From Haloarcula mannanilytica (GTDB lineage: Archaea > Halobacteriota > Halobacteria > Halobacteriales > Haloarculaceae): a stretch of 64,000 nucleotides of DNA. The notes beneath the pieces are model-generated. The model made no database searches. It was not told the DNA's origin and worked only from the letters and a program-made list of their open reading frames with translations. The stretch covers positions 124,001 through 188,000 of the forward strand of contig NZ_BIXZ01000001.1 in the NCBI RefSeq assembly GCF_005406125.1. The letters run 5' to 3'. Below are positions 1-64,000 of this stretch, in pieces; positions within the stretch are counted from its first letter, which is position 1, and each line of letters begins with the position of its first letter. The position numbers were made by a program, and so were the translations under genes.

Positions 1-2
1 AG

Positions 3-209
3 TTAAACATCGGTGATGCGTCAATCGCAGAGTGGGTCCGGATGACCGACGACATCGACGCAGCCTGTGCGGCACAGGTCGAGTACCTCGAAAACCACGA
101 ACTGATCCCCGAAGATGTCACCGTGACCGGCTACGTCTACGAGGTCGAGAGCGGCCACCTCCGGCGGCCGGGTGAACGCGTCGCCGAACAGGTCAACGAG
201 CGCGTGTAG
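3..209 (+). CDS. beta-carbonic anhydrase, C-terminal fragment (partial)
   Basis: Only the last 68 codons lie in the window; the frame is open from the left edge to TAG. The visible part resembles the C-terminal helices and strand of beta-class carbonic anhydrases: a tract near IPEDVTVTGYVYEVESGHL corresponds to the family's closing 'V.G..YDV.SG.L' strand. The zinc-binding Cys/His residues lie upstream and outside the window, so activity cannot be judged. The enzyme would interconvert CO2 and bicarbonate in the cytoplasm. The next gene is convergent and begins its stop 20 bp away. Confidence 0.7.
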   Translation, partial: LNIGDASIAEWVRMTDDIDAACAAQVEYLENHELIPEDVTVTGYVYEVESGHLRRPGERVAEQVNERV

Positions 210-228
210 GTCGGCTGTGGTTGTCTGC

Positions 229-1332
229 CTACTGCTCGGCGATGACCGGGCAGTTGACCATCGCCGTGCCGGAGGCCAGGATGTCAGCGTCCTGGGCCGA
301 GTCAAGGTCGGAGACGCTGTCGAAGTCCGCGTTGTCGAAGGTGTTGACGAGCCACAGCGGCGAGTAGCTGTCGTCGCCCGGCACGGTCGCAGTGACGTTG
401 TGCGTCTGGTCGTTCCGGTCCTCGGACATGAACCCGGACGGTGGACCGCCGCCGTCCTCGCCGGGGTTCGTGTTGAAGCTCACGTAAATCGGGGAGACGG
501 GGATAGAGCCATCAGACGACGACAGCGGGGACTCGCCGAACAGGAAATACGGGACCACTTCGCCATCGTACCAGCCCTGGACCAGGTCGGTCGAACTGCT
601 GTCGGCGCTGTGTCGTCGCTCCGCGGTCGACCCATCGGGGACGACCGGGCAGTTCTTGATTGTCTCCGTCGGCTCAATGTCGTAGCCCGCTGCCTGAATC
701 TGTGACACGCTGGTCACCGTGTTGGCCTCGTAATCGTCGGGTACCGTCACCCTGTGGACCTGCCAGAAGTCGTTGTATCCCTCGTCGCCGGGGACCACGT
801 CGATAACGTTTAGCTGGTCCTCGACCGGGTCCCCGTTCTCGTAGAACAGCGCGTAAATCGGGGCCGCCTGAGTCGGCTGAACATCGAAGTCGTAGTACTG
901 GATAACGGTCCCGTCGGGGCCGTACCCCTGTATCAGGAACAACTCGTCGAAGTCGATTGGCTCGTCGGCGTCCGGGAGCGCGTCGTTCGCGCTGCGCTGG
1001 TGGAGCGTCCCGGCGGCGTCGCTGAATCGGTCGATGGACGCCGTCGGAGCGTCGCTGGGGTCGGTGGGACTCATATCGCCGTCCATCGACCCCTCAGTCA
1101 TCTCCTCTTCCTCAGTCATCGCGTCGCCGTCCGTCATCGCGTCGCCGTCCGTCATCGCGTCGCCGTCCGTCATTTCACCGTCAGTCATCTCGCTCTCCGT
1201 CATCCCGCTTTCAGTCATTTCACCATCTGCCCCGCCACCACCGTCACCGTCGCTTCCGCTACACCCTGCGAGTGCGAGTGCTGTCCCAGTGCTTGCAAGC
1301 GTCGTCAGGAATCTGCGTCGAGTTTCCGTCAT
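229..1332 (-). CDS. Tat-exported lipoprotein with repeat linker and duplicated domain
   Basis: 367 residues. The N-terminus has a twin-arginine signal (TRRRFLTTLAS) and a lipobox ending LALAGC, so the mature protein should be folded before export and lipid-anchored outside the membrane. After the Cys comes a Gly/Asp linker and then an acidic run of MTE/MTDGDA units (about residues 38-85), encoded by tandem DNA repeats. The remaining ~270 residues look like two copies of one domain: each has a PIY strand, a 'VPGD..Y..(F/L)W' motif and ends in NCPV(V/I). The paired Cys might be metal ligands, which is inference. I do not recognise the family. It stands alone, with its promoter in the 1333-1474 spacer. 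Confidence 0.85.
   Translation of the reverse strand: MTETRRRFLTTLASTGTALALAGCSGSDGDGGGGADGEMTESGMTESEMTDGEMTDGDAMTDGDAMTDGDAMTEEEEMTEGSMDGDMSPTDPSDAPTASIDRFSDAAGTLHQRSANDALPDADEPIDFDELFLIQGYGPDGTVIQYYDFDVQPTQAAPIYALFYENGDPVEDQLNVIDVVPGDEGYNDFWQVHRVTVPDDYEANTVTSVSQIQAAGYDIEPTETIKNCPVVPDGSTAERRHSADSSSTDLVQGWYDGEVVPYFLFGESPLSSSDGSIPVSPIYVSFNTNPGEDGGGPPSGFMSEDRNDQTHNVTATVPGDDSYSPLWLVNTFDNADFDSVSDLDSAQDADILASGTAMVNCPVIAEQ
1115..1168 (+). repeat. three perfect 18-bp tandem repeats inside the lipoprotein gene
   Basis: The unit GTCATCGCGTCGCCGTCC occurs three times without interruption (1115, 1133, 1151) and decays into related copies on both sides. On the coding (minus) strand it encodes MTDGDA units of the acidic linker. 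Perfect DNA identity suggests recent slippage expansion rather than protein-level selection. Confidence 0.9.
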
Positions 1333-1474
1333 ATTCCGTCTGGACAGGCGGTGGACTCCCTAAAGGGGATTTTTCGAACTCCGGATGAACTGTCCCCTGC
1401 GTTCGGGCCGAAACTATGCCAATTTCGCCCCGGAGCCAAACCGTTAATCCGCGGCCGGCCCGTCGATTGGATAT

Positions 1475-1936
1475 ATGGAGTCACTCCACCCGCGAGTGAG
1501 GCTGCTGTGGGTCCTGTCGACGGTTATCCAGGCGTCGGTGCTCGGGGTCATCGCCTACCTCGTCGACCGCTTTGCGGTCGCACTACCACAGTGGGCCATC
1601 GTCGGCGGTTGGGTCGTGCTGGTGCTACTCGGCATCGCTCACGCCGTCGCAGCCCACCGGATTTGGCGCTTTGACCTCCAGGACGACGCCCTCTTTCTCC
1701 TCCGGGGCGTCGTGACACGGACCGACACGTCGGTCCCCTACGTCCGCGTCCAGCACGTCGACACCACACGGGGTCCGATTGAGCGGGCCGTCGGGCTGGC
1801 GAGTGTCGTCGTCTACACCGCCGGGACCCGCGGTGCGGACATCACGATCCCCGGACTGCGGCCCGAGCGGGCCACCGAACTGCGCGAGCGGCTTCGTGAC
1901 CTCGCAAACGAGAGCGAGGCCACGGACGCGGTATGA
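1475..1936 (+). CDS. bacterial PH domain membrane protein, YdbS-like
   Basis: 153 residues with two membrane segments (about 10-30 and 38-58) followed by one bacterial pleckstrin-homology domain (bPH2/DUF304, about 60-145; key tract RGVVTRTDTSVPYVRVQHVD). This is the YdbS architecture. A TATA-like ttaatcc lies about 28 bp before the ATG. The stop overlaps the next start as ATGA, so the two genes should be translated together. In bacteria YdbS and YdbT are adjacent membrane proteins, and Bacillus homologues are linked to bacteriocin resistance; the role in haloarchaea is unknown. Confidence 0.85.
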   Translation: MESLHPRVRLLWVLSTVIQASVLGVIAYLVDRFAVALPQWAIVGGWVVLVLLGIAHAVAAHRIWRFDLQDDALFLLRGVVTRTDTSVPYVRVQHVDTTRGPIERAVGLASVVVYTAGTRGADITIPGLRPERATELRERLRDLANESEATDAV

Positions 1937-3693
1937 ACCGGCTCCATCCGCGGAGCGCCGCTGTTCGAATTGCCCGGGCAGCCCTGCAGGGCGGCTTCTT
2001 CGGCTTCTTCGGCGGGTCGCTCGGGACCGGAATGTTCGACCTCCCCTGGTTCGGCGTTCCCGCGCTCGCGGCCCTCGGTGCAGTCATTTTCAGCGGCTAC
2101 GCGCTGGCGCGCTACCTCCGCTTTCGCTACGAACTCGACGGCGACACGCTCACCGTCGAATCCGGCGTGTTCGCCAGACAGTCCCGTCAGATTCCGCTGG
2201 GTCGCGTCCAGAACCTCGATGTCGAGCAGAACATCCTCAATCGGTTGCTCGGACTCGCAATCGTCCGTTTCGAGACCGCTGGCGGCAGCGCGACGGAGGC
2301 GACGCTAGATGCGGTCGACGAGGCGGAGGTCAAACGACTGCGGAACTACGTGCGGACCCACGACCGCGACGAGGCCGCCGACACGGAGGCAGCCACCTCC
2401 AAAGCGGTGTCTGAGACTGCGACGAGCGCCCGGTCGGCCCACGCGGACCTCCCGGGGGCGACCGGTCCATCACCGACACAGGCCGGTGACACACAGGCGG
2501 GCACTGACCGAGGACCGTCGGTCTCCACGTCGAATACCGACAGCGGCGGACAGCCGGACGAGTCGCTGCTGTTCGCGTTCGACCAGCGGGAACTCCTGAC
2601 CTACGCGCTCGTTTCTGTCCGCCCCGCTGCACCGGTCCTGACGCTTGCGACCCTCCCGCTGGGGATGGATATCGTCTGGGCCGTGCTGCGGTTCAACGCC
2701 ACCCTCGTCGGCGCGTCGCTGAGCGGCCCAGTGATACAATGGCTGCTCGGTTCGCCTGAGACCTCGCGGCTCGCCGTCTTTGCGGCGCTCTCCATCGCCC
2801 AGTTCCTCCTGCTCGCGCTGGTCGTCAGCATGGCGCTGACGGTCATCGAGTACTACGGCTTCCGGCTCACACAAGCCGACGATGACCTCCGGTACGAGCG
2901 GGGACTGCTGCGCCGCTACAGTGGCAACATTCCGTTAGAGAAGGTCCAGTCTGTCACCATCCGCGAGAACGTCCTGATGCGGCGGTTCGGCTACGCGACG
3001 CTGGCCGTCGAGACGGCCGGTTACAGCGGCGGCAACCAACAGTCTACACAGGGCGTTGCCGTCCCGCTTGCACCCCGCGAGGAGGTGTACGAACTGGCTC
3101 GTGACATCGAGCCCTTTGGCGACCTCGATTTCGAGCGGTCGCCGAAACGCGCCCGCCGACGCTACCTCGCTCGTTTCTCGCTGGCCGCGGCCGGCCTCAC
3201 CGCGGTCGCCTACGCAGTCGACTCGCTGGTGCTTGAGACCGGCTACTGGTGGCTCGCCGCCCTTCTCTTCCTCCCGGTTGTGCCGGCGGCACACCTCCGC
3301 TGGCGACACCGCGGGTTCGATCTGGACGAGTCCGTGCTGGCGACCCGGAGCGGCTTCTGGCGGCGAACGACGCGTATCGTCCCGTACTACCGGCTCCAGA
3401 CTGTGTTCGTCACCCGCTCGCCGTTCCAGCGCCGACGCGACCTGGCGACGGTTGGGGCCGACACGGCGAGTTCTTCCAGTCTCCTCGGCGGTATCGCTCG
3501 GGTGTACGACATCGACGAGGGTACCGCCACAGAACTCAGAGACTCGCTGCGGGAGCGGCTGACCGCACACATCGCTTCGCGGCGTCGCGGCGAATCAGCG
3601 GCTGGCGAAGCGGCCAGTAGAGAACTGGCGTCCGACGAACCGGCAGACAGCGACGCGGCGGGTGGCGAGGCGGTAAGCGACGAGCGCGATTAA
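1933..3693 (+). CDS. bacterial PH domain membrane protein, YdbT-like, three bPH2 copies
   Basis: 586 residues. Three bPH2 modules can be read at about 60-130, 305-380 and 450-530. Each has an 'S.(F/L)(A/R)R.(S/T)..IP' strand followed by (V/L)Q(N/S/T)(L/V). They alternate with paired membrane helices, and a Ser/Thr/Asp-rich loop (about 140-205) follows the first module. The tail after about 555 is acidic, Ala/Ser-rich and probably disordered. It overlaps the preceding YdbS-like gene by 4 bp and its stop overlaps the convergent helicase stop by 4 bp. Likely the partner subunit of its neighbour; function unknown. Confidence 0.85.
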   Translation: MNRLHPRSAAVRIARAALQGGFFGFFGGSLGTGMFDLPWFGVPALAALGAVIFSGYALARYLRFRYELDGDTLTVESGVFARQSRQIPLGRVQNLDVEQNILNRLLGLAIVRFETAGGSATEATLDAVDEAEVKRLRNYVRTHDRDEAADTEAATSKAVSETATSARSAHADLPGATGPSPTQAGDTQAGTDRGPSVSTSNTDSGGQPDESLLFAFDQRELLTYALVSVRPAAPVLTLATLPLGMDIVWAVLRFNATLVGASLSGPVIQWLLGSPETSRLAVFAALSIAQFLLLALVVSMALTVIEYYGFRLTQADDDLRYERGLLRRYSGNIPLEKVQSVTIRENVLMRRFGYATLAVETAGYSGGNQQSTQGVAVPLAPREEVYELARDIEPFGDLDFERSPKRARRRYLARFSLAAAGLTAVAYAVDSLVLETGYWWLAALLFLPVVPAAHLRWRHRGFDLDESVLATRSGFWRRTTRIVPYYRLQTVFVTRSPFQRRRDLATVGADTASSSSLLGGIARVYDIDEGTATELRDSLRERLTAHIASRRRGESAAGEAASRELASDEPADSDAAGGEAVSDERD

Positions 3694-6425
3694 CCCCGCG
3701 CCCACTCGACCATCCGGCCATACACCTCATCGGTCGCCAGCGCGTCGGCGTCGCCGACGAGGACGAGCGCCTTCTTGGCCCGCGTGAGCGCGACGTTGAT
3801 ACGCCGGTAATCCTCGAAGATAGGGCTGTCCAGCGTCCCCGTTGCGACAAAGGAGATGACGATGACCTCCTTGCTCGACCCCTGGAACCGGTCGACTGTG
3901 TCGACAGTCACGTCTGGGAGCCGCTTCGAAATCTCTGCGACCTGCGCGCGGTAGGGCGCGATGACGCCGATGTCGGCGGCCGCGACCCCCGCGGAGCGGT
4001 ACGACGCAACGATTTCGGCAATGCGGTCGGCCTCGACAGGGTTCGTGTTGCCGACCTGGCTGCCGTCGGGATCGACGAACGCCACGCGGTCCCGAAGTCG
4101 CTCGGGCAGGTTCGCCAGTGAGACACCGTCGAGGTCGTCGAGGCGCTGGGCGGCCACCTCGTCGGTCGCGGGCCGCAACCCCCCGTCGTAGAACTCCCGC
4201 GAGGCGAAGGCCTGGATGTGCTGGGCCATCCGGTACTGGCGGTCCAACATCACGCCAGCGTCCGGGTGGGCGTCGATGAGCCGCTCGAACAGCGAGGTCG
4301 ACAGCGTCTCGTCCTCGGACTGGACCACGGGTGGGAGTTGCTGGTGGTCGCCGACGAGCACGAACCGGTCGGCAAGCGTCGTCGCCGCGAGCGTCCCCGG
4401 CTCGGTCAGTTGGCCGGCCTCGTCGACGACGGCCACGTCGAACTCCTGGGTCTGGAGCGTGCTCCCGCCGCAGGTGGCCGTCGTCGCCGCGACGACCTGC
4501 GCGTTCTGGAGTCGACTCGCGCATTCGCCGGGGTCGCCGCTGGTCTCCAGACGGTATTTCTGCATATCCTCGCGGACGCCGCTTTCCGTACCGACGCGGA
4601 CGATGTCAGTGTAGCCCTGGTCTTCCAGCGCCTCCAGCAGATTGTCGACGGCGCGATTGGTGAACGCAGAGAGCAACACCCTGTCCCCGCGCTCTACAAG
4701 TGCCCGAACCATCCGCGCCAGCGTGTAGGTCTTGCCCGTCCCCGGCGGCCCGTGGACGAGCGCGAAGTCCTCCGCCCCGACGGCTAGCTGAACGGCCTCG
4801 TTCTGGGCGTCGTTGTTGTCGATGAACGTCTCCGCGACGGCGTCGAATTCCGGCTCGCGTCGCCCGAACAGCACGTCTTTCTGCTCGGGCGACTGGAGGA
4901 GCACGGCGTCGTGGAGCGCGTTCTGGAGCCGGTCGGTCGTCAGTTCCGAGGGGTACACGTCGAGCCGACGGAGGTCCAGTGGCTCGTCGGCTGTGACGAC
5001 AATCTCCTCGTTCACGGCGTTGCCGTTCCCGCTCTCCGAGGCGCGTGGCGCCCCGTTGCCCAGTCGCTCGACGCGGGCCAACTCCGCGTTGCCGGTCACC
5101 GGGTCGCCGTCGCTGGCGAGTACGAGGTTCCCTTCGCGGATTTTCGAGACGGCCCCCGTGCCAGTCGCTCGGAGTTCCCAGCGGCCGCCGTCGAGTTCTC
5201 GGCGCCCGGCCGGTTCGAGGTCGATGAGCGCACGGTCGTTGTCGGCGCGCTCTTCTGGGGTTTGCTCCCAGAGCTTCGCGTACTCGCGGTGGACGGCCCG
5301 GCGCTCAGCCTCGATTGCCCCGTAGAACTCCTCGAAGTAGTCCAGTTCCTCGTCAGGGACCGCTCGGCCGACCTGTCCTGCCTTGGATTCCTGGTCGAGG
5401 CGGCCCGAGACGGCCATGCAAGTGTCCTGCTCGAAGCAGTACTCGCATTTCGCGTTGGCCTCGTAGCCCGTCGGCACGCCCGAGTCGTACTCCATCGCCG
5501 CAATCGCGTTGCGGGTCCGGACAACGTAGTTCAACAGCCCGCTCCCGATAGAGAACTCCTTGGCCGGCGAGAGGTCGCCGCTCTCCTCGTTGCGGTCGAC
5601 GGCGGCGTTCTTGGTGTAAAGCAGCGTCCCCGTGTCCGGCGCGGCGTCGACGGCGCTGCCCGCGCCAGCCGCGCGCTCGCCCAGCATCAGCGCATAGGCT
5701 GTCGCCTGAATCTTGTCCTGGAAGCGCGGCTCCCGCTTGGTGTTCTTGCCGGTCTTGAGTTCGACGGGCATCCCCCGCCGGACGGCGTCGGCCCGCCCCT
5801 TCATGCCGAACCGCTCGGAGATGAGCGTCATTTCGGAGCGCCACTCATCGGTTTCAGTAAGCGTTCCCTGCTGGAGCCACCCCTGGATGGCCGACGCATG
5901 GTCGCGCACGTCGCCGGCCACTTCGTCGGCTTCCCGACCGAGCAGTCCGATGTCCAGGCCGGCGGCGTCGACCTGTTCCGTGATGGCGGTGTCGAGGTCC
6001 CGGCCCCGAAGCAGGTCGCCGAACACCTCGTGGACGACGGTCCCTTTCACCAGCGGATAGGCGTGCTCCGCGCCGTCGAGTTTCCGGAGGTAGTACATCC
6101 GCGGGCACTGCACCCACGCCCGGATGTCGGTCACGTCGACGAGGAAATCCGGCTGGACGACGAGCGTGGCGTCCCCGCCGACGGAGTACTGCTGTTCGCC
6201 TTGGTATTCGCGCTCGTCGGGGTTGTAGACGGCGATTTCCATCCCCGTCTGGATTACTTCGGCGTTTTCGGTCCACTTCCCCCAGAGCGTCACCGTCGTG
6301 GGCTCGCCGGCCCCCCGGTCGGGCCGGATCGTCACCTCACAGAGGTCGCTCTCGCCGTACTGGGTGTTCACTGTCTTCGGCTCCTCGATGTCGACGACGA
6401 CACCACGAACGCGGTCCGCGGTCAC
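3690..6425 (-). CDS. Dna2-like OB-fold / Cas4-type nuclease / SF1 helicase
   Basis: 911 residues from the chosen start. Order: OB-fold-like N-terminus (about 1-95); PD-(D/E)XK nuclease with D213, E222-x-K224 and Q240; iron-sulfur cysteines C107, C327, C330 and C336 placed as in Dna2/Cas4/AddB; then an SF1 (Upf1/Dna2-like) helicase with Walker A GPPGTGKT (559-566), DEAGQ (668-672), GDHQQLPPV and VDRFQGSS motifs. All catalytic residues appear intact. The enzyme should cleave and unwind single-stranded or flap DNA in replication or end resection. A longer frame opens with TTG at 6455, but a strong Shine-Dalgarno GGGGAGGG sits 7 nt before GTG 6425. It is not near any CRISPR genes. Confidence 0.92.
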   Translation of the reverse strand: MTADRVRGVVVDIEEPKTVNTQYGESDLCEVTIRPDRGAGEPTTVTLWGKWTENAEVIQTGMEIAVYNPDEREYQGEQQYSVGGDATLVVQPDFLVDVTDIRAWVQCPRMYYLRKLDGAEHAYPLVKGTVVHEVFGDLLRGRDLDTAITEQVDAAGLDIGLLGREADEVAGDVRDHASAIQGWLQQGTLTETDEWRSEMTLISERFGMKGRADAVRRGMPVELKTGKNTKREPRFQDKIQATAYALMLGERAAGAGSAVDAAPDTGTLLYTKNAAVDRNEESGDLSPAKEFSIGSGLLNYVVRTRNAIAAMEYDSGVPTGYEANAKCEYCFEQDTCMAVSGRLDQESKAGQVGRAVPDEELDYFEEFYGAIEAERRAVHREYAKLWEQTPEERADNDRALIDLEPAGRRELDGGRWELRATGTGAVSKIREGNLVLASDGDPVTGNAELARVERLGNGAPRASESGNGNAVNEEIVVTADEPLDLRRLDVYPSELTTDRLQNALHDAVLLQSPEQKDVLFGRREPEFDAVAETFIDNNDAQNEAVQLAVGAEDFALVHGPPGTGKTYTLARMVRALVERGDRVLLSAFTNRAVDNLLEALEDQGYTDIVRVGTESGVREDMQKYRLETSGDPGECASRLQNAQVVAATTATCGGSTLQTQEFDVAVVDEAGQLTEPGTLAATTLADRFVLVGDHQQLPPVVQSEDETLSTSLFERLIDAHPDAGVMLDRQYRMAQHIQAFASREFYDGGLRPATDEVAAQRLDDLDGVSLANLPERLRDRVAFVDPDGSQVGNTNPVEADRIAEIVASYRSAGVAAADIGVIAPYRAQVAEISKRLPDVTVDTVDRFQGSSKEVIVISFVATGTLDSPIFEDYRRINVALTRAKKALVLVGDADALATDEVYGRMVEWARG

Positions 6426-6432
6426 GAGTTGG

Positions 6433-6440
6433 CCCTCCCC
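6433..6440 (-). promoter_or_regulatory. Shine-Dalgarno setting the Dna2-like start
   Basis: GGGGAGGG on the minus strand, 7 nt upstream of GTG 6425. It favours this start over the TTG ten codons earlier. Confidence 0.6.
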
Positions 6441-6494
6441 TGTTGCACGGCCCAAGCGAGGGGGCGGACCCTCAAAAGTCGTTCGCGCCGCGGG

Positions 6495-6890
6495 TCATCC
6501 GCTGGTCGCATCGACATCCGAGTCGGCATCAGCGGCGTACTCTTGCAGCGTTTCCAGGGCGATATCTTCGAGCACGTCCTCGCTCGTCGCGTCGAGGTTG
6601 ACCGGCGGTGCGCGCCCGGCCTCGTGGGCCTCGATCCAGCGTGGGACGCAGACGCACCAGCGGTCGCCGGGCTCGAGGCCCGGAAAGTTCAGCTCCGGCC
6701 GCGGCGTCACGAGGTCGTTGCCCTGGGCCTTGCTGTACTCCAGAAACTCCGCCGTCATCACGGCACAGATCTCGTGCCGGCCCGGGTCACGCTGGAGCGG
6801 GTAGCAGTAGCCGTCGCGCATGAATCCCGTCACCGGGTCCGTCGAACAGGGGGCCAGTTCCCCGCCGAGGACGTTGCGTTCGCTCTCCAT
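6495..6890 (-). CDS. DUF2237 family protein
   Basis: 131 residues covering the full DUF2237 pattern: NVLGGELAPCSTDPVTGFMR at the N-terminus, a central HEICAVMT..FL, then GDRWCVC..RW.EA. These invariant Cys, Asp and Trp positions define the family, which is widespread in bacteria and halophiles but has no assigned function. The C-terminus adds about 20 acidic residues. It is a soluble cytoplasmic protein, transcribed alone, 39 bp upstream of the helicase on the same strand and possibly read through into it. Confidence 0.85.
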   Translation of the reverse strand: MESERNVLGGELAPCSTDPVTGFMRDGYCYPLQRDPGRHEICAVMTAEFLEYSKAQGNDLVTPRPELNFPGLEPGDRWCVCVPRWIEAHEAGRAPPVNLDATSEDVLEDIALETLQEYAADADSDVDATSG

Positions 6891-6964
6891 ACCACGTCTG
6901 GCTGGTCCGCGGAGTAAAGACGTTCGACTGTCGGCCTTTTGAAACAGGTTTGCCGAGAAGCCGT

Positions 6965-8134
6965 TTACTCCTCGCTTTGCTGGCCATCGGCCGCCGAGGG
7001 ACGCGTTTCGGGAGTGTCCTGCACGCCGGTCTCGGTAGTCCCCGATTCCGGCTCCGTCTCGGGTTCGGGTTCAGCAGCGACGCCCGCGGGAGTCCCGCCG
7101 TTGGTCGGATCGCCTGCTGAAACGCTCGCTCCTGGTTCGTCCTCGTCGCCATCGGGCGCGTCGGGCGACACCGCCGGCACGTCGACGGTATCCAGCGCGG
7201 CCTGCACCACGTCGGCCTTCTCGACCCCCTCGACGGTCGCTTCCGTCGTCAGCACGAGTCGGTGGCTCATCGTCGCTGACGCCAGGCGCTTCACATCGTC
7301 CGGCGTGGCATACGAGCGGCCACCGATGACTGCGCTGGCCCGAACAGCCTCGAAGACCCGTTGGACGCCCCGCGGCGAGACGCCGATTTCGGTACGGTCG
7401 TCCTCGCGTGTGGCCCGGGCCAGGTCGACGATGTAGCGCCGGACCTTGGTGTCGACGCGGACAGCCTCCGCACACTCTTGCAGGGCCAGCACCGTCGTTG
7501 GGTCGACGGCCGGTTCGACTGACGGTGCAATCGTTCGCCGTTTGGCCCGGCGGTCGAGCAGCCCCATCTCCCCCTCGACATCGGGGTAGCCCATCGCCGT
7601 TTTGACGCTGAAGCGGTCCCGCTGGGCCTCGGGGAGCTGGAAGGTCCCCTCCTGTTCGACAGGGTTCTGGGTGGCGACGACGACGAACGGCGTCGGGAGC
7701 GGGTGGGTCGTCCCGTCGACGCTGACCTGCCGTTCCTCCATCGCCTCCAGCAGGGCAGCCTGGGTTTTCGGCGGCGCGCGGTTGATCTCGTCGGCCAGCA
7801 CGACGTTCGAGAACACCGGCCCCTCGGCGAACTCGAAGGTCCCCTCGTGTTCGTTGTACACGTTCGAACCGGTCACGTCCGCCGGCAACAGGTCGGGCGT
7901 GAACTGGATGCGGTTGAACCCGAGTCCAAGCGACTGTGCGAGAACACGCGCGAGCACCGTTTTGCCCGTCCCGGGCACGTCCTCGACAAGGACGTGGCCC
8001 CTGGCGATGACGCCGGCGAGCGTCTCGAACAGCACCCGCCGCTCAACGACGACCGCCTCCTCCACCCGTTCAACGATGTCGAGGCAGTGACTCGATGCCG
8101 CCTCGACGCCCAACCCCGTCGATGACTCGGCCAT
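6965..8134 (-). CDS. MoxR-family AAA+ ATPase
   Basis: 389 residues. Walker A DVPGTGKT (52-59), Walker B with sensor tract VLADEINRAPPKTQ near 110-120, and a C-terminal lid domain define the MoxR/RavA group. After about residue 320 there is an acidic Pro/Glu-rich tail, probably disordered. MoxR ATPases act as chaperones in maturing or inserting partners, often with DUF58 (VWA-like) proteins. Here the gene closes a five-gene operon containing DUF58 and several membrane proteins, with a 103-bp spacer before it that could hold its own promoter. Confidence 0.93.
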   Translation of the reverse strand: MAESSTGLGVEAASSHCLDIVERVEEAVVVERRVLFETLAGVIARGHVLVEDVPGTGKTVLARVLAQSLGLGFNRIQFTPDLLPADVTGSNVYNEHEGTFEFAEGPVFSNVVLADEINRAPPKTQAALLEAMEERQVSVDGTTHPLPTPFVVVATQNPVEQEGTFQLPEAQRDRFSVKTAMGYPDVEGEMGLLDRRAKRRTIAPSVEPAVDPTTVLALQECAEAVRVDTKVRRYIVDLARATREDDRTEIGVSPRGVQRVFEAVRASAVIGGRSYATPDDVKRLASATMSHRLVLTTEATVEGVEKADVVQAALDTVDVPAVSPDAPDGDEDEPGASVSAGDPTNGGTPAGVAAEPEPETEPESGTTETGVQDTPETRPSAADGQQSEE

Positions 8135-8237
8135 GCTCCATGCGTTGGCCTGGGGCGCTATGAATCTGTGCCATCAGCTGTTGGATTTACGGTCAGGGCG
8201 GGAAACGAAGCGGTCCCACACTCCAGCCGGACAGCCC

Positions 8238-9662
8238 TTAGCCGCGTAGCGGCGCAAGCAAAAGCAGGACGCCGAGGACCGCGACGGCCATCGCTCCAGA
8301 CGATCCGACAGCTGTTCCCACGGACTGTCTAGCTAGCTCAACCGCACCGAAGAGCAGGATACCGAGGACGCCGACACCGACGGCGAACACGCCGTGGTAC
8401 AGCTCAAGCCGTCGGGTTTCCGGTCGATGGCCCAGTTCCGCCGTCAGCCCCAGTCCGTATGTGCCCACGTCCCAGGTGACGAGGCCGCCGGCGACGCCGC
8501 CGAACACCAGCAGCGCGGGGAGGTCCGCTTGTGCTGCACCGATGCTCGCATAGATGAGCCCCGCGGCGGTCAACGCGGCGGGAGCCGCCCGCTCAGGCAG
8601 CAAGCCGAGCTTGAGCGCACCGAGGGCGAGGACGAGCACCAGATAGACGGCCAGCGGGAGCAGGACCGCGCCGGCGAATACGGCGCCCGGGTTCGCTGAG
8701 ACGATACTGAGCCGGAGCAGGACCGGTGCCAGCAACAGCAGGTAGCCGAGCGCGGCGACGACGGCCCCGACCGCCCGGACGGAGGAGTGGTCAAACTCAG
8801 TGGTGAACGTTCGGAGGACGAACGCCCCCGTCGCGGCCAGCAGCGCGCCCACTGTAACAGCGGCAATCGGCCCGAGGACGAGCCAGGACGACAGCAGCCC
8901 CGCGACAGCGCCAAACGGCGGTGCGGCGAGGACCCGGTCGAGCGGTGTAAAGACCACCACGAACGGGGTGAGGACAGTAAGGACGCCAGCGCCCAGCCCG
9001 ACAGCGCCGAGCACGCGCTTACAGCGGGCGTACGTCGCTGCCCGCTCTGCTCGTCGGCTCCGTGCTGTCAACTGCAGGACCGGGAGCTGCCACAGGGCCA
9101 GGAAGAGACAGATCGCCGAGACGCACACGAGCGCGCTGAGCCCCAGGGCGGCAGCGACCGGGGACGTTGCGCCGACGACTGCTGTCAGGAGCCGCCAGCA
9201 GACCCACGCGATGCCGGCAGCCAGCACGAGGACGATGATACCGACCACCGCGAACAGATACGAGAGCGCGCTACTCACGGTCGTCGACGCAACTGTTTCC
9301 GTGCCGAGAACGTTCGTCCAGCCGGTCGCGACGCCGACCATCGCCAGGACGACACCGCCCATCAGAGCGGTCTCAACCGGCGAAAGCACGAGGGTGGCGA
9401 GGACGCCGGACGCCGCCGGGAGGAAGCAAAGGTGGCCGATAACCGTCGGGCCGAGCGACTCGCGGTCGAGCAGCGTCATGCCGGCGACGGAGACGCCTGC
9501 CAGCAGCGCGACCCCGCTGAACAGTTGCGGGTCGCCCCGGAGGACGCCGGTCGCCAGACCGAACGCGGCGACGACGAGCGCGGCGATGGTCAGGCTCGTC
9601 GCCCGTGGCCGCCCCTCGTCGCCGACGGCCGACGGCGTGTCGAGTCGCGGGCCGCCGACCAT
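8238..9662 (-). CDS. polytopic membrane protein of the MoxR/DUF58 operon
   Basis: 474 residues, almost entirely hydrophobic, with about 12 predicted membrane helices and very short loops. Apart from a short hydrophilic stretch at about 200-215, no catalytic motif is visible. It starts 1 bp after the DUF58 stop and is followed by MoxR. Proteins in this position in other haloarchaea are annotated DUF7519; I recall that name but cannot confirm it. By context it may be the membrane scaffold on which the MoxR/DUF58 pair acts. Confidence 0.75.
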   Translation of the reverse strand: MVGGPRLDTPSAVGDEGRPRATSLTIAALVVAAFGLATGVLRGDPQLFSGVALLAGVSVAGMTLLDRESLGPTVIGHLCFLPAASGVLATLVLSPVETALMGGVVLAMVGVATGWTNVLGTETVASTTVSSALSYLFAVVGIIVLVLAAGIAWVCWRLLTAVVGATSPVAAALGLSALVCVSAICLFLALWQLPVLQLTARSRRAERAATYARCKRVLGAVGLGAGVLTVLTPFVVVFTPLDRVLAAPPFGAVAGLLSSWLVLGPIAAVTVGALLAATGAFVLRTFTTEFDHSSVRAVGAVVAALGYLLLLAPVLLRLSIVSANPGAVFAGAVLLPLAVYLVLVLALGALKLGLLPERAAPAALTAAGLIYASIGAAQADLPALLVFGGVAGGLVTWDVGTYGLGLTAELGHRPETRRLELYHGVFAVGVGVLGILLFGAVELARQSVGTAVGSSGAMAVAVLGVLLLLAPLRG

Positions 9663-11024
9663 TCAGACCCCACCTCCCGGGTGGACGCTGCCGTCCGGTC
9701 GGCGCGCTTCGACGGCGAACGCGTAGTCGAGAACGAGCGGGAGCGGCGTTCCCCGCTGCCAGTCGATTGTTCTGGCCCCGGTCGCCTGACACCGCGCGAG
9801 GCGGGTCCGACGGCGGACGTGCTCGTGTTGCCCGCTGACCGTGCTTGCGGCGGTCACGTCCGGGGAGAGGACGGTCCGCGCGGCATCCAGGGCTGCCCAC
9901 CCTTCCATCGCCGTTACCGGGCCGTCGTCGAGTATGGGTGAGACGAGTACGAACTGCGAGCGTGGCCCGGCCAGTTCCATCACTTTTCGGAACTGTTGCT
10001 GTGGGTCCACTTCGGCGGTTCCACCCTTGTCCGTGCCACTTTCGCCCCCATCCTCTCCGTCCGGGTCGCGCTCGGCGGCTTCGGCAGCGTCTTCAAGTCG
10101 GTCGATCGCTCGGGACCGCTGGTCGCTCCCGTTGCCGGGCGGTATCCAGGCCAGTCCGCCCGGGCCGTCGCCGTCGATGCCGACCACCGCGAGTCCGACC
10201 TCGTGGCCGGCCCCCAAGAGCGAGGTCAGCGCGTGAGTTGTCGCGTACGCGCCGAGTTCGACTGCGGTGGGCCGGCCCGGTCCGGCGGTCACCCGCGACG
10301 GGGGGCGAGCGTCGAGGACGAACACGACCGCCGTCGACACCCACTGCTCGTAGTTAACTGTCGACAGTTCCCCCCGCTTGGCGTAGCTGCGCCAGTCGAT
10401 ACGACCCACCGGGTCGCCGCGCCGGTACTCCCGCGTCGAGTGGAAGGTGAACCCGTCGCCGGGGTCGCTGGTGGTGCGCTGCCCGACGCGGTCGTTGCCC
10501 TGGTCGGACAGCGGCGGGGCCTCGGCGTCCAACCGGCAGACGAGCCGGTCGTCGCCGTCCGGGGTCTGTACTGCCGTTGCGACCTCAGCCGCACCAGTCC
10601 CGCGGGCGCGGAGCCGCGGCGGCTCGAAGTCGTGGTCGCCGCGGCGGGCGATGAGTGTGTATTCCAGCGTGAGCGACTCGCCGGCGGCCAGTGTCTCGCC
10701 ACTACGGGGTGAGCCCGCGATAACCGAGAGGTCCCGCGGAACGCCGTCGACGACCCGGAGGTCCGACACCGGCCCCTCGGACTCGTTGGTCACCGTCACT
10801 CGCACCGAGACGGGGTGGCCCGGCGGGGCCGGCGTCGGCTCGACCGCCCGCGACACCGTCATCTCTGCGGGCACGCTCGCGGTCGAGACAGCCCCGTAGG
10901 CCAGATACGAAAGCGGAAGCCCCGCGGCGAGCAGGAGCGCGCCGTTGCCCGCCCAGACGCCGGCCCCGGCGAGCGCCAGCGCGGCCACGACCGCCCCGCG
11001 CCACCGCGCCCGTCGCCGCCCCAT
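9663..11024 (-). CDS. DUF58 domain membrane-anchored protein
   Basis: 453 residues: two N-terminal membrane helices (about 8-28 and 30-50), a beta-rich domain resembling the extracellular part of DUF58 proteins (about 60-190), then the diagnostic DUF58 tract YRRGDPVGRIDWRSYAKRG at about 200-220 and a VWA-like fold starting VFVLDARPPS. A charged, probably disordered insert follows at about 330-360. Such proteins accompany MoxR ATPases across bacteria and archaea and are thought to be their clients or effectors. Starts and stops of the flanking genes abut without spacer, so this is one transcription unit. Confidence 0.9.
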   Translation of the reverse strand: MGRRRARWRGAVVAALALAGAGVWAGNGALLLAAGLPLSYLAYGAVSTASVPAEMTVSRAVEPTPAPPGHPVSVRVTVTNESEGPVSDLRVVDGVPRDLSVIAGSPRSGETLAAGESLTLEYTLIARRGDHDFEPPRLRARGTGAAEVATAVQTPDGDDRLVCRLDAEAPPLSDQGNDRVGQRTTSDPGDGFTFHSTREYRRGDPVGRIDWRSYAKRGELSTVNYEQWVSTAVVFVLDARPPSRVTAGPGRPTAVELGAYATTHALTSLLGAGHEVGLAVVGIDGDGPGGLAWIPPGNGSDQRSRAIDRLEDAAEAAERDPDGEDGGESGTDKGGTAEVDPQQQFRKVMELAGPRSQFVLVSPILDDGPVTAMEGWAALDAARTVLSPDVTAASTVSGQHEHVRRRTRLARCQATGARTIDWQRGTPLPLVLDYAFAVEARRPDGSVHPGGGV

Positions 11025-11978
11025 TCAGTCACGCACCTCCGTTACGTCGCCCCAATCGGCTCTGACGGTTGCCCCGTCGTCCGCCGCGGTGGTGTCTGGA
11101 CCGTCTTCCCGAGCGGTCTCACTCGGTCCATGTGGCGAGTCGCTTGGCTCCGTTTCGACCGATTCATCGGCTACAGCCCCGTTCTCGGCCGTCGCCGATT
11201 CGCCGGCCCTGCTGTCCGGCGCTGTGCCCGTCCCGATTGCTTCACGAGCGGGGAGCGACCCGTCGACGGCCCGCTGGAGAGTCCCGTCGGCCGCCCGCTG
11301 AAGGTCGGCGACGCCGGGAGCAACGACGGGGACCGGTCGCGGGGCCTGCTGGCCGACAACTGAAGGGAGCGCGTCGTCCGCGGCGGCGCTGACCGCCGCC
11401 ATCGCTCGGGCGCTCCGTTGCCGGACGGCCTTTTCGGGGAACAGCCAGGCCCGGAGCCGCGCGCGCAGCGACCGGTCGGGCGGCGTAACGTCTTCGTCGA
11501 GGACCGCCGCGGCGACCGGGTCGTCCGTCCAGGCTCCGGCGGCGAGTTGCCGTTCGACCGCGTCGCGGTCGTGCCCGCCCTGTACCAGCGCGTCGATGAG
11601 GGTGGCGCGGAGCGGCTCCCGGACCGGCCCCATGCTCTCCGCGACAGTCCCGCCCTTTCGGGCCTGTGCGGCCGCCGCCTCGACGTGCTCGGCCAGGTCG
11701 GTTCCGGAGACCGCTTCTTCGGCTGGCGTGGTCTCCAGATGCTCCCCGACGAATTCGTCGTCGGCCCACGGCGACGGGGACATTTCGGGACCGCCCGGCG
11801 TCCGCCAGAGCTTCCACAGCGCCACCAGCAGGCCGACGAGGATTGCGAACCCGCCTGCCACGCCCGGCCCGCCGACCGCCGGTTCGGGCGTCCCCGCCAG
11901 CGCGACGAGCGCCCCGACAGCCACCAGCAGCAGGCCGACCGCCGCAGCGACGCCCAGTGTGACGCGACTGCGGTTCAT
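11025..11978 (-). CDS. two-helix membrane protein of the MoxR/DUF58 operon
   Basis: 317 residues. Two N-terminal membrane helices (about 6-29 and 37-59) are followed by a soluble, mostly helical Ala/Glu-rich domain, with a low-complexity tail after about 250. No catalytic motif is seen. The start overlaps the stop of the DUF4129-like gene (ATGA) and the stop abuts the DUF58 start. Haloarchaeal proteins in this slot are often labelled DUF7269, which I give tentatively. It probably belongs to a membrane complex with its four operon partners. Confidence 0.75.
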   Translation of the reverse strand: MNRSRVTLGVAAAVGLLLVAVGALVALAGTPEPAVGGPGVAGGFAILVGLLVALWKLWRTPGGPEMSPSPWADDEFVGEHLETTPAEEAVSGTDLAEHVEAAAAQARKGGTVAESMGPVREPLRATLIDALVQGGHDRDAVERQLAAGAWTDDPVAAAVLDEDVTPPDRSLRARLRAWLFPEKAVRQRSARAMAAVSAAADDALPSVVGQQAPRPVPVVAPGVADLQRAADGTLQRAVDGSLPAREAIGTGTAPDSRAGESATAENGAVADESVETEPSDSPHGPSETAREDGPDTTAADDGATVRADWGDVTEVRD

Positions 11979-14029
11979 CCGTCCGCCTCCGTATCGCTCG
12001 CGTTCACGAGCGCGTCGTACGCTTCGCGGGCGCGCTCACGGCGGCTCTCCGTGGACTGGCCGCCGTACTCGACCTCCTCGAACGCGCGTGTCAGCGCCTC
12101 CACGGGCTGGCGCGGCAGGCCGCTCTCGATAGCGGCTCGGGAGACTTCTCTGGGCGTTCGCGTGCGCCAGCGTCCGGGGACGACCCAGCGAGCGAACGCC
12201 CGCCAGAGGTCCCGGAGTGACGGCCCCGAGCCGGCAGTGGCCGACGCCGACCCGGACGCGGTCTCCGTCTCACTGGAGGGCGACGCGACCGATGTGGACT
12301 CGCCGCTGGCGAATCGGTAGTAGCTGTATACCGCGACCGTACCGACTGCGACTGCACCGCCCAATATGACGCCGCCGGCGATGCCCCAGCGGACGTATGC
12401 GAGGGCTGTGGCGACTCCCGATAGACCGGCGGCGGTGAGGTGTCTCGGCGTGATCGCATCGCTACCCCGGGCGATAACCCGCGCTCCGGCCGTGCGGATC
12501 CACGTCCGGAAGTGACGAGCCAGCGCCGACAGCGACAGTTGGCGTGACCTGCCCCACGCCAGCAGGCGGGCAGGCGGGCCACGGAGCCGGCGCAGCGTCG
12601 TTTCGATACCAGTCACAAGGCGAAGGACTACGCGCTGGGTCCAGGTGGTGACGCCGGCAACCGTCGTCCCGGCGGATGCGACCACTGCGGAAACCGCGTC
12701 ACCGCCTGAGAACGCCGCTTTCCGGTAGTGATACAGGACCGCGACGCCGACCACCCCGAGCGCGACGAGGAGGCCGCCCCGGTCCCACAGGACGGCGACA
12801 AAAAACAGCGAATCGAACACGGCCCACGCGATACCGACCGCTCGGCCGACGCCACGGCCGTACAACAGCACGGCTATCGGGACCGTGACGACGGTCAGTA
12901 CGAACAGTCCGATCCCGAGAGCGATTGTCCCGGCGTACGCGACCCACACCGGTGCGGTGGCAGTTTGTCGGTCCGTCGTCGCTGTGACCGTCTGGTCGGG
13001 ATTCACCGGGAGCGTGTACGCGACGGTCCCGTTCGCGCCGGTCGTACCCTGGCGCTGCCCGTCGACTGTGACCGCTGCGCTCTCGACCGGCTCGCCGTCT
13101 CTGACAGCGTGGATACGGGCCGGGTCACCGGGTACCGGCAGCAGTTCGGGCGATCTGACGCGGACCGTGAGGTCCAGCACGTCGAGCCGTTCGCTCCCGC
13201 CGAACTCCCCGCGGGTCACCGCCACGGACGCGCTGTCACGGTCCGGGACCGTCAGCCGGTATCGCCCGTTCTCGTCCGTTCGACCGACGGGGTCGCCGCC
13301 GACGCTGACGGTCGCGTTCCGCATCGGCACGCCGTCGACCGTCGCGACCAGCGAAACGGTCGAACCCGGATACGGCTCCCCGGAAGGCGTGACGGAGACG
13401 TGCCCGTCGACGCTGTACTGGCCGGTGTTCGTGCCGGTGTCCGGCGGCGTCTGCTGGGGGGCTTGATCGTGGGCTGTCATCGAGTCGGCCGTTCCCAGCA
13501 TGCGCTGGGAAACCGCCGAGACGGCTGCCGGCGCAGTGCCCGCGGCGTCGGGGACCGACGACCGGTCGCCGTCCACGGCGAGACTGGTGGCCGGTCCGTC
13601 TTCGCCGGCCGCGGTGAACTCACAGGACGCCGCTGTAGGTGTCTCGACGGTGACGTTCAGCGCCCGCTGGTACGGCACCCGTCCGGACACGAGCCCGCTC
13701 TCGTTCGTCCGGCCGACGTACTGGTCGTTGAACCAGACCCGGGCCGAGGAGACGGGGTCGAAGTCCCGTGACACTCGCACTGCCAGCGTGTCACCGGGCG
13801 TCGGGTCCGAATCGATGCGCACGACGCAGCCATCCGTCGCTGCCGACACGTCGCCGGACCCGCCGCTGTCAGGTCCCGTGTTCGAGGCGGGCGGCGGAGC
13901 CAGAAACGACGCGACGAGGAGTCCGGCGAGGCCAAGACTGACCAGTGCCAGCTGTCGCCAGTCGACGCCACCCCGCCGTCCGTCGGATGCTGTTCCCACT
14001 GTAGCCGCTCCTATGACACGAGTGCCCAC
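11975..14029 (-). CDS. multi-domain membrane protein with Ig-like repeats and DUF4129-like C-terminus
   Basis: 684 residues beginning with GTG. A membrane anchor (about 30-47) leads into an external region with repeated carboxypeptidase-regulatory/Ig-like units: V(R/S)V..G.P...A.V.V.G....GTT..NG....(T/Y) occurs three or four times between about 80 and 350. Two helices (about 365-390 and 395-430), an arginine-rich cytoplasmic stretch, another helix pair (about 535-575) and a soluble tail follow. The tail tract SRAAIESGLPRQPVEALTRA with FEEVEYGG matches DUF4129, a domain usually found beside transglutaminase, DUF58 and MoxR genes. First gene of the operon; no transglutaminase domain is present. 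Confidence 0.82.
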   Translation of the reverse strand: MGTRVIGAATVGTASDGRRGGVDWRQLALVSLGLAGLLVASFLAPPPASNTGPDSGGSGDVSAATDGCVVRIDSDPTPGDTLAVRVSRDFDPVSSARVWFNDQYVGRTNESGLVSGRVPYQRALNVTVETPTAASCEFTAAGEDGPATSLAVDGDRSSVPDAAGTAPAAVSAVSQRMLGTADSMTAHDQAPQQTPPDTGTNTGQYSVDGHVSVTPSGEPYPGSTVSLVATVDGVPMRNATVSVGGDPVGRTDENGRYRLTVPDRDSASVAVTRGEFGGSERLDVLDLTVRVRSPELLPVPGDPARIHAVRDGEPVESAAVTVDGQRQGTTGANGTVAYTLPVNPDQTVTATTDRQTATAPVWVAYAGTIALGIGLFVLTVVTVPIAVLLYGRGVGRAVGIAWAVFDSLFFVAVLWDRGGLLVALGVVGVAVLYHYRKAAFSGGDAVSAVVASAGTTVAGVTTWTQRVVLRLVTGIETTLRRLRGPPARLLAWGRSRQLSLSALARHFRTWIRTAGARVIARGSDAITPRHLTAAGLSGVATALAYVRWGIAGGVILGGAVAVGTVAVYSYYRFASGESTSVASPSSETETASGSASATAGSGPSLRDLWRAFARWVVPGRWRTRTPREVSRAAIESGLPRQPVEALTRAFEEVEYGGQSTESRRERAREAYDALVNASDTEADG

Positions 14030-14255
14030 CGCGGCACTCGCTATCCTTTTCAGGAAAATTTGTGTGAAACGTAATGAATCCTCGGCATGTATGGCTCGTG
14101 GGCGACCACAGCAGCGACGCCAACGCGGGTCCGGGCCAGCGGCACCGCCCGCATCGAATTGGGGCCGGAACGGTACAGTGGGCTGGTTCGGTCAACAGCT
14201 GTGGCAACCGGGACCGATGGGTTCATTCTGACCCAGACCGAACGGGAAACTGACA

Positions 14256-14801
14256 ATGCGCGTTCGTGACTGGCAGGACATTCTCGAAGACGTGATGGAG
14301 AGCAATGCCAATCCGGGGGACTGGCGTGCCGTCGGGGGCGACCGCGCGAACGGAATCGGCGAGGACATCTACTTCGGTCACCCCGACGCCGGCGTCTACC
14401 AGCTCAAGACCTACGCGAAGAACCCTTTCGAGGTACAGGGCGTCGGGTCACAGGTGGCCCGTCGAATCGACGACGACATCGACCCGCTGTTCCCGACCGA
14501 CGGGTCGGGCATCTTCGGCGTCCAGCAGGGGCCCGAAGACGAGGACGACGCCGAGGAGAAGGCCAAGAACCTCGAAACGGTGCTGGAAACCCATGCGGAC
14601 GCACCCACCTCACCGCAAGCACTGCTTGAGGACATGATGGACGCCATGGACTCGCCCGCCTACGGCCCGATGGAGTTCGACCACCACGACCGGCCCGACC
14701 AGATGAGCGACCTCACTGAGACGTTCGAGGAAGCAGAGGAGCTACTCGACGCGGAGTTCGAAGATGTCATCGAGGAAGACGTAGAACGGGGCTTCTACTG
14801 A
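14256..14801 (+). CDS. conserved acidic haloarchaeal protein, unknown function
   Basis: 181 residues, very acidic, no signal or membrane helix. Notable tracts are GDRANGIGEDIYFGHP and GVYQLKTYAKNP in the N-terminal half, suggesting a compact alpha/beta fold, and a Glu-rich helical C-terminus (TFEEAEELLDAEFEDVIEED). I cannot assign a family. It is divergent from the DUF4129 operon across a 226-bp spacer and is followed 37 bp later by a small membrane protein. Confidence 0.75.
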   Translation: MRVRDWQDILEDVMESNANPGDWRAVGGDRANGIGEDIYFGHPDAGVYQLKTYAKNPFEVQGVGSQVARRIDDDIDPLFPTDGSGIFGVQQGPEDEDDAEEKAKNLETVLETHADAPTSPQALLEDMMDAMDSPAYGPMEFDHHDRPDQMSDLTETFEEAEELLDAEFEDVIEEDVERGFY

Positions 14802-14838
14802 TGGCCCAACGGACACAGGCCGGCGCTGGGGGTCGCTG

Positions 14839-15174
14839 ATGGTCGGCCCCTCGGTGACGGACGCCGACCGACAGCGGTTTCTCAGATACATGCAAGTCGG
14901 GTTCGCACTCCTCGTCGGCGTCTCGATGGGGCTCGTGACGCTGTATGGCGGTGCCGACTTGCTGCTGGTACTCGGTATCTTCGTCGGTGGGACCGCCATC
15001 GGCGGCCTCCTCGCGTGGTACGTCATCCCGGAAAGCGTCGCCGAAACGCCCTACGAGTCGTTCGACAGGGGGCCGAAACCCGGCGCACGAACGAAACAGC
15101 GCCGGCAGGAAGGCGACGACTCCGAACGACCTGGGGCCGAAGACGACAGCAGACTCTCGCGGAACCGCGACTAG
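14839..15174 (+). CDS. small two-helix membrane protein
   Basis: 111 residues. A short cytoplasmic N-terminus (DADRQRFLRYMQ) is followed by two adjacent helices (about 19-38 and 42-62) and a polar tail that is charged and probably disordered after residue 75. The pattern matches a common haloarchaeal family of unknown function. Its TAG stop overlaps the stop of the convergent ribbon-helix-helix gene by 4 bp. Confidence 0.7.
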   Translation: MVGPSVTDADRQRFLRYMQVGFALLVGVSMGLVTLYGGADLLLVLGIFVGGTAIGGLLAWYVIPESVAETPYESFDRGPKPGARTKQRRQEGDDSERPGAEDDSRLSRNRD

Positions 15175-15398
15175 AGGAAGTCGTCCTGCATCGCGGGGTC
15201 CTGCTGTTCCGAGGCCGTCTGGTCGAAGATCTCTTCGTCGAGCGTCTCGGTCTCTTCGGTCGTCGTGTTGTAGGCCGAAATCCCTCGCTTCAGGAGGTCT
15301 TCAACGGCCTGGTCACGGTTGAGGAACTCGCCCTGTTCGACGAGTCGCTGAATGTCCGAGTCAACCTGGTCCGGGAGTGATACCTTGATCTTGCTCAC
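15171..15398 (-). CDS. ribbon-helix-helix DNA-binding protein
   Basis: 75 residues, GTG start. The N-terminus SKIKVSLPDQVDSDIQRLVE has the beta-strand plus helix of MetJ/Arc-type (CopG-like) regulators, followed by the second helix NRDQAVEDLLKRGISAY; the rest is an acidic tail. Haloarchaeal members are often labelled DUF7120 (given from memory). It would dimerise and insert its strand in the DNA major groove. It is divergent from the MFS gene with only 52 bp between start codons, so it is a natural candidate to control that promoter and its own. Confidence 0.8.
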   Translation of the reverse strand: MSKIKVSLPDQVDSDIQRLVEQGEFLNRDQAVEDLLKRGISAYNTTTEETETLDEEIFDQTASEQQDPAMQDDFL

Positions 15399-15420
15399 AC
15401 TTGCGGCCTATACTGTTCGG

Positions 15421-15430
15421 ACATAAAAAC
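15421..15430. promoter_or_regulatory. shared bidirectional TATA element
   Basis: ACATAAAAAC lies 21-30 bp before GTG 15451 on the plus strand and 23-32 bp before GTG 15398 on the minus strand. No other AT-rich hexamer sits at a suitable distance for either gene, so both leaderless transcripts appear to use one element. Confidence 0.55.
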
Positions 15431-15450
15431 CCACCCCCGATTTTGCGACG

Positions 15451-16821
15451 GTGGAAACTATCCGCGCGCGAGTGCGCGGAACCGCCACACACTTGCCGAC
15501 GGCCGACACGAACCACAGTGTGAACGCGAACGACCGAGCGATCACCGCGCTGGTCATGCTCGCACACGGGCTGGTCCACACCTACGAGATGGCGGTCCCG
15601 ATCTTCGTCGTCATCTGGCTCACCGAGTTCGACCTCATCAACCTCGGCGTCGCCCAGTTCGACGTGACGACGGCGACCGTCGGTGTCATCGTGACGCTGG
15701 GCTATGGCCTGTTCGGGGCGGGCGCACTCCCTGGGGGTATCGTCGTCGACCGCATCGGCTCTCGCCGGCTCATCACGGGCTGTCTGCTCGGGATGGGTGG
15801 CTCGTATATCTTGCTCGGATTGGCTCCGAACATGGTCGTCATCGCGCTTGCGCTGGTCCTCTGGGGCCTCTCGGCCAGCGTCTACCACCCGGCCGGCCTC
15901 TCGCTCATCAGCAAGGGGGTCAAACAGCGCGGGACCGGGCTGGCCTACCACGGTGTCGCCGGCAACCTCGGTATCGGCCTCGGCCCGCTCGTCGCTGCGA
16001 TTCTCCTGCTCGTCGCGGAGTGGCGGACGGTCGCACTCATTCTCGGGGTCCCTGCGTTGCTCGCCGCCGTCTACGCCTCACAAGCGAGCTTCGACGAGAC
16101 GGCGGCGGTCGCGGCCGCGACAGACGGCGGTTCGAAGGCCAGCAGCGGCATCGACTCGCTCGGGGAGTTCCTCACGGAGAGCAAGCACCTGCTTACTGGC
16201 AGTTTCCTGCTGGTGTTCGTTGTCGTCATGTGTTCGGGGCTGTACTACCGCGGCGTCCTCACGTTCCTTCCGGAACTCCTGCGTGACCTGCCGGGCTTCG
16301 AGCCGATCCCGATAGAGACGCTACTGCCCTCCAGTGTCCTGTCTGCACTCGGCATCGAAGCCGGGGCGGGACAGACACTCAAGCCACAGGACTACTTCTA
16401 CGCCGGCCTGTTGCTCATCGGCGTGTTCGGCCAGTACGCTGGCGGCAAACTGAGCGACCGGATTCCCGTCGAGTACGGCATCGCCGGCTCGTTCCTGGGG
16501 CTGGCAATTCTGGCGGTGCTGTTCGTCCCGGTGTCGGGAATGGGACTCGGGCCGCTGGCGGTGCTTGGCGCGCTGCTGGGGGTTGCCCTGTTCGTCGTCC
16601 AGCCGCTGTATCAGGCTTCAGTCGCGGAGTATACGCCCGCCGGGACGCGCGGGCTCTCCTACGGCTTTACGTATCTGGGCGTGTTCGGCGTCGGCGCGCT
16701 CGGCGGCGGGTTGGCCGGGTCGATCCTGGCCTTTGCGAACGCGACGGCGCTGTTCGCCACCCTCGCCGGCATCGCGCTCGTTGCTGTCCTCGCGGGGATC
16801 GTTCTCGCGCGTCGCGTGTAG
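15451..16821 (+). CDS. MFS transporter
   Basis: 456 residues with 12 membrane helices in two halves separated by a loop near 210-235 (AAATDGGSKASS). The signature GALPGGIVVDRIGSRRLI sits in the loop between helices 2 and 3, and YAGGKLSDRIPVEYG repeats it in the second half, as usual in the major facilitator superfamily. The helix-1 tract MLAHGLVHTYEMAVPIF and the YHPAGLSLIS tract resemble fosmidomycin-resistance/YnfM-type drug or metabolite exporters; the substrate is unknown. The start GTG 15451 is chosen because of the TATA element 25 bp upstream; GTG 15520 is a plausible shorter start just before helix 1. Confidence 0.87.
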   Translation: METIRARVRGTATHLPTADTNHSVNANDRAITALVMLAHGLVHTYEMAVPIFVVIWLTEFDLINLGVAQFDVTTATVGVIVTLGYGLFGAGALPGGIVVDRIGSRRLITGCLLGMGGSYILLGLAPNMVVIALALVLWGLSASVYHPAGLSLISKGVKQRGTGLAYHGVAGNLGIGLGPLVAAILLLVAEWRTVALILGVPALLAAVYASQASFDETAAVAAATDGGSKASSGIDSLGEFLTESKHLLTGSFLLVFVVVMCSGLYYRGVLTFLPELLRDLPGFEPIPIETLLPSSVLSALGIEAGAGQTLKPQDYFYAGLLLIGVFGQYAGGKLSDRIPVEYGIAGSFLGLAILAVLFVPVSGMGLGPLAVLGALLGVALFVVQPLYQASVAEYTPAGTRGLSYGFTYLGVFGVGALGGGLAGSILAFANATALFATLAGIALVAVLAGIVLARRV

Positions 16822-16902
16822 CTACCCCGACAACAGCTAGGTAGTTCTCAATCGTTGTACTGGGGTAGTAACGTATATCATCTCCTTCAGTTGATACTGG
16901 GT

Positions 16903-17235
16903 ATGCAAACGGGACTGGCGGCGTTAGATCCTCATAAAGTTGTATTGCCCATTATTGCGCTGATCGGACTCGTCCCGGTACTACTGCGCTACCGGCGAAG
17001 TTCGCGGTTGTTCGTGGTCGGCTACATGCTGTTGATCGTGGCGACAGTCGTGACCAACGTCGAGAACCTGTTTCTCGGCACGGTGCTCAACTACGCCGAG
17101 CATTACCTCGGCCTGATGGGTTCGGGTCTGGCATTCCTGTTCGCGGCGTATGTCCGCCGCCAGCAGGTCCTCTCGGACGATGTCGATGCGGACGGCCCTG
17201 ATATCGCTGCAGACGGCGGGAGGGCGGAATCGTGA
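16903..17235 (+). CDS. small membrane protein coupled to a chemotaxis transducer
   Basis: 110 residues with three hydrophobic segments (about 11-27, 35-56 and 67-83) and an acidic cytoplasmic tail. ATG 16903 is preferred over a GTG-type opening at 16855 because the TATA box cgtatatca lies 23-31 bp before it. Its TGA overlaps the GTG of the transducer gene, so both are translated together. Unknown family; by position it could be a sensor or partner subunit for the transducer, as sensory rhodopsins are for Htr proteins, but it has no retinal-binding Lys motif and is too short to be a rhodopsin. Confidence 0.7.
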
Positions 17236-18821
17236 GCGCACCAATCATCCTGGCGGACTTCGTCGCGGTCGCCGCCTACGGTGCGACGGTCGCACTCGGC
17301 GTCAAAACGTACCGCGAGACTGATCTTGACTCGGGATTCTGGGCGAGTTTCTCCTTCGCCGCGGCACTCGGATTCCTCTGGACTGGCGTCGTCTTCATTG
17401 AATGGATTGGCGTCGCCGGAGCGATCATGGACGCGCTCGGCACGTCGCTGCTGGCCGTCCTCGTCGGCGTCGTCGCGGTTTCCTCGACAGGGACCATCGC
17501 AACCGTCGAGGACCTCAAAACGGCCACCCGGGAAGCTTCAAGACGCCGCGCGGAGGCAGAAGAGCAGCGCCAGGCCGCAGAACAACAACGAAAGGAAGCG
17601 GAAACGGCCAAGGAGCAGGCAGAGGTGGCAAAGCGGGAATCCGAGGACCTGAACGCACACCTCCGGACGAAGGCCGAGTCGTTCGGGGCAACGATGCACG
17701 CGGCCGCTGCCGGGGACTTCACCCAGCGGATGGACCCCAAGAGCCGGACGGAGGCGATGACCGAGATCGCAACCGCGTTCAACGACATGATGGAGACGCT
17801 TTCGGAGACGCTCACGACCGTCACCCGCTTCGCCGGGCAGGTCGACGGTTCGACGGACGAACTCAGTGCCAGCGCTGAGGAGGTCCGGAACGCGAGTCGA
17901 GAGGTCAGCGATAACGTCGAGGAAATCGCCTCGAACACCGATCAACAACACGACAATGTCCGGACGGTCACCGACGAGATGACGGACCTGTCAGCGACAG
18001 TCGAGGAGATCGCGTCCTCGACCGACGAGGTGGCACAGATGTCCGAACAGGCGTCCGAGCTCGGCTCCGTCGGCAGCGAGCACGTAACCGACGCGAAATC
18101 CGAGATGGAAGCCATCGAAAACCAGGCCGAGTCGACAATCGGCAACGTCGAGTCCCTCGACACCGAGATGGACCAGATCGGGGAAATCGTCAGTGTCATC
18201 GAGGATATCGCCGAGCAGACGAATATGCTCGCGCTCAACGCCTCCATCGAGGCCGCCCGGGCCGGCGAAGCGGGCGAAGGCTTCGCTGTCGTCGCCGACG
18301 AAATCAAGGGCCTCGCACAGGAAACCGGCGAGGCGACCCAGCGCATCGCCGGGCGCATCGAGACGATTCAAGAGTCGACGACAGAGACCGTCGACGGCAT
18401 TCACGAGATGGACGACCGCGTCGATAACGGCCTTGAGACGGTCGACGAGACGATCAGCGTCCTCGAAGAGATTCTTGAACGCGTCGAGGAGGTCAACGCT
18501 GGCATCCAGTCCGTCGACGATGCGACCGACGAACAGGCGGCGTCGGCAGAGGAAGTGGTGGCGATGGTCGAGGAGTTCGACTCGATGACCGAGCGGACGA
18601 GCACCGGCGCACAGACCGCCGCTGCGGCGGCCGAGGAACAGACGGCGGCCATCGAGGGCGTCACCGACGACGTGGTCCACCTCTCGGACCAGGCTGACGA
18701 CCTCTCGGAACTCCTCGATGACTTCAAGTTCGCCGCGTCGGGCGGGAACGACCTCTCGACGGCGGGAACTGGCGATAGAGCGGCGGTGACCGACGGGAGC
18801 GGGCGACCCGAGCGGGACTGA
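17232..18821 (+). CDS. methyl-accepting chemotaxis transducer (Htr-type)
   Basis: 529 residues, GTG start. Three N-terminal membrane helices (about 5-25, 37-58, 64-84) with no sizeable extracellular domain, then a long charged coiled coil (about 98-140), a HAMP-like stretch ([19 protein letters not shown], about 155-175) and a full signalling hairpin whose tip reads [20 protein letters not shown]. Glu/Gln pairs in the flanking helices are likely methylation sites. The lack of an external sensor resembles Halobacterium MpcT, which senses membrane-potential change; alternatively the upstream small membrane protein supplies the sensor. It signals to CheA/CheW. Confidence 0.9.
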
Positions 18822-18940
18822 GGCGGACTGCGACGGCTCTTTTCGGTGTGCCTGCCGTACCGTCGGGCTACCGAGTGCGCCCAATCAGGCTCCGCCTCAT
18901 CGGATGGTATTTGTGTCTGTACGGTGTACCGGCGGGCCAG

Positions 18941-19627
18941 ATGGACGCCGCAGTCATCGTCCCGGCCTACAACGAAGCGGAGTCGCTGGCCCGCTGTCTG
19001 GCTCCCTTCGAGTCACAGCCGGTGGAACTGGTCGTCGTGGTCGGTGGCGACGACGGCACTGAACAGGTGGCCCGTGAGACGCCCTTCGTCGACACTGTCG
19101 TCCGGTCCGACGAGGGCGGGGCCGGGGCCGCGAGGAACCGCGGAGCCGCGGCCGCGACAGCACCAATTTTACTGTTTACCGACGCCGATACGGTCGTCCC
19201 CGACGACTGGGTTCGACTACATCTCAGACACTACGCCGACGACGATGTCGTGGGCGTCGGCGGTCCAGCACGCCCGCTCGAAGACAGTCTCAAACACCGC
19301 GTGCTGTTCAAACTGCTGTCGGACTACTGGTATCGGGTGTCCTGGCCGCTTGGCTTCGTCCAGCAACCGGGCTTCAACTGTAGCTTCCGTGCTGGGGCCT
19401 TCGAGGCCGCGGGCGGCTTCGACGAGGACATCCCGTTCATGGAGGACACGGAACTCTCGCTGCGGATGAAAGACTACGGTCGGATCGTCTACGACGCCGA
19501 CTCCTGCGTGTCCACATCTGCACGCAGAGAGGCCGACGAGGGGTATCTCTCGCTGTTTGCGAAGTACGTCCGCGGGTACGCGAACCACTACATCCTCCGC
19601 CGGGAGTTCGATGCCGAGTATTTCTGA
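18941..19627 (+). CDS. glycosyltransferase family 2
   Basis: 228 residues. The N-terminus DAAVIVPAYNEAESLARCL and the metal-binding LFTDADTVVPDDW (DxD) define a GT-A fold family 2 enzyme; a later tract with PFMEDTELSLRMKDYG holds the ED acceptor-site motif. No membrane helix is apparent, so it is probably membrane-peripheral. The frame extends upstream to 18848, but ATG 18941 begins exactly at the GT2 fold, so I use it. It precedes a GT39-like gene by 42 bp on the same strand. The donor sugar is unknown; likely surface glycan synthesis. Confidence 0.85.
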   Translation: MDAAVIVPAYNEAESLARCLAPFESQPVELVVVVGGDDGTEQVARETPFVDTVVRSDEGGAGAARNRGAAAATAPILLFTDADTVVPDDWVRLHLRHYADDDVVGVGGPARPLEDSLKHRVLFKLLSDYWYRVSWPLGFVQQPGFNCSFRAGAFEAAGGFDEDIPFMEDTELSLRMKDYGRIVYDADSCVSTSARREADEGYLSLFAKYVRGYANHYILRREFDAEYF

Positions 19628-19669
19628 GAAGGGCAGCCTTTTCAACGCACACCCCGGAGCAGTGACACG

Positions 19670-21451
19670 ATGAGTGGCTGGCGGACCCTCCCAGAGAACG
19701 CCGTCGAACAGGTTCGGTCCGACGTTCGAGACGATCCGTATCTCCGATATATTCTGCTCCTGTCGGCCGTCATGGTTGGGTTCTGGTTCTGGCACCGCAT
19801 CCCGAACTTCGCCACCCGCGACGAGTACAGCCGTCTGCTAGACGCGATGACCGTCTACGGCTCGGTCCTCGAAGAGCCGAGCTTCGAGGGGCTCAAGGCC
19901 GGCGTCGAGTGGGGCCGTGCTCCCTTCGGCGCGACGCTGTATCTCTACATGCTCGCCATCTTCCCCGTCGTGCTCGTCGCCGCAATCACCGGCGACCTCG
20001 GCGCGTTCACGACCATCGCCTTCCCCGGCTGGGCGTTCGGCCATTACGAGGTCTGGGCCGCCACGCCGGAGTGGATCTGGACCTGGAGCCTGGTCTTCAT
20101 CCGGCTGACGAACGTCGTCGCCGCACTCATTGCGGTGTATCTCACCTACCGACTCGGCGTCGCAATCGAGAGCCGCAACGCCGGCCGGCTCTCGGCGGTC
20201 GTGCTGTCGCTGACGTTCGGCTTCCTCACTATCTCGAAGGAGGCCGGCGAGGACATGCCGGCGCTCGCGCTCGTCCTGCTCGCGCTGTACCTGCTGGTCC
20301 GCTACGTACAGACGGACGACGGGACGCTGTTTCTGGCGGCGAGCGCCGTCGGCGGCGTCGCCATCGCGTTCAAGCTGACGGCCGCGCCGGTCATCCTCCT
20401 CATCGGCGTCGCCTACCTGCTGCGCGCCCATGCCGCCGACGCGCCGCTGTCGGAGACGCTGTATCGTCCCAAACTCTTGCTGAGTGGCGCGTTGCTCGGT
20501 TTTGCGATGATCGTACTCGGGTTCCCGACGGCGCTCGTGGCGGGAGCCGAACCATTCATCGAGCGCGTGTTCGGCGGCTCGACTTCGCGGATGAGCCACC
20601 CGACGGGTCCCGACGCGCCGATGTGGTGGTGGTTCCTCCGGGGCTACTTCAGCGCGCTCGGCTTACCGCTGTTTGCCGCGGCCGCCGCCAGCGTCGTGGC
20701 AACCGTCGCCACGCTGCGTGACCGTGGCACCGCCTTCCACGGCACCGTCCTTGTCCTGACGGGCCTGACGGCATACATCGCCATGTTCTCCCAGTGGCAC
20801 GACTTCCGCGTCCATCATCTCCTGCCGACGTTCCCGCTCATCGCTCTGCTCGTCGGCGGTCGGCTGGTGGACCTCCGCGAGCGCTCGACCAGTCTCGCTC
20901 GGCCGGTGATGGCCGTCCTGCTGGTGACGACAGCCGTCTACGCCGGTATCGGGACGGCCCAGTTCGCGTCAATGCCCCGCGACGAGGCGACGGCCTGGCT
21001 CGAAGACAACAGCGATGAGGGCGACGTGGTGGAGACCTACCGCGTCCACATTCAGGACACCGCCATCCCGCACTCGATGCCCGCCCGGTACTCCTTTGAT
21101 GACGACGACCAAGAGGCGATGCACTGTCCGCGGTACATCCAGATCGGGTATCGGGACCTGCTGTATCTCAAGGAGGACACCTACTACCGGAACGGCGACG
21201 CCCAGGCCACCTACCTCCGGAGCCTTCTGAACGAGGAGACCAACTACGAAATCGTCGCCGAGTTCGGGGAGCGGCCGCCGAACTTCGTCCCCCAGCGACC
21301 GACGCCGGGCTCGTTCACCGACCTGCTCCGGCTCGGCGTTGTCCCGCACACGGACCAGTTCGCCGACGAGCAGGAGCTCGCGGCCAACCAGTACACCCTC
21401 ATTCTGGAGCGCAACGGTGAATGCGACCCGGAGCGAGACCCGCCGTTCTGA
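19670..21451 (+). CDS. GT39/GT-C-type membrane glycosyltransferase-like protein
   Basis: 593 residues. About eleven membrane helices fill residues 25-430. The first external loop carries the acidic pair D51-E52 in ATRDEYSRL, the place where GT-C enzymes (protein-O-mannosyltransferase, ArnT) hold their catalytic Asp/Glu. A soluble extracellular domain of about 150 residues follows. Such enzymes use a lipid-linked sugar donor on the outer face of the membrane. A GGAG ribosome site lies before ATG 19670. Its partner is the upstream GT2, which could charge the lipid carrier. Confidence 0.8.
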   Translation: MSGWRTLPENAVEQVRSDVRDDPYLRYILLLSAVMVGFWFWHRIPNFATRDEYSRLLDAMTVYGSVLEEPSFEGLKAGVEWGRAPFGATLYLYMLAIFPVVLVAAITGDLGAFTTIAFPGWAFGHYEVWAATPEWIWTWSLVFIRLTNVVAALIAVYLTYRLGVAIESRNAGRLSAVVLSLTFGFLTISKEAGEDMPALALVLLALYLLVRYVQTDDGTLFLAASAVGGVAIAFKLTAAPVILLIGVAYLLRAHAADAPLSETLYRPKLLLSGALLGFAMIVLGFPTALVAGAEPFIERVFGGSTSRMSHPTGPDAPMWWWFLRGYFSALGLPLFAAAAASVVATVATLRDRGTAFHGTVLVLTGLTAYIAMFSQWHDFRVHHLLPTFPLIALLVGGRLVDLRERSTSLARPVMAVLLVTTAVYAGIGTAQFASMPRDEATAWLEDNSDEGDVVETYRVHIQDTAIPHSMPARYSFDDDDQEAMHCPRYIQIGYRDLLYLKEDTYYRNGDAQATYLRSLLNEETNYEIVAEFGERPPNFVPQRPTPGSFTDLLRLGVVPHTDQFADEQELAANQYTLILERNGECDPERDPPF

Positions 21452-21481
21452 GTTCTCACTGCGGTCTGGATGTTCCGCGAA

Positions 21482-22504
21482 TTACTCCGCCGTCAACGAC
21501 GAGAGGTCGAGCCGCACCGAGGGGTACCAGCCCGCTAGCGACGGCAGGTAGATGCTGAGGAACCGGTCGACGAAGACGATGGGAACGATGACCGCCGCCG
21601 GGATACCCAGCGCGACGAACACCGCCGTCGCCGTCGCCTCGGTGATGCCGATACCGCCCGGTGTCAGGGGCAGGAGCGTCACGCTGTAGGCTACGAGCAG
21701 GTACAGCGGCAGCGCGACAAGCGGCTCGAACGTCGCGCCGAAACTCCCCAGTAACAGGCCAACGCGCACGCCGGGCGCGATGACGAGGTCGACGGTCCAG
21801 CCGACCGCGTAGCGGAGCCACACCCCCGGCTCGCCGACGAGCGTCCGGAACGTCGTGGTCGAACTATCGGTGAATTCGAGCAGGCCGTCGAGACGCGCCG
21901 CCACCCGCTCGCCGATACGCGGAATCCCGGCAGCGACCCCGGACAGCCAGCCGATGAGCCGGTCGAGATAGGAGAGATTGAGCCCCCCGAGTAGGATGGC
22001 GAGGCCGGCCACGAAGTACAGGCTCGTCGCAAGCGCCAACAGCGCGAGAAACTCGACCCGGAGGAGCGGGATTGCGAGAACGAGCCCGGCGGTGGCCCCG
22101 ATGCCGTAATAAAGGGCGAAGATGCCGGTGTGCAGCGCCGACGCCGCCGCTGCGTCGCTGTAGGCCATCCCGGTCTGGCTCCGGAGGACAAAGGGCGCGG
22201 CTAGCCGCCCGGAGAGCCGGGAGGGGAGCAACTGGTTGACGAAGTTCACGATGAGCGTCGTCCCGGCGGCCGTCCGGAACCGGACGGGAGCCAACGGGGA
22301 GATTACCGAGTGCCACGAGTAGGCCCGGCCACAGATGCCCAGGACGCTGACAGCCACGACCGCGAGTACCGTCTCGATGCTGACACCGGCGAGCAGATCG
22401 ACTGCACTGGCGATGTCGAACTGCGTGAGCAACCACGCCAGCGCCGCGACGGCGATCCCGTACTGGGCGACCGTGATCCCCAGATCACGAGCCCGACTGG
22501 TCAC
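21482..22504 (-). CDS. UPF0104 / LPG-synthase-type flippase-like membrane protein
   Basis: 340 residues, GTG start, with about eight membrane helices. The hallmark FVNQLLPSRLSGRLAAPFVL and the later LLPLTPGGIGITEA (P-G-G-I-G) are the two conserved patches of the UPF0104 family (lysylphosphatidylglycerol synthase transmembrane domain, AglD-related in archaea). The frame continues far upstream, but that part lies over the deacetylase gene and is Arg/Gly-rich nonsense; GTG 22504 overlaps the deacetylase stop as GTGA and begins the fold. Probably involved in lipid-linked glycan handling. Confidence 0.87.
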   Translation of the reverse strand: MTSRARDLGITVAQYGIAVAALAWLLTQFDIASAVDLLAGVSIETVLAVVAVSVLGICGRAYSWHSVISPLAPVRFRTAAGTTLIVNFVNQLLPSRLSGRLAAPFVLRSQTGMAYSDAAAASALHTGIFALYYGIGATAGLVLAIPLLRVEFLALLALATSLYFVAGLAILLGGLNLSYLDRLIGWLSGVAAGIPRIGERVAARLDGLLEFTDSSTTTFRTLVGEPGVWLRYAVGWTVDLVIAPGVRVGLLLGSFGATFEPLVALPLYLLVAYSVTLLPLTPGGIGITEATATAVFVALGIPAAVIVPIVFVDRFLSIYLPSLAGWYPSVRLDLSSLTAE

Positions 22505-23358
22505 ACCGTCTCGCCCCTGTGTAGCTGTGTCGCGGCCGTTTCGCCGTCCGCCAGTACAGCCCGCGCGGTCGTGAACTCGAAGTCCTGCTTGAGAATCCGT
22601 TCGACCGCACGGCGCATCCAGTCGCCGGTCCTGACGTACACCCGTGTCGGCACGCCCTCGACAGCTGGCAGGTCGACCAGTTCCCACGGATGGACGTACA
22701 GCATCGGCGTGATACCCCGACGGGCCAGCAGCTTCATGCCCAGTATCGTGTACCGCGGGCCGAAAAACCGGAGCCAGGTCCCGGTCAGGGGCAACTGCAG
22801 GCCGGGCATGACGCTGGCCGGAAACTCGGTGATGTCGTCCGGTGCATCTGCCTGAATCCCCGTCGCCGGAACGGGTTCGTGAATGTCGTATTCGCCGCCG
22901 TACCACCCCGGAATCGACCGGCTGGAAACGACGCTAGAGTCGTACGTGTAGCCGGTGTCGGCAAGCAGCTCGAAGTGGTCGTCAGTGATGTCGAACGCGG
23001 GCGCACGGAAGCCGGAGACGCGTTCGCCGGTGACCCGCTCCAGCACCGCCTTCGACTGGCTCAGTTCCGCTCGTCGCCCGTCGCTGTCGAGGTCCGAGAG
23101 CAGCTGGTGGGTATGCGTATGGGAGGCGATTTCGAGGCCGTCGTCAGCCAGGGCTTGTACGGCCTCGGGGTGGGATTCGGCGACTTCCGATACCACGAAC
23201 GCGGTCGAAGTCGCGTCATACTCCGCGAGAATCTCCCGGAAGAACCGGCCGCCGTCGAGGCCGACGCCGTCACGGTCGGTCGTCCCCGCGGCGCTCCGGT
23301 AGGCCGGCGTCTGGGTGAACAACTCGAAATCAATCGACAGCACCGCGCGGTTACTCAT
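22501..23358 (-). CDS. polysaccharide deacetylase (NodB domain)
   Basis: 285 residues. The NodB fold opens with VLSIDFELF (D10 as catalytic or metal Asp), and a zinc site H-x3-H is formed by H80 and H84 in EIASHTHTHQLL. The later RAPAFDITDDHF and GYTYDSS tracts are typical too. No signal peptide is visible, so it may act on the cytoplasmic side on a lipid-linked N-acetyl sugar. It overlaps DUF2304 by 8 bp and the UPF0104 gene by 4 bp, placing it in one operon. Confidence 0.88.
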   Translation of the reverse strand: MSNRAVLSIDFELFTQTPAYRSAAGTTDRDGVGLDGGRFFREILAEYDATSTAFVVSEVAESHPEAVQALADDGLEIASHTHTHQLLSDLDSDGRRAELSQSKAVLERVTGERVSGFRAPAFDITDDHFELLADTGYTYDSSVVSSRSIPGWYGGEYDIHEPVPATGIQADAPDDITEFPASVMPGLQLPLTGTWLRFFGPRYTILGMKLLARRGITPMLYVHPWELVDLPAVEGVPTRVYVRTGDWMRRAVERILKQDFEFTTARAVLADGETAATQLHRGETV

Positions 23359-23737
23359 CTTTCGTGTCCTCGGTTTGTAACTGGTGTTCCTCCAGTTCGC
23401 TCCGGAGGAGGCTCAGCTCCTCGTTCAGCCGCGACAGCCGGTCGTACATGTGACCGATGCGGTTGAGCAGGTACGTCACCGCCACGAACAGCGTCAGGTT
23501 CGAGATAACGAGGATGGCCCGAGCTTTCAGTTCCAGTCCCAGCACCCTCGCCACGAGTTCGAACACGTTGGGCACGATAGCGACGACAATGAGCCCCGCG
23601 CCCAGCAACAGCGACATCACGAACAGCTCTAGCGATTCGCGTTCGCTTCTGACGATGACGTAGCCGTTCGTGAGGAAGGCGAGTCCGACGACTAGTGACA
23701 GGAGATTCACCAGTGAGTAGTCGAATCCAAAGACCAT
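23351..23737 (-). CDS. DUF2304 membrane protein
   Basis: 128 residues with three helices (about 10-27, 38-58, 70-92) followed by a coiled coil (residues about 97-125, YDRLSRLNEELSLLRSELEE). This is the DUF2304 pattern, a small membrane protein regularly found beside GT2 dolichol-phosphate glycosyltransferases. It may anchor or position the GT2 enzyme encoded 2 bp upstream. Confidence 0.88.
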   Translation of the reverse strand: MVFGFDYSLVNLLSLVVGLAFLTNGYVIVRSERESLELFVMSLLLGAGLIVVAIVPNVFELVARVLGLELKARAILVISNLTLFVAVTYLLNRIGHMYDRLSRLNEELSLLRSELEEHQLQTEDTKDE

Positions 23738-23739
23738 GG

Positions 23740-24414
23740 TTAGCGAAAGAGGAGGACCCGGAAGACGGTGTCAGTCATGCGTATCGGGTACAGCACGAGC
23801 GTGTCGAGGCTGAACTGCGACTCGCCCTCGTCCCTGATCGGCATCTCTATCGAAACCTCTTCGATCCGCTGGCCGCGCTGGGCCGCATCGAGCGTCTGCT
23901 CGACCGCCCAGTGGTTGTCCGAGCGGTGGAGGATGTCCTTCAGTGCCGAGACGCGGTAGACGCGGAAGCCGCTGGTCACGTCAGTGATGTCGATGCCGCC
24001 GAGCTTGCGCACGACGGTCGTGAAGAAGGTGATCCCCAGCCGTCTGATGAGTGGGTAGTCGTCGATGCTCTCATTCAGGTAGCGGCTACCGATGACCATG
24101 TCCGCGTCCTCGGCGTGGTCCAGCAGCGTCGGGATTTTCTCCGGGTCGTGCTGGCCGTCGGCGTCGACCTGCACGACGAAGTCGAAGTCGTGGCGGATGG
24201 CGTACTGATAGCCCGTCCTGACGGCCCCACCGACGCCGGTGTTGAACACGTGCGTGACGACGTGTGCGCCGTGCTCACGGGCGATGGCCGCGGTGTCGTC
24301 CGTCGAGCCGTCGTCGACGACCACGACCTCGTCGACGTACCGGCTCGTCCCGTCGATCACCGACCCGATGGTGCTCGACTCGTTGTACGCGGGGATGACG
24401 GCGACTGTTCGCAC
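23740..24414 (-). CDS. glycosyltransferase family 2, dolichyl-phosphate sugar type
   Basis: 224 residues from GTG 24414. VAVIPAYNESSTIGSVI, VVVDDGSTDDTAAIA and QVDADGQHDPEKIP (DAD metal site) are all present, and FHRSDNHW.VEQT follows as in polyprenyl-phosphate glycosyltransferases. The frame can be extended to 24546, but GTG 24414 begins the fold and has a TATA-like caattctaag about 27 bp upstream. It is the first gene of a four-gene operon (GT2, DUF2304, deacetylase, UPF0104) and likely makes a lipid-linked sugar. Confidence 0.87.
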   Translation of the reverse strand: MRTVAVIPAYNESSTIGSVIDGTSRYVDEVVVVDDGSTDDTAAIAREHGAHVVTHVFNTGVGGAVRTGYQYAIRHDFDFVVQVDADGQHDPEKIPTLLDHAEDADMVIGSRYLNESIDDYPLIRRLGITFFTTVVRKLGGIDITDVTSGFRVYRVSALKDILHRSDNHWAVEQTLDAAQRGQRIEEVSIEMPIRDEGESQFSLDTLVLYPIRMTDTVFRVLLFR

Positions 24415-24599
24415 TGTTTCAGACGCCGCGAGCGGTGAACTTAGAATTGTCGTTCCGTGGACTCGTTTCACCCTGGCCCCTCGCTTGGCTTCAACCGGAC
24501 AAGACAGGGAAAACCGACCGCAGTGACGGCTGCCGATAAATAACATGGTTCATCATGAACATGGTAAGAATGAAAACACACCGCGCGGTACGTACTGGC

Positions 24600-25022
24600 A
24601 TGAGTGTCGAGCAGGAGCAGACGGAACGGACCATCAGGTGTCTGGTGGCGAAGGTGGGACTCGACGGTCACGACCGCGGGGCACACGTCATCGCCCGGGC
24701 GCTCCGCGACGCCGGCTTCGAGGTGATCTACTCCGGCCTGCACCGCGCACCGGACGAGGTCGTGCAAGCCGCGGTACAGGAGGACGTGGATGTGGTCGGC
24801 ATCTCCATCCTCTCGGGGGCGCACAACACGCTGGTCCCGAAGATTCTCGACGGCCTGAAGGAGTACGACGCCTTCGACGACCGGCTCATCCTGGTCGGCG
24901 GTATCGTCCCGGACGACGACAAGGACGAACTCCGGAATCTGGGCGTCGACGAGATATTCGGCCCCGGCGCCTCGATGGAGGAGATGATCGAGTACATCCA
25001 CGAGCACGCGCCCGAGCGATGA
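24600..25022 (+). CDS. methylmalonyl-CoA mutase, cobalamin-binding subunit
   Basis: 140 residues. The B12-binding signature D-x-H-x-x-G is D22-G-H24-D-R-G27, followed by SILSGAH and GGIVPDDD, the other two cobalamin-contact loops. It is the separate small subunit of a split mutase; the large catalytic subunit is not in the window. The reaction is (R)-methylmalonyl-CoA to succinyl-CoA. The frame opens at 24555, but ATG 24600 matches the family's usual start. It overlaps the MeaB gene by ATGA. Confidence 0.9.
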   Translation: MSVEQEQTERTIRCLVAKVGLDGHDRGAHVIARALRDAGFEVIYSGLHRAPDEVVQAAVQEDVDVVGISILSGAHNTLVPKILDGLKEYDAFDDRLILVGGIVPDDDKDELRNLGVDEIFGPGASMEEMIEYIHEHAPER

Positions 25023-26068
25023 GCGACCTCGTCGAGGACCTGCTCGCGGGCAAGCACAGCGCCCTCGCCAGAGTCATCACCCAGATCGAGAACCGCTCGC
25101 CGGGGTACCGCGAGATAATCTCCGATCTCCACCAGCACACGGGGACGGCTGACGTTATCGGCGTCACAGGCAGTCCCGGCGCTGGCAAGTCCACGCTGGT
25201 CGACAAGGTGGCGGCGACCTACCGCGAGCAGGGTCTGACCGTCGGTGTCATCGCCATCGACCCGTCGTCGCCGTTCTCCGGGGGCGCGGTGCTGGGCGAC
25301 CGGATTCGGATGGCCTCCAACGCCGGCGACATGGACATGTTCTTCCGGTCGATGTCCGCACGCGGCTCGCTTGGCGGCCTATCGACGGCGACGACCGACG
25401 CTGTAACCGCACTCGACGCCTTCGGCAAGGACAAGATCATCGTCGAGACGGTCGGCGCGGGCCAAAACGAGGTCGACATCGTCCGCACCGCCGACACCGT
25501 CGCCGTACTGGTCCCGCCGGGCAGTGGCGACGACGTGCAGATGCTCAAGGCCGGCATCCTCGAAATCGGCGACGTGTTCGTGGTCAACAAGGCCGACCTC
25601 GACGGGGCCGACCGAACCGTCCAGCAGCTCCGGGAGATGCTACAGGGCCGGAGCGGGCGGCCGGAGACCGGCCACCACGGCGCGACCGAACTCGCCGGCC
25701 ACGCGGAGAGTGATGACCCACATGACGACGATGCCGAGTCGGAGTCGTGGAATCCGCCCATCGTCGAGACGGTCGCCAACCGCGGCGAGGGCGTCGAGGA
25801 CTTCTTGGAGACACTGGCCGACCACGGGGAATACCTGGACCGAACCGGCCGCCGAGAGGGGCAGGCACGGGAGCGTTTCGCCGCGGAGATCCGAACCTTA
25901 CTCCGGGAAGACGCTAACGAACTCCTGGCCGACGAACTCGACCGTCGGGGCGGCATCGACAGCTACGTCGACGCCGTGATCGAGCGCCACACGGACCCCT
26001 ACACTGTCGTCGACGAAATCCTCACGCCACTGCGGGACTGTCTCGACGAGCGTCGAGACGAAGCCTGA
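25019..26068 (+). CDS. meaB: MeaB/ArgK-type GTPase, mutase chaperone
   Basis: 349 residues. G1 loop GSPGAGKS (51-58), IDPSSPFSGGAVLGDRIRM switch region, ETVGAGQNEVD and the guanine-specificity motif NKAD are intact. MeaB-type GTPases load adenosylcobalamin and protect methylmalonyl-CoA mutase, and here the gene is translationally coupled to the mutase B12 subunit. An acidic insert (about residues 205-245, including ESDDPHDDDAESES) interrupts the fold after the G4 motif, probably as a surface loop. Confidence 0.92.
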   Translation: MSDLVEDLLAGKHSALARVITQIENRSPGYREIISDLHQHTGTADVIGVTGSPGAGKSTLVDKVAATYREQGLTVGVIAIDPSSPFSGGAVLGDRIRMASNAGDMDMFFRSMSARGSLGGLSTATTDAVTALDAFGKDKIIVETVGAGQNEVDIVRTADTVAVLVPPGSGDDVQMLKAGILEIGDVFVVNKADLDGADRTVQQLREMLQGRSGRPETGHHGATELAGHAESDDPHDDDAESESWNPPIVETVANRGEGVEDFLETLADHGEYLDRTGRREGQARERFAAEIRTLLREDANELLADELDRRGGIDSYVDAVIERHTDPYTVVDEILTPLRDCLDERRDEA

Positions 26069-26208
26069 GGTCGAGCCTGTCGTGACCCGAGAGTCTTGGC
26101 GGCCCCGGCCAGTGGCAGCGACCCGATGTTCCTCCGGCACGTGTGGGCGACGGCCGTGGGTTTCCGTCACGTACAACTATAACATTGCCCGAGTCTCTAG
26201 ATGTCAGT

Positions 26209-27150
26209 ATGAAACTCCGCAAGGCGCTCGGTGCAGTCGTTGGCGCGGTCGGCGCGACGGCCGCCGCAAACCGCGTGCTGCAGTCACAGGCCGACGCGTT
26301 CGAGCCGATGCTGGACGGGGAACAGGGGACCTACCGCTGGCGCGGGTTCGACATCGCCTACACTGAAGCCGGCGACCCCTCGGATCCGGACCTCGTGTTA
26401 TTCCACGGCATTAACGCCGCCGCCAGCAGCCACGAGTTCCACACGGTGTTCGACACGCTAGCCGAGGACTACCACGTCATCGCGCCGGATCTGCCGGGCT
26501 TCGGGCACACCGACCGGCCGCCGCTGCTGTACTCGGCATCACTGTACACGGCCTTTGTCCGAGACTTCATCGAGGACAACACCACCGACGCAACTGTCGT
26601 CGCGTCGTCGCTGACCGGTGCGTACGCGGCCAGCGCGGCACAGGAAGTCGACGTTACAGAGCTCATCCTCATCTGTCCGACGGACAGTTCGATGGGGAGT
26701 CGGAACGTCGGACTCCGCTCGCTGCTTCGGTCCCCGGTCATCGGTGAAGCCATCTACAACCTCACCGTCTCGAAGCCCTCCATCCGCCACTTCCACGCCG
26801 ACCACGGCTACTACGACATGGACAACCTCACCGACGAGGTCGTCGACTACGAGTGGCAAAGCGGCCACCAGCCCGGCGCGCGCTTCGCGCCGGCGTCGTT
26901 CGTCACCGGCTTCCTCGACCCCGAGGACGACCTCGGCGAAGTGCTTGCGAGCCTCGACGTGCCCGTGACGCTGGTGTGGGGCGAGGACGCCGATATCACG
27001 CCGCTGTCGGAGGGCCGCGAACTGGCCGAGCGGGCGGACGCGATGCTCGTCGTCTTCGGCGACTCCCTCCTCTTGCCACACGTCGAACATCCCGGTGAAT
27101 TCATCGACGTGGTCCGGGACAGAGTGACTTCGGTAACGGTCGAGAACTGA
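26209..27150 (+). CDS. alpha/beta hydrolase with atypical nucleophile elbow
   Basis: 313 residues. The alpha/beta hydrolase core is clear: oxyanion tract LFHGINAAASSHEF, DLPGFGHTDRPP, acid candidate in WGEDADITPL and the C-terminal His in LLLPHVEHPGEF. The nucleophile elbow reads VVASSLTGAYAAS, so the usual G-x-S-x-G glycines are Ala and Thr. ATG 26209 is chosen because TATA-like actataac sits 26-33 bp upstream; the extended frame from 26143 lacks support. Substrate unknown. It stands alone between the mutase pair and the convergent thiolase pair. Confidence 0.85.
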   Translation: MKLRKALGAVVGAVGATAAANRVLQSQADAFEPMLDGEQGTYRWRGFDIAYTEAGDPSDPDLVLFHGINAAASSHEFHTVFDTLAEDYHVIAPDLPGFGHTDRPPLLYSASLYTAFVRDFIEDNTTDATVVASSLTGAYAASAAQEVDVTELILICPTDSSMGSRNVGLRSLLRSPVIGEAIYNLTVSKPSIRHFHADHGYYDMDNLTDEVVDYEWQSGHQPGARFAPASFVTGFLDPEDDLGEVLASLDVPVTLVWGEDADITPLSEGRELAERADAMLVVFGDSLLLPHVEHPGEFIDVVRDRVTSVTVEN

Positions 27151-27153
27151 CCC

Positions 27154-27540
27154 TTAGCGCGGCCGGAACACGACGGCTCTGTCGCCGGTGGTCACGCGCT
27201 CGCCGACCTCGATACCGACTACGTCGTTGATGGCGACATCGTCCGGGTCCTCGCCGCGGACGAGTCCTGTAACCGACACCGGTCCGAAGTCAGTGATAGC
27301 GGTGACGTAGGGCGCGTCGTCCTCGAACTGCGGCGTCGGGACGGAAATCGTCGTGTGGCTCGCGATCTCGCCGGATTCGGGCAGGTCGACCCGCGCAAGG
27401 TCCTGATCGTGACAGCGCGGACACACCCGCCGGGGCGGAAGCCACCCGTGGCCGTTCGAACATTCGAGATAGTAGCCCTCGCCCGATTCGATGCTGTCGA
27501 GCCACTCGTCGTACTCGCCATCTCGTGCGGATTCGGTCAT
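27154..27540 (-). CDS. Zn-ribbon/OB-fold protein (DUF35) paired with a thiolase
   Basis: 128 residues. Cysteines in YYLECSNGHGWLPPRRVCPRCH form a rubredoxin-like zinc ribbon near residues 23-43, and an OB-fold follows. This DUF35 family protein accompanies thiolase-fold enzymes in archaea and serves as an acyl-CoA-binding or bridging subunit. Its start overlaps the stop of the thiolase gene (ATGA), supporting a complex. Confidence 0.88.
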   Translation of the reverse strand: MTESARDGEYDEWLDSIESGEGYYLECSNGHGWLPPRRVCPRCHDQDLARVDLPESGEIASHTTISVPTPQFEDDAPYVTAITDFGPVSVTGLVRGEDPDDVAINDVVGIEVGERVTTGDRAVVFRPR

Positions 27541-28703
27541 TCTTGCACCTCCATAACGTGGACAGTCGTAGACGCGACGGTGCCGCCGGCGTTGTGGGCG
27601 ACACCGACGGTGCCGTCCGGCACGGCGTCGGCCCGCGGATGCGTCCCATCGAGCACCCAGGCCACCGTCGCCAACTGGGCGACGCCGGTCGCGCCGACCG
27701 GGTGACCCTTGGCTTTCAGCCCGCCAGAGAGGTTTATCGGCAGGTCGCCGTCGCGGGTCGTCTCGCCGTTGCGCGCCGCGGCAACCCCCTCGCCACGCTC
27801 GTAGAAGCCAAGCGACTCGATTGCGAGCACTTCTGCGATGGTGAAACAGTCGTGCACCTCGGCGAAGTCAACGTCGTCGGGGCTGACGCCGGCGTCGTCG
27901 TAGGCCTCCTCTGCGGCCTTGTCCGCGGCGGGCGTCTGTGCGAGGTGGGGGCGGTCCTGCAGGGCGAGGTTGTCGCCGCCCTGGCCGGTGCCGGTGATGG
28001 CGACCGGCGCGTCCAGATCGTGCTCCTCAGCGTAGGATTCTGTCGTCAGGACAGCGGCCGCCGCCCCGTCGGTTATCGGACAAGAATCGTAGAGCCCGAG
28101 CGGGTCCGCAATCGTCGGGGCCTCCATCGCGTCCTCGACCGTGATTTCCTTCTGAATCTGGGCGTGGTCGTTGACCAGCGCGTGCTCGTGATTCTTGACG
28201 GCGATGTGAGCGAGGTCCTCGCGGGAGCCGCCGTACTGGTCGAAATACGATCGGGCCATCAGGGCGTAGGCCCCGGGGAAGGTCATCCCGGCCCGGACCT
28301 CGTAGAGGTCGTCGGCGGCGATAGCGAGCGCGTCCGTCGCCGCGGCCGTTCCGATGTTGGTCATCCGCTCCGCGCCGCCGACGACGACCACTTCCGCTTC
28401 GCCGTTCCGCAGCGTTTTGACGGCCTCGCGGATCGCTGCACCCGCTGACGCACAGGCCGCTTCGACGCGGGTCGCCGGCACGTCCAGCCCGATTGCCTCG
28501 GCCATCAGCGGCCCCTGATGGCCCTGGTGTTCCGCGAGCTCTCCCATGAAATTCCCGTAGTAGAGTGCCTCAGCGTCTTCCGGGTCGATTCCGGCGGCGT
28601 CCAGCGCTTCCAGCCCGGCCTCTGCGAACAGGTCGCGGCCGGTTCGCTCGGGGTGTTTCCCGAAATGTGTCACGCCGGCCCCGGCGATACGTGGGTCTGA
28701 CAT
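27537..28703 (-). CDS. thiolase-domain protein (acetyl-CoA acetyltransferase/SCP2-like)
   Basis: 388 residues. Nucleophilic Cys lies in EAACASAGAAIREAV, with a catalytic His in KAKGHPVGATG near the C-terminus and HNAGG replacing the classical C-G active-site loop, which is characteristic of SCP2-type thiolases. It probably condenses or cleaves acyl-CoA together with the DUF35 partner. A Shine-Dalgarno GGGAGGT is just before the ATG and a TATA-like atttaag about 25-32 bp upstream. The physiological direction is not determined by the sequence. Confidence 0.9.
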   Translation of the reverse strand: MSDPRIAGAGVTHFGKHPERTGRDLFAEAGLEALDAAGIDPEDAEALYYGNFMGELAEHQGHQGPLMAEAIGLDVPATRVEAACASAGAAIREAVKTLRNGEAEVVVVGGAERMTNIGTAAATDALAIAADDLYEVRAGMTFPGAYALMARSYFDQYGGSREDLAHIAVKNHEHALVNDHAQIQKEITVEDAMEAPTIADPLGLYDSCPITDGAAAAVLTTESYAEEHDLDAPVAITGTGQGGDNLALQDRPHLAQTPAADKAAEEAYDDAGVSPDDVDFAEVHDCFTIAEVLAIESLGFYERGEGVAAARNGETTRDGDLPINLSGGLKAKGHPVGATGVAQLATVAWVLDGTHPRADAVPDGTVGVAHNAGGTVASTTVHVMEVQE

Positions 28704-28857
28704 TACCTCCCAGTGTGCGCTGGCGGCTTAAATGCCTACTGCTCGGTTACTTAATTAGCCTATATTCGCAGCTTTAGACGCTTGAAAACGGGATATCGTG
28801 TCGATGGAATATTTCGTTCCTACGACGGCGACGATTCCTACAACGGTACGAACGTTC

Positions 28858-29055
28858 TCAGTTCACGATTTCGGCGATACGTTGTGGCTCACCCGAAAGC
28901 GTTGGGTCCGGTTCGACCATCTGCAACACCTCGTGGTCAGTCACGTTCGGATACGATTTCTGGATGGCGTCTTCGATGAGGGCCTTTTCGAGACGGAACT
29001 CAGTCCCTTCATAGACAACGTCGACGCCCTGTTCGTCGAACGACAGCACAGTCAT
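28858..29055 (-). CDS. small conserved haloarchaeal protein (DUF5800-like)
   Basis: 65 residues: TVLSFDEQGVDVVYEGTEF then a helix with KALIEDAIQKSYPNVTDHEVL. It resembles a short haloarchaeal family I know as DUF5800, assigned from memory; function unknown. ATG 29055 is preferred to 29076 because a TATA-like ttttattt lies about 28-36 bp before it. Monocistronic, with AT-rich flanks. Confidence 0.65.
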   Translation of the reverse strand: MTVLSFDEQGVDVVYEGTEFRLEKALIEDAIQKSYPNVTDHEVLQMVEPDPTLSGEPQRIAEIVN

Positions 29056-29143
29056 ACCGCTGAGTATGCACGGCACAAATAAAAGGATAGTCTCTCACGG
29101 GACACGCAGGCCCGGTATCCGTTCGGAAAAACGTCGGAACCGC

Positions 29144-29782
29144 TTACGAGTCCCCGTCGCTGCCGACCCGGATGACCTGCAGCAGGGAGTACACGGGGAC
29201 ACCGCGGATGTCACCGACGCCGCGCTTGTCGGCCAGCACGACACAGGCCACGGGGTTGCCGCCCTGTTCGTGGATCGCGTCGATAGTTTCGCCCATCGTC
29301 TTGCCGCTCGTGATGGTGTCGTCGACGACGTAGCAGTCCCGATTCCGGATCTGTGCGAAGTTCCGGGAAAAGGAGCCGTCGGTGGTCTCGCTTTCGTCGT
29401 CGTCCCACTGGTGTTTTGTCGGGGCGTAGGTTCCGAGGTCAGTCTCCAGTTCCCGTGCGACAGTCGTTGCAAGCGGAGCGCCCGCCTTCTCGATCCCGAT
29501 AGTGAGGTCCACGTCGTCGCCTTTCTTCGAGAGCAGGTCCGCCATCGCCGCCCCGGCGTGGTACAGTCGGTTGCTGTCCCGTCCGAGAGCAGACCAGTCG
29601 ACGTGGATATCGTGAGGACCGCCGTCGTCGCTCGTCTCCGGTTCCGTCCCCGTACCGCTGCGTTCGACTAGCCAACTCGCCGTCTCACGGGAGACGTTGA
29701 GCTCGTCAGCGATCTCGCCCTTAGAGAGGCCACGCTGTGCCAGGTCGGACGCGCTGTCGACGAGGTCGTCGATATTCTTCAT
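29144..29782 (-). CDS. gfcR: GfcR-type transcriptional regulator (PRTase-fold)
   Basis: 212 residues. An N-terminal HTH (GLSKGEIADELNVSRETASWLVE, about 18-41) is joined to a type-I phosphoribosyltransferase domain with the PRPP loop YVVDDTITSGKTMGE near residue 145. In Haloferax volcanii GfcR, long mis-annotated as orotate phosphoribosyltransferase, activates genes of the semi-phosphorylative Entner-Doudoroff pathway. Here the PRPP-binding residues are intact, so a ligand role is plausible. TATA-like tattaaatc lies 24-32 bp upstream. Unlinked to its neighbours, but 16 kb from a glucose dehydrogenase gene. Confidence 0.88.
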   Translation of the reverse strand: MKNIDDLVDSASDLAQRGLSKGEIADELNVSRETASWLVERSGTGTEPETSDDGGPHDIHVDWSALGRDSNRLYHAGAAMADLLSKKGDDVDLTIGIEKAGAPLATTVARELETDLGTYAPTKHQWDDDESETTDGSFSRNFAQIRNRDCYVVDDTITSGKTMGETIDAIHEQGGNPVACVVLADKRGVGDIRGVPVYSLLQVIRVGSDGDS

Positions 29783-30115
29783 ATCTCTATCTCCGTGTGC
29801 GAGGATTTAATAGGCAGTGTTCTGCACCTACCAAAACTATTTACAACAGTCGTTGTTCTATACTACTGGCTGGGTTCTCCCCTGCTACTCGGGGACGCCT
29901 GGACGCGATCTTCGTCGGGTCGCCGGCTGTCCCCCACCCCCAACCCGGCCGAAGCCAACCGTCTGTTTCGTAGCATGGTTGCACGCGGGACCGCACGCAC
30001 CAGCGGTCAGGCGGGACGTTCCCGCCGTTCTTTCCCGAGAAAACAGCGTCGAACTACCTACTTCGTATGTGAACTGACGGGAGTACCGACGTGTGGTGAC
30101 TGCTCCGCCAGCCAG
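29783..30115. other. 333-bp gene-free spacer
   Basis: It holds the promoter of the GfcR gene (TATA-like ctattaaat at 29806-29814, minus strand) and otherwise nothing I can assign. A plus-strand frame of 128 codons from 29795 has Arg/Ser-rich composition unlike haloarchaeal proteins and is probably chance. No strong hairpin or tRNA is seen. Confidence 0.5.
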
Positions 30116-32443
30116 TCACTCTCTGTTCACATCAAACGTGTCGAGCCGTGTTTGGAGTTGTTTTGCCTGGGTGGCGAGTGACTCAACGTTTGAAGTAACT
30201 TGACTCATTGCGGACGCCTGTTGCCCTGCTGCGGTCGAAGCATCCTCCGCGGCGTTGGCGGTGTCTTCTCCGAGTTCCGCGACTTCGTCGATTATCGCCA
30301 TGACCTCCTCGGTGCTGCTGGCCTGGTTATCGACCGCCTGGGTTATCTCTTGGACACCGTCGTCGGTTTCCTCGACGTTGTCAACCACATCGATGAACGC
30401 ATCGACGGCGGTATCGACCGACTCGGTGGTGCCTTCGATTTCACGTTCGGCGCTCTGGATCCGTTCAACGGTTGTGGACGTGCGGTTCTGGACTTCCTCG
30501 ATGAGTGCGGAAATATCGTTGGCGGACTCCTGTGTTTCTTCGGCCAGTTGTTTGATTTCGTCGGCAACGACGGCGAATCCGTCGCTTGCGTCTGTGCCGT
30601 TGTTGCCCCCGGCCCGCGCTGCTTCGATATTTGCGTTGAGTGCCAGCATGTTCGTCTGGTCGGCGATGTCCGAGATCAGTTCCACGATCTCGTCGATCTG
30701 GGCCATCTGTTCGTCGAGTTGTTCAACGGCCGTAACGACCGACGACATTTCGGCCTGAATCCCTTCCATGTCTTCCCTCGCTTGTTTTGCAGTCGATTCG
30801 CCGTCCTGTCCGACTTCGGCGGTGTCTTCGGAGAGTTGCGCGACAGTCTGTGCCGTCGATGCGACCTCTTCGACCGTCGCGGAGAGGGTGTTCATCTCGC
30901 TGGATACTCTGTCGAGCCGCTCTCGCTGTTGGTCGGCCCGGTTTGTGACCCCGTTAATCGACTCGCTGACCTCATCGCTGGCCTGTTTGACTTCCTGTGC
31001 GCCTGAACTGGCCTGTTGGCTGGCTGCTGCAACGTCGTGGGAGAACGCCTGGAGATGTCCCATCGTCTCCTCAATGTCGTCAAGCATGGTGTTGAACGCC
31101 GTCGCAATTTCACCCATTGCGTTATTTTCGGTGTCCGTTGGCAACCGGACAGTCAGGTCACCGTCGGCACAGTCGCTCATGATCTCGCTGTATTCTTCTG
31201 CGCGCCCTTCGATTTGTTCGCGCAGTTCCTCTGATTCGTATCCCTCTTGAATCCGGTCTTGCAGCGAGCCGTGCATGCTGTCAAACGTCCCCTCCTCATG
31301 GAACAATGCAGGCCGATACTGCGTTGTCTCAGCGACCTCTCTGAGGTCACACCCGACCGTCTCTGAGAGAAACGTTTCCGCTATCTGTTCCGCCCCGAAG
31401 AACTCGAGATTGTGGTTCTCGTCAGCTCGCGCGATCCGCATGTTGTGGGTGAGGTGGTGTGTCGCTCCGTCGAGTGTCACAGTGCCTTCCGGTGCGTCGA
31501 ACGCCAGCCCACTCTGGAGTTGTTCTATCACTGCGTCTTGATCGGTTGTTCCCGCGGCTTCGACAGCTTTCGCGTAGAGATGTATCGAAACGTAACTGTT
31601 CTGTGCCTCTTGGTTGATGTATTCCGCGTCAGGGAACTTCCTGTAGAAACGCTCGACGAATGCCTCGCTTTCCGGTGTCGAGAGTTCCTCCATGTAATTA
31701 ACTCCGACGTGGACATCCGCGAACGCCGGGGCCTCATACCGTTTGTGTTCGAACGCCTGCGCCATCGCTGTCGACGTTCCGACAGGTATGGAGAGTCCAC
31801 GGTCGGCTTTCTTGCGGAAAAACTCCGCATGATTATCCCCGACGAGCATTGACATGATGACATCCGGATCAGCCGCCTCGATGGTATCTACTAACGACTC
31901 GAATGAAGTCTGTGATAGCGGGGCGAACTCCTTCCCGACCACCTCAGCGCCGTGTTCCGCGGCGAGAATATCCACCCAGTCGGCGGACAGATGCCCGAAG
32001 TTGTAGTCCGCCGCGATTGTGAAAATCTCCGGGCCGTGTTCTGAGACGAGGTACGGGAGCACGGTCCCGAGTTGCTGGCGGGCGGTCGCTCCCACAGGGA
32101 AGGTGTATCGGTCGCAGACTCCCCCCTCATACTGGTTCGTATAGAAGTAGAGCTGTCTATGAGCGTTTATTAACGGGCGGACAACCTCCCTCTCGGACGA
32201 CGCGTAGCCGGCCCAGATCGCGTCGGGGTCTTCCTCATCCAGAATATCGGTGACCAAGTGTCGGTATCGGTCTACGTCGGACTTCGGGTCCGGATCGATT
32301 ACCTCGATTTCACGACCGAGAACCCCTCCGCTCTCGTTTAACTCTTCGATTGCGAGACGGCTCGCCTGCCACTTTGAAGTGCCAAGCTCGGCGAACTTTC
32401 CCGACCGGTTCTCAAGGACAGCTACTGTGATCGGGTCAGACAC
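30116..32443 (-). CDS. soluble chemotaxis transducer with UrtA/AmiC-type solute-binding domain
   Basis: 775 residues. Residues 1 to about 360 form an ABC-type binding domain of the urea/short-chain-amide class (UrtA, FmdD, AmiC): GGVLGREIEVIDPDP, LYFYTNQYEGGVCD, ADYNFGH and FDAPEGTVTLDGATHH are all diagnostic. A HAMP-like stretch (ADGDLTVRLPTDTENNAM, near 435) and a complete MCP hairpin with tip [20 protein letters not shown] follow. There is no signal peptide and no membrane segment, so the sensor should lie in the cytoplasm and read an internal solute, reporting to CheA/CheW. The start GTG 32443 is set by a perfect Shine-Dalgarno 8 nt upstream; a frame extension to GTG 32455 would bury that site. 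Confidence 0.88.
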   Translation of the reverse strand: MSDPITVAVLENRSGKFAELGTSKWQASRLAIEELNESGGVLGREIEVIDPDPKSDVDRYRHLVTDILDEEDPDAIWAGYASSEREVVRPLINAHRQLYFYTNQYEGGVCDRYTFPVGATARQQLGTVLPYLVSEHGPEIFTIAADYNFGHLSADWVDILAAEHGAEVVGKEFAPLSQTSFESLVDTIEAADPDVIMSMLVGDNHAEFFRKKADRGLSIPVGTSTAMAQAFEHKRYEAPAFADVHVGVNYMEELSTPESEAFVERFYRKFPDAEYINQEAQNSYVSIHLYAKAVEAAGTTDQDAVIEQLQSGLAFDAPEGTVTLDGATHHLTHNMRIARADENHNLEFFGAEQIAETFLSETVGCDLREVAETTQYRPALFHEEGTFDSMHGSLQDRIQEGYESEELREQIEGRAEEYSEIMSDCADGDLTVRLPTDTENNAMGEIATAFNTMLDDIEETMGHLQAFSHDVAAASQQASSGAQEVKQASDEVSESINGVTNRADQQRERLDRVSSEMNTLSATVEEVASTAQTVAQLSEDTAEVGQDGESTAKQAREDMEGIQAEMSSVVTAVEQLDEQMAQIDEIVELISDIADQTNMLALNANIEAARAGGNNGTDASDGFAVVADEIKQLAEETQESANDISALIEEVQNRTSTTVERIQSAEREIEGTTESVDTAVDAFIDVVDNVEETDDGVQEITQAVDNQASSTEEVMAIIDEVAELGEDTANAAEDASTAAGQQASAMSQVTSNVESLATQAKQLQTRLDTFDVNRE

Positions 32444-32451
32444 CGTCCCTG

Positions 32452-32459
32452 TCACCTCC
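32452..32459 (-). promoter_or_regulatory. perfect Shine-Dalgarno GGAGGTGA for the soluble transducer
   Basis: Complementary to the archaeal 16S rRNA 3' end over 8 bases and 8 nt before GTG 32443. A TATA-like attcttatc at about 32492-32501 implies a short leader, unlike the leaderless genes around. Confidence 0.65.
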
Positions 32460-32650
32460 GTTGGGAATCTCCGTCAGATAGATTAGTGAACAGATAAGAA
32501 TAGTGCGGAGAAATGAACTTCTATCCACTTTTCCCGGCATTCTCTCTTTTGATATCACAACCGTGCCTAGTCCGTTACAAGTATTTAAAATCGCTCCGGG
32601 TGGCAACTTTTTCGTTCGGATATTATAAAATACCAGACAGTAACTACGAC

Positions 32651-32815
32651 ATGGCCACACCAAGCCCCAACTTTCGAGTGCGAGCAAAGGCGAAGTCGAA
32701 CAATGCCAGTTCGTGGCCGCCCAGTTTCGCTCTGAACCTCGGGACGGCTCTCGGTATTGGAGGGGTCGCTATGTCTCCAGCAGTCCGCCACAATCTCCGT
32801 GCCACAACAGCGTAG
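32651..32815 (+). CDS. possible small protein, unknown
   Basis: 54 codons from ATG to TAG. The strong TATA attataaaata lies about 22-33 bp before the ATG, the spacing expected for a leaderless mRNA. The product is basic (RVRAKAKSNN) with a short hydrophobic stretch (ALNLGTALGIGGVAM) and is not acidic like its neighbours. No homologue is recognised. The transcript may be real even if the protein is not. Confidence 0.3.
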   Translation: MATPSPNFRVRAKAKSNNASSWPPSFALNLGTALGIGGVAMSPAVRHNLRATTA

Positions 32816-32838
32816 TTCCTCGCATTACCGCTGTAGTA

Positions 32839-33555
32839 TCAGTGGAGCATATCTAGCAAGAAGATAGCGAGGAAGCCGACGAAAAAGAGCGTCGTGGACA
32901 CCGGTGTCTCAGGAACCTTCCCGGCCTTTACGAGTAGTTCCTCGGTGACGAGATACAGCAGGGCGGCGGAGCCGAACGCGAGGATGACCGCGATGGGCGC
33001 ACCGGTCACGCCTTCGAGCGCGAGCACGCCGACAACCACTCCTGACGCGAGCAACGCCCCAAAGGCCGCCGGGACTGCGAGTTTCTTGGCAACGCCCAGG
33101 TCCTGTGGCAGCGCGACGACCCCGGCGACGCCGAGAAAGAGTACTTCGATAGCCAGCGCCACTGCGATGATGACGCCGGTATCTGGATTGTCGAGGAATG
33201 TGACACCGATCAGGACGCCGTCGATGAGCATGTCGATCCCGATGGTGATGAGCAGTCCTGCCGCGCCAGCGAACTGCCCGCCGATATCGCGTTTCTGGAT
33301 GGTCTTGCTCAGGTGATGAATGCCCAGCATCGTCGCCACGCCGATAGCGAACCCGAGGACGACAACCACTGGTGCCCGACCGTGAACGTCCGGCAGTAAC
33401 TCGGCAGCGACGGCGGCGATGACGACCCCGGCCGCGAAGTGTTGGACGTTGCTCTCCATCTGTGGACCCGGGGGCCGATAGACAGCGACCACGCCCCCGA
33501 CCAGGGCAGCCACGACAGCGAGCGCTGTGTACGACAGCGCCTGAATCAGTACCAT
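32839..33555 (-). CDS. ZIP-family divalent metal transporter
   Basis: 238 residues with eight membrane helices. The HFAAGVVIAAVAAELLPD tract and the GIDMLIDGVLIGVTF tract correspond to the metal-site helices of ZIP transporters (ZupT/GufA group), although the second lacks the HN pair usual in ZupT, having D-x-x-x-D instead. It likely moves zinc or another divalent cation. ATG 33555 has a GGAG ribosome site; the frame extends upstream to 33630 in low-complexity Arg-rich sequence that I exclude. Confidence 0.83.
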   Translation of the reverse strand: MVLIQALSYTALAVVAALVGGVVAVYRPPGPQMESNVQHFAAGVVIAAVAAELLPDVHGRAPVVVVLGFAIGVATMLGIHHLSKTIQKRDIGGQFAGAAGLLITIGIDMLIDGVLIGVTFLDNPDTGVIIAVALAIEVLFLGVAGVVALPQDLGVAKKLAVPAAFGALLASGVVVGVLALEGVTGAPIAVILAFGSAALLYLVTEELLVKAGKVPETPVSTTLFFVGFLAIFLLDMLH

Positions 33556-33681
33556 GGGGCTCCTTCGTAACCGTGGCGTAAAGAGTCTTGATCGGACGGC
33601 GACAGCAGCCTGACGGCGAGTCGCTGGCACCGACTTCGTTCCCAGTATTCAGCCGATAACTCCCGACACACTCCGGAGCTA

Positions 33682-33795
33682 CTAGAACGTGTTCCCTGTG
33701 AACCGCTGTATGACGCCCTCTGTATCGCGTGCAAACCCGTCGTCGTTGAATACACTCGTTGGCTGTGAACGGGTCCGTTCAATTGACCCCGTCAT
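33682..33795 (-). CDS. possible 37-residue protein overlapping the zinc-ribbon gene end
   Basis: ATG 33795 lies inside the last codons of the upstream gene and the frame runs to TAG. The product (SIERTRSQPTSVFNDDGFAR, then DTEGVIQRFTGNTF) has normal haloarchaeal composition and an ATG placed for coupled translation. No family recognised. It may be a small gene or a fragment of a lost one. Confidence 0.3.
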   Translation of the reverse strand: MTGSIERTRSQPTSVFNDDGFARDTEGVIQRFTGNTF

Positions 33796-34630
33796 AGGTG
33801 TAGAGTCGTTGCTCGCAGGTCGGACAGACGAGCGTCTCGTCGGGGTCCTGCCGCGGTCCCAGATGGCCGCCACAGCACGATACCGTGGATGATTCGACCA
33901 GCTCGGCGTCACAGACCGGACAGCTATCGAGGAACATCCGGAACGCTTCCGCGCCGGCAACTTTGAGCCGTTCGTCGTCGATACGCTCGTCGAGGACCTC
34001 GTACGCTGCAAGCTCGGCGACGGCGACCGGCCGGGCGAGGAGCTGTCCGGGGTCAGAACCAAGCACGACCCACTCCGCGTCGTCGACGTACGGTTCCGCG
34101 TGGTCGATCTGCGGGAGCGACGCCTGCAGTGTCGCCGAGAGTTCGTCGAGCGAAAGATCGGTCAGTTCGTCCATCCGCTCGTGCCACGCCGTGTCGACGG
34201 CTGGGGCGAGAAACAGCCGCTCGTCCTCGGTTTCGATGATGCCGGCCGCCGATAGCTCTCGGAAGACGGTCTCCCCGTCCAGTTCTACGTCGTCAGCCAG
34301 CGACTCGCTTTCCTCGTGGCCCCTCTCTTCGTTGGATGACTCGCTGTGGGACGGCCCATCGTGGCCCGATTCCCTGTGGAACCACTCGTCCGGAATCGGC
34401 GACACCGCTACGAGCCGCGGGGCGAACGCGGGCGTGTACGGAACCAAATATCCCCGCAAATAGATCACCGCGACCCCGACGACGGCGACCAGCAGGCTCG
34501 CCAGCGAACGCTCGCGTGCGCGCAGGAGCAAAACAATAATGCCAACGAGTCCCAGGTTCAACAGCGTACATGGCCAACATCTGTTTTCCCCGGTGTGGGT
34601 CTCGTCGGTGAGGGCAGCGAGCACTTGCAT
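33779..34630 (-). CDS. membrane-anchored zinc-ribbon protein, unknown function
   Basis: 283 residues from ATG 34630. Two N-terminal helices (about 23-36 and 44-60) precede a Ser/Glu/His-rich linker, a helical domain (about 125-225) and a C-terminal pair of knuckles: CPVCD, a CC(G) pair and CPTCE suggest one or two zinc sites. A TATA-like tttactctc is about 25 bp upstream. Starting at ATG 34747 would run into the divergent aldo-keto reductase promoter, so it is rejected. Confidence 0.72.
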   Translation of the reverse strand: MQVLAALTDETHTGENRCWPCTLLNLGLVGIIVLLLRARERSLASLLVAVVGVAVIYLRGYLVPYTPAFAPRLVAVSPIPDEWFHRESGHDGPSHSESSNEERGHEESESLADDVELDGETVFRELSAAGIIETEDERLFLAPAVDTAWHERMDELTDLSLDELSATLQASLPQIDHAEPYVDDAEWVVLGSDPGQLLARPVAVAELAAYEVLDERIDDERLKVAGAEAFRMFLDSCPVCDAELVESSTVSCCGGHLGPRQDPDETLVCPTCEQRLYTYDGVN

Positions 34631-34725
34631 CGGTTCGGCTTCGCGCGGCGAGAGTAAATGGCTCACGCCGGGACACCGTCGCGCAGTCCCAAAATTCTTT
34701 AACAACAGCTGTGGTACGTGGTAGC

Positions 34726-35715
34726 ATGAGCGAGTCGCCGGTGACATACACCACGCTCGGGTCGACGGGGCTCGACGTGTCCGAACTCTGCCTCGGAACG
34801 ATGAACTTCGGGAGCGAAGAGCCCTGGATGCTAAACGACGAGGCCGAGAGCCGCCGGATACTCGAACGGGCGCTCGACCTCGGTATCAACTTTTTCGATA
34901 CGGCCAACGCGTACTCGAACGGCGAGAGCGAGCGGATTCTCGGCAGCGCCATCGACTCCGCTCGCCGCGGCGAACTGGTCCTGGCCTCGAAGGTGTATTT
35001 CGACATGCACGACGGGCCAAACGGCAGCGGCCTCTCGAAGAAACACATCATCGACCAGTGTCACGCCACGCTCGACCGCCTCGGCGTCGACTATCTCGAC
35101 CTCTATCAGATCCACCGGTGGGACGACGACACACCCATCGAGGAGACGCTTGACGCACTGACCTATCTCGTCGACGAGGGGCTGGTCAGATATATCGGCG
35201 CGAGTACGATGGCGAACTGGAAGTTCCAGAAGGCACTCTACACCGCGGATATCGAGGGGTACGAGCGGTTCGTCTCGATGCAGCCGGAGTACAACGCCGT
35301 CGACCGGCACGAGGAGGCGAATCTGCTGCCGGTCTGTGAGATGGAAGGCGTCGGCGTCATTCCGTGGTCGCCACTGGCCGGCGGCTTCCTCGCCGGGAAA
35401 TACGAGCGCGACGGCGACCACTCCGAGGGGCGGGCGAGTACGGACGAGTACACTGCAAACCGGTTCAGCGACGAGAACTGGGCAGTACTCGACGAGATTC
35501 GTGCCATCGCCGACGCAAAGGGTGTGACGCCGGCACAGGTCAGCCTGGCGTGGCTCTGCCACCAGGAGGTGGTCGACGCGCCGATAATCGGCCCACGGAC
35601 GATGGACCAACTGGAGGAGAACGTCGGCGCACTCGGCGTCGACCTGACCGACGAGGAATGTGCCCGAATCGAGGCGCCGAAACAGCCCCAGTGGCCGGTC
35701 GATGGTAAGGACTGA
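34726..35715 (+). CDS. aldo-keto reductase
   Basis: 329 residues. (beta/alpha)8 AKR fold: GLDVSELCLGTMNFG, catalytic D-Y pair in FFDTANAYSNGESE, Lys in LASKVYF and His in YQIHRWD, which together make the D/Y/K/H tetrad; the NADP-binding tract near the C-terminus reads APIIGPRTMDQLEENV. It resembles the YajO/YdjG-like oxidoreductases, reducing aldehydes or ketones of sugars. TATA-like ttctttaac lies 26-34 bp before ATG 34726. The next gene is a TrmB-type regulator on the same strand, 61 bp away. Confidence 0.9.
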   Translation: MSESPVTYTTLGSTGLDVSELCLGTMNFGSEEPWMLNDEAESRRILERALDLGINFFDTANAYSNGESERILGSAIDSARRGELVLASKVYFDMHDGPNGSGLSKKHIIDQCHATLDRLGVDYLDLYQIHRWDDDTPIEETLDALTYLVDEGLVRYIGASTMANWKFQKALYTADIEGYERFVSMQPEYNAVDRHEEANLLPVCEMEGVGVIPWSPLAGGFLAGKYERDGDHSEGRASTDEYTANRFSDENWAVLDEIRAIADAKGVTPAQVSLAWLCHQEVVDAPIIGPRTMDQLEENVGALGVDLTDEECARIEAPKQPQWPVDGKD

Positions 35716-35738
35716 CCGCAGGTACTCGATAGATAACC

Positions 35739-35755
35739 ATGCACGTTAACTGCAT
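35739..35755. promoter_or_regulatory. inverted repeat before TrmB-type regulator 1
   Basis: ATGCA-CGTTAAC-TGCAT, 5-bp arms and itself centred on GTTAAC, 22 bp before the start codon. The position between promoter and start suits autoregulation; this is inference. Confidence 0.4.
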
Positions 35756-35776
35756 ACTCAGTTTCCCTGCACACAC

Positions 35777-36853
35777 ATGGACGACAGCGAACTAACCGAT
35801 GTCCTCGAAGATGCCGGTCTCTCCCCGTACCAGGCGGAGGCCTACGTCACGTTGCTGGGGCTGGGGACCGCATCGGCGACCGACATCGCTGACTCCTGTG
35901 ACGTTCCGGACCCGCGGATTTACGACGTACTTCGGGACCTGGAGACGAAGGGATACATCGAGACGTTCCAGCAGGACAGTCTGACCGCCCGCGCCCGCAA
36001 CCCCGACGTAGTGCTCGATGACCTGCGGTCCCGGTCGAGCAAGTACCTCGACGCGGCCGAGACAATCGAGGAACGCTGGAACCAGCCCGAAATCTCGGAC
36101 CACGAGGTCAGCATCGTCAAACGGTTCGAGACCGTCGTAAGCCGCTCGCGGGAGCTCATCGCGGAGGCCGAACACCAGATCCAGGTCGGCGTGAACCCGG
36201 AGCAGTTCTACGCGGTTCGGGAAGAACTCATGGCTGCCCACGACCGCGGCGTGAATATCAAGCTCAGCATCTGTACGAGCCCAGACGAGGAGCTACCCCC
36301 GTTAGACGACATCGAGGGCACCTGCACGGAGGCCCGGAACCGCGACATTCCGGCCCCGTTTTTCGTCCTGGTCGACCGGACCTGGACGTGCTTTGCGCCC
36401 CATCACGACTCGGTCAACGAGTACGGCGTGCTCGTCAAGGACCGGACCCACACCTACGTCTTCCACTGGTTCTTCCTGACCTGTCTGTGGGAGATCTGGG
36501 ACACGCTGTACACCGAGCGGACGCCGGAGACGCCGACGACGTACGTCGACCTTCGCCACGCCGTCCGGGACATCGAACCACTGTTGAACGAAGGGGCGAC
36601 CATCACGGCGGTCGTCGACGGCTACGTCACCGAGACGAACGAGTCCGTGAGCGTGGAAGGGACCATCACCGGCGTGGACTACACCGGGAGTAGCATGGGG
36701 CGACAGGACCCGGTCCCGCTGGCACAGCTGGCGGGCCGCGTCAGCGCCACGCTCGTAACCGACGACGAGACTTACGACATCGGTGGCTGGGGCGCTGTCA
36801 TCGAGGAGATCGAGGCGACCGAAATAACGGTCGTCGACGTTCGCTACGACTGA
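35777..36853 (+). CDS. TrmB-family sugar-responsive regulator 1
   Basis: 358 residues. N-terminal winged helix (about 8-75: LSPYQAEAYVTLLGLGTASA, then a recognition helix with VPDPRIYDVLRDLE), a coiled linker (about 85-110) and a C-terminal sugar-binding domain (about 115-355, with FFVLVDRTWTCFAP and a WEIWDTLY tract). TrmB proteins in archaea repress or activate sugar-transport and central-metabolism genes according to ligand. Immediately downstream lie a GH13 glucosidase and a sugar ABC operon on the same strand, its likely targets. Confidence 0.9.
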   Translation: MDDSELTDVLEDAGLSPYQAEAYVTLLGLGTASATDIADSCDVPDPRIYDVLRDLETKGYIETFQQDSLTARARNPDVVLDDLRSRSSKYLDAAETIEERWNQPEISDHEVSIVKRFETVVSRSRELIAEAEHQIQVGVNPEQFYAVREELMAAHDRGVNIKLSICTSPDEELPPLDDIEGTCTEARNRDIPAPFFVLVDRTWTCFAPHHDSVNEYGVLVKDRTHTYVFHWFFLTCLWEIWDTLYTERTPETPTTYVDLRHAVRDIEPLLNEGATITAVVDGYVTETNESVSVEGTITGVDYTGSSMGRQDPVPLAQLAGRVSATLVTDDETYDIGGWGAVIEEIEATEITVVDVRYD

Positions 36854-36946
36854 TCGCCAGGCCGTGTCACGTTCGGCCCGGTCGACTGGGTGGGAGGGGG
36901 TGGTCGTGCACGGCGGCGCGAAACAGCGACCTACCGAGGAATCCAC

Positions 36947-38629
36947 ATGACCCAAAACGAGACACCCAACGAACTCGACGAAGCGTGGTGGAAAGAAGCG
37001 GTCGTCTACGAGGTGTACCCGCGGAGCTTCAACGACACCGACGGCGACGGCGTCGGCGACATTCCCGGCATCACCGCGAAGGCGGACTACTTCGACGACC
37101 TGGGCGTCGACGTGCTCTGGATCGGCCCCGTCTACGATTCGCCGAACGCGGACAACGGGTACGACATCAGGGACTACCGGGCGATACACGACGACTTCGG
37201 CGACATGGACGACTGGGAACAGCTCCTGTCGGCCCTCCACGACCGCGACATCCGGCTCATCATGGACCTCGTCGTCAACCACACCTCCGACGAACACGAG
37301 TGGTTCCAGCGCTCGCGGCGGCAAGAGGCGGGCTACGAGGACTATTACCACTGGGTCGACGGCGACCCCGACGAGCCGCCGAACAACTGGGAGTCGATAT
37401 TCGGCGGTCCCGCGTGGACGTACGACGAGGAGCGGGGCCAGTGGTATCTCCACCTCTTTCACGAGAAGCAACCGGACCTCAACTGGCGCGCCCCCGCGGT
37501 CCGCGAGGACCTCTACGAGATGGTCAACTGGTGGCTCGACAAGGGCATCGACGGGTTCCGGCTGGACGCGATCAATCTCCTTTCGAAACCGGACGGATAC
37601 CCCGACGGCGACCCGGACTCCGACCTCCGCGGGAACGAACACTACTTCAACGGCCCGCGTATCCACGAATATCTCCGCGAACTCCACGACGAGACCTTCG
37701 CCGGGCGCGACGTGATGACTGTCGCCGAGATGGGCCGTATCACCGCGGCCGACGCTGAAGCGTACTGCGGGCCGGACGGGGACGGCCTCGACATGACGTT
37801 CCAGTTCGTCCGCGACGAGATGGAGTCCGAAAGCGACGGTCGCTGGGCGAGCCCGGACTGGGAACTGCCGGACCTGAAACGTGTCCTGTCGTCCTGGCAG
37901 CAGACTACCGGCGCGTGGGTCGCGCCGTGTCTCGGGAACCACGACCAGCCCCGGTCGGTGTCGTGGTGGGGCGATGAGTCCTATCGCGTCGAATCCGCGA
38001 CACTGTTGGCGACGTTCCTGTTGACGCTGCGCGGGACGCCACACGTCTATCAGGGCGAGGAAATCGGGATGACCAACGCCGAATTCGACAGCCTCGACGA
38101 GATCGACGACCCGGACACCCGCCAGCGGGTCGAACTCGCTATCGAAGCGGGCGAAGCCGCCGGGTTCGACGACGTGCGCGACGCGGTCAACGAGGACAGC
38201 CGGGACCACGCGCGCACGCCGATGCAGTGGAGCGCCGACGAACACGCGGGGTTCACCGACGGCGAGCCGTGGCTTCGCGTCAACGACGACTACCCCGAGG
38301 TGAACGTCGAATCGGCGCTGGCCGACGAGTCCTCGATCTGGTACTATTACCGCGACCTCATCCAGTTCCGACACGACGAGTCCCCGCTCGTCTACGGGGA
38401 CTTCGACCTCCTGTTGCCCGACCACGACCAGTTCTGCGCGTACACGCGCACACTGGATAATGCGGCTCTGCTGGTCGTCCTCAACTGGTCGGACGCCACG
38501 GCGACGTTCGAGTGTGGATCGGTCGAGACGGCTGACGCCGAACCGGTTGTCGCTAATTACGACGATCCCCCGGCAGAACCGCAGGGGTGCGAGTTCCGCC
38601 CCTACGAAGCCGCCGTATACCGCCTCTGA
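36947..38629 (+). CDS. GH13 alpha-glucosidase
   Basis: 560 residues, the normal length of the oligo-1,6-glucosidase/alpha-glucosidase group. The catalytic triad is complete: nucleophile D207 (GFRLDAIN), acid E261 (VAEMG), stabiliser D333 (NHDQPRS), with H112 in DLVVNHTSD. The residue after the nucleophile is Ala208, where alpha-1,4-acting family members usually have Ala or Thr and alpha-1,6-acting ones Val, so maltose-type substrates are more likely. There is no signal peptide, so it should hydrolyse imported oligosaccharides in the cytoplasm. ATG 36947 carries a GAGG ribosome site. The binding-protein gene follows 195 bp later. Confidence 0.92.
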   Translation: MTQNETPNELDEAWWKEAVVYEVYPRSFNDTDGDGVGDIPGITAKADYFDDLGVDVLWIGPVYDSPNADNGYDIRDYRAIHDDFGDMDDWEQLLSALHDRDIRLIMDLVVNHTSDEHEWFQRSRRQEAGYEDYYHWVDGDPDEPPNNWESIFGGPAWTYDEERGQWYLHLFHEKQPDLNWRAPAVREDLYEMVNWWLDKGIDGFRLDAINLLSKPDGYPDGDPDSDLRGNEHYFNGPRIHEYLRELHDETFAGRDVMTVAEMGRITAADAEAYCGPDGDGLDMTFQFVRDEMESESDGRWASPDWELPDLKRVLSSWQQTTGAWVAPCLGNHDQPRSVSWWGDESYRVESATLLATFLLTLRGTPHVYQGEEIGMTNAEFDSLDEIDDPDTRQRVELAIEAGEAAGFDDVRDAVNEDSRDHARTPMQWSADEHAGFTDGEPWLRVNDDYPEVNVESALADESSIWYYYRDLIQFRHDESPLVYGDFDLLLPDHDQFCAYTRTLDNAALLVVLNWSDATATFECGSVETADAEPVVANYDDPPAEPQGCEFRPYEAAVYRL

Positions 38630-38758
38630 GTGAACCCGTCGCTGTCACATCTGCGTCCGCGACACAACCCGCTGAGTCGACAGCGATTACCTACAACACC
38701 GGATCTTCCCGCTGCGGGTAAGTATCACCAATAATCATTTGGAGTCTGCCGGTAACTG

Positions 38759-38780
38759 ATTAACAACACCAGTGGTTAAT
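38759..38780. promoter_or_regulatory. operator-like palindrome before the sugar ABC operon
   Basis: Arms ATTAAC (38759-38764) and GTTAAT (38775-38780) with further symmetric AC/GT positions inside. It ends 11 bp upstream of the TATA-like ctttaagg (38791-38798) of the binding-protein gene. In Halobacterium, TrmB sites upstream of TATA activate. The motif is not the published Halobacterium TrmB consensus, so the binder is open. Confidence 0.5.
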
Positions 38781-38824
38781 TATGGATAAACTTTAAGGTA
38801 TATCCGTTATATCTCTGAGTAGGT

Positions 38825-40342
38825 ATGTCGGACCAAGACAAGCGTGACAGCAGAAGACGGTCTAGTGTCTCCAGGCGGCGGTTTGTGCAGGCCGCCGGGG
38901 CGACAGGCGTGACAGCCGGTATCGCCGGCTGTGCCGACTTCGTCGGTGGCGGTGGCGACGGCGGCGACGGTGGCAGTGGCGGTGGCGACGGCGGTTCCAC
39001 CGGCGACGGCAGTGGCCAGGAGACACAGACGATCCAGCTCAGCATGGGTGCAGACATCTTGTCGGAGGCCGAGCAGGGCGTCCGGGACGCTTTCCGCAAC
39101 GCCGGACTCCCGGACTGGGTCGAACTGACGTTCGCCCGTCAGAGCCAGGACACGGGGGAGGTCCGGTCGAACTTCAACCGTCGGCTGAGCGCCGGCGAGA
39201 CGAAGCCCGACGCGATGCTGATGGACAACGGCTGGGTGAACATCTTCATCCAGCGGGGCCAGATTCAGAACCTCACGGAGATGCTCCCCGAAGAGATTCT
39301 GTCGACGGTCAACAACAACTACTTCCAGGGGTTCACTGACACGGCCCGGGACCCACAGAGCGGCAACCTCTTCGGCGTGCCGCTGTTCCCGGACTTCCCG
39401 ACGCTGCTCTACCGGAAGGACCTCGCCGAAAACGCCGGCTACAGCCCCGAGTCGAACAACTGGGCGACCGAGCCGATGACGTGGGAAGAGTGGTCGAACA
39501 TCGCCGCCGACATCCAGGACAACGCCGGACTCGACTACGGGTTCACGACCCAGTGGGACATCTACGTCGGCACGGCCTGCTGTACGTTCAACGAGGTCAT
39601 GTCTTCGTGGGGCGGCGCGTACTTCGGCGGCCGCGACAACCTGTTCGGTCCAGTCGGCGACCGACCGATCACGGTCGACGAACCCGAGACCATCAAGTCG
39701 CTCAACATGATGCGGAAGTTCGTCCACGACGAGGACTTCGGCGGGGAGTTCGACGGCTACGCCGGCGGCTTCACGCCGACCAACATCCTCGGCTGGATCG
39801 AGAACCCGTCGCTCGCGCCCTTCGAGGAGGGCAACTCCGCGTTCCACCGCAACTGGCCCTACGCCATCGCCAGTGCCGGCAGCGACGACGTGTTCGGACA
39901 GGACCTCGGGACGATGCCGATCCCCTACGGCGTGCCGGAGTCCGAGGCCGCACAGCCCGGCACCGGCGGCACCACGTCGGCCCTGGGTGGTTGGCACGTC
40001 GTCGCCAACCCGAACTCCGAGAACACCGAGGGCCTCATCGAACTGTATCGCGCGGTCACACAGGACTCGTTCAACCTCGACCTGTTGGAGCTGTGGGGCT
40101 GGCTCCCGCCGAAGCCGGAACTGTTCAACTCGGACACCGCTCAAGAGCAAGAGCCGACGGGCCGATACATGGACACCCTGCGAGTGGCCGGTGAGAACAC
40201 GATGCCGCGTCCGACGACAGCCGTCTGGGGCGACCAGACGAGCGATATCGCTCAGCAGGCAAACCGCGCGGTCAACCAGGATGCGCCCTCTGAGGAGGCG
40301 ATGACGACGCTTGCCGCTGCCCTCGAAGAAACCGAATCCTGA
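38825..40342 (+). CDS. sugar ABC transporter substrate-binding lipoprotein (MalE-like)
   Basis: 505 residues. Tat signal SRRRFVQAAGA and lipobox AGIAGC, a Gly/Asp linker (about 40-65), then a family-1 extracellular binding fold. Conserved tracts include LFGVPLFPDFPTLLYRKDL and a glycan-contact region rich in Trp (W-ATEPMTWEEW). The protein is lipid-anchored outside and hands sugars to the permeases encoded next. It begins the operon; its mRNA is probably made in excess because a T6 tract follows the stop. Confidence 0.92.
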   Translation: MSDQDKRDSRRRSSVSRRRFVQAAGATGVTAGIAGCADFVGGGGDGGDGGSGGGDGGSTGDGSGQETQTIQLSMGADILSEAEQGVRDAFRNAGLPDWVELTFARQSQDTGEVRSNFNRRLSAGETKPDAMLMDNGWVNIFIQRGQIQNLTEMLPEEILSTVNNNYFQGFTDTARDPQSGNLFGVPLFPDFPTLLYRKDLAENAGYSPESNNWATEPMTWEEWSNIAADIQDNAGLDYGFTTQWDIYVGTACCTFNEVMSSWGGAYFGGRDNLFGPVGDRPITVDEPETIKSLNMMRKFVHDEDFGGEFDGYAGGFTPTNILGWIENPSLAPFEEGNSAFHRNWPYAIASAGSDDVFGQDLGTMPIPYGVPESEAAQPGTGGTTSALGGWHVVANPNSENTEGLIELYRAVTQDSFNLDLLELWGWLPPKPELFNSDTAQEQEPTGRYMDTLRVAGENTMPRPTTAVWGDQTSDIAQQANRAVNQDAPSEEAMTTLAAALEETES

Positions 40343-40357
40343 CGACTGACGGGTAGG

Positions 40358-40388
40358 TTTTTTACAGACAGACCGTATCATTTGATAC
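40358..40388 (+). promoter_or_regulatory. T-tract plus perfect palindrome between binding protein and permease
   Basis: Six T residues (40358-40363), a typical archaeal weak terminator, are followed by GTATCATTTGATAC (40375-40388), a perfect inverted repeat with 6-bp arms. Together they could uncouple expression of the binding protein from that of the permeases. Confidence 0.5.
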
Positions 40389-40425
40389 ACATGACAACAA
40401 TACACATACAAAGGGGAACGACACA

Positions 40426-41415
40426 ATGAGCACGGACACAGCTGAACGGACCCGTGAGTCCCGGCGGTCGGGGATGTTGATTGCCGCCGTTCGGTGGATG
40501 GAGAACCTCAGCGAGACCTGGTACGCGTACCTCCTGTTGACGCCCATCTTCATCATTCTGGGAGTGGTGGCGCTGTACCCGCTGTTGCGGACGTTCGAGC
40601 TCTCGCTGTACGCGGTCTCGACTGACCTCACGTCACTCAATTTCGTCGGGCTAGAGAATTACATCGAGCTGTTCACCGGCGGCAAAGACCGGTACCTGCC
40701 GGGGTCGAACACGTTCCTGCCGACGACCCTCTCGATGCCCGCCATCGTCAGCAGTGCGCTGGCAGTCACTATCGTCTTCGCCGTCGTCAGCGTCTTTTTC
40801 GAGACACTGATCGGGCTGGGACAGGCGCTCGTCCTCGACCAGGACTTCTACGGGCGACGGTGGATCCGCGCCGCCATCATCATCCCGTGGGCCGTCCCGG
40901 TGGTGATTCAGGGGATCATCTTCTACCTGATGTTCAACTCGAACATCGGGTTCGCGACGCCGCCACTCGCCGATCTCGGCCTGTTGGCGTCGACGAACAC
41001 GCTGAACGACCCCCTCAGCGCGCTGTTTATCATCCTGGTCGCGGACATCTGGAAAACGTCTGCGTTCATGGCCCTGCTCATTCTGGCAGGGTTACAGAGC
41101 ATCGACCGGAGCCTCTACAACGTCGCAAAAGTCGCGGGGGCCTCGAAGTGGCAGCAGTTCAAGCACATCACGTTCCCGTTGATTCTCCCGACGGTCGCCG
41201 TCGCCGTCCTGTTCAGGATGGTCGGCGCGATGAAGGTGTACGGCATCATCGACACGGTTTCAAGCTGTGCCGTCCTGCCGTCGCTGTCGTGTATGGTCGT
41301 TTCGACGTTCAACACCCGCGTCGGAACCTCGGCGTCCATCGCGTTCGTGACGGCGGCGATTATCGGGATCATCGTTATGATCGTCATCGTGTGGCAAGGG
41401 GAGGACGCGATCTAA
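40426..41415 (+). CDS. sugar ABC permease 1 (MalF-like)
   Basis: 329 residues, six membrane helices. The cytoplasmic EAA-type loop reads NVAKVAGASKWQQFKHITFP, the contact for the ATPase. A basic N-terminus (ERTRESRRSG) precedes helix 1 at about 35. The external tract VSSCAVLPSLSCMV has an unusual Cys pair. The gene overlaps nothing but ends 1 bp before permease 2. Probably a heterodimer with permease 2. Confidence 0.92.
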   Translation: MSTDTAERTRESRRSGMLIAAVRWMENLSETWYAYLLLTPIFIILGVVALYPLLRTFELSLYAVSTDLTSLNFVGLENYIELFTGGKDRYLPGSNTFLPTTLSMPAIVSSALAVTIVFAVVSVFFETLIGLGQALVLDQDFYGRRWIRAAIIIPWAVPVVIQGIIFYLMFNSNIGFATPPLADLGLLASTNTLNDPLSALFIILVADIWKTSAFMALLILAGLQSIDRSLYNVAKVAGASKWQQFKHITFPLILPTVAVAVLFRMVGAMKVYGIIDTVSSCAVLPSLSCMVVSTFNTRVGTSASIAFVTAAIIGIIVMIVIVWQGEDAI

Positions 41416-41416
41416 C

Positions 41417-42421
41417 ATGGCAACGCCAACAGAGCAACTCGACGACAGCGAGGGCGGACCGCTAGAACGGTGGACGAAGCGAGCTATCAAGGACCCACAG
41501 CGGGTGTACCGGGCGCTGTTCTACGTCGCGATGGCGTTTTTCGTCGTGACGACGCTGTTCCCGTTCTACTGGCTGCTCGTGCTCGCGGTCACGCCACGAC
41601 AGAACCTGCTGTCCGGGAGCTTCCTGCCGGAGATCGACCTGTTCGGTGCGGGGATGACGTTCCCGCTGCCGGTGCCCCGGAAGGGGTTTGCTCCCGGGTC
41701 GTTCATCACCATCTTCGAACAGATCCCGTTCCACCTGTTCGTGCTCAACAGCTTCGTGCTGGCGATCACGACGACGATCATCGTGCTCTTCGTCGCGAGC
41801 CTCTCGGGGTACGTCTTCGGTCGGCTGGACTTCCCGGGACGGGCGCTGTTGATGCTGGGTATCCTCGCGGTGAGCTACTTCCCGCCGGCGGCGTTCCTCA
41901 TCCCGCTGTTCGAGGCGTTCGCCGGTAACGAACCGATTGTGATTCCGTTCACGCAGATTCCGCTGTTTACCGCGCCGCGTCTGCTGAACACTCCCGGGTC
42001 GATGGTAATTCCGTTCAGCGGGCTGTTCCTCCCGCTTGCGGTGTTCATCCTGACGACGTTCTACGCCCAGATCCCTGACGGGCTGGAGGACGCTGCCAGG
42101 GTCGAAGGGACCACACGGCTCGGCGCGCTGTTCCGGGTCATCATGCCGCTGTCGGCACCCGGCGTCGCGACTGCGGCCGTGCTCACCTTCATCTCGGTGT
42201 ACAACGAGTACTTCTTCAGTTCGCTCATGGCCCTGTCGCCGTCGGCCGAGAACTGGTCGCCGCTGGTCGGCGGGATACTCAGCTACCAGACCCAGTACAC
42301 CACGCAGTTTAATCTCATGGCGGCCGCGAGCGTCGTCGGGGTCCTCCCCGTCGTCATCCTCGTGGTCGTCGCACAGGAACGGATTGTCAGTGGACTTACA
42401 TCGGGTGCACTCAAAGAGTAA
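41417..42421 (+). CDS. sugar ABC permease 2 (MalG-like)
   Basis: 334 residues, six helices, EAA loop EDAARVEGTTRLGALFRVIMP with the conserved Gly. The N-terminal charged segment ERWTKRAIKDPQRVYR is followed by helix 1. External loop 1 is long, as in MalG. It pairs with permease 1 and lies 5 bp before the ATPase gene. Confidence 0.92.
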   Translation: MATPTEQLDDSEGGPLERWTKRAIKDPQRVYRALFYVAMAFFVVTTLFPFYWLLVLAVTPRQNLLSGSFLPEIDLFGAGMTFPLPVPRKGFAPGSFITIFEQIPFHLFVLNSFVLAITTTIIVLFVASLSGYVFGRLDFPGRALLMLGILAVSYFPPAAFLIPLFEAFAGNEPIVIPFTQIPLFTAPRLLNTPGSMVIPFSGLFLPLAVFILTTFYAQIPDGLEDAARVEGTTRLGALFRVIMPLSAPGVATAAVLTFISVYNEYFFSSLMALSPSAENWSPLVGGILSYQTQYTTQFNLMAAASVVGVLPVVILVVVAQERIVSGLTSGALKE

Positions 42422-42426
42422 CAACA

Positions 42427-43623
42427 ATGGCACGAGTACAACTCAAACACGTGACGAAACGCTACGACGACCAGGGTGACGTAGTCACCGCGGTCGACGA
42501 CATGAACCTCGATATCGCCCACGGCGAATTCATCTGCTTCGTCGGTCCCTCGGGCTGTGGGAAGTCGACGACGATGGAGACCATTGCTGGTCTCACCATC
42601 CCGACAGAGGGCGAGATTTACATCGGCGACCGGGAGGTGACGAACCTCCCGCCGAAGGACCGGGGCATCGCGATGGTGTTCCAGAACATCGCGCTGTTCC
42701 CGCACATGGACGTGTACGACAACATCTCCTTTGGCCTCCGACTGCGGGACTACCCGCAAGACGAGATCGACCGCCGCGTCGAGCGGGCCGCGGACATCGT
42801 CCAGCTAGAGGGGATGCTCAACCGGATGCCCGAGGAGATGTCCGGCGGGCAGCGCCAGCGTGTCGCTATCGCCCGCGCAATCGTGCGCGAACCCGACGTG
42901 TTCCTGATGGACGAGCCACTGGCTAACCTTGACGCCAAGCTCAAGGTCCACATGCGAACGGAACTTCAGCGCCTGCACAAGGAACTGGACACGACCATCA
43001 TCTACGTGACCCACGACCAGGAGGAGGCGATGACGCTGTCCGACCGGATCGCCGTCCTCGATTCGGGCCAGCTCCAGCAGATCGACCCGCCGCTGACCTG
43101 TTACAACGAGCCCGATAACCTCTTCGTCGCCGGGTTCATCGGCTCCCCGTCGATGAACTTCGTTGAGGGGACTGTCACCGAGACAGCCATAGAGACGCCG
43201 AACTTCTCGCTTGAGTTCAACCCCTCGTCCGTCGATGATGTCAGCGCCGGCGACGAGGTGACGCTCGGCATCCGCCCCGAAGACATCTATCCCGGTGAGC
43301 TTCGGGACGAAGTTCCCGACCCGTCGGGACAGATCGCGGCGACGACCGACATCCTCGAACCGATGGGCGACGAGATATTCGCCTACTTGCTGCTCGGCGA
43401 CGGTGAAACGTCGATGTCCCAGGAACTGGCGACGAACGACCAGTTGCTGATGAGCATCGACCCCGATTCGGACCTCGAAGAAGACGAGGAGATAGAGGTC
43501 GTCATCGACCGGCGGAACGTCCACCTGTTTGACTCGGCCACCGGCGAGGCAATCGTCCACGACCTCATCCCGTACGAGACAGACAGCTCGGCCTCCGGTA
43601 GCGAAGTGGAAAGCGACGACTGA
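42427..43623 (+). CDS. sugar ABC ATPase (MalK/UgpC/MsmX-like)
   Basis: 398 residues. Walker A GPSGCGKST (40-48), Q-loop, signature MSGGQRQRVAIARA (about 140-153), Walker B VFLMDEPLANLD and H-loop VTHDQEEAM are intact. The C-terminal ~150 residues form the TOBE/OB regulatory domain (tract VTLGIRPEDIYPGELRD). It energises the two permeases. Acidic C-terminus as usual in halophiles. Confidence 0.95.
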   Translation: MARVQLKHVTKRYDDQGDVVTAVDDMNLDIAHGEFICFVGPSGCGKSTTMETIAGLTIPTEGEIYIGDREVTNLPPKDRGIAMVFQNIALFPHMDVYDNISFGLRLRDYPQDEIDRRVERAADIVQLEGMLNRMPEEMSGGQRQRVAIARAIVREPDVFLMDEPLANLDAKLKVHMRTELQRLHKELDTTIIYVTHDQEEAMTLSDRIAVLDSGQLQQIDPPLTCYNEPDNLFVAGFIGSPSMNFVEGTVTETAIETPNFSLEFNPSSVDDVSAGDEVTLGIRPEDIYPGELRDEVPDPSGQIAATTDILEPMGDEIFAYLLLGDGETSMSQELATNDQLLMSIDPDSDLEEDEEIEVVIDRRNVHLFDSATGEAIVHDLIPYETDSSASGSEVESDD

Positions 43624-43625
43624 CC

Positions 43626-43829
43626 ATGAGTAGCCACCTCGCAATGGTGTACTGGAGCGGGATGCTCGTGCTGTTTTTCTTCTGGGCCTACGGGATCGCG
43701 TCGTTTATCCTGGACCTGAAAAACAAGATCGTCCCGGGTATCATCCAGTACCGGCGCGGCCGCCGCCGTGAGAAGGCCAAGCAAGAACAGGACGACGAAC
43801 GTGACGAGCGCGAAAAGCAGTTGTATTAA
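43626..43829 (+). CDS. 67-residue membrane protein inside the sugar ABC operon
   Basis: One hydrophobic helix (about 8-29, YWSGMLVLFFFWAYGIASFIL) is followed by a basic, then mixed-charge helical tail (KNKIVPGIIQYRRGRRREKA). The ATG is 2 bp after the ATPase stop, so it is co-translated. No family recognised. Its size and location recall small regulatory subunits of transporters, which is inference. It is clearly a gene from its position, composition and start. Confidence 0.75.
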   Translation: MSSHLAMVYWSGMLVLFFFWAYGIASFILDLKNKIVPGIIQYRRGRRREKAKQEQDDERDEREKQLY

Positions 43830-43858
43830 CCCAACGCTGGGTGCAGCCTTCGATACAC

Positions 43859-44935
43859 ATGACTGAGACGATACAGCTCGGTATCATCGGCCTGGGAAAT
43901 ATCGCAGAGATTCACTGTACCAACCTCAAACAGCTCGACCAGCCGGTTTCGATAGCGGCAGGTGTCGATGTCGATGCCGATGCCCGCAAGCGGTTCGCCG
44001 AAGCGCATGATGCGGCAGTGTACGAAGAGGCGGCAGCGATGTTCGAGACGGTCGATGCCGTGTTGGTGACCACGCCGAACCGGTATCACGAGCAGTACGT
44101 CGTTGCAGCGCTTGAGGCGGGTCTCGACGTACTCGTCGAGAAACCGCTGGCGCACACGCTGGACAGCGCCGAACGGATCGCCGCGGCCGCCGAATCGGCT
44201 GAGGGGTTCTGTATGGTCGGCTTCCACAAGCGGTTCGCCGATCCGGTCCAGGCGCTGGTGGGCTACCGCGACGCGGGCGACATGGGAGAGGTTTCTCACA
44301 TCGAAGCGAACTACATCAGGCGTCGCGGCGTCCCCGGACGCGGGTCGTGGTTCACGCGCAAGGACGTGGCCGGCGGCGGTTCGCTCATTGACATCGGGGC
44401 CCACGCCATCGACCTGGCGCTCCACGTCGCCGACCATCCGGAGGTCGTCGAAGTGTCGGGCGACACCCGCGCACAGTTCGGCGTCGACGAGGAGTACGCG
44501 TACGTCCAGATGTGGGGCGAGGACCACGGTGCAGCCGAGTTCAGCGTCGACGACTCCGCGAGCGCCTTCATCCGCTGTGGGGACGGCACGACGATTTCTC
44601 TGGAGGTCGCGTGGGCGACGAACCGGCCGGACAGCCAGGAGTACTACGTCCGTGGGACGGAGGCGGGCGCAAAACTCGATCTCGCGGACCAGTCGCTGAC
44701 GCTGTTCGAGACGGCAAACACCGGTCAGATGCACCACCGGACGACCGACATCGAGACACAGCGAACGGACCCGCAACGCCGGGAGCAGGCACGGTTCGTC
44801 TCCGCTGTCAGGGACGGCACGCCGCCGTCGGAGAACACCGTCGAACAGGCGCTTCGGGTCCAGCGGGTAATGGACGCGATTTACCGCGCCAGCGAGACTG
44901 GCGCGGCGGTCAGCCTCGGCGAGTCGAATATTTGA
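43859..44935 (+). CDS. Gfo/Idh/MocA-family oxidoreductase
   Basis: 358 residues. Rossmann tract LGIIGLGNIAEIH at the start, EKPLAHTLDSAE with the conserved EKP, and the catalytic-site tract GGGSLIDIGAHAIDLALH. It should oxidise or reduce a sugar or sugar alcohol with NAD(P). ATG 43859 is used in preference to 43841, as it begins the fold. It lies 29 bp after the small membrane-protein gene in the sugar operon, so a role in catabolising the imported sugar is likely. Confidence 0.9.
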   Translation: MTETIQLGIIGLGNIAEIHCTNLKQLDQPVSIAAGVDVDADARKRFAEAHDAAVYEEAAAMFETVDAVLVTTPNRYHEQYVVAALEAGLDVLVEKPLAHTLDSAERIAAAAESAEGFCMVGFHKRFADPVQALVGYRDAGDMGEVSHIEANYIRRRGVPGRGSWFTRKDVAGGGSLIDIGAHAIDLALHVADHPEVVEVSGDTRAQFGVDEEYAYVQMWGEDHGAAEFSVDDSASAFIRCGDGTTISLEVAWATNRPDSQEYYVRGTEAGAKLDLADQSLTLFETANTGQMHHRTTDIETQRTDPQRREQARFVSAVRDGTPPSENTVEQALRVQRVMDAIYRASETGAAVSLGESNI

Positions 44936-44976
44936 GGAAAGACTTAATCCCCAGTGTTCTCACTCTCCGCCTGCGC

Positions 44977-46041
44977 ATGAAAGTGATTGGTGTTACGCGG
45001 GGCGAGGACGGCCCACAGCTCCTGGAGCGGGAGCGACCGTCGCCTGACCCGGGCGAGGCACTCGTCCGGACGCTCCGCGTTGGTGTTGACGGCACAGACC
45101 ACGAGGTCCTGAGCGGGTCCCACGGCGGGTTTCCCGACGGGGCGGACCACATGGTTCTCGGACACGAGGCGGTCGGCGTCGTCGAAGAGCCCAATGGCAC
45201 GGGGCTCGAGGCGGGGCAGGTCGTCGCACCGACCGTCCGACGGAAACCGAACGGGGAAACGAACGAGTACTTTCGGCGGGGCGAGCCAGATATGGCTCCG
45301 GACGGGGAGTATACGGAGCGGGGTATCGTCGGCGACCACGGCTTCATGGCGGAGTATTTCACGTCGCCGGCTGATTTCCTTGTTCCCGTCCCCGAGTCGG
45401 TTGCGGAGTACGGCTTCCTCGTCGAACCGCTCTCTATTACCGAGAAAGCCAACGAGCACGCGTATGCGACCCGTGAGCCGTTTGACTGGCGGCCGGAATC
45501 GGCCTGCGTGCTGGGCAACGGCTCGCTCGGACTGCTGACGCTGTGGATGCTCGACCAGGAGTACGACCGGACCTACTGTGTCGGCCGGCGGGACCGACCC
45601 GACCCGACGGTCGACATCATCGACGAAATCGGCAGTACGTATGTCGACTCCCGCGAGACGCCGGTTGACGAACTCCCGGAGGCTCATGAGGCGATGGACT
45701 ACATCTACGAGGCGACCGGGTTCGCCCCGCATGCCTTCCAGACCGTGAAGGCGCTCGACCAGAACGGGGTCGGCGTGTTGCTGGGGATTCCGGAGCCATG
45801 GGAGTTCGAGGTCGATGGCGGCTCGCTGCACAACGATATCGTCCTGCACAACAAGTGTCTCATCGGGACGGTCAACTCACATGTCTCGCACTTCGAGGAC
45901 GCCGTCGAGACGCTCCAGGAGATTCCGGAGTGGCTGCTCGATGATCTGGTGACGACGGTCACCGACCCGGAACACGTCGAGGCGGCTTTCGAGGACGGAG
46001 ACGACCAAATAAAGGCTGTCGTCGAGTTCGATTCGCTGTAA
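44977..46041 (+). CDS. gdh: glucose 1-dehydrogenase, zinc-dependent MDR family
   Basis: 354 residues, close to Haloferax mediterranei Gdh as I know it. The zinc site is the halophilic type: D38 (where Cys is usual), H63 (GHEAVG) and E150. The coenzyme tract VLGNGSLGLLTLWML and GRRDRPDPTVDII follow for NADP selectivity. It converts glucose to gluconolactone, the first step of the semi-phosphorylative Entner-Doudoroff pathway. ATG 44977 follows the Gfo/Idh gene by 41 bp; it may be co-transcribed with the sugar operon or have its own start (cttaatcc about 33 bp upstream). Confidence 0.95.
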   Translation: MKVIGVTRGEDGPQLLERERPSPDPGEALVRTLRVGVDGTDHEVLSGSHGGFPDGADHMVLGHEAVGVVEEPNGTGLEAGQVVAPTVRRKPNGETNEYFRRGEPDMAPDGEYTERGIVGDHGFMAEYFTSPADFLVPVPESVAEYGFLVEPLSITEKANEHAYATREPFDWRPESACVLGNGSLGLLTLWMLDQEYDRTYCVGRRDRPDPTVDIIDEIGSTYVDSRETPVDELPEAHEAMDYIYEATGFAPHAFQTVKALDQNGVGVLLGIPEPWEFEVDGGSLHNDIVLHNKCLIGTVNSHVSHFEDAVETLQEIPEWLLDDLVTTVTDPEHVEAAFEDGDDQIKAVVEFDSL

Positions 46042-46192
46042 GCGCCGTGGGCCTCCGCGCCCGAGCTTTTTCCCGGCGATATAGACCGGTTATGATCTCT
46101 CTACGCAGTAGTTTACTGCTAATATTTAAAGAAACAGACATGAATTTGCAAGATATTTACTCACATGCTATTAATTTATTTGAGCGCTGAAA

Positions 46193-46208
46193 CCCGCGAA
46201 AACGCGGG
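46193..46208. promoter_or_regulatory. perfect hairpin CCCGCG-AAAA-CGCGGG
   Basis: Six-base stem with A4 loop, 12 bp downstream of an AT-rich ctattaatttattt and 109 bp before the second binding-protein gene. It could be a terminator of gdh (no T-tract follows), a leader structure or an operator. I see no gene in this 275-bp spacer. Confidence 0.5.
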
Positions 46209-46316
46209 ATATAGGTGATTTTCCGGGGGTAACCCGAATGTCAAATGCTGATTTTCGCTATACAGAAGTATTAAGTAGGAATCTTCAATAAGGAATTATG
46301 AGGTATTGGTGCAACC

Positions 46317-47699
46317 ATGACTGAAGACAATTCAAATAGACGGTTGACGCGACGTAACGCTCTTCGGATTGCTGGTGCTGCAGGTGCGGCTTCACTCGCT
46401 GGCTGCGGTGGGAGTGACGGCGGTGACGGCAGCAGCGGCGACGGCAGTGACGGCAGCGGCGGTGACGGCACTGACGGCAGCAGTGGCGACGGCAGTGACG
46501 GCAGCACGGACAGCGGGACGCAGTACAACACACTTGAGGTCGCCCACTGGTGGGGAGAGGGCGACGGTCTGGAAGCGATTCAGTCCGTAATGGACGCCTT
46601 CAAGGAGCAACACCCGGACATCCCGTTCGACGAGAACCTCATCGCCGGTGGTGCGGGTGAGAACCTGCAGGCAAATATCCGGACACGGGTGCAAAACGGC
46701 AACCACCCGAGCACGTGGCAGGCCTGGCCCGGCAACAACCTGCTCCCCTTTACCGATGCGAACCTCCTCAAGGACATCGGTGACTCCGTGTGGTCCGAGA
46801 ACAGCATGGAGGACGCCTACCTTCAGGGTGTCAAGGATGCGGCCCAGCCTGCCGGGAACTACGTGACGGTCCCGCTCAACATCCACCGGATTAACAACCT
46901 CTTCTACAACGTCGAGGTCGTCGAGGACGCCGGGGTCGACCCGACATCGCTCGAAACGCCGAGCGACGTGGTCGACGCGCTGCAGACGGTCGACGAGGCC
47001 GGCTACACCGGAATGGCTCACCAGACCGGGTCGCCGTGGTCCAGCTTCCAGATGTTCGCGACGGTCCTCCTCGGCGAAACGGACGCCGAGACCTACAGCG
47101 CCATCTTCGTCGACGGCGAGGTCGAGGCCAACAGCGACGCGCTGGAGTCGGCAGTCGAGACCACGCAGTCCTACCTCGACTACATCCCGAGCGACGCCGG
47201 ATCGATTTCCTGGACCGAGGCCAACAACCAGGTCATCAACGGCGAGGCGGCGTTCCTCCACCAGGGCGACTGGGCGGCCGGAACGTACCTCACGAACGAC
47301 CTCACGTACGGCGAGGAGTGGGACCACGTGGCCTTCCCGGGTACCGAGGGCTACTACGCGCTGAACATGGACTCGTTCCCGTATCCGGTCAACAACCCGT
47401 CGCCGGAAGCGACCACGCTGTGGTGTCAGTTCGCCGGGACGACGGAGGCACAGGAGATCTTCAACCCGAAGAAGGGGTCGATTCCGCCACGGACCGACGT
47501 GAACACCGAGCCGTTCAACGACTTCTCCCAGGACCAGATTTCGGACTTCCAGGACAGCGAGGCCCAGCCGCCGTCTGTCGCACACGGTCTGGCCGCGCCG
47601 CCGTCCGTGCTGTCCTCGCTTGAGTCCGCTATCTCGTCGCTGAACTCCGGCAACGAGCCGTCGAACGTCGTCTCGCAGATGGCTAGCGCCTACCAGTAA
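46317..47699 (+). CDS. orphan sugar-type substrate-binding lipoprotein
   Basis: 460 residues. Tat signal LTRRNALRIAGAAGAASLAGC with lipobox, a long Gly/Asp/Ser linker (about 32-70), then a family-1 extracellular binding fold (AHWWGEGDGLEAIQSVMDAF; GAGENLQANIRTR; WTEANNQVINGEAAFLHQGD). Related in type but not closely to the MalE-like protein at 38825. There is no permease next to it, so it either feeds the ABC transporter 4 kb upstream or acts with distant permeases. TATA-like ttcaataagg lies about 23-32 bp before the ATG. A TrmB-type regulator follows. Confidence 0.9.
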   Translation: MTEDNSNRRLTRRNALRIAGAAGAASLAGCGGSDGGDGSSGDGSDGSGGDGTDGSSGDGSDGSTDSGTQYNTLEVAHWWGEGDGLEAIQSVMDAFKEQHPDIPFDENLIAGGAGENLQANIRTRVQNGNHPSTWQAWPGNNLLPFTDANLLKDIGDSVWSENSMEDAYLQGVKDAAQPAGNYVTVPLNIHRINNLFYNVEVVEDAGVDPTSLETPSDVVDALQTVDEAGYTGMAHQTGSPWSSFQMFATVLLGETDAETYSAIFVDGEVEANSDALESAVETTQSYLDYIPSDAGSISWTEANNQVINGEAAFLHQGDWAAGTYLTNDLTYGEEWDHVAFPGTEGYYALNMDSFPYPVNNPSPEATTLWCQFAGTTEAQEIFNPKKGSIPPRTDVNTEPFNDFSQDQISDFQDSEAQPPSVAHGLAAPPSVLSSLESAISSLNSGNEPSNVVSQMASAYQ

Positions 47700-47876
47700 C
47701 GTCCCGACCAGCGTCGTTTTTTCACCGTGGTGACTCGAACGGTCGGAGTCATCGGCAGGTAAGCGCCTGCTCTGATGGGAGACAGAGAAATACCATATAG
47801 TCACATGAATGGTCCTGAAATTGTCTCATGAATAGAGTGCCGAAGTTCTTAGTAGCCGACTCGCAAACCCCCCCAT

Positions 47877-48929
47877 ATGTCCAGTGACGACTTGGAAGCA
47901 TCGCTCGAACAGGTGATTGCGCGGTTCAATCTCGGCGAGTACGAGATTGCTGCCTACCTGGCCGTGCTCCAACACGGCGAGTTGACAGCGTCGGAGATAT
48001 CAGAGAACACGGATATTCCTCAGCCACGGGTGTACGATACGGTACGGAGCCTCAGCGACGTAGGCCTCGTGGAACTCAAGGAGTCCCGCCCGATGAAGGT
48101 CCTGGCTATTGACCCCCGAGAAGCCTTCGAGGGGATTCAGGACTCGCTTGATGACCTCGTGGAGGACCTCTCATCGCGTTATACGGCCCCCGCACGGGAA
48201 CCCGAAGCCGTCTCGCTCGTCAAATCCCGGCCGACGATACTCAGGTACCTCGAAGACATCATCGAGACGGCCGAGTACGAACTGACGCTGTCGCTGACGC
48301 CCGCGCTGTTAGAGCGGTTCGAGGATCGGCTCGCAAAGCGCAAAGGGTCAGGGATCGCTATCGAGATCCTCATTTCGCCGGGCGTGGAGGCACCCGACCC
48401 CTCCCGGTTCGATTACCAGTCCATCGCGACCACGGTGAAGGCTCGTCGTGGGATCACGACACCGGTCGTCGCCGTCGCGGACGGGAACTACTCGATGTAT
48501 GCGACCCGCGAGAGCGTTCGCGGCGACACGGACCGGTACGGCGTCATCTTCAACCGCTCAGAACTCGGGTTCCTGGTGTCCGGGTTCCTCAACACGGTGC
48601 TGTGGACGACCGCCGAGACCATTGCGAGTGACGGAGAGGGACTGCCGTTCCCGCGCCGCTACGGGACGATCAGGCGGTGTATCTCCGACCTGACGACGCT
48701 GGACGGGGAGTTCTACGCGACCATCGAGGGCCGGGACGTAGAGACGGGCGACCACCGGGTCATCGAGGGGAAAGTGGATCAGGCGTCGTTCAGTTCGAAC
48801 CGCGAGGTCGCGACAATGGTCGTCCAGACAGCAGAGGGGCCGGTCGAGGTCGGAGGTCAGGTGGCTGCTTTCGAGGACATTGAGGCCTACGAGATCCGTA
48901 TCGGGACGGACGAACCGCCGGCGAACTGA
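47877..48929 (+). CDS. TrmB-family sugar-responsive regulator 2
   Basis: 350 residues: winged helix (about 10-80; NLGEYEIAAYLAVLQHGELTA, IPQPRVYDTVRSLSDVGLV) and a C-terminal effector domain (about 110-345). It shares architecture with regulator 1 but the ligand domain diverges, suggesting another sugar. TATA-like ttcttagta lies 24-32 bp before the ATG. It closes the carbohydrate island and probably governs the orphan binding protein. Confidence 0.9.
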   Translation: MSSDDLEASLEQVIARFNLGEYEIAAYLAVLQHGELTASEISENTDIPQPRVYDTVRSLSDVGLVELKESRPMKVLAIDPREAFEGIQDSLDDLVEDLSSRYTAPAREPEAVSLVKSRPTILRYLEDIIETAEYELTLSLTPALLERFEDRLAKRKGSGIAIEILISPGVEAPDPSRFDYQSIATTVKARRGITTPVVAVADGNYSMYATRESVRGDTDRYGVIFNRSELGFLVSGFLNTVLWTTAETIASDGEGLPFPRRYGTIRRCISDLTTLDGEFYATIEGRDVETGDHRVIEGKVDQASFSSNREVATMVVQTAEGPVEVGGQVAAFEDIEAYEIRIGTDEPPAN

Positions 48930-48970
48930 TCGGTCAGGTCGGGACGAGTCGACAGCGGAGACAATGAGTA

Positions 48971-48991
48971 CCGTGGGCGGGCAACCCACGG
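48971..48991. promoter_or_regulatory. hairpin CCGTGGG-N7-CCCACGG
   Basis: Perfect 7-bp stem with a seven-base loop, 42 bp after the stop of TrmB-type regulator 2. It lacks a T-tract and may be part of a 3' end or an operator. Confidence 0.4.
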
Positions 48992-49068
48992 CGATTGCAT
49001 GACCCTTCGGGCCGGCGATTTATGTCAGAGGCACGATATCGCCGGGGACCCGAATGCTGTGGTTCCAC

Positions 49069-49197
49069 ATGACCAACGTACACTATCGCGTTCAGCGGGG
49101 ACGTGGTCGTATTGTGGACAGCAATGGTGACTCCGTCGTGCGTTGTAAAAAAGATGGACACATTGCGTGCAATAATATCCGTTCTGCAGCGGAATAG
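49069..49197 (+). CDS. possible basic 42-residue protein
   Basis: Open from ATG 49069 (or 49054) to TAG. The product is unusually basic and Cys-containing (VQRGRGRIVDSNGDSVVRC, then KKDGHIACNNIRSAAE) in AT-richer DNA. A TATA-like gatttatg at about 49015-49022 is placed for a short leader. No family recognised; may be a remnant. Confidence 0.35.
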   Translation: MTNVHYRVQRGRGRIVDSNGDSVVRCKKDGHIACNNIRSAAE

Positions 49198-49276
49198 TTC
49201 AGCTACCGCAGAGTATTCCAATACAAATGGAAACTGATATGTGTGTGAAATCGGAGCTATACCGTATGGGGACACC

Positions 49277-50050
49277 ATGGGTGTAGAGCTTATCCAATAC
49301 GTCCGAACGTCGTCCGTTCGGACAGATCTCATCATCGCGCTGTGTCCCGCCGATAAGCCCACCGACGAGCTGTTATCGGCACTCGACGCGAGTGAGTCTG
49401 CGATCTATGATGCCCTCTCGAACCTCGAGGGGCGCGGCCTGGTCACCTCGATGGACGACGGCTGGCGGCTCACGGGTACGGGCCGCCTCGTCGCGGATAC
49501 GATTCACCGCCAGGAACTCCTCGAAGACCTCATAGCTGTCGACACCCGGTACTGGGAACACCACGACACGTCGGTCCTTCCGGAGCCGTTCCGGCTCAGG
49601 CTTCCGGAAATTGACGACTACACGGTTGTCCGGGGCACACAGACCGATATCAACCGACCCGTCCGCGAAGTCGTCACCCGCGTCGAGAGCGTCCCGCGTT
49701 GTGACGTGGTCTCGCCTGTGTATCACCCCGAGTACGAGGCGGCGATGCCCGACACCCCAGACTCACGGCTGCTGTTGAGCCACGCCGTGATCGACGAAAT
49801 GCGAAACTCGGAGACGGTGTCGGTGGACGTAGACCGGTATACGGAGACGGAGATCCGCGTCACGGCAGTTCCGTATGCGCTTGCCGTCGCCGAGGACTGG
49901 ATGATTCTGACACTCCCAGAGATAGACGGCGACTGGCCGTCGGCGAAGATCGTCTCCGAAACGGATGCCGCGATTTCGTGGGCCAACGATCTGTTTGCGC
50001 GGCTCTGGACGGATGCAACCCCGATAGAAACGTATCTCGACGCCCTCTGA
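49277..50050 (+). CDS. winged-helix regulator with DUF1724-like domain
   Basis: 257 residues. An N-terminal ArsR-like winged helix (about 3-75: SVRTDLIIALCPADKPTDEL, SESAIYDALSNLEGRGLV) is followed by a C-terminal domain resembling DUF1724 of archaeal regulators (VLPEPFRLRLPEIDDYTVV and the later AVAEDWMILTLPEI). Ligand and targets are unknown. ATG 49277 begins the fold. Flanked by an unlinked regulator and a GT2 gene. Confidence 0.78.
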   Translation: MGVELIQYVRTSSVRTDLIIALCPADKPTDELLSALDASESAIYDALSNLEGRGLVTSMDDGWRLTGTGRLVADTIHRQELLEDLIAVDTRYWEHHDTSVLPEPFRLRLPEIDDYTVVRGTQTDINRPVREVVTRVESVPRCDVVSPVYHPEYEAAMPDTPDSRLLLSHAVIDEMRNSETVSVDVDRYTETEIRVTAVPYALAVAEDWMILTLPEIDGDWPSAKIVSETDAAISWANDLFARLWTDATPIETYLDAL

Positions 50051-50099
50051 TTTTGGCAAACCTAAACATTCAAGAACCGTGGGTACTGACCCATGAGCA

Positions 50100-50813
50100 A
50101 TGGCTATTCAGGGCTCACAGACCGCCGAACCGACCGACTACACGTTCGACGACCTCGCGGTCGTCATGGGGACGTACAACGAGAAAGAAGCGATCGGAAC
50201 CGTCCTTGAGGACATCGAAACGGTGACCGACGGGCGGGCCGAAGTCGTTTGCGTTGACGGGTCCAGCGACCGGACGCCGGAGATCGCCCGTGAACACGGG
50301 GCGACAGTCATCGAACAGGAGCCACAGGGATACGGCGTCGCAGTCCGCGAAGCGGTACTGACCCCGGACCGTCCGGTCGTTGTGACGACGGACTGTGACG
50401 ACACGTATCCGATGGAGCGCCTGCCTGACTTCCTCGATGAGATAAACGACGGGGGCGATGTCGTCAGCGGCGACCGTCTGTACTACGGGGCCGAGCAGAT
50501 GCCGGCGATGAACAAACTGGGCAACGAGCTGTTCGCCTTGCTTGCGAGCGCGCTCATGGGCAAGCGGGTCCACGACACGACCACGGGGATGCGCGCATAC
50601 CGCCGTGAGGTCCTCCAGAAGATCAAGTGGACCGAGAACACCGGCCTCTCAGCGGAACTGCTCATGCGGCCGCTGATGCGCGGTTACGACGTTCGAGAGC
50701 GCCCCATCGAGTACGACGAGCGGAAAGGCGAGACGAAGCTCGACCCGTTCTCGGGCGGGGCCGCCATCGCCAAATCCATCGTTCGCGTCGCGCTCGAAGA
50801 ACGGTTCCGGTAG
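50100..50813 (+). CDS. glycosyltransferase family 2, DPM1-like
   Basis: 237 residues, no membrane helix. AVVMGTYNEKEAIGTVLEDI, VVCVDGSSDRTPEIAREHG and VVTTDCDDTYPMERLP provide the sugar-nucleotide and metal (DCDD) sites; TTTGMRAYRREVL and SAELLMRP match dolichyl-phosphate mannose/glucose synthases. It probably makes a polyprenyl-phosphate sugar for the GT39-like protein encoded convergently nearby. Confidence 0.88.
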   Translation: MAIQGSQTAEPTDYTFDDLAVVMGTYNEKEAIGTVLEDIETVTDGRAEVVCVDGSSDRTPEIAREHGATVIEQEPQGYGVAVREAVLTPDRPVVVTTDCDDTYPMERLPDFLDEINDGGDVVSGDRLYYGAEQMPAMNKLGNELFALLASALMGKRVHDTTTGMRAYRREVLQKIKWTENTGLSAELLMRPLMRGYDVRERPIEYDERKGETKLDPFSGGAAIAKSIVRVALEERFR

Positions 50814-50840
50814 ACTGTCCGCGCTCGAACGCCAATCGCC

Positions 50841-51425
50841 CTACCGGTCACTCGGCGGCTGCTGATAGCTACTCGTCCCGCCGGGGTAGCCCTGCGGATT
50901 CTCGATACCGACGAGTTCGCCGCCGGTCGGCGAACTGTACAGCGCAAACAGGAGGTCATTAACAAGGTAGTAGCGCACGCGGTGCCGGGGGTCGCCGTGT
51001 GGGTCCGGATCGGAGGTGTGGACGCCCATTCCCCGCAGTGTTTCTTCCTGTGTCGCAGCATCGACAGCCACGAAGTCGGTGTCCTCCCACTCCCGGGTGT
51101 AGGCATCCAGATCCGCGACAGCGGCCGCCATGTCGGTGGCCCGCTCGGGGTCTGCCTCGGTGCGCCCGGCGAGGTAGCCGTCGACGAACTCCTGAATACC
51201 GGTCACTTCGCTCGGGTAAACGATACTGGCGACAGCGCGGTAGGTCTCGCGCTCGTGTTCGCCGAAGGTCGGTTCGGTGGCGTCATCGTTTTCGGTCGGT
51301 TCGGCAGTGTCAGAGTCGCTTTCTGGTCGGTCCCAGGTGAGCGCGGCTGCGCCGCCGGCGACGGTGACGCCCGCTGCCCCGAGTGCCTTCAACGCGTCGC
51401 GTCTGGTGAGTTCGTAGTCGGTCAT
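50841..51425 (-). CDS. gluconate 2-dehydrogenase subunit 3 family protein (Tat-exported)
   Basis: 194 residues. Tat signal LTRRDALKALGAAGVTVAGG without a lipobox Cys, an acidic linker, then the family fold (FGEHERETYRAVASIVYPSE; LVNDLLFALYSSPTGGELVG; GYPGGTSSYQ). In bacteria and halophiles this subunit escorts a flavin GMC dehydrogenase subunit to the outside. No GMC gene lies next to it here, so it is an orphan. It starts 9 bp after the GT39-like gene stop and could be its co-transcribed last gene. Confidence 0.82.
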   Translation of the reverse strand: MTDYELTRRDALKALGAAGVTVAGGAAALTWDRPESDSDTAEPTENDDATEPTFGEHERETYRAVASIVYPSEVTGIQEFVDGYLAGRTEADPERATDMAAAVADLDAYTREWEDTDFVAVDAATQEETLRGMGVHTSDPDPHGDPRHRVRYYLVNDLLFALYSSPTGGELVGIENPQGYPGGTSSYQQPPSDR

Positions 51426-51434
51426 CGGTGAATA

Positions 51435-53441
51435 TCAAGTATCTTGGACTGTGGTTGTCGCGTTCATCCCGATTCCATCGCGGTGCGTACCCGGGACGTA
51501 CGCCGCTTCGCCGCCACAGCGGCGCTGGTCCCGGCAGACTTCGAGCCGCGGCGTCAGCGTTCGAACGCCCTCGTCCGTCCGGTCGACCGGTAGTTCCGCC
51601 CGGTATTCGAACCCCGCGCCGGTCCCGTAGTCGACAAACATGATCAGGGTGATCTGATCGTCCTCCGGTGTTGGCACGCTGACTTGGTCCTCGACACCGT
51701 CGCCGGTGAGCCGCGTCCGGTCCCGGTCGGTCGAGAGCTGCAAATCTAGCGTGTCGGTCCCGGTGACGGTCGCGTAGTCGTTCTCGCCCTCGCTTGTGAG
51801 CCGTATCGAGACCAGCGCGGCCTGTTCCGGGACCGACGCCGACACGTCGGTCCGGACCGTCTCGCCTTCGGCGACCGACACCGGCTGGAGTCGCGGCTCG
51901 ACGGGCAGCCCCAGATACGGGACCCACTCGCCGCGGAACACGTAGCGGTAGTAGTTCCGGTCGGGGTAGGCGTCGATTACTTCGAACTGTCGGTGTTGCA
52001 TCGCGTAGACGGTGTCGCCGTCGAAGTCGGGGTCGTTGCGCACCGACTGGAACGGGTGGTTGAGCCAGTCGCCATAGGGTGTCGGGAGCAAGACGAGAGT
52101 GTTGTCGAGGTCCCGTTCCTCGAAGGGTTCGTAGGCTCGTTCTAACTGCTGGGTGACCTGGTAATTGTCCGAGACCGGCTCGGCAGCCGTCGTGACGGCC
52201 GCGCTGCCGCCCAGCGCTGCGCCACACAGTGCTACCGCAAGCAGGGCCGGGCGGACTCGGTCAGCGCTGACCCGCTCGGTGATAAGCTGGTGTAGCCGCC
52301 GTGAGACGGCAATGACGCCGACGGCCCCGAAGGCAGTCAGCGGGACGAGCATGTCGAGGTGGTAGAACGGCCCCAGGAAGGAGACCAGGCCGTCGGTCGG
52401 GTCTGAGAGGTCCCCGAGCATGTTCACGGTGCCCCAGAAGTAGCCGTTGCCGAGGGGCACCGTCAGGAGGACACCGGCAAGGGCCGCCTGCCGACCGTCG
52501 ATGCCGCGGCGCGCGACCGCCCCGAGTCCGACAGCCGCGGCGACTGTCCCCAGCGGGCCGGCGACGACCCACTGGGTGAGAAGTTTCCAGAGGAGTTCGG
52601 TGTTCGCGTCAAGCGACATCGCCGGCGTGAACTCACGCGAGTAGCCCAGAATCTCCCGGTGGCCAAAGCCCGGCCCGTCCTGCGGGGCGAACACTTCGTA
52701 CGGAAACAGCAGCGCGGAGCCGGTGACGACGCGGTTGTACGCGAGCGTCGCGGCGACGCCGGTGAGTCCGCCAACGGCAGTCACTGACAGGCGTTTGAAC
52801 CGCGCCGGGTCACGCGTCCGGAGCCTCCACAGCGCGTGGACGATGAACGGCGTCGCAAACAGGACCGCCGTGTACGGCCGCGCGAAGAAGGCGATACCGA
52901 TCGAGAGCCCGGCACCGGCCGCTGTCTTTCGACTCCCGGTCCGGTCGGCGTGGAGATACGCCGCGGCGAAGCCGAGGTTCCAGAGTGTCGCCGGCATATA
53001 CGAGAGAAACACCGAGGCCTCGATGAGAAACAGCGGCGACCCGAACATGAGGAGAGTCGCCACGACGCCCGTTCGAGCGTCGAAGGCCTCGCGGACTGTG
53101 TGGTACGTCAGCGCCAGCACGCCGGTCGAAATCAGCCCAAGCGCGATCCGGTACCCCCCAAGCAGTTTCCCGACGGCGAACATCGCCGCCGGCACCGGCG
53201 CGTACTTCGGATACAGCCGTTCGCCGTCGGCCACGAAAAACCACGGCCGGAACGACTCCTCGACCGGCGGGTACATGAACAGGTGCCCCTCAAGCAGCAT
53301 TGCGGCCTGCTGGAGGTAGACGCCCTCGTCGTGGTTGGTGGTATGATGGGGAAAGACGACGTGGGCGAGTGCGAAGACGGCGAGCCCGCCCAGCAGTGCT
53401 ACCAGTCCCGCCTGTACTCCCGGCCGGCGCAGTCGGTTCAT
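51435..53441 (-). CDS. GT39/GT-C-type membrane glycosyltransferase-like protein
   Basis: 668 residues. About ten membrane helices to residue 430, with an acidic D38-E39 pair in TTNHDEGVYLQQA in the first external loop, the GT-C catalytic position. A beta-rich extracellular domain of about 240 residues follows, with a C-terminal Cys pair (EVCRDQRRCGG). Haloarchaeal homologues are sometimes labelled DUF7846 (from memory). Its ATG overlaps the stop of the iron ABC ATPase (ATGA), so it is read from the iron operon. Confidence 0.82.
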   Translation of the reverse strand: MNRLRRPGVQAGLVALLGGLAVFALAHVVFPHHTTNHDEGVYLQQAAMLLEGHLFMYPPVEESFRPWFFVADGERLYPKYAPVPAAMFAVGKLLGGYRIALGLISTGVLALTYHTVREAFDARTGVVATLLMFGSPLFLIEASVFLSYMPATLWNLGFAAAYLHADRTGSRKTAAGAGLSIGIAFFARPYTAVLFATPFIVHALWRLRTRDPARFKRLSVTAVGGLTGVAATLAYNRVVTGSALLFPYEVFAPQDGPGFGHREILGYSREFTPAMSLDANTELLWKLLTQWVVAGPLGTVAAAVGLGAVARRGIDGRQAALAGVLLTVPLGNGYFWGTVNMLGDLSDPTDGLVSFLGPFYHLDMLVPLTAFGAVGVIAVSRRLHQLITERVSADRVRPALLAVALCGAALGGSAAVTTAAEPVSDNYQVTQQLERAYEPFEERDLDNTLVLLPTPYGDWLNHPFQSVRNDPDFDGDTVYAMQHRQFEVIDAYPDRNYYRYVFRGEWVPYLGLPVEPRLQPVSVAEGETVRTDVSASVPEQAALVSIRLTSEGENDYATVTGTDTLDLQLSTDRDRTRLTGDGVEDQVSVPTPEDDQITLIMFVDYGTGAGFEYRAELPVDRTDEGVRTLTPRLEVCRDQRRCGGEAAYVPGTHRDGIGMNATTTVQDT

Positions 53442-54568
53442 TCCGTCGGATACCAGGCCAGGTCGTGGTCGGCGACCAGGTCAACTTCGACTGGCTGGCC
53501 CGGCTCGAACGTCTCGACGTGGTTGTGCATGCAATGGACAACGTCGCCGCTGTGGAGTTCGACCCGGTAGACGAACGACGGGCCGTTGTACTGGCGGTGG
53601 ACGACGTAGCCGTCGGCTTTGGACTCGTTTGTCGGCATCGCCTGCAGGTCGTCCGGACGGACTAACACGTCGACCATCGCCCCCTCATACGCCTCAACCG
53701 GGCCGTTCAGCAAGTCTCTGTCGAACGAACCCAGCCCAGTCTCGATGGAGTCGTCGGTCACGCGTGCCGAGAGGAAACTCGCCTGTCCGAGGAAACTGGC
53801 CACGAACCGACTTTCGGGGTTCTCGAACACCTCGGCAGGGTCCCCGACCTGTGCGATGGTCCCGTCGTTCATGATGGCGACGCGGTCGCTTATCGACAGC
53901 GCCTCCTCCTGGTCGTGGGTCACGGAGATGGCGGTGACGCCGGCCCGCTTGAGGATCTTGCGCACCTCCTCGCGCATCTCGACGCGCAGGCGCACGTCCA
54001 GATTCGAGAACGGCTCGTCGAGCAGGAGCACGTCCGGCTCCGGGGCCAGCGAGCGCGCGAGCGCGACGCGTTGCTGTTGGCCGCCCGACAGCTGGCTCGG
54101 CATCTTGTCGTGATGGGACTCAAGATCGACCAGTTCGAGCAGTTCATCGACCCGCTCCGCGACGGTGTCCTCATCCATCTCCGTTAGGCCGAAGGCGATG
54201 TTCTCGGCGACAGTGAGATGCGGGAACAGGGCGTAGTCTTGGAACACGATGCCGACGTTTCGCTCCTCGGGCTTCCGGAACGAGGACCCGTCGGCGATGA
54301 CCTCGTCAGCGATGGATATCTGTCCGTCAGAAGGGCGTTCAAGCCCGGCGATCATCCGGAGGGTCGTGGTCTTCCCACAGCCCGATGGCCCGAGTAGGGT
54401 CAGCAGTTCACCGTCTTTCACATCGAGCGAGAGGTTTTCGACGGCGACTTCGTGACCGTAGTCCTTGGATACGTCGTCCAGTTTCAGGACCGTCCGGTCC
54501 GGGTTCGCTACCGCTGCGTCCACGTCGTCGAAGTCCGCTGTTTGCTGTGTGCGTGTTTGTCGAGACAT
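53438..54568 (-). CDS. iron ABC transporter ATPase (FbpC-like)
   Basis: 376 residues. Walker A GPSGCGKTT, signature LSGGQQQRVALARS, Walker B VLLLDEPFSNLD and H-loop VTHDQEEAL, with a C-terminal TOBE-like domain (VLVRPDDLQAMP). ATG 54568 is used; the frame continues upstream over the permease gene in nonsense sequence. It overlaps the permease stop (TAATG) and the GT39-like start. Confidence 0.93.
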   Translation of the reverse strand: MSRQTRTQQTADFDDVDAAVANPDRTVLKLDDVSKDYGHEVAVENLSLDVKDGELLTLLGPSGCGKTTTLRMIAGLERPSDGQISIADEVIADGSSFRKPEERNVGIVFQDYALFPHLTVAENIAFGLTEMDEDTVAERVDELLELVDLESHHDKMPSQLSGGQQQRVALARSLAPEPDVLLLDEPFSNLDVRLRVEMREEVRKILKRAGVTAISVTHDQEEALSISDRVAIMNDGTIAQVGDPAEVFENPESRFVASFLGQASFLSARVTDDSIETGLGSFDRDLLNGPVEAYEGAMVDVLVRPDDLQAMPTNESKADGYVVHRQYNGPSFVYRVELHSGDVVHCMHNHVETFEPGQPVEVDLVADHDLAWYPTE

Positions 54569-56190
54569 TAGCTTGTGTCCTCCCGTCGAAGAATGACCAG
54601 CATGGAGAGCCCGGAAAGGGCCACGAGCACGAGGGCCGGGACCGCAGCCTGTCCATAGTAGCCGGCACCCTGAACGAGCCAGATGTACGTGACGAATGTT
54701 TCGAAGCCCGTCGGGCGTAACATCAGCGTTGCCGGCAATTCCTTCATCGTCGTCAGGAACACCAGCGCGGCTCCGGCGGCGATGCCCGGCGCGACGAGCG
54801 GCAAGACAACTTTGCGGAACGCCGAGAGCGGGCGATAACCCAACGAGCGCGCCGCCTCGATGTACTGCGGGTCCACCTGGAGAATCGATGACTCGGTCGT
54901 CCCGACGGCCTGCGGGAGGAACCGAACCACGTAGGCGAACACCAGCAGGATGACGCTCTGATACAGGAAGGGGACGTACCGGAGTCCCAGGTACACCAGC
55001 GCGAGCCCGAGGACGACACCGGGGACGGCGTACCCGATGTATGTGGCCCGCTCGGGCAGTGACGAGGCCCTTGTGGTCCCGCGTGCGGCGAGGTACGCAA
55101 TCGGGAGCGCCGCCACGACGCAGATGGCGGCCGCGGCGGCGGCCAGCCCGACCGAGTTCCAGGCGTAGGACGCCTCGAACGTGAAGCCGCCGCCGCTGTA
55201 CCCCGTCCCGGAGCGGAGGAGCCACTGAAGCAGAATGCCGACCGGAAGCACCAGACACAGCGACGCGATGGCACCGCAAAACAGCAGCGCCGGCCCCTTC
55301 CAGTAGCCGAGCCTGATGAGGCCGGGGCGACGCGATCCGCTACTGACGTAGGCCCCGTCGCGGCCGGCGCTGATGCGCGATTCGACAGCGAGGATGCCAA
55401 GCGCCATCACGAGCAACAGCATCGAGAGCACGGAGGCGTAGTCCAGCCGTCGAGCGCCGAACTCGTTGTAGATCATCCGCGTGAACACGTCGTACTGCAT
55501 AATCGCCGGCGTCCCGAAGTCAGAGAGCGTGTACAGCGCCACCAACAGCGCGCCGGCGGCAATACCCGGTGCAATCTGTGGTAGCGTGACGCGGCGAAAC
55601 GCCTCCCAGCGTGTATGGTTCAGCGTCCGGGCGGCCTCGACGACGGTACCGTCGAACGACAGCAGGGACGCGCGCGTAGTCAAAAACACGTACGGGTACG
55701 TAAACAGCGTCAGCACGAGTATCGCGCCGTGGAGGCCGTATATCTCCGGAATCTGTTCGATACCGAGCGGCGCGAGCAGATCCGCGAGTTCGCCCCGAGG
55801 CCCGAACGCCGAGACGAAGGCGAAGGCCCCGATGTAGCTCGGGACGACCAGCGGCAGTGCGGACGTAATCGTCCAGAACCGCTTGAACGGCAGGTCGGTC
55901 TGGACGGTGAGAATCGCCAGCGGAACGCCGATGAGAATCGACGCGGCGGTGACGCCAGTCACCAGCGCCAGCGTGTTCAGCGTCACCGAGACGGTCGTCT
56001 CGCTGGTCAGGAGTTCGACTGCTCGCGGGAACTCGATCTCGCCCGCTCGGAGGAACAGCCACACCAGTGGTGACAGCAACAGCAGCGAAATCGCTAGTGA
56101 GACCACTGCGAGCAGCGTGTGCGGAGACGAGTCTCGTTGCGAGCTCGTCGCCTGCTCCCGAAGCCGCTCGTAGCGGTCTTTCGTACCCAT
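54568..56190 (-). CDS. iron ABC transporter permease (FbpB/SfuB-like), fused two-domain
   Basis: 540 residues with about twelve helices. Two EAA loops, EAARTLNHTRWEAFRRVTLP and EAARSLGYRPLSAFRKVVLP, show that both permease halves are on one chain, as in Fe3+ FbpB/SfuB. The start is 1 bp after the stop of the binding-protein gene. Confidence 0.93.
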   Translation of the reverse strand: MGTKDRYERLREQATSSQRDSSPHTLLAVVSLAISLLLLSPLVWLFLRAGEIEFPRAVELLTSETTVSVTLNTLALVTGVTAASILIGVPLAILTVQTDLPFKRFWTITSALPLVVPSYIGAFAFVSAFGPRGELADLLAPLGIEQIPEIYGLHGAILVLTLFTYPYVFLTTRASLLSFDGTVVEAARTLNHTRWEAFRRVTLPQIAPGIAAGALLVALYTLSDFGTPAIMQYDVFTRMIYNEFGARRLDYASVLSMLLLVMALGILAVESRISAGRDGAYVSSGSRRPGLIRLGYWKGPALLFCGAIASLCLVLPVGILLQWLLRSGTGYSGGGFTFEASYAWNSVGLAAAAAAICVVAALPIAYLAARGTTRASSLPERATYIGYAVPGVVLGLALVYLGLRYVPFLYQSVILLVFAYVVRFLPQAVGTTESSILQVDPQYIEAARSLGYRPLSAFRKVVLPLVAPGIAAGAALVFLTTMKELPATLMLRPTGFETFVTYIWLVQGAGYYGQAAVPALVLVALSGLSMLVILRREDTS

Positions 56191-56191
56191 G

Positions 56192-57400
56192 TTAGAGGAC
56201 GCCGGCGTCCCGTAGCAGGTCGACGGTCCCGGCCACGTCGGCCAGCTCCGTCAGGTTGATGTCCGGCGGGTTCAGCTCGTCGATGCGCGGCAGGTCGCCG
56301 ACCGGTTCGACACCAGGGATCATCGGATACGCGAACGTCCGCGTGGCGAAGAACTCCTGGGCCTCCGCCGAGAGGACGTGCCGGACGAAGTTCGCGGCCA
56401 GTTCCGCGTTGTCGGTCCCGTTGATGATTTCGAGGCCCGAGACGTTGACGAGCGCCCCGGCGTCGCCCTCGGTGAATGCGAGACCGATGGGGGCGTTCTC
56501 GCGCGCGGACTGGACTCGGAGGGTGTAGTAGTGGTTGGCGAAGCCGGCAGTCAGTTCGCCGTCGGCGGCGGCGTTGGAGACACGGAACTCGTCGGCGTAG
56601 GTTTCGATGCCGTGGTCCTGCATCGACTGGAGCCACGACCGCGTCTCGTCGTCATCGCGGATGAGCCGCATCGCCGTGATAAAGGACTGGAACGCGCCGT
56701 AGCTCGGGGCCCAGCCCATGCTGTTTTCGAGCGCGGCCGTCTCGGGGAACTCCTGAACCGTCGACGGAATATCCGATTCGGAGATCTGGTTCGTGTTGTA
56801 CGGTATCGCTCGGGCGCGACCGGCGATGCCCACCCAGCGGCCCTCGCTGTCCTGGTAGGCCTCGGGAACTGTCGAGAGGGATTCCTCGGGCAGGCTCGCA
56901 GTCGCGCCGGCGTTTGCCACCGCGCCGAGGGAGCCAGCGTCGATGGACATGAACACGTCGGCGGGACTCGCACCGGCCTCGTTCTCCTCGATGATCGTGT
57001 TCGCGAGGTCGCTGGAGGCTTCGAGGCGGTGGTTCGCCGTGAAATCCGGATACAGCTGTTCGAACAGGTTGATGAGATCGAGATACAGTCCGCCCTCACC
57101 ACCGCCGAGATACAGCGTCAGTTCGCCGCTGAGATCCGGCAACTCCTCGATGGAAGTGCCGCCGGGGGCGTCACGCTGTGCCACCAGCGGGCCGGAGCCC
57201 CGGAAGTCCGAGAGGGAAATCCCGCCGGTTCCGGTCCCGGTACCGCTTCCACCATCGCTTCCCCCGTCACCGCCATCGCTACCACCGAGAAGGCCGGAAC
57301 AGCCGGCAATCGCTGTTGCGGCAGTAGTGCTACCGAGCGCGAGGAAACGCCGTCGCGACTGCGTCACGTTACGTCCCGTCGTATCGTTAGAATCACTCAT
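56192..57400 (-). CDS. Fe(III) ABC transporter binding lipoprotein
   Basis: 402 residues. Tat signal QSRRRFLALGSTTA and lipobox ATAIAGC, a Gly/Ser linker, then a ferric-binding-protein-like fold (LTLYLGGGEGGLYLDLINLF; FMSIDAGSLGAV; RARAIPYNTNQI). It resembles the FutA/FbpA/SfuA group. The operator-like TTAGG palindrome 9 bp upstream points to iron control. First gene of the operon. Confidence 0.9.
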   Translation of the reverse strand: MSDSNDTTGRNVTQSRRRFLALGSTTAATAIAGCSGLLGGSDGGDGGSDGGSGTGTGTGGISLSDFRGSGPLVAQRDAPGGTSIEELPDLSGELTLYLGGGEGGLYLDLINLFEQLYPDFTANHRLEASSDLANTIIEENEAGASPADVFMSIDAGSLGAVANAGATASLPEESLSTVPEAYQDSEGRWVGIAGRARAIPYNTNQISESDIPSTVQEFPETAALENSMGWAPSYGAFQSFITAMRLIRDDDETRSWLQSMQDHGIETYADEFRVSNAAADGELTAGFANHYYTLRVQSARENAPIGLAFTEGDAGALVNVSGLEIINGTDNAELAANFVRHVLSAEAQEFFATRTFAYPMIPGVEPVGDLPRIDELNPPDINLTELADVAGTVDLLRDAGVL

Positions 57401-57408
57401 TATTTGAT

Positions 57409-57432
57409 TTAGGGTTGCCTAAACAACTTAGG
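57409..57432. promoter_or_regulatory. DtxR-type iron box before the Fe(III) ABC operon
   Basis: TTAGGGTTGCCTAA (57409-57422), a TTAGG-N4-CCTAA palindrome, is followed by another TTAGG half-site (57428-57432). It lies 9-32 bp before the binding-protein start, so a bound regulator would block transcription initiation. Confidence 0.75.
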
Positions 57433-57437
57433 CCTTT

Positions 57438-58601
57438 CTAGTCGTCCGCGGCTGCGGGGACCTGTTCCGTCGCGGCGTTCTCCAGTTCATCGAGACACGC
57501 GAGCCAGTCGAGCATGAACTCTCCGCAGTAGTTAAGGAAGGCACCGTTTTCCCAGTCGCTGAAATCGCCGTCGGCCATGGCCGTCGCGATGTCCTCGAAC
57601 ACGGCGGCGTAGGAATCGGCGTCCGCACCGGCATCGTCGACGATTTCCCAGACGTGTTCGTTGAGTTCGAGGCCGTGGACTTCGTTTGTCAGGTCCGAGA
57701 ACGTCGAGCGGGGCGCTTTGTTGTGCTCACACAGCGGGTCGCCGTTGTAGATCTGTTTGCCCAACACGTCACAGGCACGCTTGAGGAACACGCCCGACCA
57801 GATGTCGTCGAAGCGGCCAACGTCCCATTCGTTTTCGTCCATCGGCAATTGGTAGAACGCCGGGATGACCTCCCGACGGAACGCGAGGTTCATCGAGCAG
57901 ACGGTGAGATACTGGCCCTCGGCGGCGACGAAGTCCTCGCCGAAATCCTCAGCAGTGGTGCGCGTCTGGGCCTGTCCCTGAAGATCGCCGTCCATCAGGA
58001 TGCGAACGGCGTCGAGATCCGGGACGTTCGTCCAGAGGCCCTGGGAGGCGACCACGTCGTCGACATGAGTCTGCTCGGTCTCGACTGTTTCGTCCATCGC
58101 GGCGTAGGGGTAGCCACGCGGGTACAGCCCGTGTTCGTCCTCGTTCTCGTAGAGGACGTTGACCCACTGCTCGTCGGAGCTGACGGTCTCGATCTCGCCC
58201 TCGAAGGCCAGGTTCTCCATGTGGGTGCCAAAGAAGTCCGCGTCTTGGTGTGGCAGCGTATCGTCGTCGATGAACACGCCGTACTCGTAGTCGTTGGCCC
58301 ACATGTAAAGGAGGCCAAAGGACGTTTGCGCGTGGCTCGCCTCGGGAATTAGGTGTGAGTACTCGCTCGCGCCGTGGTCGGCAAACCACGTTTCGCGGCC
58401 GGTCCCGTCGTAGACGGCCCCATCGACGCCCTCCTCGTCGAGCATCTGTTCCATCGCGTCGGTGTCACAGAAGTCCTCGGTGATGAGTACGACGAACAAT
58501 CGGTCCAGATCGAACCCGTGGTCCCGGGCGTTCTGGAAGTACGACCGCATACATTCGTGATTTCTGATCGTCGGCACCATCACGCAGATGTCGGCTGTCA
58601 T
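57438..58601 (-). CDS. reversibly-glycosylated-polypeptide (RGP)-family protein
   Basis: 387 residues, soluble. The metal/sugar-nucleotide site is a DDD run at D112-D114 (GVFIDDDTLPHQD), with VMVPTIRNHECMRSYF at the N-terminus, as in the RGP/alpha-1,4-glucan-protein synthase family (UDP-arabinopyranose mutases in plants). A later tract GRFDDIWSGVFLKRACDVLG carries the family's acidic acceptor motif. The gene has its own promoter with a TTAGG box over the TATA. Chemical role in haloarchaea not established; likely sugar-nucleotide or surface-glycan metabolism. Confidence 0.82.
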   Translation of the reverse strand: MTADICVMVPTIRNHECMRSYFQNARDHGFDLDRLFVVLITEDFCDTDAMEQMLDEEGVDGAVYDGTGRETWFADHGASEYSHLIPEASHAQTSFGLLYMWANDYEYGVFIDDDTLPHQDADFFGTHMENLAFEGEIETVSSDEQWVNVLYENEDEHGLYPRGYPYAAMDETVETEQTHVDDVVASQGLWTNVPDLDAVRILMDGDLQGQAQTRTTAEDFGEDFVAAEGQYLTVCSMNLAFRREVIPAFYQLPMDENEWDVGRFDDIWSGVFLKRACDVLGKQIYNGDPLCEHNKAPRSTFSDLTNEVHGLELNEHVWEIVDDAGADADSYAAVFEDIATAMADGDFSDWENGAFLNYCGEFMLDWLACLDELENAATEQVPAAADD

Positions 58602-58618
58602 GTACTGGCCCTATCTCT

Positions 58619-58632
58619 TTAGGCCATCCTAA
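58619..58632. promoter_or_regulatory. DtxR-type iron box before the RGP-family gene
   Basis: TTAGGCCATCCTAA, a TTAGG-N4-CCTAA palindrome, overlaps the TATA-like cttttagg on the minus strand about 30 bp before ATG 58601. Confidence 0.72.
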
Positions 58633-58820
58633 AAGAGTTGGTGTTTTTCGCCTTTGCTGCCCTCGTAGAAGTGTTTTCTAGTCATAATAATGCTGATATT
58701 GTGCTGTCATTATATTCGGCAGTCGTCGTTTAATGTTGTATAGGGGGAACTATTATTTGGCTGTGCTTTGCCAGATTAGGTGATGAGCGTACGAAGTAAC
58801 AGGGCTCCCCTCGAACACAA

Positions 58821-59564
58821 ATGAACCTGGATAATCAAACCTGTGTCGTCACCGGGTCATCGCGCGGTATCGGCCGCGGAATCGCCAAAGACCTGGGCGC
58901 ACACGGGGCCAACGTCGTGGTGAACTACCGGTCCTCGGACGCGGAAGCCCGTGCCGTTGTCGAGGACATCCGCGAGAACGGTGGCAACGCCATCGCGGCC
59001 CAGGCCGACGTGGCGAAACTCGACGATGTGCGGGCGATGCGTGAGACGGTCGCCGACGAGTTCGGTCCCGCGGACGTACTCGTCAACAACGCCGGGATCA
59101 CGATTGACAAGAAGTTCGAGAACATGACCCGCGAAGACTGGGACACAGTTATCGACGTTAACCTCGGCGGTGTGTTCAACGGAACGAAGGCGTTCTACGA
59201 CGACATTCGCGACGCGGAGCACGGACGACTGATAAATATCTCTAGCGTTGTCGGCCAGCAGGGCAACATCGGGCAGGCCAACTACGCGACAACGAAGTCC
59301 GGCCTGTTCGGGTTCACGCGGACGCTTGCCCTCGAACTGGCACATACGGGTTCGACCGCAAACTGTGTCGCCCCGGGGTTCGTCAAGACCGATATGTTAG
59401 ACGAGGTGCCCGAACGCGTTCAGGAGAAGATACTGCGGGAGATTCCGCTGGATCGGTTCGCACGCGTCGAGGACATCGCCGGGATCGTTAGATTCGTTGC
59501 GAGCGAGGAGTCGAGCTACATGACCGGACAGGTACTCGGCGTCAACGGCGGCATGGAGTGGTAA
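58821..59564 (+). CDS. phaB: SDR reductase, PhaB/FabG type
   Basis: 247 residues. NADP loop TGSSRGIGRGIA (12-23), NNAGIT, catalytic S-Y-K in NISSVVGQQGN and ANYATTKSGLF, and the C-terminal GQVLGVNGGMEW. It closely resembles the acetoacetyl-CoA reductase (FabG1/PhaB) of Haloarcula as I remember it, so NADPH-dependent (R)-3-hydroxyacyl-CoA formation for PHA is likely; fatty-acid style reduction is the alternative. It is followed by pccB with 1 bp between stop and start. Confidence 0.82.
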   Translation: MNLDNQTCVVTGSSRGIGRGIAKDLGAHGANVVVNYRSSDAEARAVVEDIRENGGNAIAAQADVAKLDDVRAMRETVADEFGPADVLVNNAGITIDKKFENMTREDWDTVIDVNLGGVFNGTKAFYDDIRDAEHGRLINISSVVGQQGNIGQANYATTKSGLFGFTRTLALELAHTGSTANCVAPGFVKTDMLDEVPERVQEKILREIPLDRFARVEDIAGIVRFVASEESSYMTGQVLGVNGGMEW

Positions 59565-59565
59565 C

Positions 59566-61149
59566 ATGAGTCAACAGGAAGAACCAGACGACGAGAGCGA
59601 AACGCCCGACGACGCGGTCGAAGAACTCAGACAGAAGCGAGCCGAGGCCGAACTCGGCGGCGGCGAGGCCCGTATCGAATCCCAACACGAGAAGGGCAAG
59701 ATGACAGCCCGGGAGCGCATCGACTTCCTCGTCGACGACGGGACGTTCAACGAAGTCGACCCGTTCGTCGAGCACCGGTCGACGAACTTCGGCATGGAGG
59801 AGAAGCGCTTTGCCGGCGATGCAGTAGTCACCGGCTACGGGGAGGTCGATGGACGGAAAGTGTTCCTGTTCGCCCACGACTTCACGGTCCTCGGGGGTTC
59901 GGTCGGCGAGGTCGTGGCCGACAAGATCTGCAAGGTGATGGACAAGGCCATCGAGAACGGCGTCCCGGTCATCGGGCTCAACGACTCCGGCGGCGCACGC
60001 ATTCAGGAGGGTGTCGACTCGCTGGTCGGCTTCGCCAAGATTTTCGAGCGCAACACCAAAGCCAGCGGACTTATCCCACAGATTTCGGCCATCATGGGGC
60101 CGTGTGCCGGCGGTGCTACCTACAGCCCGGCACTGACTGACTTCACCTTCATGGTCCAGGACACCAGCCACATGTTCATCACCGGACCGGACGTGATCGA
60201 AACGGTGACTGGTGAACAGGTGTCCAAGGAAGAACTCGGCGGGGCGGGCTCACACTCGACGAAATCCGGCGTCGCGCATTTCTCGTACCCCTCGGAGGAG
60301 GAGGCCCTGGAGAACATCCGCCGTCTCCTGTCGTACCTGCCGGCGAACAACATGGAGGACCCGCCGCGGGTCAAACCGTGGGACGACCCCGACCGCGAGA
60401 TTCCCGAAGTGACCGATATCGTCCCGTCAGCGCCGCGCAAGCCCTACGACATGACGAAGGTCATCGACTCCATCGTCGACGAAGAATCCTTCTTCGAGGT
60501 CCACGGCAACTGGGCACGCAACGTCGTCATCGGCTTCTCGCGGCTGGACGGCCAGTCGGTCGGCGTCGTCGCCAACCAGCCACGCGTGAGCGCGGGGACG
60601 CTGGACATCGACGCAGCCGAAAAGGCCGCTCGGTTCGTCCGCTTCTGCGATTCGTTCAACATCCCCATCCTCACGCTCGTCGACGTGCCCGGGTTCATGC
60701 CCGGTACGGACCAGGAGCACAACGGCATCATCCGTCGGGGCGCGAAGTTAATCTACGCCTACGCCGAGGCGACGGTGCCGCTGCTTTCGGTCGTCGTGCG
60801 GAAGGCCTACGGTGGGGCGTACATCGTCATGTCCTCGAAGTTCCTGGGCAGCGATGTGAACTACGCCTGGCCCGGATCGGAGATGGCGGTGCTCGGTCCC
60901 CGGGGCGCGGTCAACATCCTCTACCGGAACGAGATCGCGGACGCCGACGACCCGGACGCCAAACGGCAGGAACTGATGGACGAGTTCCGCGACGAGTTCG
61001 CCAACCCCTACGGGCCGGCGAAACGTGGCTACCTTGACGATGTCATCGAACCGAAGGACACGCGCAAGCGACTCATTCAGGACCTCGATCTCCTGGGGCG
61101 CAAGCGCGAGGACACCCCGCCGAAAGATCACGGCAACATCCCACTGTAA
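59566..61149 (+). CDS. pccB: acyl/propionyl-CoA carboxylase, carboxyltransferase subunit
   Basis: 527 residues covering both crotonase-fold halves of the PccB/AccD5 family: VIGLNDSGGARIQEGVDSL and MGPCAGGATYSPALTDF (N half), VVRKAYGGAYIVMSSKFLG and YAWPGSEMAVLGPRGA (C half), with both oxyanion Gly pairs intact. It transfers CO2 from biotin to propionyl-CoA (or acetyl-CoA). The biotin carboxylase subunit is not in the window. Directly follows phaB and precedes pccX, suggesting one transcription unit. Confidence 0.93.
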   Translation: MSQQEEPDDESETPDDAVEELRQKRAEAELGGGEARIESQHEKGKMTARERIDFLVDDGTFNEVDPFVEHRSTNFGMEEKRFAGDAVVTGYGEVDGRKVFLFAHDFTVLGGSVGEVVADKICKVMDKAIENGVPVIGLNDSGGARIQEGVDSLVGFAKIFERNTKASGLIPQISAIMGPCAGGATYSPALTDFTFMVQDTSHMFITGPDVIETVTGEQVSKEELGGAGSHSTKSGVAHFSYPSEEEALENIRRLLSYLPANNMEDPPRVKPWDDPDREIPEVTDIVPSAPRKPYDMTKVIDSIVDEESFFEVHGNWARNVVIGFSRLDGQSVGVVANQPRVSAGTLDIDAAEKAARFVRFCDSFNIPILTLVDVPGFMPGTDQEHNGIIRRGAKLIYAYAEATVPLLSVVVRKAYGGAYIVMSSKFLGSDVNYAWPGSEMAVLGPRGAVNILYRNEIADADDPDAKRQELMDEFRDEFANPYGPAKRGYLDDVIEPKDTRKRLIQDLDLLGRKREDTPPKDHGNIPL

Positions 61150-61150
61150 G

Positions 61151-61462
61151 ATGGCGACGCTCGACTCATCACAGCCGAACGCGGAGGCAGCGCCCACCGC
61201 AGACGACACAGCGAGCGACGACCTGTCGCTATCGATACCTGCCGACGCGTCCCAGGCGGAGGCAGCAGCTATCGCTGCCGCTGTTAGCGCGTACGTGACT
61301 GACCACCAGCGGGCCGCTGTGGCAGCACAGCAACGTAACTCGGTCGAGTACGTCGACGAGTGGACGCTCGCCGGACGCCTGGCGAGCGTGGGCAAACGTC
61401 ACCTGCCGACGAAGGTCGAACAGGGTGAAGAATGGAAGGCGGCGGCGCGAGCGCCGTACTAG
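61151..61462 (+). CDS. pccX: small PccX-type subunit of propionyl-CoA carboxylase
   Basis: 103 residues, with no domain beyond an Ala-rich helix (ADASQAEAAAIAAAVSAYV) and a basic tract (WTLAGRLASVGKRHLPTKVE). It matches in type and position PccX of Haloferax mediterranei, a third small subunit needed there by the carboxylase. ATG 61151 is 1 bp after the pccB stop; a longer frame starting in pccB is a shadow. Its TAG overlaps the stop of the convergent zinc-ribbon gene. Confidence 0.82.
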   Translation: MATLDSSQPNAEAAPTADDTASDDLSLSIPADASQAEAAAIAAAVSAYVTDHQRAAVAAQQRNSVEYVDEWTLAGRLASVGKRHLPTKVEQGEEWKAAARAPY

Positions 61463-61644
61463 GCGTCAGTAAACTCCTGCAGTACTTCGAGGTCACGGGC
61501 GGTGCGCATAAACTCCGACAGCGACCGTTCGGTTCCGCAGTCGTCACAGTCAAACGGCGTGTCCGGGGCCCGGAGGTCGGACACGTGTTCTTCCCAGGTC
61601 ACTGAACATGCCGGACACTGTAACTGGAGCCAAGCCTCCTGCAT
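61459..61644 (-). CDS. small zinc-ribbon protein
   Basis: 61 residues. Two knuckles, CPAC and CDDCG, about 22 residues apart, give a single zinc ribbon followed by a helix (SLSEFMRTARDLEVLQEF). Typical haloarchaeal small protein, function unknown. Divergent from the siderophore-binding gene with a 135-bp spacer. Confidence 0.8.
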   Translation of the reverse strand: MQEAWLQLQCPACSVTWEEHVSDLRAPDTPFDCDDCGTERSLSEFMRTARDLEVLQEFTDA

Positions 61645-61724
61645 ATATGTGCGTGATTAGCACACACAAATATATCTTGTGTGAGTTTTCAGTTTCAGCA
61701 GAGCCGTTTGCGGGTTCGATGGGG

Positions 61725-61773
61725 TTTGGCGTGCCTAAAGATGGGAAGGTTTAAATGGATTAGGCAAGCCTAA
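61725..61773. promoter_or_regulatory. tandem DtxR-type iron boxes flanking a TATA box
   Basis: A perfect TTAGGCAAGCCTAA (61760-61773) lies just before ATG 61780, and TTTGGCGTGCCTAA (61725-61738), one mismatch from it, lies 35 bp upstream. Between them is the TATA-like tttaaa (about 61750-61755). Confidence 0.8.
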
Positions 61774-61779
61774 AACGAT

Positions 61780-62940
61780 ATGAACCGACGAGAGTACATC
61801 GTTGCGGCTGGTGTCGGATTGACGGGGACGTTCGCCGGTTGTTCGGGACAGTCAGAAGCCGGCACCGACGGTGACGATGGGACCGCTGACGCGACGGAGC
61901 CCGGCACAACTGTCGCGGAGTCGACCACGGCCCCGGAGTCGACGGATTCCAGCTACACCGTTTCGATGGAGCCGGTCGGCGACGTTACGTTCGAGTCGGT
62001 GCCCGAGGTCTGGGTCGCGAACAACGGGAGTTGGGCCGACATGGGGATCGCGCTCGGGCTCGACGCGCCGGAGGGCGTCTGGCTGCCATCGCGGTACCAC
62101 ACCCAGTACTACGACGAGATCCCGGGCGTCAGCGTCGACGGGAGTTCGATCCGAAAGCTGTGGGGTGACAGCGGCGTCGGCAAGGAGCAGTTCTACGAAA
62201 TGGACGCCGATATCCACGTCATGGACCCGAACTTCCTGATGAGTCGCGGGACCTGGGAACAGTCGGATATCGACGAAATCGAGACGCAGATCGCGCCATT
62301 CTTCGGGAACAGCATCTTCTCGACCGGCTACGAGTGGCACGACTACACCTACTATACGCTGTACGAGGCTTTCGAGAAGCTGTCCCAGGCGTTCCAGCGG
62401 ACCGAGCGATTCGACGCGTTCCAGTCGCTTCACCAGGAGTTCCAGACGACGCTACAGGACATCGTTCCAGACTCCGAATCCGAGCGGCCGGAAGTGGCCA
62501 TCATGTGGGCCGGCAGCGACGAACCGTCGACGTTCTCGCCGTACCTCATCGAAGACGGGACCAGCTTCAAGCAGTGGCGGGACCTGGGCGTGCGCGACGC
62601 GTTCGCAAAAACTGATGTCAGGGATTTCCACTCCGACCGAAGCGAGGTTGACTTCGAGACACTGCTCGACATCGATCCGGAGTACCTGCTCATGCGCGGG
62701 CAGGAGGACAAGACACGAGGGGAGTTCGAGGACACGATTGTGAGTGCCCTCGAATCGGACCCGACCGGAAGCGAACTGAAAGCGGTGCAAAACGGAAACG
62801 TGTACCGCGGTGGCTCGCTGTATCAGGGTCCGATATCGAACCTGGTCCTCACGGAACGGGCCGCGACGCAGGTGTACGACGTGGACCGGGAACTGTTCGA
62901 CCGCCAGCGCGTCGCCGACATCGTCGCCGGAGACCTGTAA
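61780..62940 (+). CDS. iron-siderophore ABC binding lipoprotein
   Basis: 386 residues. Signal NRREYIVAAGVGLTGTFAGC with lipobox (weak twin-Arg), acidic linker (about 25-60), then a class-III binding fold as in BtuF/FhuD/FepB (VTFESVPEVWVANNGSWADM; YMLM-like PEYLLMRGQED). The C-terminal helix ATQVYDVDRELFDRQRVADI is typical. Two iron boxes flank its TATA, so it should be induced by iron shortage. No permease follows, so its transporter is elsewhere. Leaderless start. Confidence 0.9.
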   Translation: MNRREYIVAAGVGLTGTFAGCSGQSEAGTDGDDGTADATEPGTTVAESTTAPESTDSSYTVSMEPVGDVTFESVPEVWVANNGSWADMGIALGLDAPEGVWLPSRYHTQYYDEIPGVSVDGSSIRKLWGDSGVGKEQFYEMDADIHVMDPNFLMSRGTWEQSDIDEIETQIAPFFGNSIFSTGYEWHDYTYYTLYEAFEKLSQAFQRTERFDAFQSLHQEFQTTLQDIVPDSESERPEVAIMWAGSDEPSTFSPYLIEDGTSFKQWRDLGVRDAFAKTDVRDFHSDRSEVDFETLLDIDPEYLLMRGQEDKTRGEFEDTIVSALESDPTGSELKAVQNGNVYRGGSLYQGPISNLVLTERAATQVYDVDRELFDRQRVADIVAGDL

Positions 62941-63140
62941 GGCCAAGCCATGAGCCGAGGACCCCGACTCGCAAGCGAGCATCTGATGCGTCTGGGAGGA
63001 GGGATGCCTACGGCCTCGGTCGGGGCGTTCTGTACCGGTATCGAGCAAAGAACGCCCGCCGCTGTCGACGCCTGTCGGTCCCCGACCGAACGCGGCATTG
63101 ACACTGTACCACGTTTCGAACCGAATCCGACTTCGTCACA

Positions 63141-63968
63141 ATGGTAGGACGAACACTCGCAGACATCCGCGACAGACTCTCGGACCTCAGCGTCGCTGTC
63201 GGTCCGTATCGCGTCGTGAGCGCCAGAACGGGGACGCCACCGTTCCCGGTGTCGGGAATGCAGTTCCCGGACCGCGAGACGGCCGCCGAAGCGGCCAGCG
63301 TCGCGACCGCCTACCGGAGCGCCCTCCGTCGATACGACCCCCGCGTCACCGTCCACGGTCTCATCGTCTGTGAGGCCCCGTGGGGGACCGACGCCGTCAG
63401 GACTGCGCCGCCGTCGCTCCCGGAGTACTGTCACACGGTCGCCGGAGCGCTGTTCGAGGTGCTGTCGGGCCGCCACCGTTCGGTCGAGCAGGCGGTCATC
63501 GACAGTTATCTCAAAGCGGCCGAGGAGACCGAGAACCGCGAGCGGCTCTGTCTGGCGATGCTCGAAAGCATGGCCGAGGCCATCGCAGACCACCTTGATC
63601 CGGCGATGCAGGCGGACACGCTCCGAGAAGCCGCCGGGCAATTGCCGAGAAAGCAAAGCGGCCCTGAGCCTGTACGGGACGCCGTGTCCGACCTCGAAGC
63701 GGCGGGCGTAGTCGACTCAGCGACTATCGAAGCCACAGCCGGTGGTCCGGGCCGCTGTCCGAAATATATCACATTACAGAACTATCGCCCGACGCTGTCC
63801 GACCTTCGCTGTCCGGTGTTACCGATTGCCGTCGAACTGCTTCGACGAACGAGTATCACGCCACAGATGGCCGAAGCAGAGCGAACTGCGGACGGCTGGC
63901 GGCTTCTCGTCTCGCTAGCCGGTGACCGACCTGCGGAGGGGCTGTCGGTCGTCACGACGACCGCCTGA
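63141..63968 (+). CDS. conserved haloarchaeal protein, unknown function
   Basis: 275 residues, no signal or membrane segment. Two parts can be seen: an N-terminal alpha/beta region (GPYRVVSARTGTPPFPVSG, YRSALRRYDPRVTVHGLIV) and, after about 90, a helical region ending with a compact domain (RCPKYITLQNYRPTLSDLRC). I recall haloarchaeal DUF75xx-type annotations for such proteins but cannot name it securely. It follows the siderophore-binding gene by 200 bp that hold no recognisable gene. Confidence 0.72.
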   Translation: MVGRTLADIRDRLSDLSVAVGPYRVVSARTGTPPFPVSGMQFPDRETAAEAASVATAYRSALRRYDPRVTVHGLIVCEAPWGTDAVRTAPPSLPEYCHTVAGALFEVLSGRHRSVEQAVIDSYLKAAEETENRERLCLAMLESMAEAIADHLDPAMQADTLREAAGQLPRKQSGPEPVRDAVSDLEAAGVVDSATIEATAGGPGRCPKYITLQNYRPTLSDLRCPVLPIAVELLRRTSITPQMAEAERTADGWRLLVSLAGDRPAEGLSVVTTTA

Positions 63969-64000
63969 ACATTCACCCGATCCGATAGGTCAGACCGTAA

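Follow-up and report, generated by a model that had tools for sequence, protein, structure and literature searches.

The window analysed here, a 64,000-nucleotide stretch of the Haloarcula mannanilytica genome, carries on its minus strand (30116..32443) a gene in which a UrtA-type binding domain is joined through a coil and a HAMP-like segment to an MCP signalling domain, as recognized by profile matches and orthologues. In our view, the encoded protein is probably a soluble receptor for chemotaxis whose ligand is intracellular urea or a small amide closely resembling it. An earlier note on this DNA had proposed an internal taxis sensor; the cytoplasmic sensor fused to a transducer is borne out by the sequence, the predicted structure, and five genomes, whereas ligand binding, coupling to CheA, the dimer mechanism, the sign of the response, and any link to nitrogen status are our inference. 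In the proposed mechanism, the N-terminal clamshell domain would have its ancestry among the UrtA proteins that bind urea for uptake, would have lost its Tat/lipobox export signal, and would stand where a haloarchaeal transducer has its membrane sensor. Urea, diffused in or imported, would bind between the two lobes, which would close within the receptor dimer; the coil at residues 391-414 would relay this change via the HAMP-like helices to the MCP rod, which would alter CheA activity and, in turn, the switching of the archaellum motor. AmiC is a cytoplasmic amide sensor, and urea and small amides are able to cross membranes; therefore, an internal receptor would be workable here, as it is for AmiC.

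The minus strand of the window from 30116 to 32455 forms one uninterrupted open reading frame of 779 codons beginning with a GTG at 32455. The second GTG at 32443 (775 amino acids), the coordinate that the earlier note gives, appears to be the better start because the Shine-Dalgarno-like GGAGGTGA (32452..32459, minus strand; a match by pattern only) precedes it by 8 nt; residue numbers nevertheless follow the 779-residue version. From the GTG at 32443, the N-terminus reads MSDPITVAVLENRSG and goes straight into the binding domain's first strand. The upstream frame meets a stop within six codons (open frame of 785 compared with the reading frame of 779), so that it holds no in-frame signal segment.

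Residues 9-382 (31310..32431, minus strand) form a type-I periplasmic-binding-protein domain of the archaeal UrtA family TIGR03669, assigned by NCBIfam, AlphaFold2, and Foldseek. The TIGR03669 profile, which describes the archaeal urea ABC transporter binding protein, is matched over model positions 1-375 with 610 bits against a cut-off of 494.8, and Pfam adds Peripla_BP_6 (residues 8-347, E 6e-85) and Peripla_BP_5 (residues 9-351). The comparison of a predicted structure with UrtA and AmiC, suggested in the earlier note, agrees with this assignment: AlphaFold2 predicts a type-I binding-protein fold with confidence (pLDDT mostly >90 over residues 10-360, lower beyond), and the best Foldseek match in the PDB is a Caldicellulosiruptor urea-binding protein (TM-score 0.86 on the target), followed by cyanobacterial UrtA and Pseudomonas AmiC. 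The full-length AlphaFold model was poor outside the binding domain and hence was not used there.

A linker coil at about residues 391-414 (31214..31285, minus strand), placed by AlphaFold2 and by comparison with membrane transducers, leads to a single HAMP-like segment at residues 416-465 (31061..31210, minus strand), which corresponds to the HAMP-like segment that related membrane transducers carry next to their signalling domain. Pfam recognizes HAMP only over residues 430-462, with 21.8 bits under a 25-bit cut-off, so that "HAMP-like" is a fair label. From about residues 388-410 onward, in the helix leading into the HAMP-like segment, the fused protein resembles these membrane transducers, which indicates that the fusion replaces the extracellular sensor together with the membrane helices. 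The MCP signalling domain (PF00015, MCPsignal; residues 555-727; 30275..30793, minus strand; Pfam E 7e-41) contains an intact 23-residue hairpin-tip signature (residues 594-616; 30608..30676, minus strand), which is identical in one related membrane transducer (L158) and which we take to be the region of MCPs that contacts CheA and CheW. Both features of an MCP, the signalling domain and the conserved hairpin tip, are thus present.

The fused receptor is predicted to be cytoplasmic. Its best 19-residue Kyte-Doolittle window reaches 1.01; the membrane transducers that served as controls reach 2.2-2.8, and the Tat signal of the UrtA encoded in the same genome reaches 1.5. Like Car, the fused receptor has no transmembrane segment. 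The direct join of the binding domain to the HAMP-like and MCP regions without a signal peptide or membrane helix, as first described from the open reading frame, is therefore upheld by the Pfam/NCBIfam layout and by hydropathy, and the upstream transmembrane or signal segment named at the time as evidence to the contrary is absent. A hidden upstream signal peptide was also considered and rejected on the basis of the closed frame and inspection by eye of the three frames of the 240 nt upstream of the gene, where neither a Tat-like nor a hydrophobic segment was apparent. The three Halosimplex orthologues likewise lack a signal. In Natronomonas pharaonis, the frame is open for 33 residues further upstream and reads MGPRGTILEKLGRSTLVSTGSVGGVGGLIGKSTVSG, the RefSeq start lying after that stretch; MGPRGTILEKLGRSTLVSTGSVGGVGGLIGKSTVSG resembles a haloarchaeal Tat lipoprotein signal minus the second arginine and with lysine at the position of the lipobox cysteine, and it is possibly a relic of an exported ancestor.

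The TIGR03669 profile was run against 391 genomes from the class and 146 from the family, among which fused open frames (785-843 amino acids) occurred in only five genomes of three genera: H. mannanilytica, N. pharaonis DSM 2160 (G099), and three Halosimplex (genus g11), including Halosimplex pelagicum (G419; complete chromosome) and Hs. carlsbadense (G417). The search for the same fusion in other haloarchaea, proposed as a follow-up, thus found it in four further genomes. The N. pharaonis fusion is located on plasmid PL131 (L178:9001-11391; NP_RS14050; WP_232503995.1; 796 amino acids). An assembly error or frameshift joining two genes, which had been named as a possible refutation, could find some support in the occurrence of the fusion in just one of the 32 genomes sampled from the genus of H. 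mannanilytica and in the GC content of the gene (0.574 compared with 0.643 for the window); nevertheless, the uninterrupted reading frame and the same fusion in the other genomes, among them plasmid PL131 and the complete Hs. pelagicum chromosome, refute it, and we regard its probability as negligible. The low GC3 (0.67 compared with about 0.82 for most neighbouring genes), together with the rarity of the fusion within the genus, suggests horizontal gain.

The binding halves of the other fusions are 82-89% identical to that of H. mannanilytica. For the signalling halves, identity remains at 78-80% in Halosimplex but is just 39% in N. pharaonis, where it falls at about residues 401-425; therefore, the same sensor sits there on a different signalling rod, and by this comparison the signalling half is exchanged in one lineage. 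In the tree, the fusion sensors form one clade (support 100/100) separate from every stand-alone UrtA sampled, with a stem of 0.7 changes per site; the tree carries a long-branch flag, and the exact branching point of the clade is unsure. Judged from this tree and the genomes searched, the fusion is of single origin and rare. Substitution rates show it to be under purifying selection, with dN of 0.06-0.10 in the binding domain compared with 0.10-0.55 in the signalling half, dS of 0.56-1.7, and a sensor dN/dS of about 0.07-0.1.

A related arrangement was found in Azospirillum, where UrtA-type and MCP domains also occur in one chain. The protein of Azospirillum sp. TSH58 (plasmid TSH58_p02, L179:2602-5019) has two N-terminal hydrophobic segments, an MCP region, and a C-terminal UrtA-type Peripla_BP_5 domain (422 bits); since no membrane segment separates the MCP and UrtA parts, the latter should be cytoplasmic. 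The protein occurs in four plasmid records, also on plasmids of A. brasilense and A. argentinense, its pocket differs in having Phe in place of Gln144, and this reverse-order fusion is apparently of independent origin. That an exported urea-transport protein became a cytoplasmic urea chemoreceptor, with its pocket kept, a decayed signal left in N. pharaonis, different rods joined to it, and a reverse-order fusion made independently in Azospirillum, is a plausible course of events that we put forward tentatively.

In addition to the fused receptor, H. mannanilytica encodes a separate, stand-alone UrtA. This protein carries the Tat/lipobox signal MSRRSVSRRQFLGASGAAVVAGLAGC, is 54-57% identical to the fusion sensor, and is encoded next to urtB/C/D-type transporter genes (assigned by eye), about 1 kb from ureC. 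Haloarchaeal UrtA (TIGR03669) thus resembles the fusion sensor in fold, family score, pocket, and about 54-57% identity, but it is exported and feeds a transporter, whereas the fusion lacks an export signal and carries an MCP signalling half. The urea pocket of Prochlorococcus (P. marinus) UrtA consists of W120, S122, Y141, Q144, E146, Y190, F192, N246, and S274 (PMC10392092). In the fusion sensor, the main cleft segments GYASS (83-87), YFYTNQYEG (103-111), and AADYNF (148-153), located at 31997..32209 on the minus strand, contain the equivalents of W120/S122, Y141/Q144/E146, and Y190/F192, and the remaining segments MLVGDN (203-208) and GTSTAMAQAFE (226-236), at 31748..31849 on the same strand, contain those of N246 (V205) and S274 (A230). 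Six of the nine residues are kept (S86, Y105, Q108, E110, Y151, and F153), and three differ (W120 to Y84, N246 to V205, and S274 to A230). The fusion sensor equals the genome's own urease-linked UrtA at all nine positions, including Y84, V205, and A230. Most of the nine residues are near-invariant across the wider family; therefore, what is telling is that the two proteins agree at the three positions that differ from Prochlorococcus UrtA.

Since the fusion sensor shares its pocket residues with the urease-linked UrtA, urea is the leading candidate ligand and small amides are the main alternative, a likely assignment predicted from sequence. Across the 391 class genomes, TIGR03669 and urease were found together in 84, UrtA only in 4, urease only in 28, and neither in 275 (Fisher p = 3e-55, without correction for relatedness); 77 of the 92 stand-alone UrtA genes are located 10 kb or less from ureC, and all five fusion genomes have urease as well as a stand-alone UrtA. 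The adjacency of UrtA and urease in Haloarcula marismortui was noted in a published comparison (PMC3098086). As a separate observation, UrtA lies far from urease on the same contig in some haloarchaea (G317, G349, G369, G081, and others), and four genomes with UrtA (G135, G173, G309, and G335) gave no urease match; such genes may serve another amide. Of the ligands named originally, urea or a close amide is favoured by the nine-position pocket match and the co-occurrence with urease, and an amino-acid derivative gained no positive support.

With the same architecture and mechanism, the physiological ligand might be a short-chain amide (formamide or acetamide), as for AmiC or bacterial amide-transport proteins, which we judge to be rather unlikely. 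AmiC, the amide receptor of the amidase operon of Pseudomonas aeruginosa, has the same fold as the fusion sensor (TM-score 0.86-0.87 on AmiC) and, unlike cyanobacterial UrtA, shares with it the Tyr and Val at the positions of Y84 and V205, as bacterial amide-linked proteins partly do. Asn246 makes a direct hydrogen bond to urea in cyanobacterial UrtA, where Trp120 also matters, and these are the residues replaced by V205 and Y84. The nearest bacterial homologues inspected adjoin apparent formamidase or amidase genes and an AmiC/AmiR-like pair (by eye), and a SIMBAL study reported amide-linked relatives with urea-like signatures, cautioning that urea- and amide-transport relatives share them (PMC3098086). 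Against an amide ligand, however, haloarchaeal TIGR03669 members track urease, the pocket is that of the urease-linked UrtA, and the FmdA-family formamidase gave no match in the three Halosimplex fusion genomes, a strong match in N. pharaonis, and only weak ones in H. mannanilytica. AmiC also differs in having Pro where UrtA has the pocket Gln, and it is a separate protein controlling AmiR and transcription antitermination, whereas the fusion sensor is joined to an MCP; neither an amidase nor AmiR was seen among the scanned neighbours of the fused gene.

A very improbable reading is that the binding domain binds no small ligand and serves only as a scaffold or dimerisation platform. The long stem separating the fusion clade from all sampled stand-alone UrtAs would fit such a role, but identity has dropped to about 55% outside the pocket without any change at the pocket positions, and the signalling half is evolving faster than the binding domain.

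Returning to urea-sensing chemotaxis as the preferred function, the output components were found in every fusion genome, with one CheA match (PF02895) in each of the five and archaellins in all of them. A cytoplasmic receptor that binds urea or an amide could also have an output other than taxis, or be mostly silent, since cytosolic transducers can form separate signalling groups: in Halobacterium salinarum, the cytosolic Htr11/Car, Htr13, and Htr15 were purified aerobically mainly with CheW2, not CheA (PMC3579733), and the fused gene stands alone, at a distance from any che genes. We nevertheless regard this as improbable, given the CheA match in each fusion genome, the intact hairpin tip, and the fact that Car, a member of the same group, does mediate arginine taxis.

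No che, arl, urt, or ure genes were found near the fused gene. It lacks both the export signal and the urtBCDE operon that mark the UrtA transporter component; therefore, its product is not filed as such. The scanned neighbours include a phosphoribosyltransferase-type gene, a thiolase, a TrmB regulator, and an alpha-amylase, and no conserved neighbourhood was found, the flanks differing among H. mannanilytica, Halosimplex, and N. pharaonis. The closest MCP relatives that were inspected resemble ordinary membrane transducers, their sensors being extracellular or multi-helix, and no wider family of soluble binding-protein fusions was found among them.

Soluble transducers, binding-protein-assisted taxis, and the UrtA/AmiC fold are already known. 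Car (Htr11, H. salinarum) is a soluble MCP without membrane helices that responds to an internal nutrient (PMC3579733), to which the fused receptor is similar in topology; the nutrient sensed by Car is arginine. The BasT/BasB and CosT/CosB pairs of H. salinarum likewise use transporter-type binding proteins to feed chemotaxis transducers (PMC3579733); however, BasB and CosB are separate partners of two-helix membrane transducers, whereas the fusion sensor is internal and covalently joined. No report of a cytoplasmic transducer that incorporates a UrtA-type domain was found in the literature searched, apart from a census of plant-associated bacteria in which one Peripla_BP_5 chemoreceptor domain is entered with no further remark (PMC8547431). 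Few haloarchaeal transducers have a known signal (8 of 18 in H. salinarum; PMC3579733), and for the fused receptor a strong prediction of the ligand can be made, since its sensor domain is related to a urease-linked binding protein and has the same pocket; the presence of the fusion in the well-studied N. pharaonis makes this prediction directly testable. The fusion would also illustrate how loss of the export signal can turn a transport protein into a receptor working inside the cell. Such receptors go unnoticed in automatic annotation, which labels them as transporter components: in RefSeq, the N. pharaonis fusion is called "urea ABC transporter substrate-binding protein", a name from which the MCP half is absent.

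Three further observations concern other loci of the genome. A second MCP gene in the window (17232-18821, plus strand; MCPsignal E 4e-44) has no Pfam-named sensor domain. An MCP-like match elsewhere in H. mannanilytica (contig C1:734011-734910, L012) contains one in-frame TAG and is possibly a broken transducer gene. The window segment 35777-43623 (plus strand) encodes a TrmB-type regulator, an alpha-amylase family enzyme, and a sugar-type ABC transporter binding protein, and is probably a sugar-uptake cluster.
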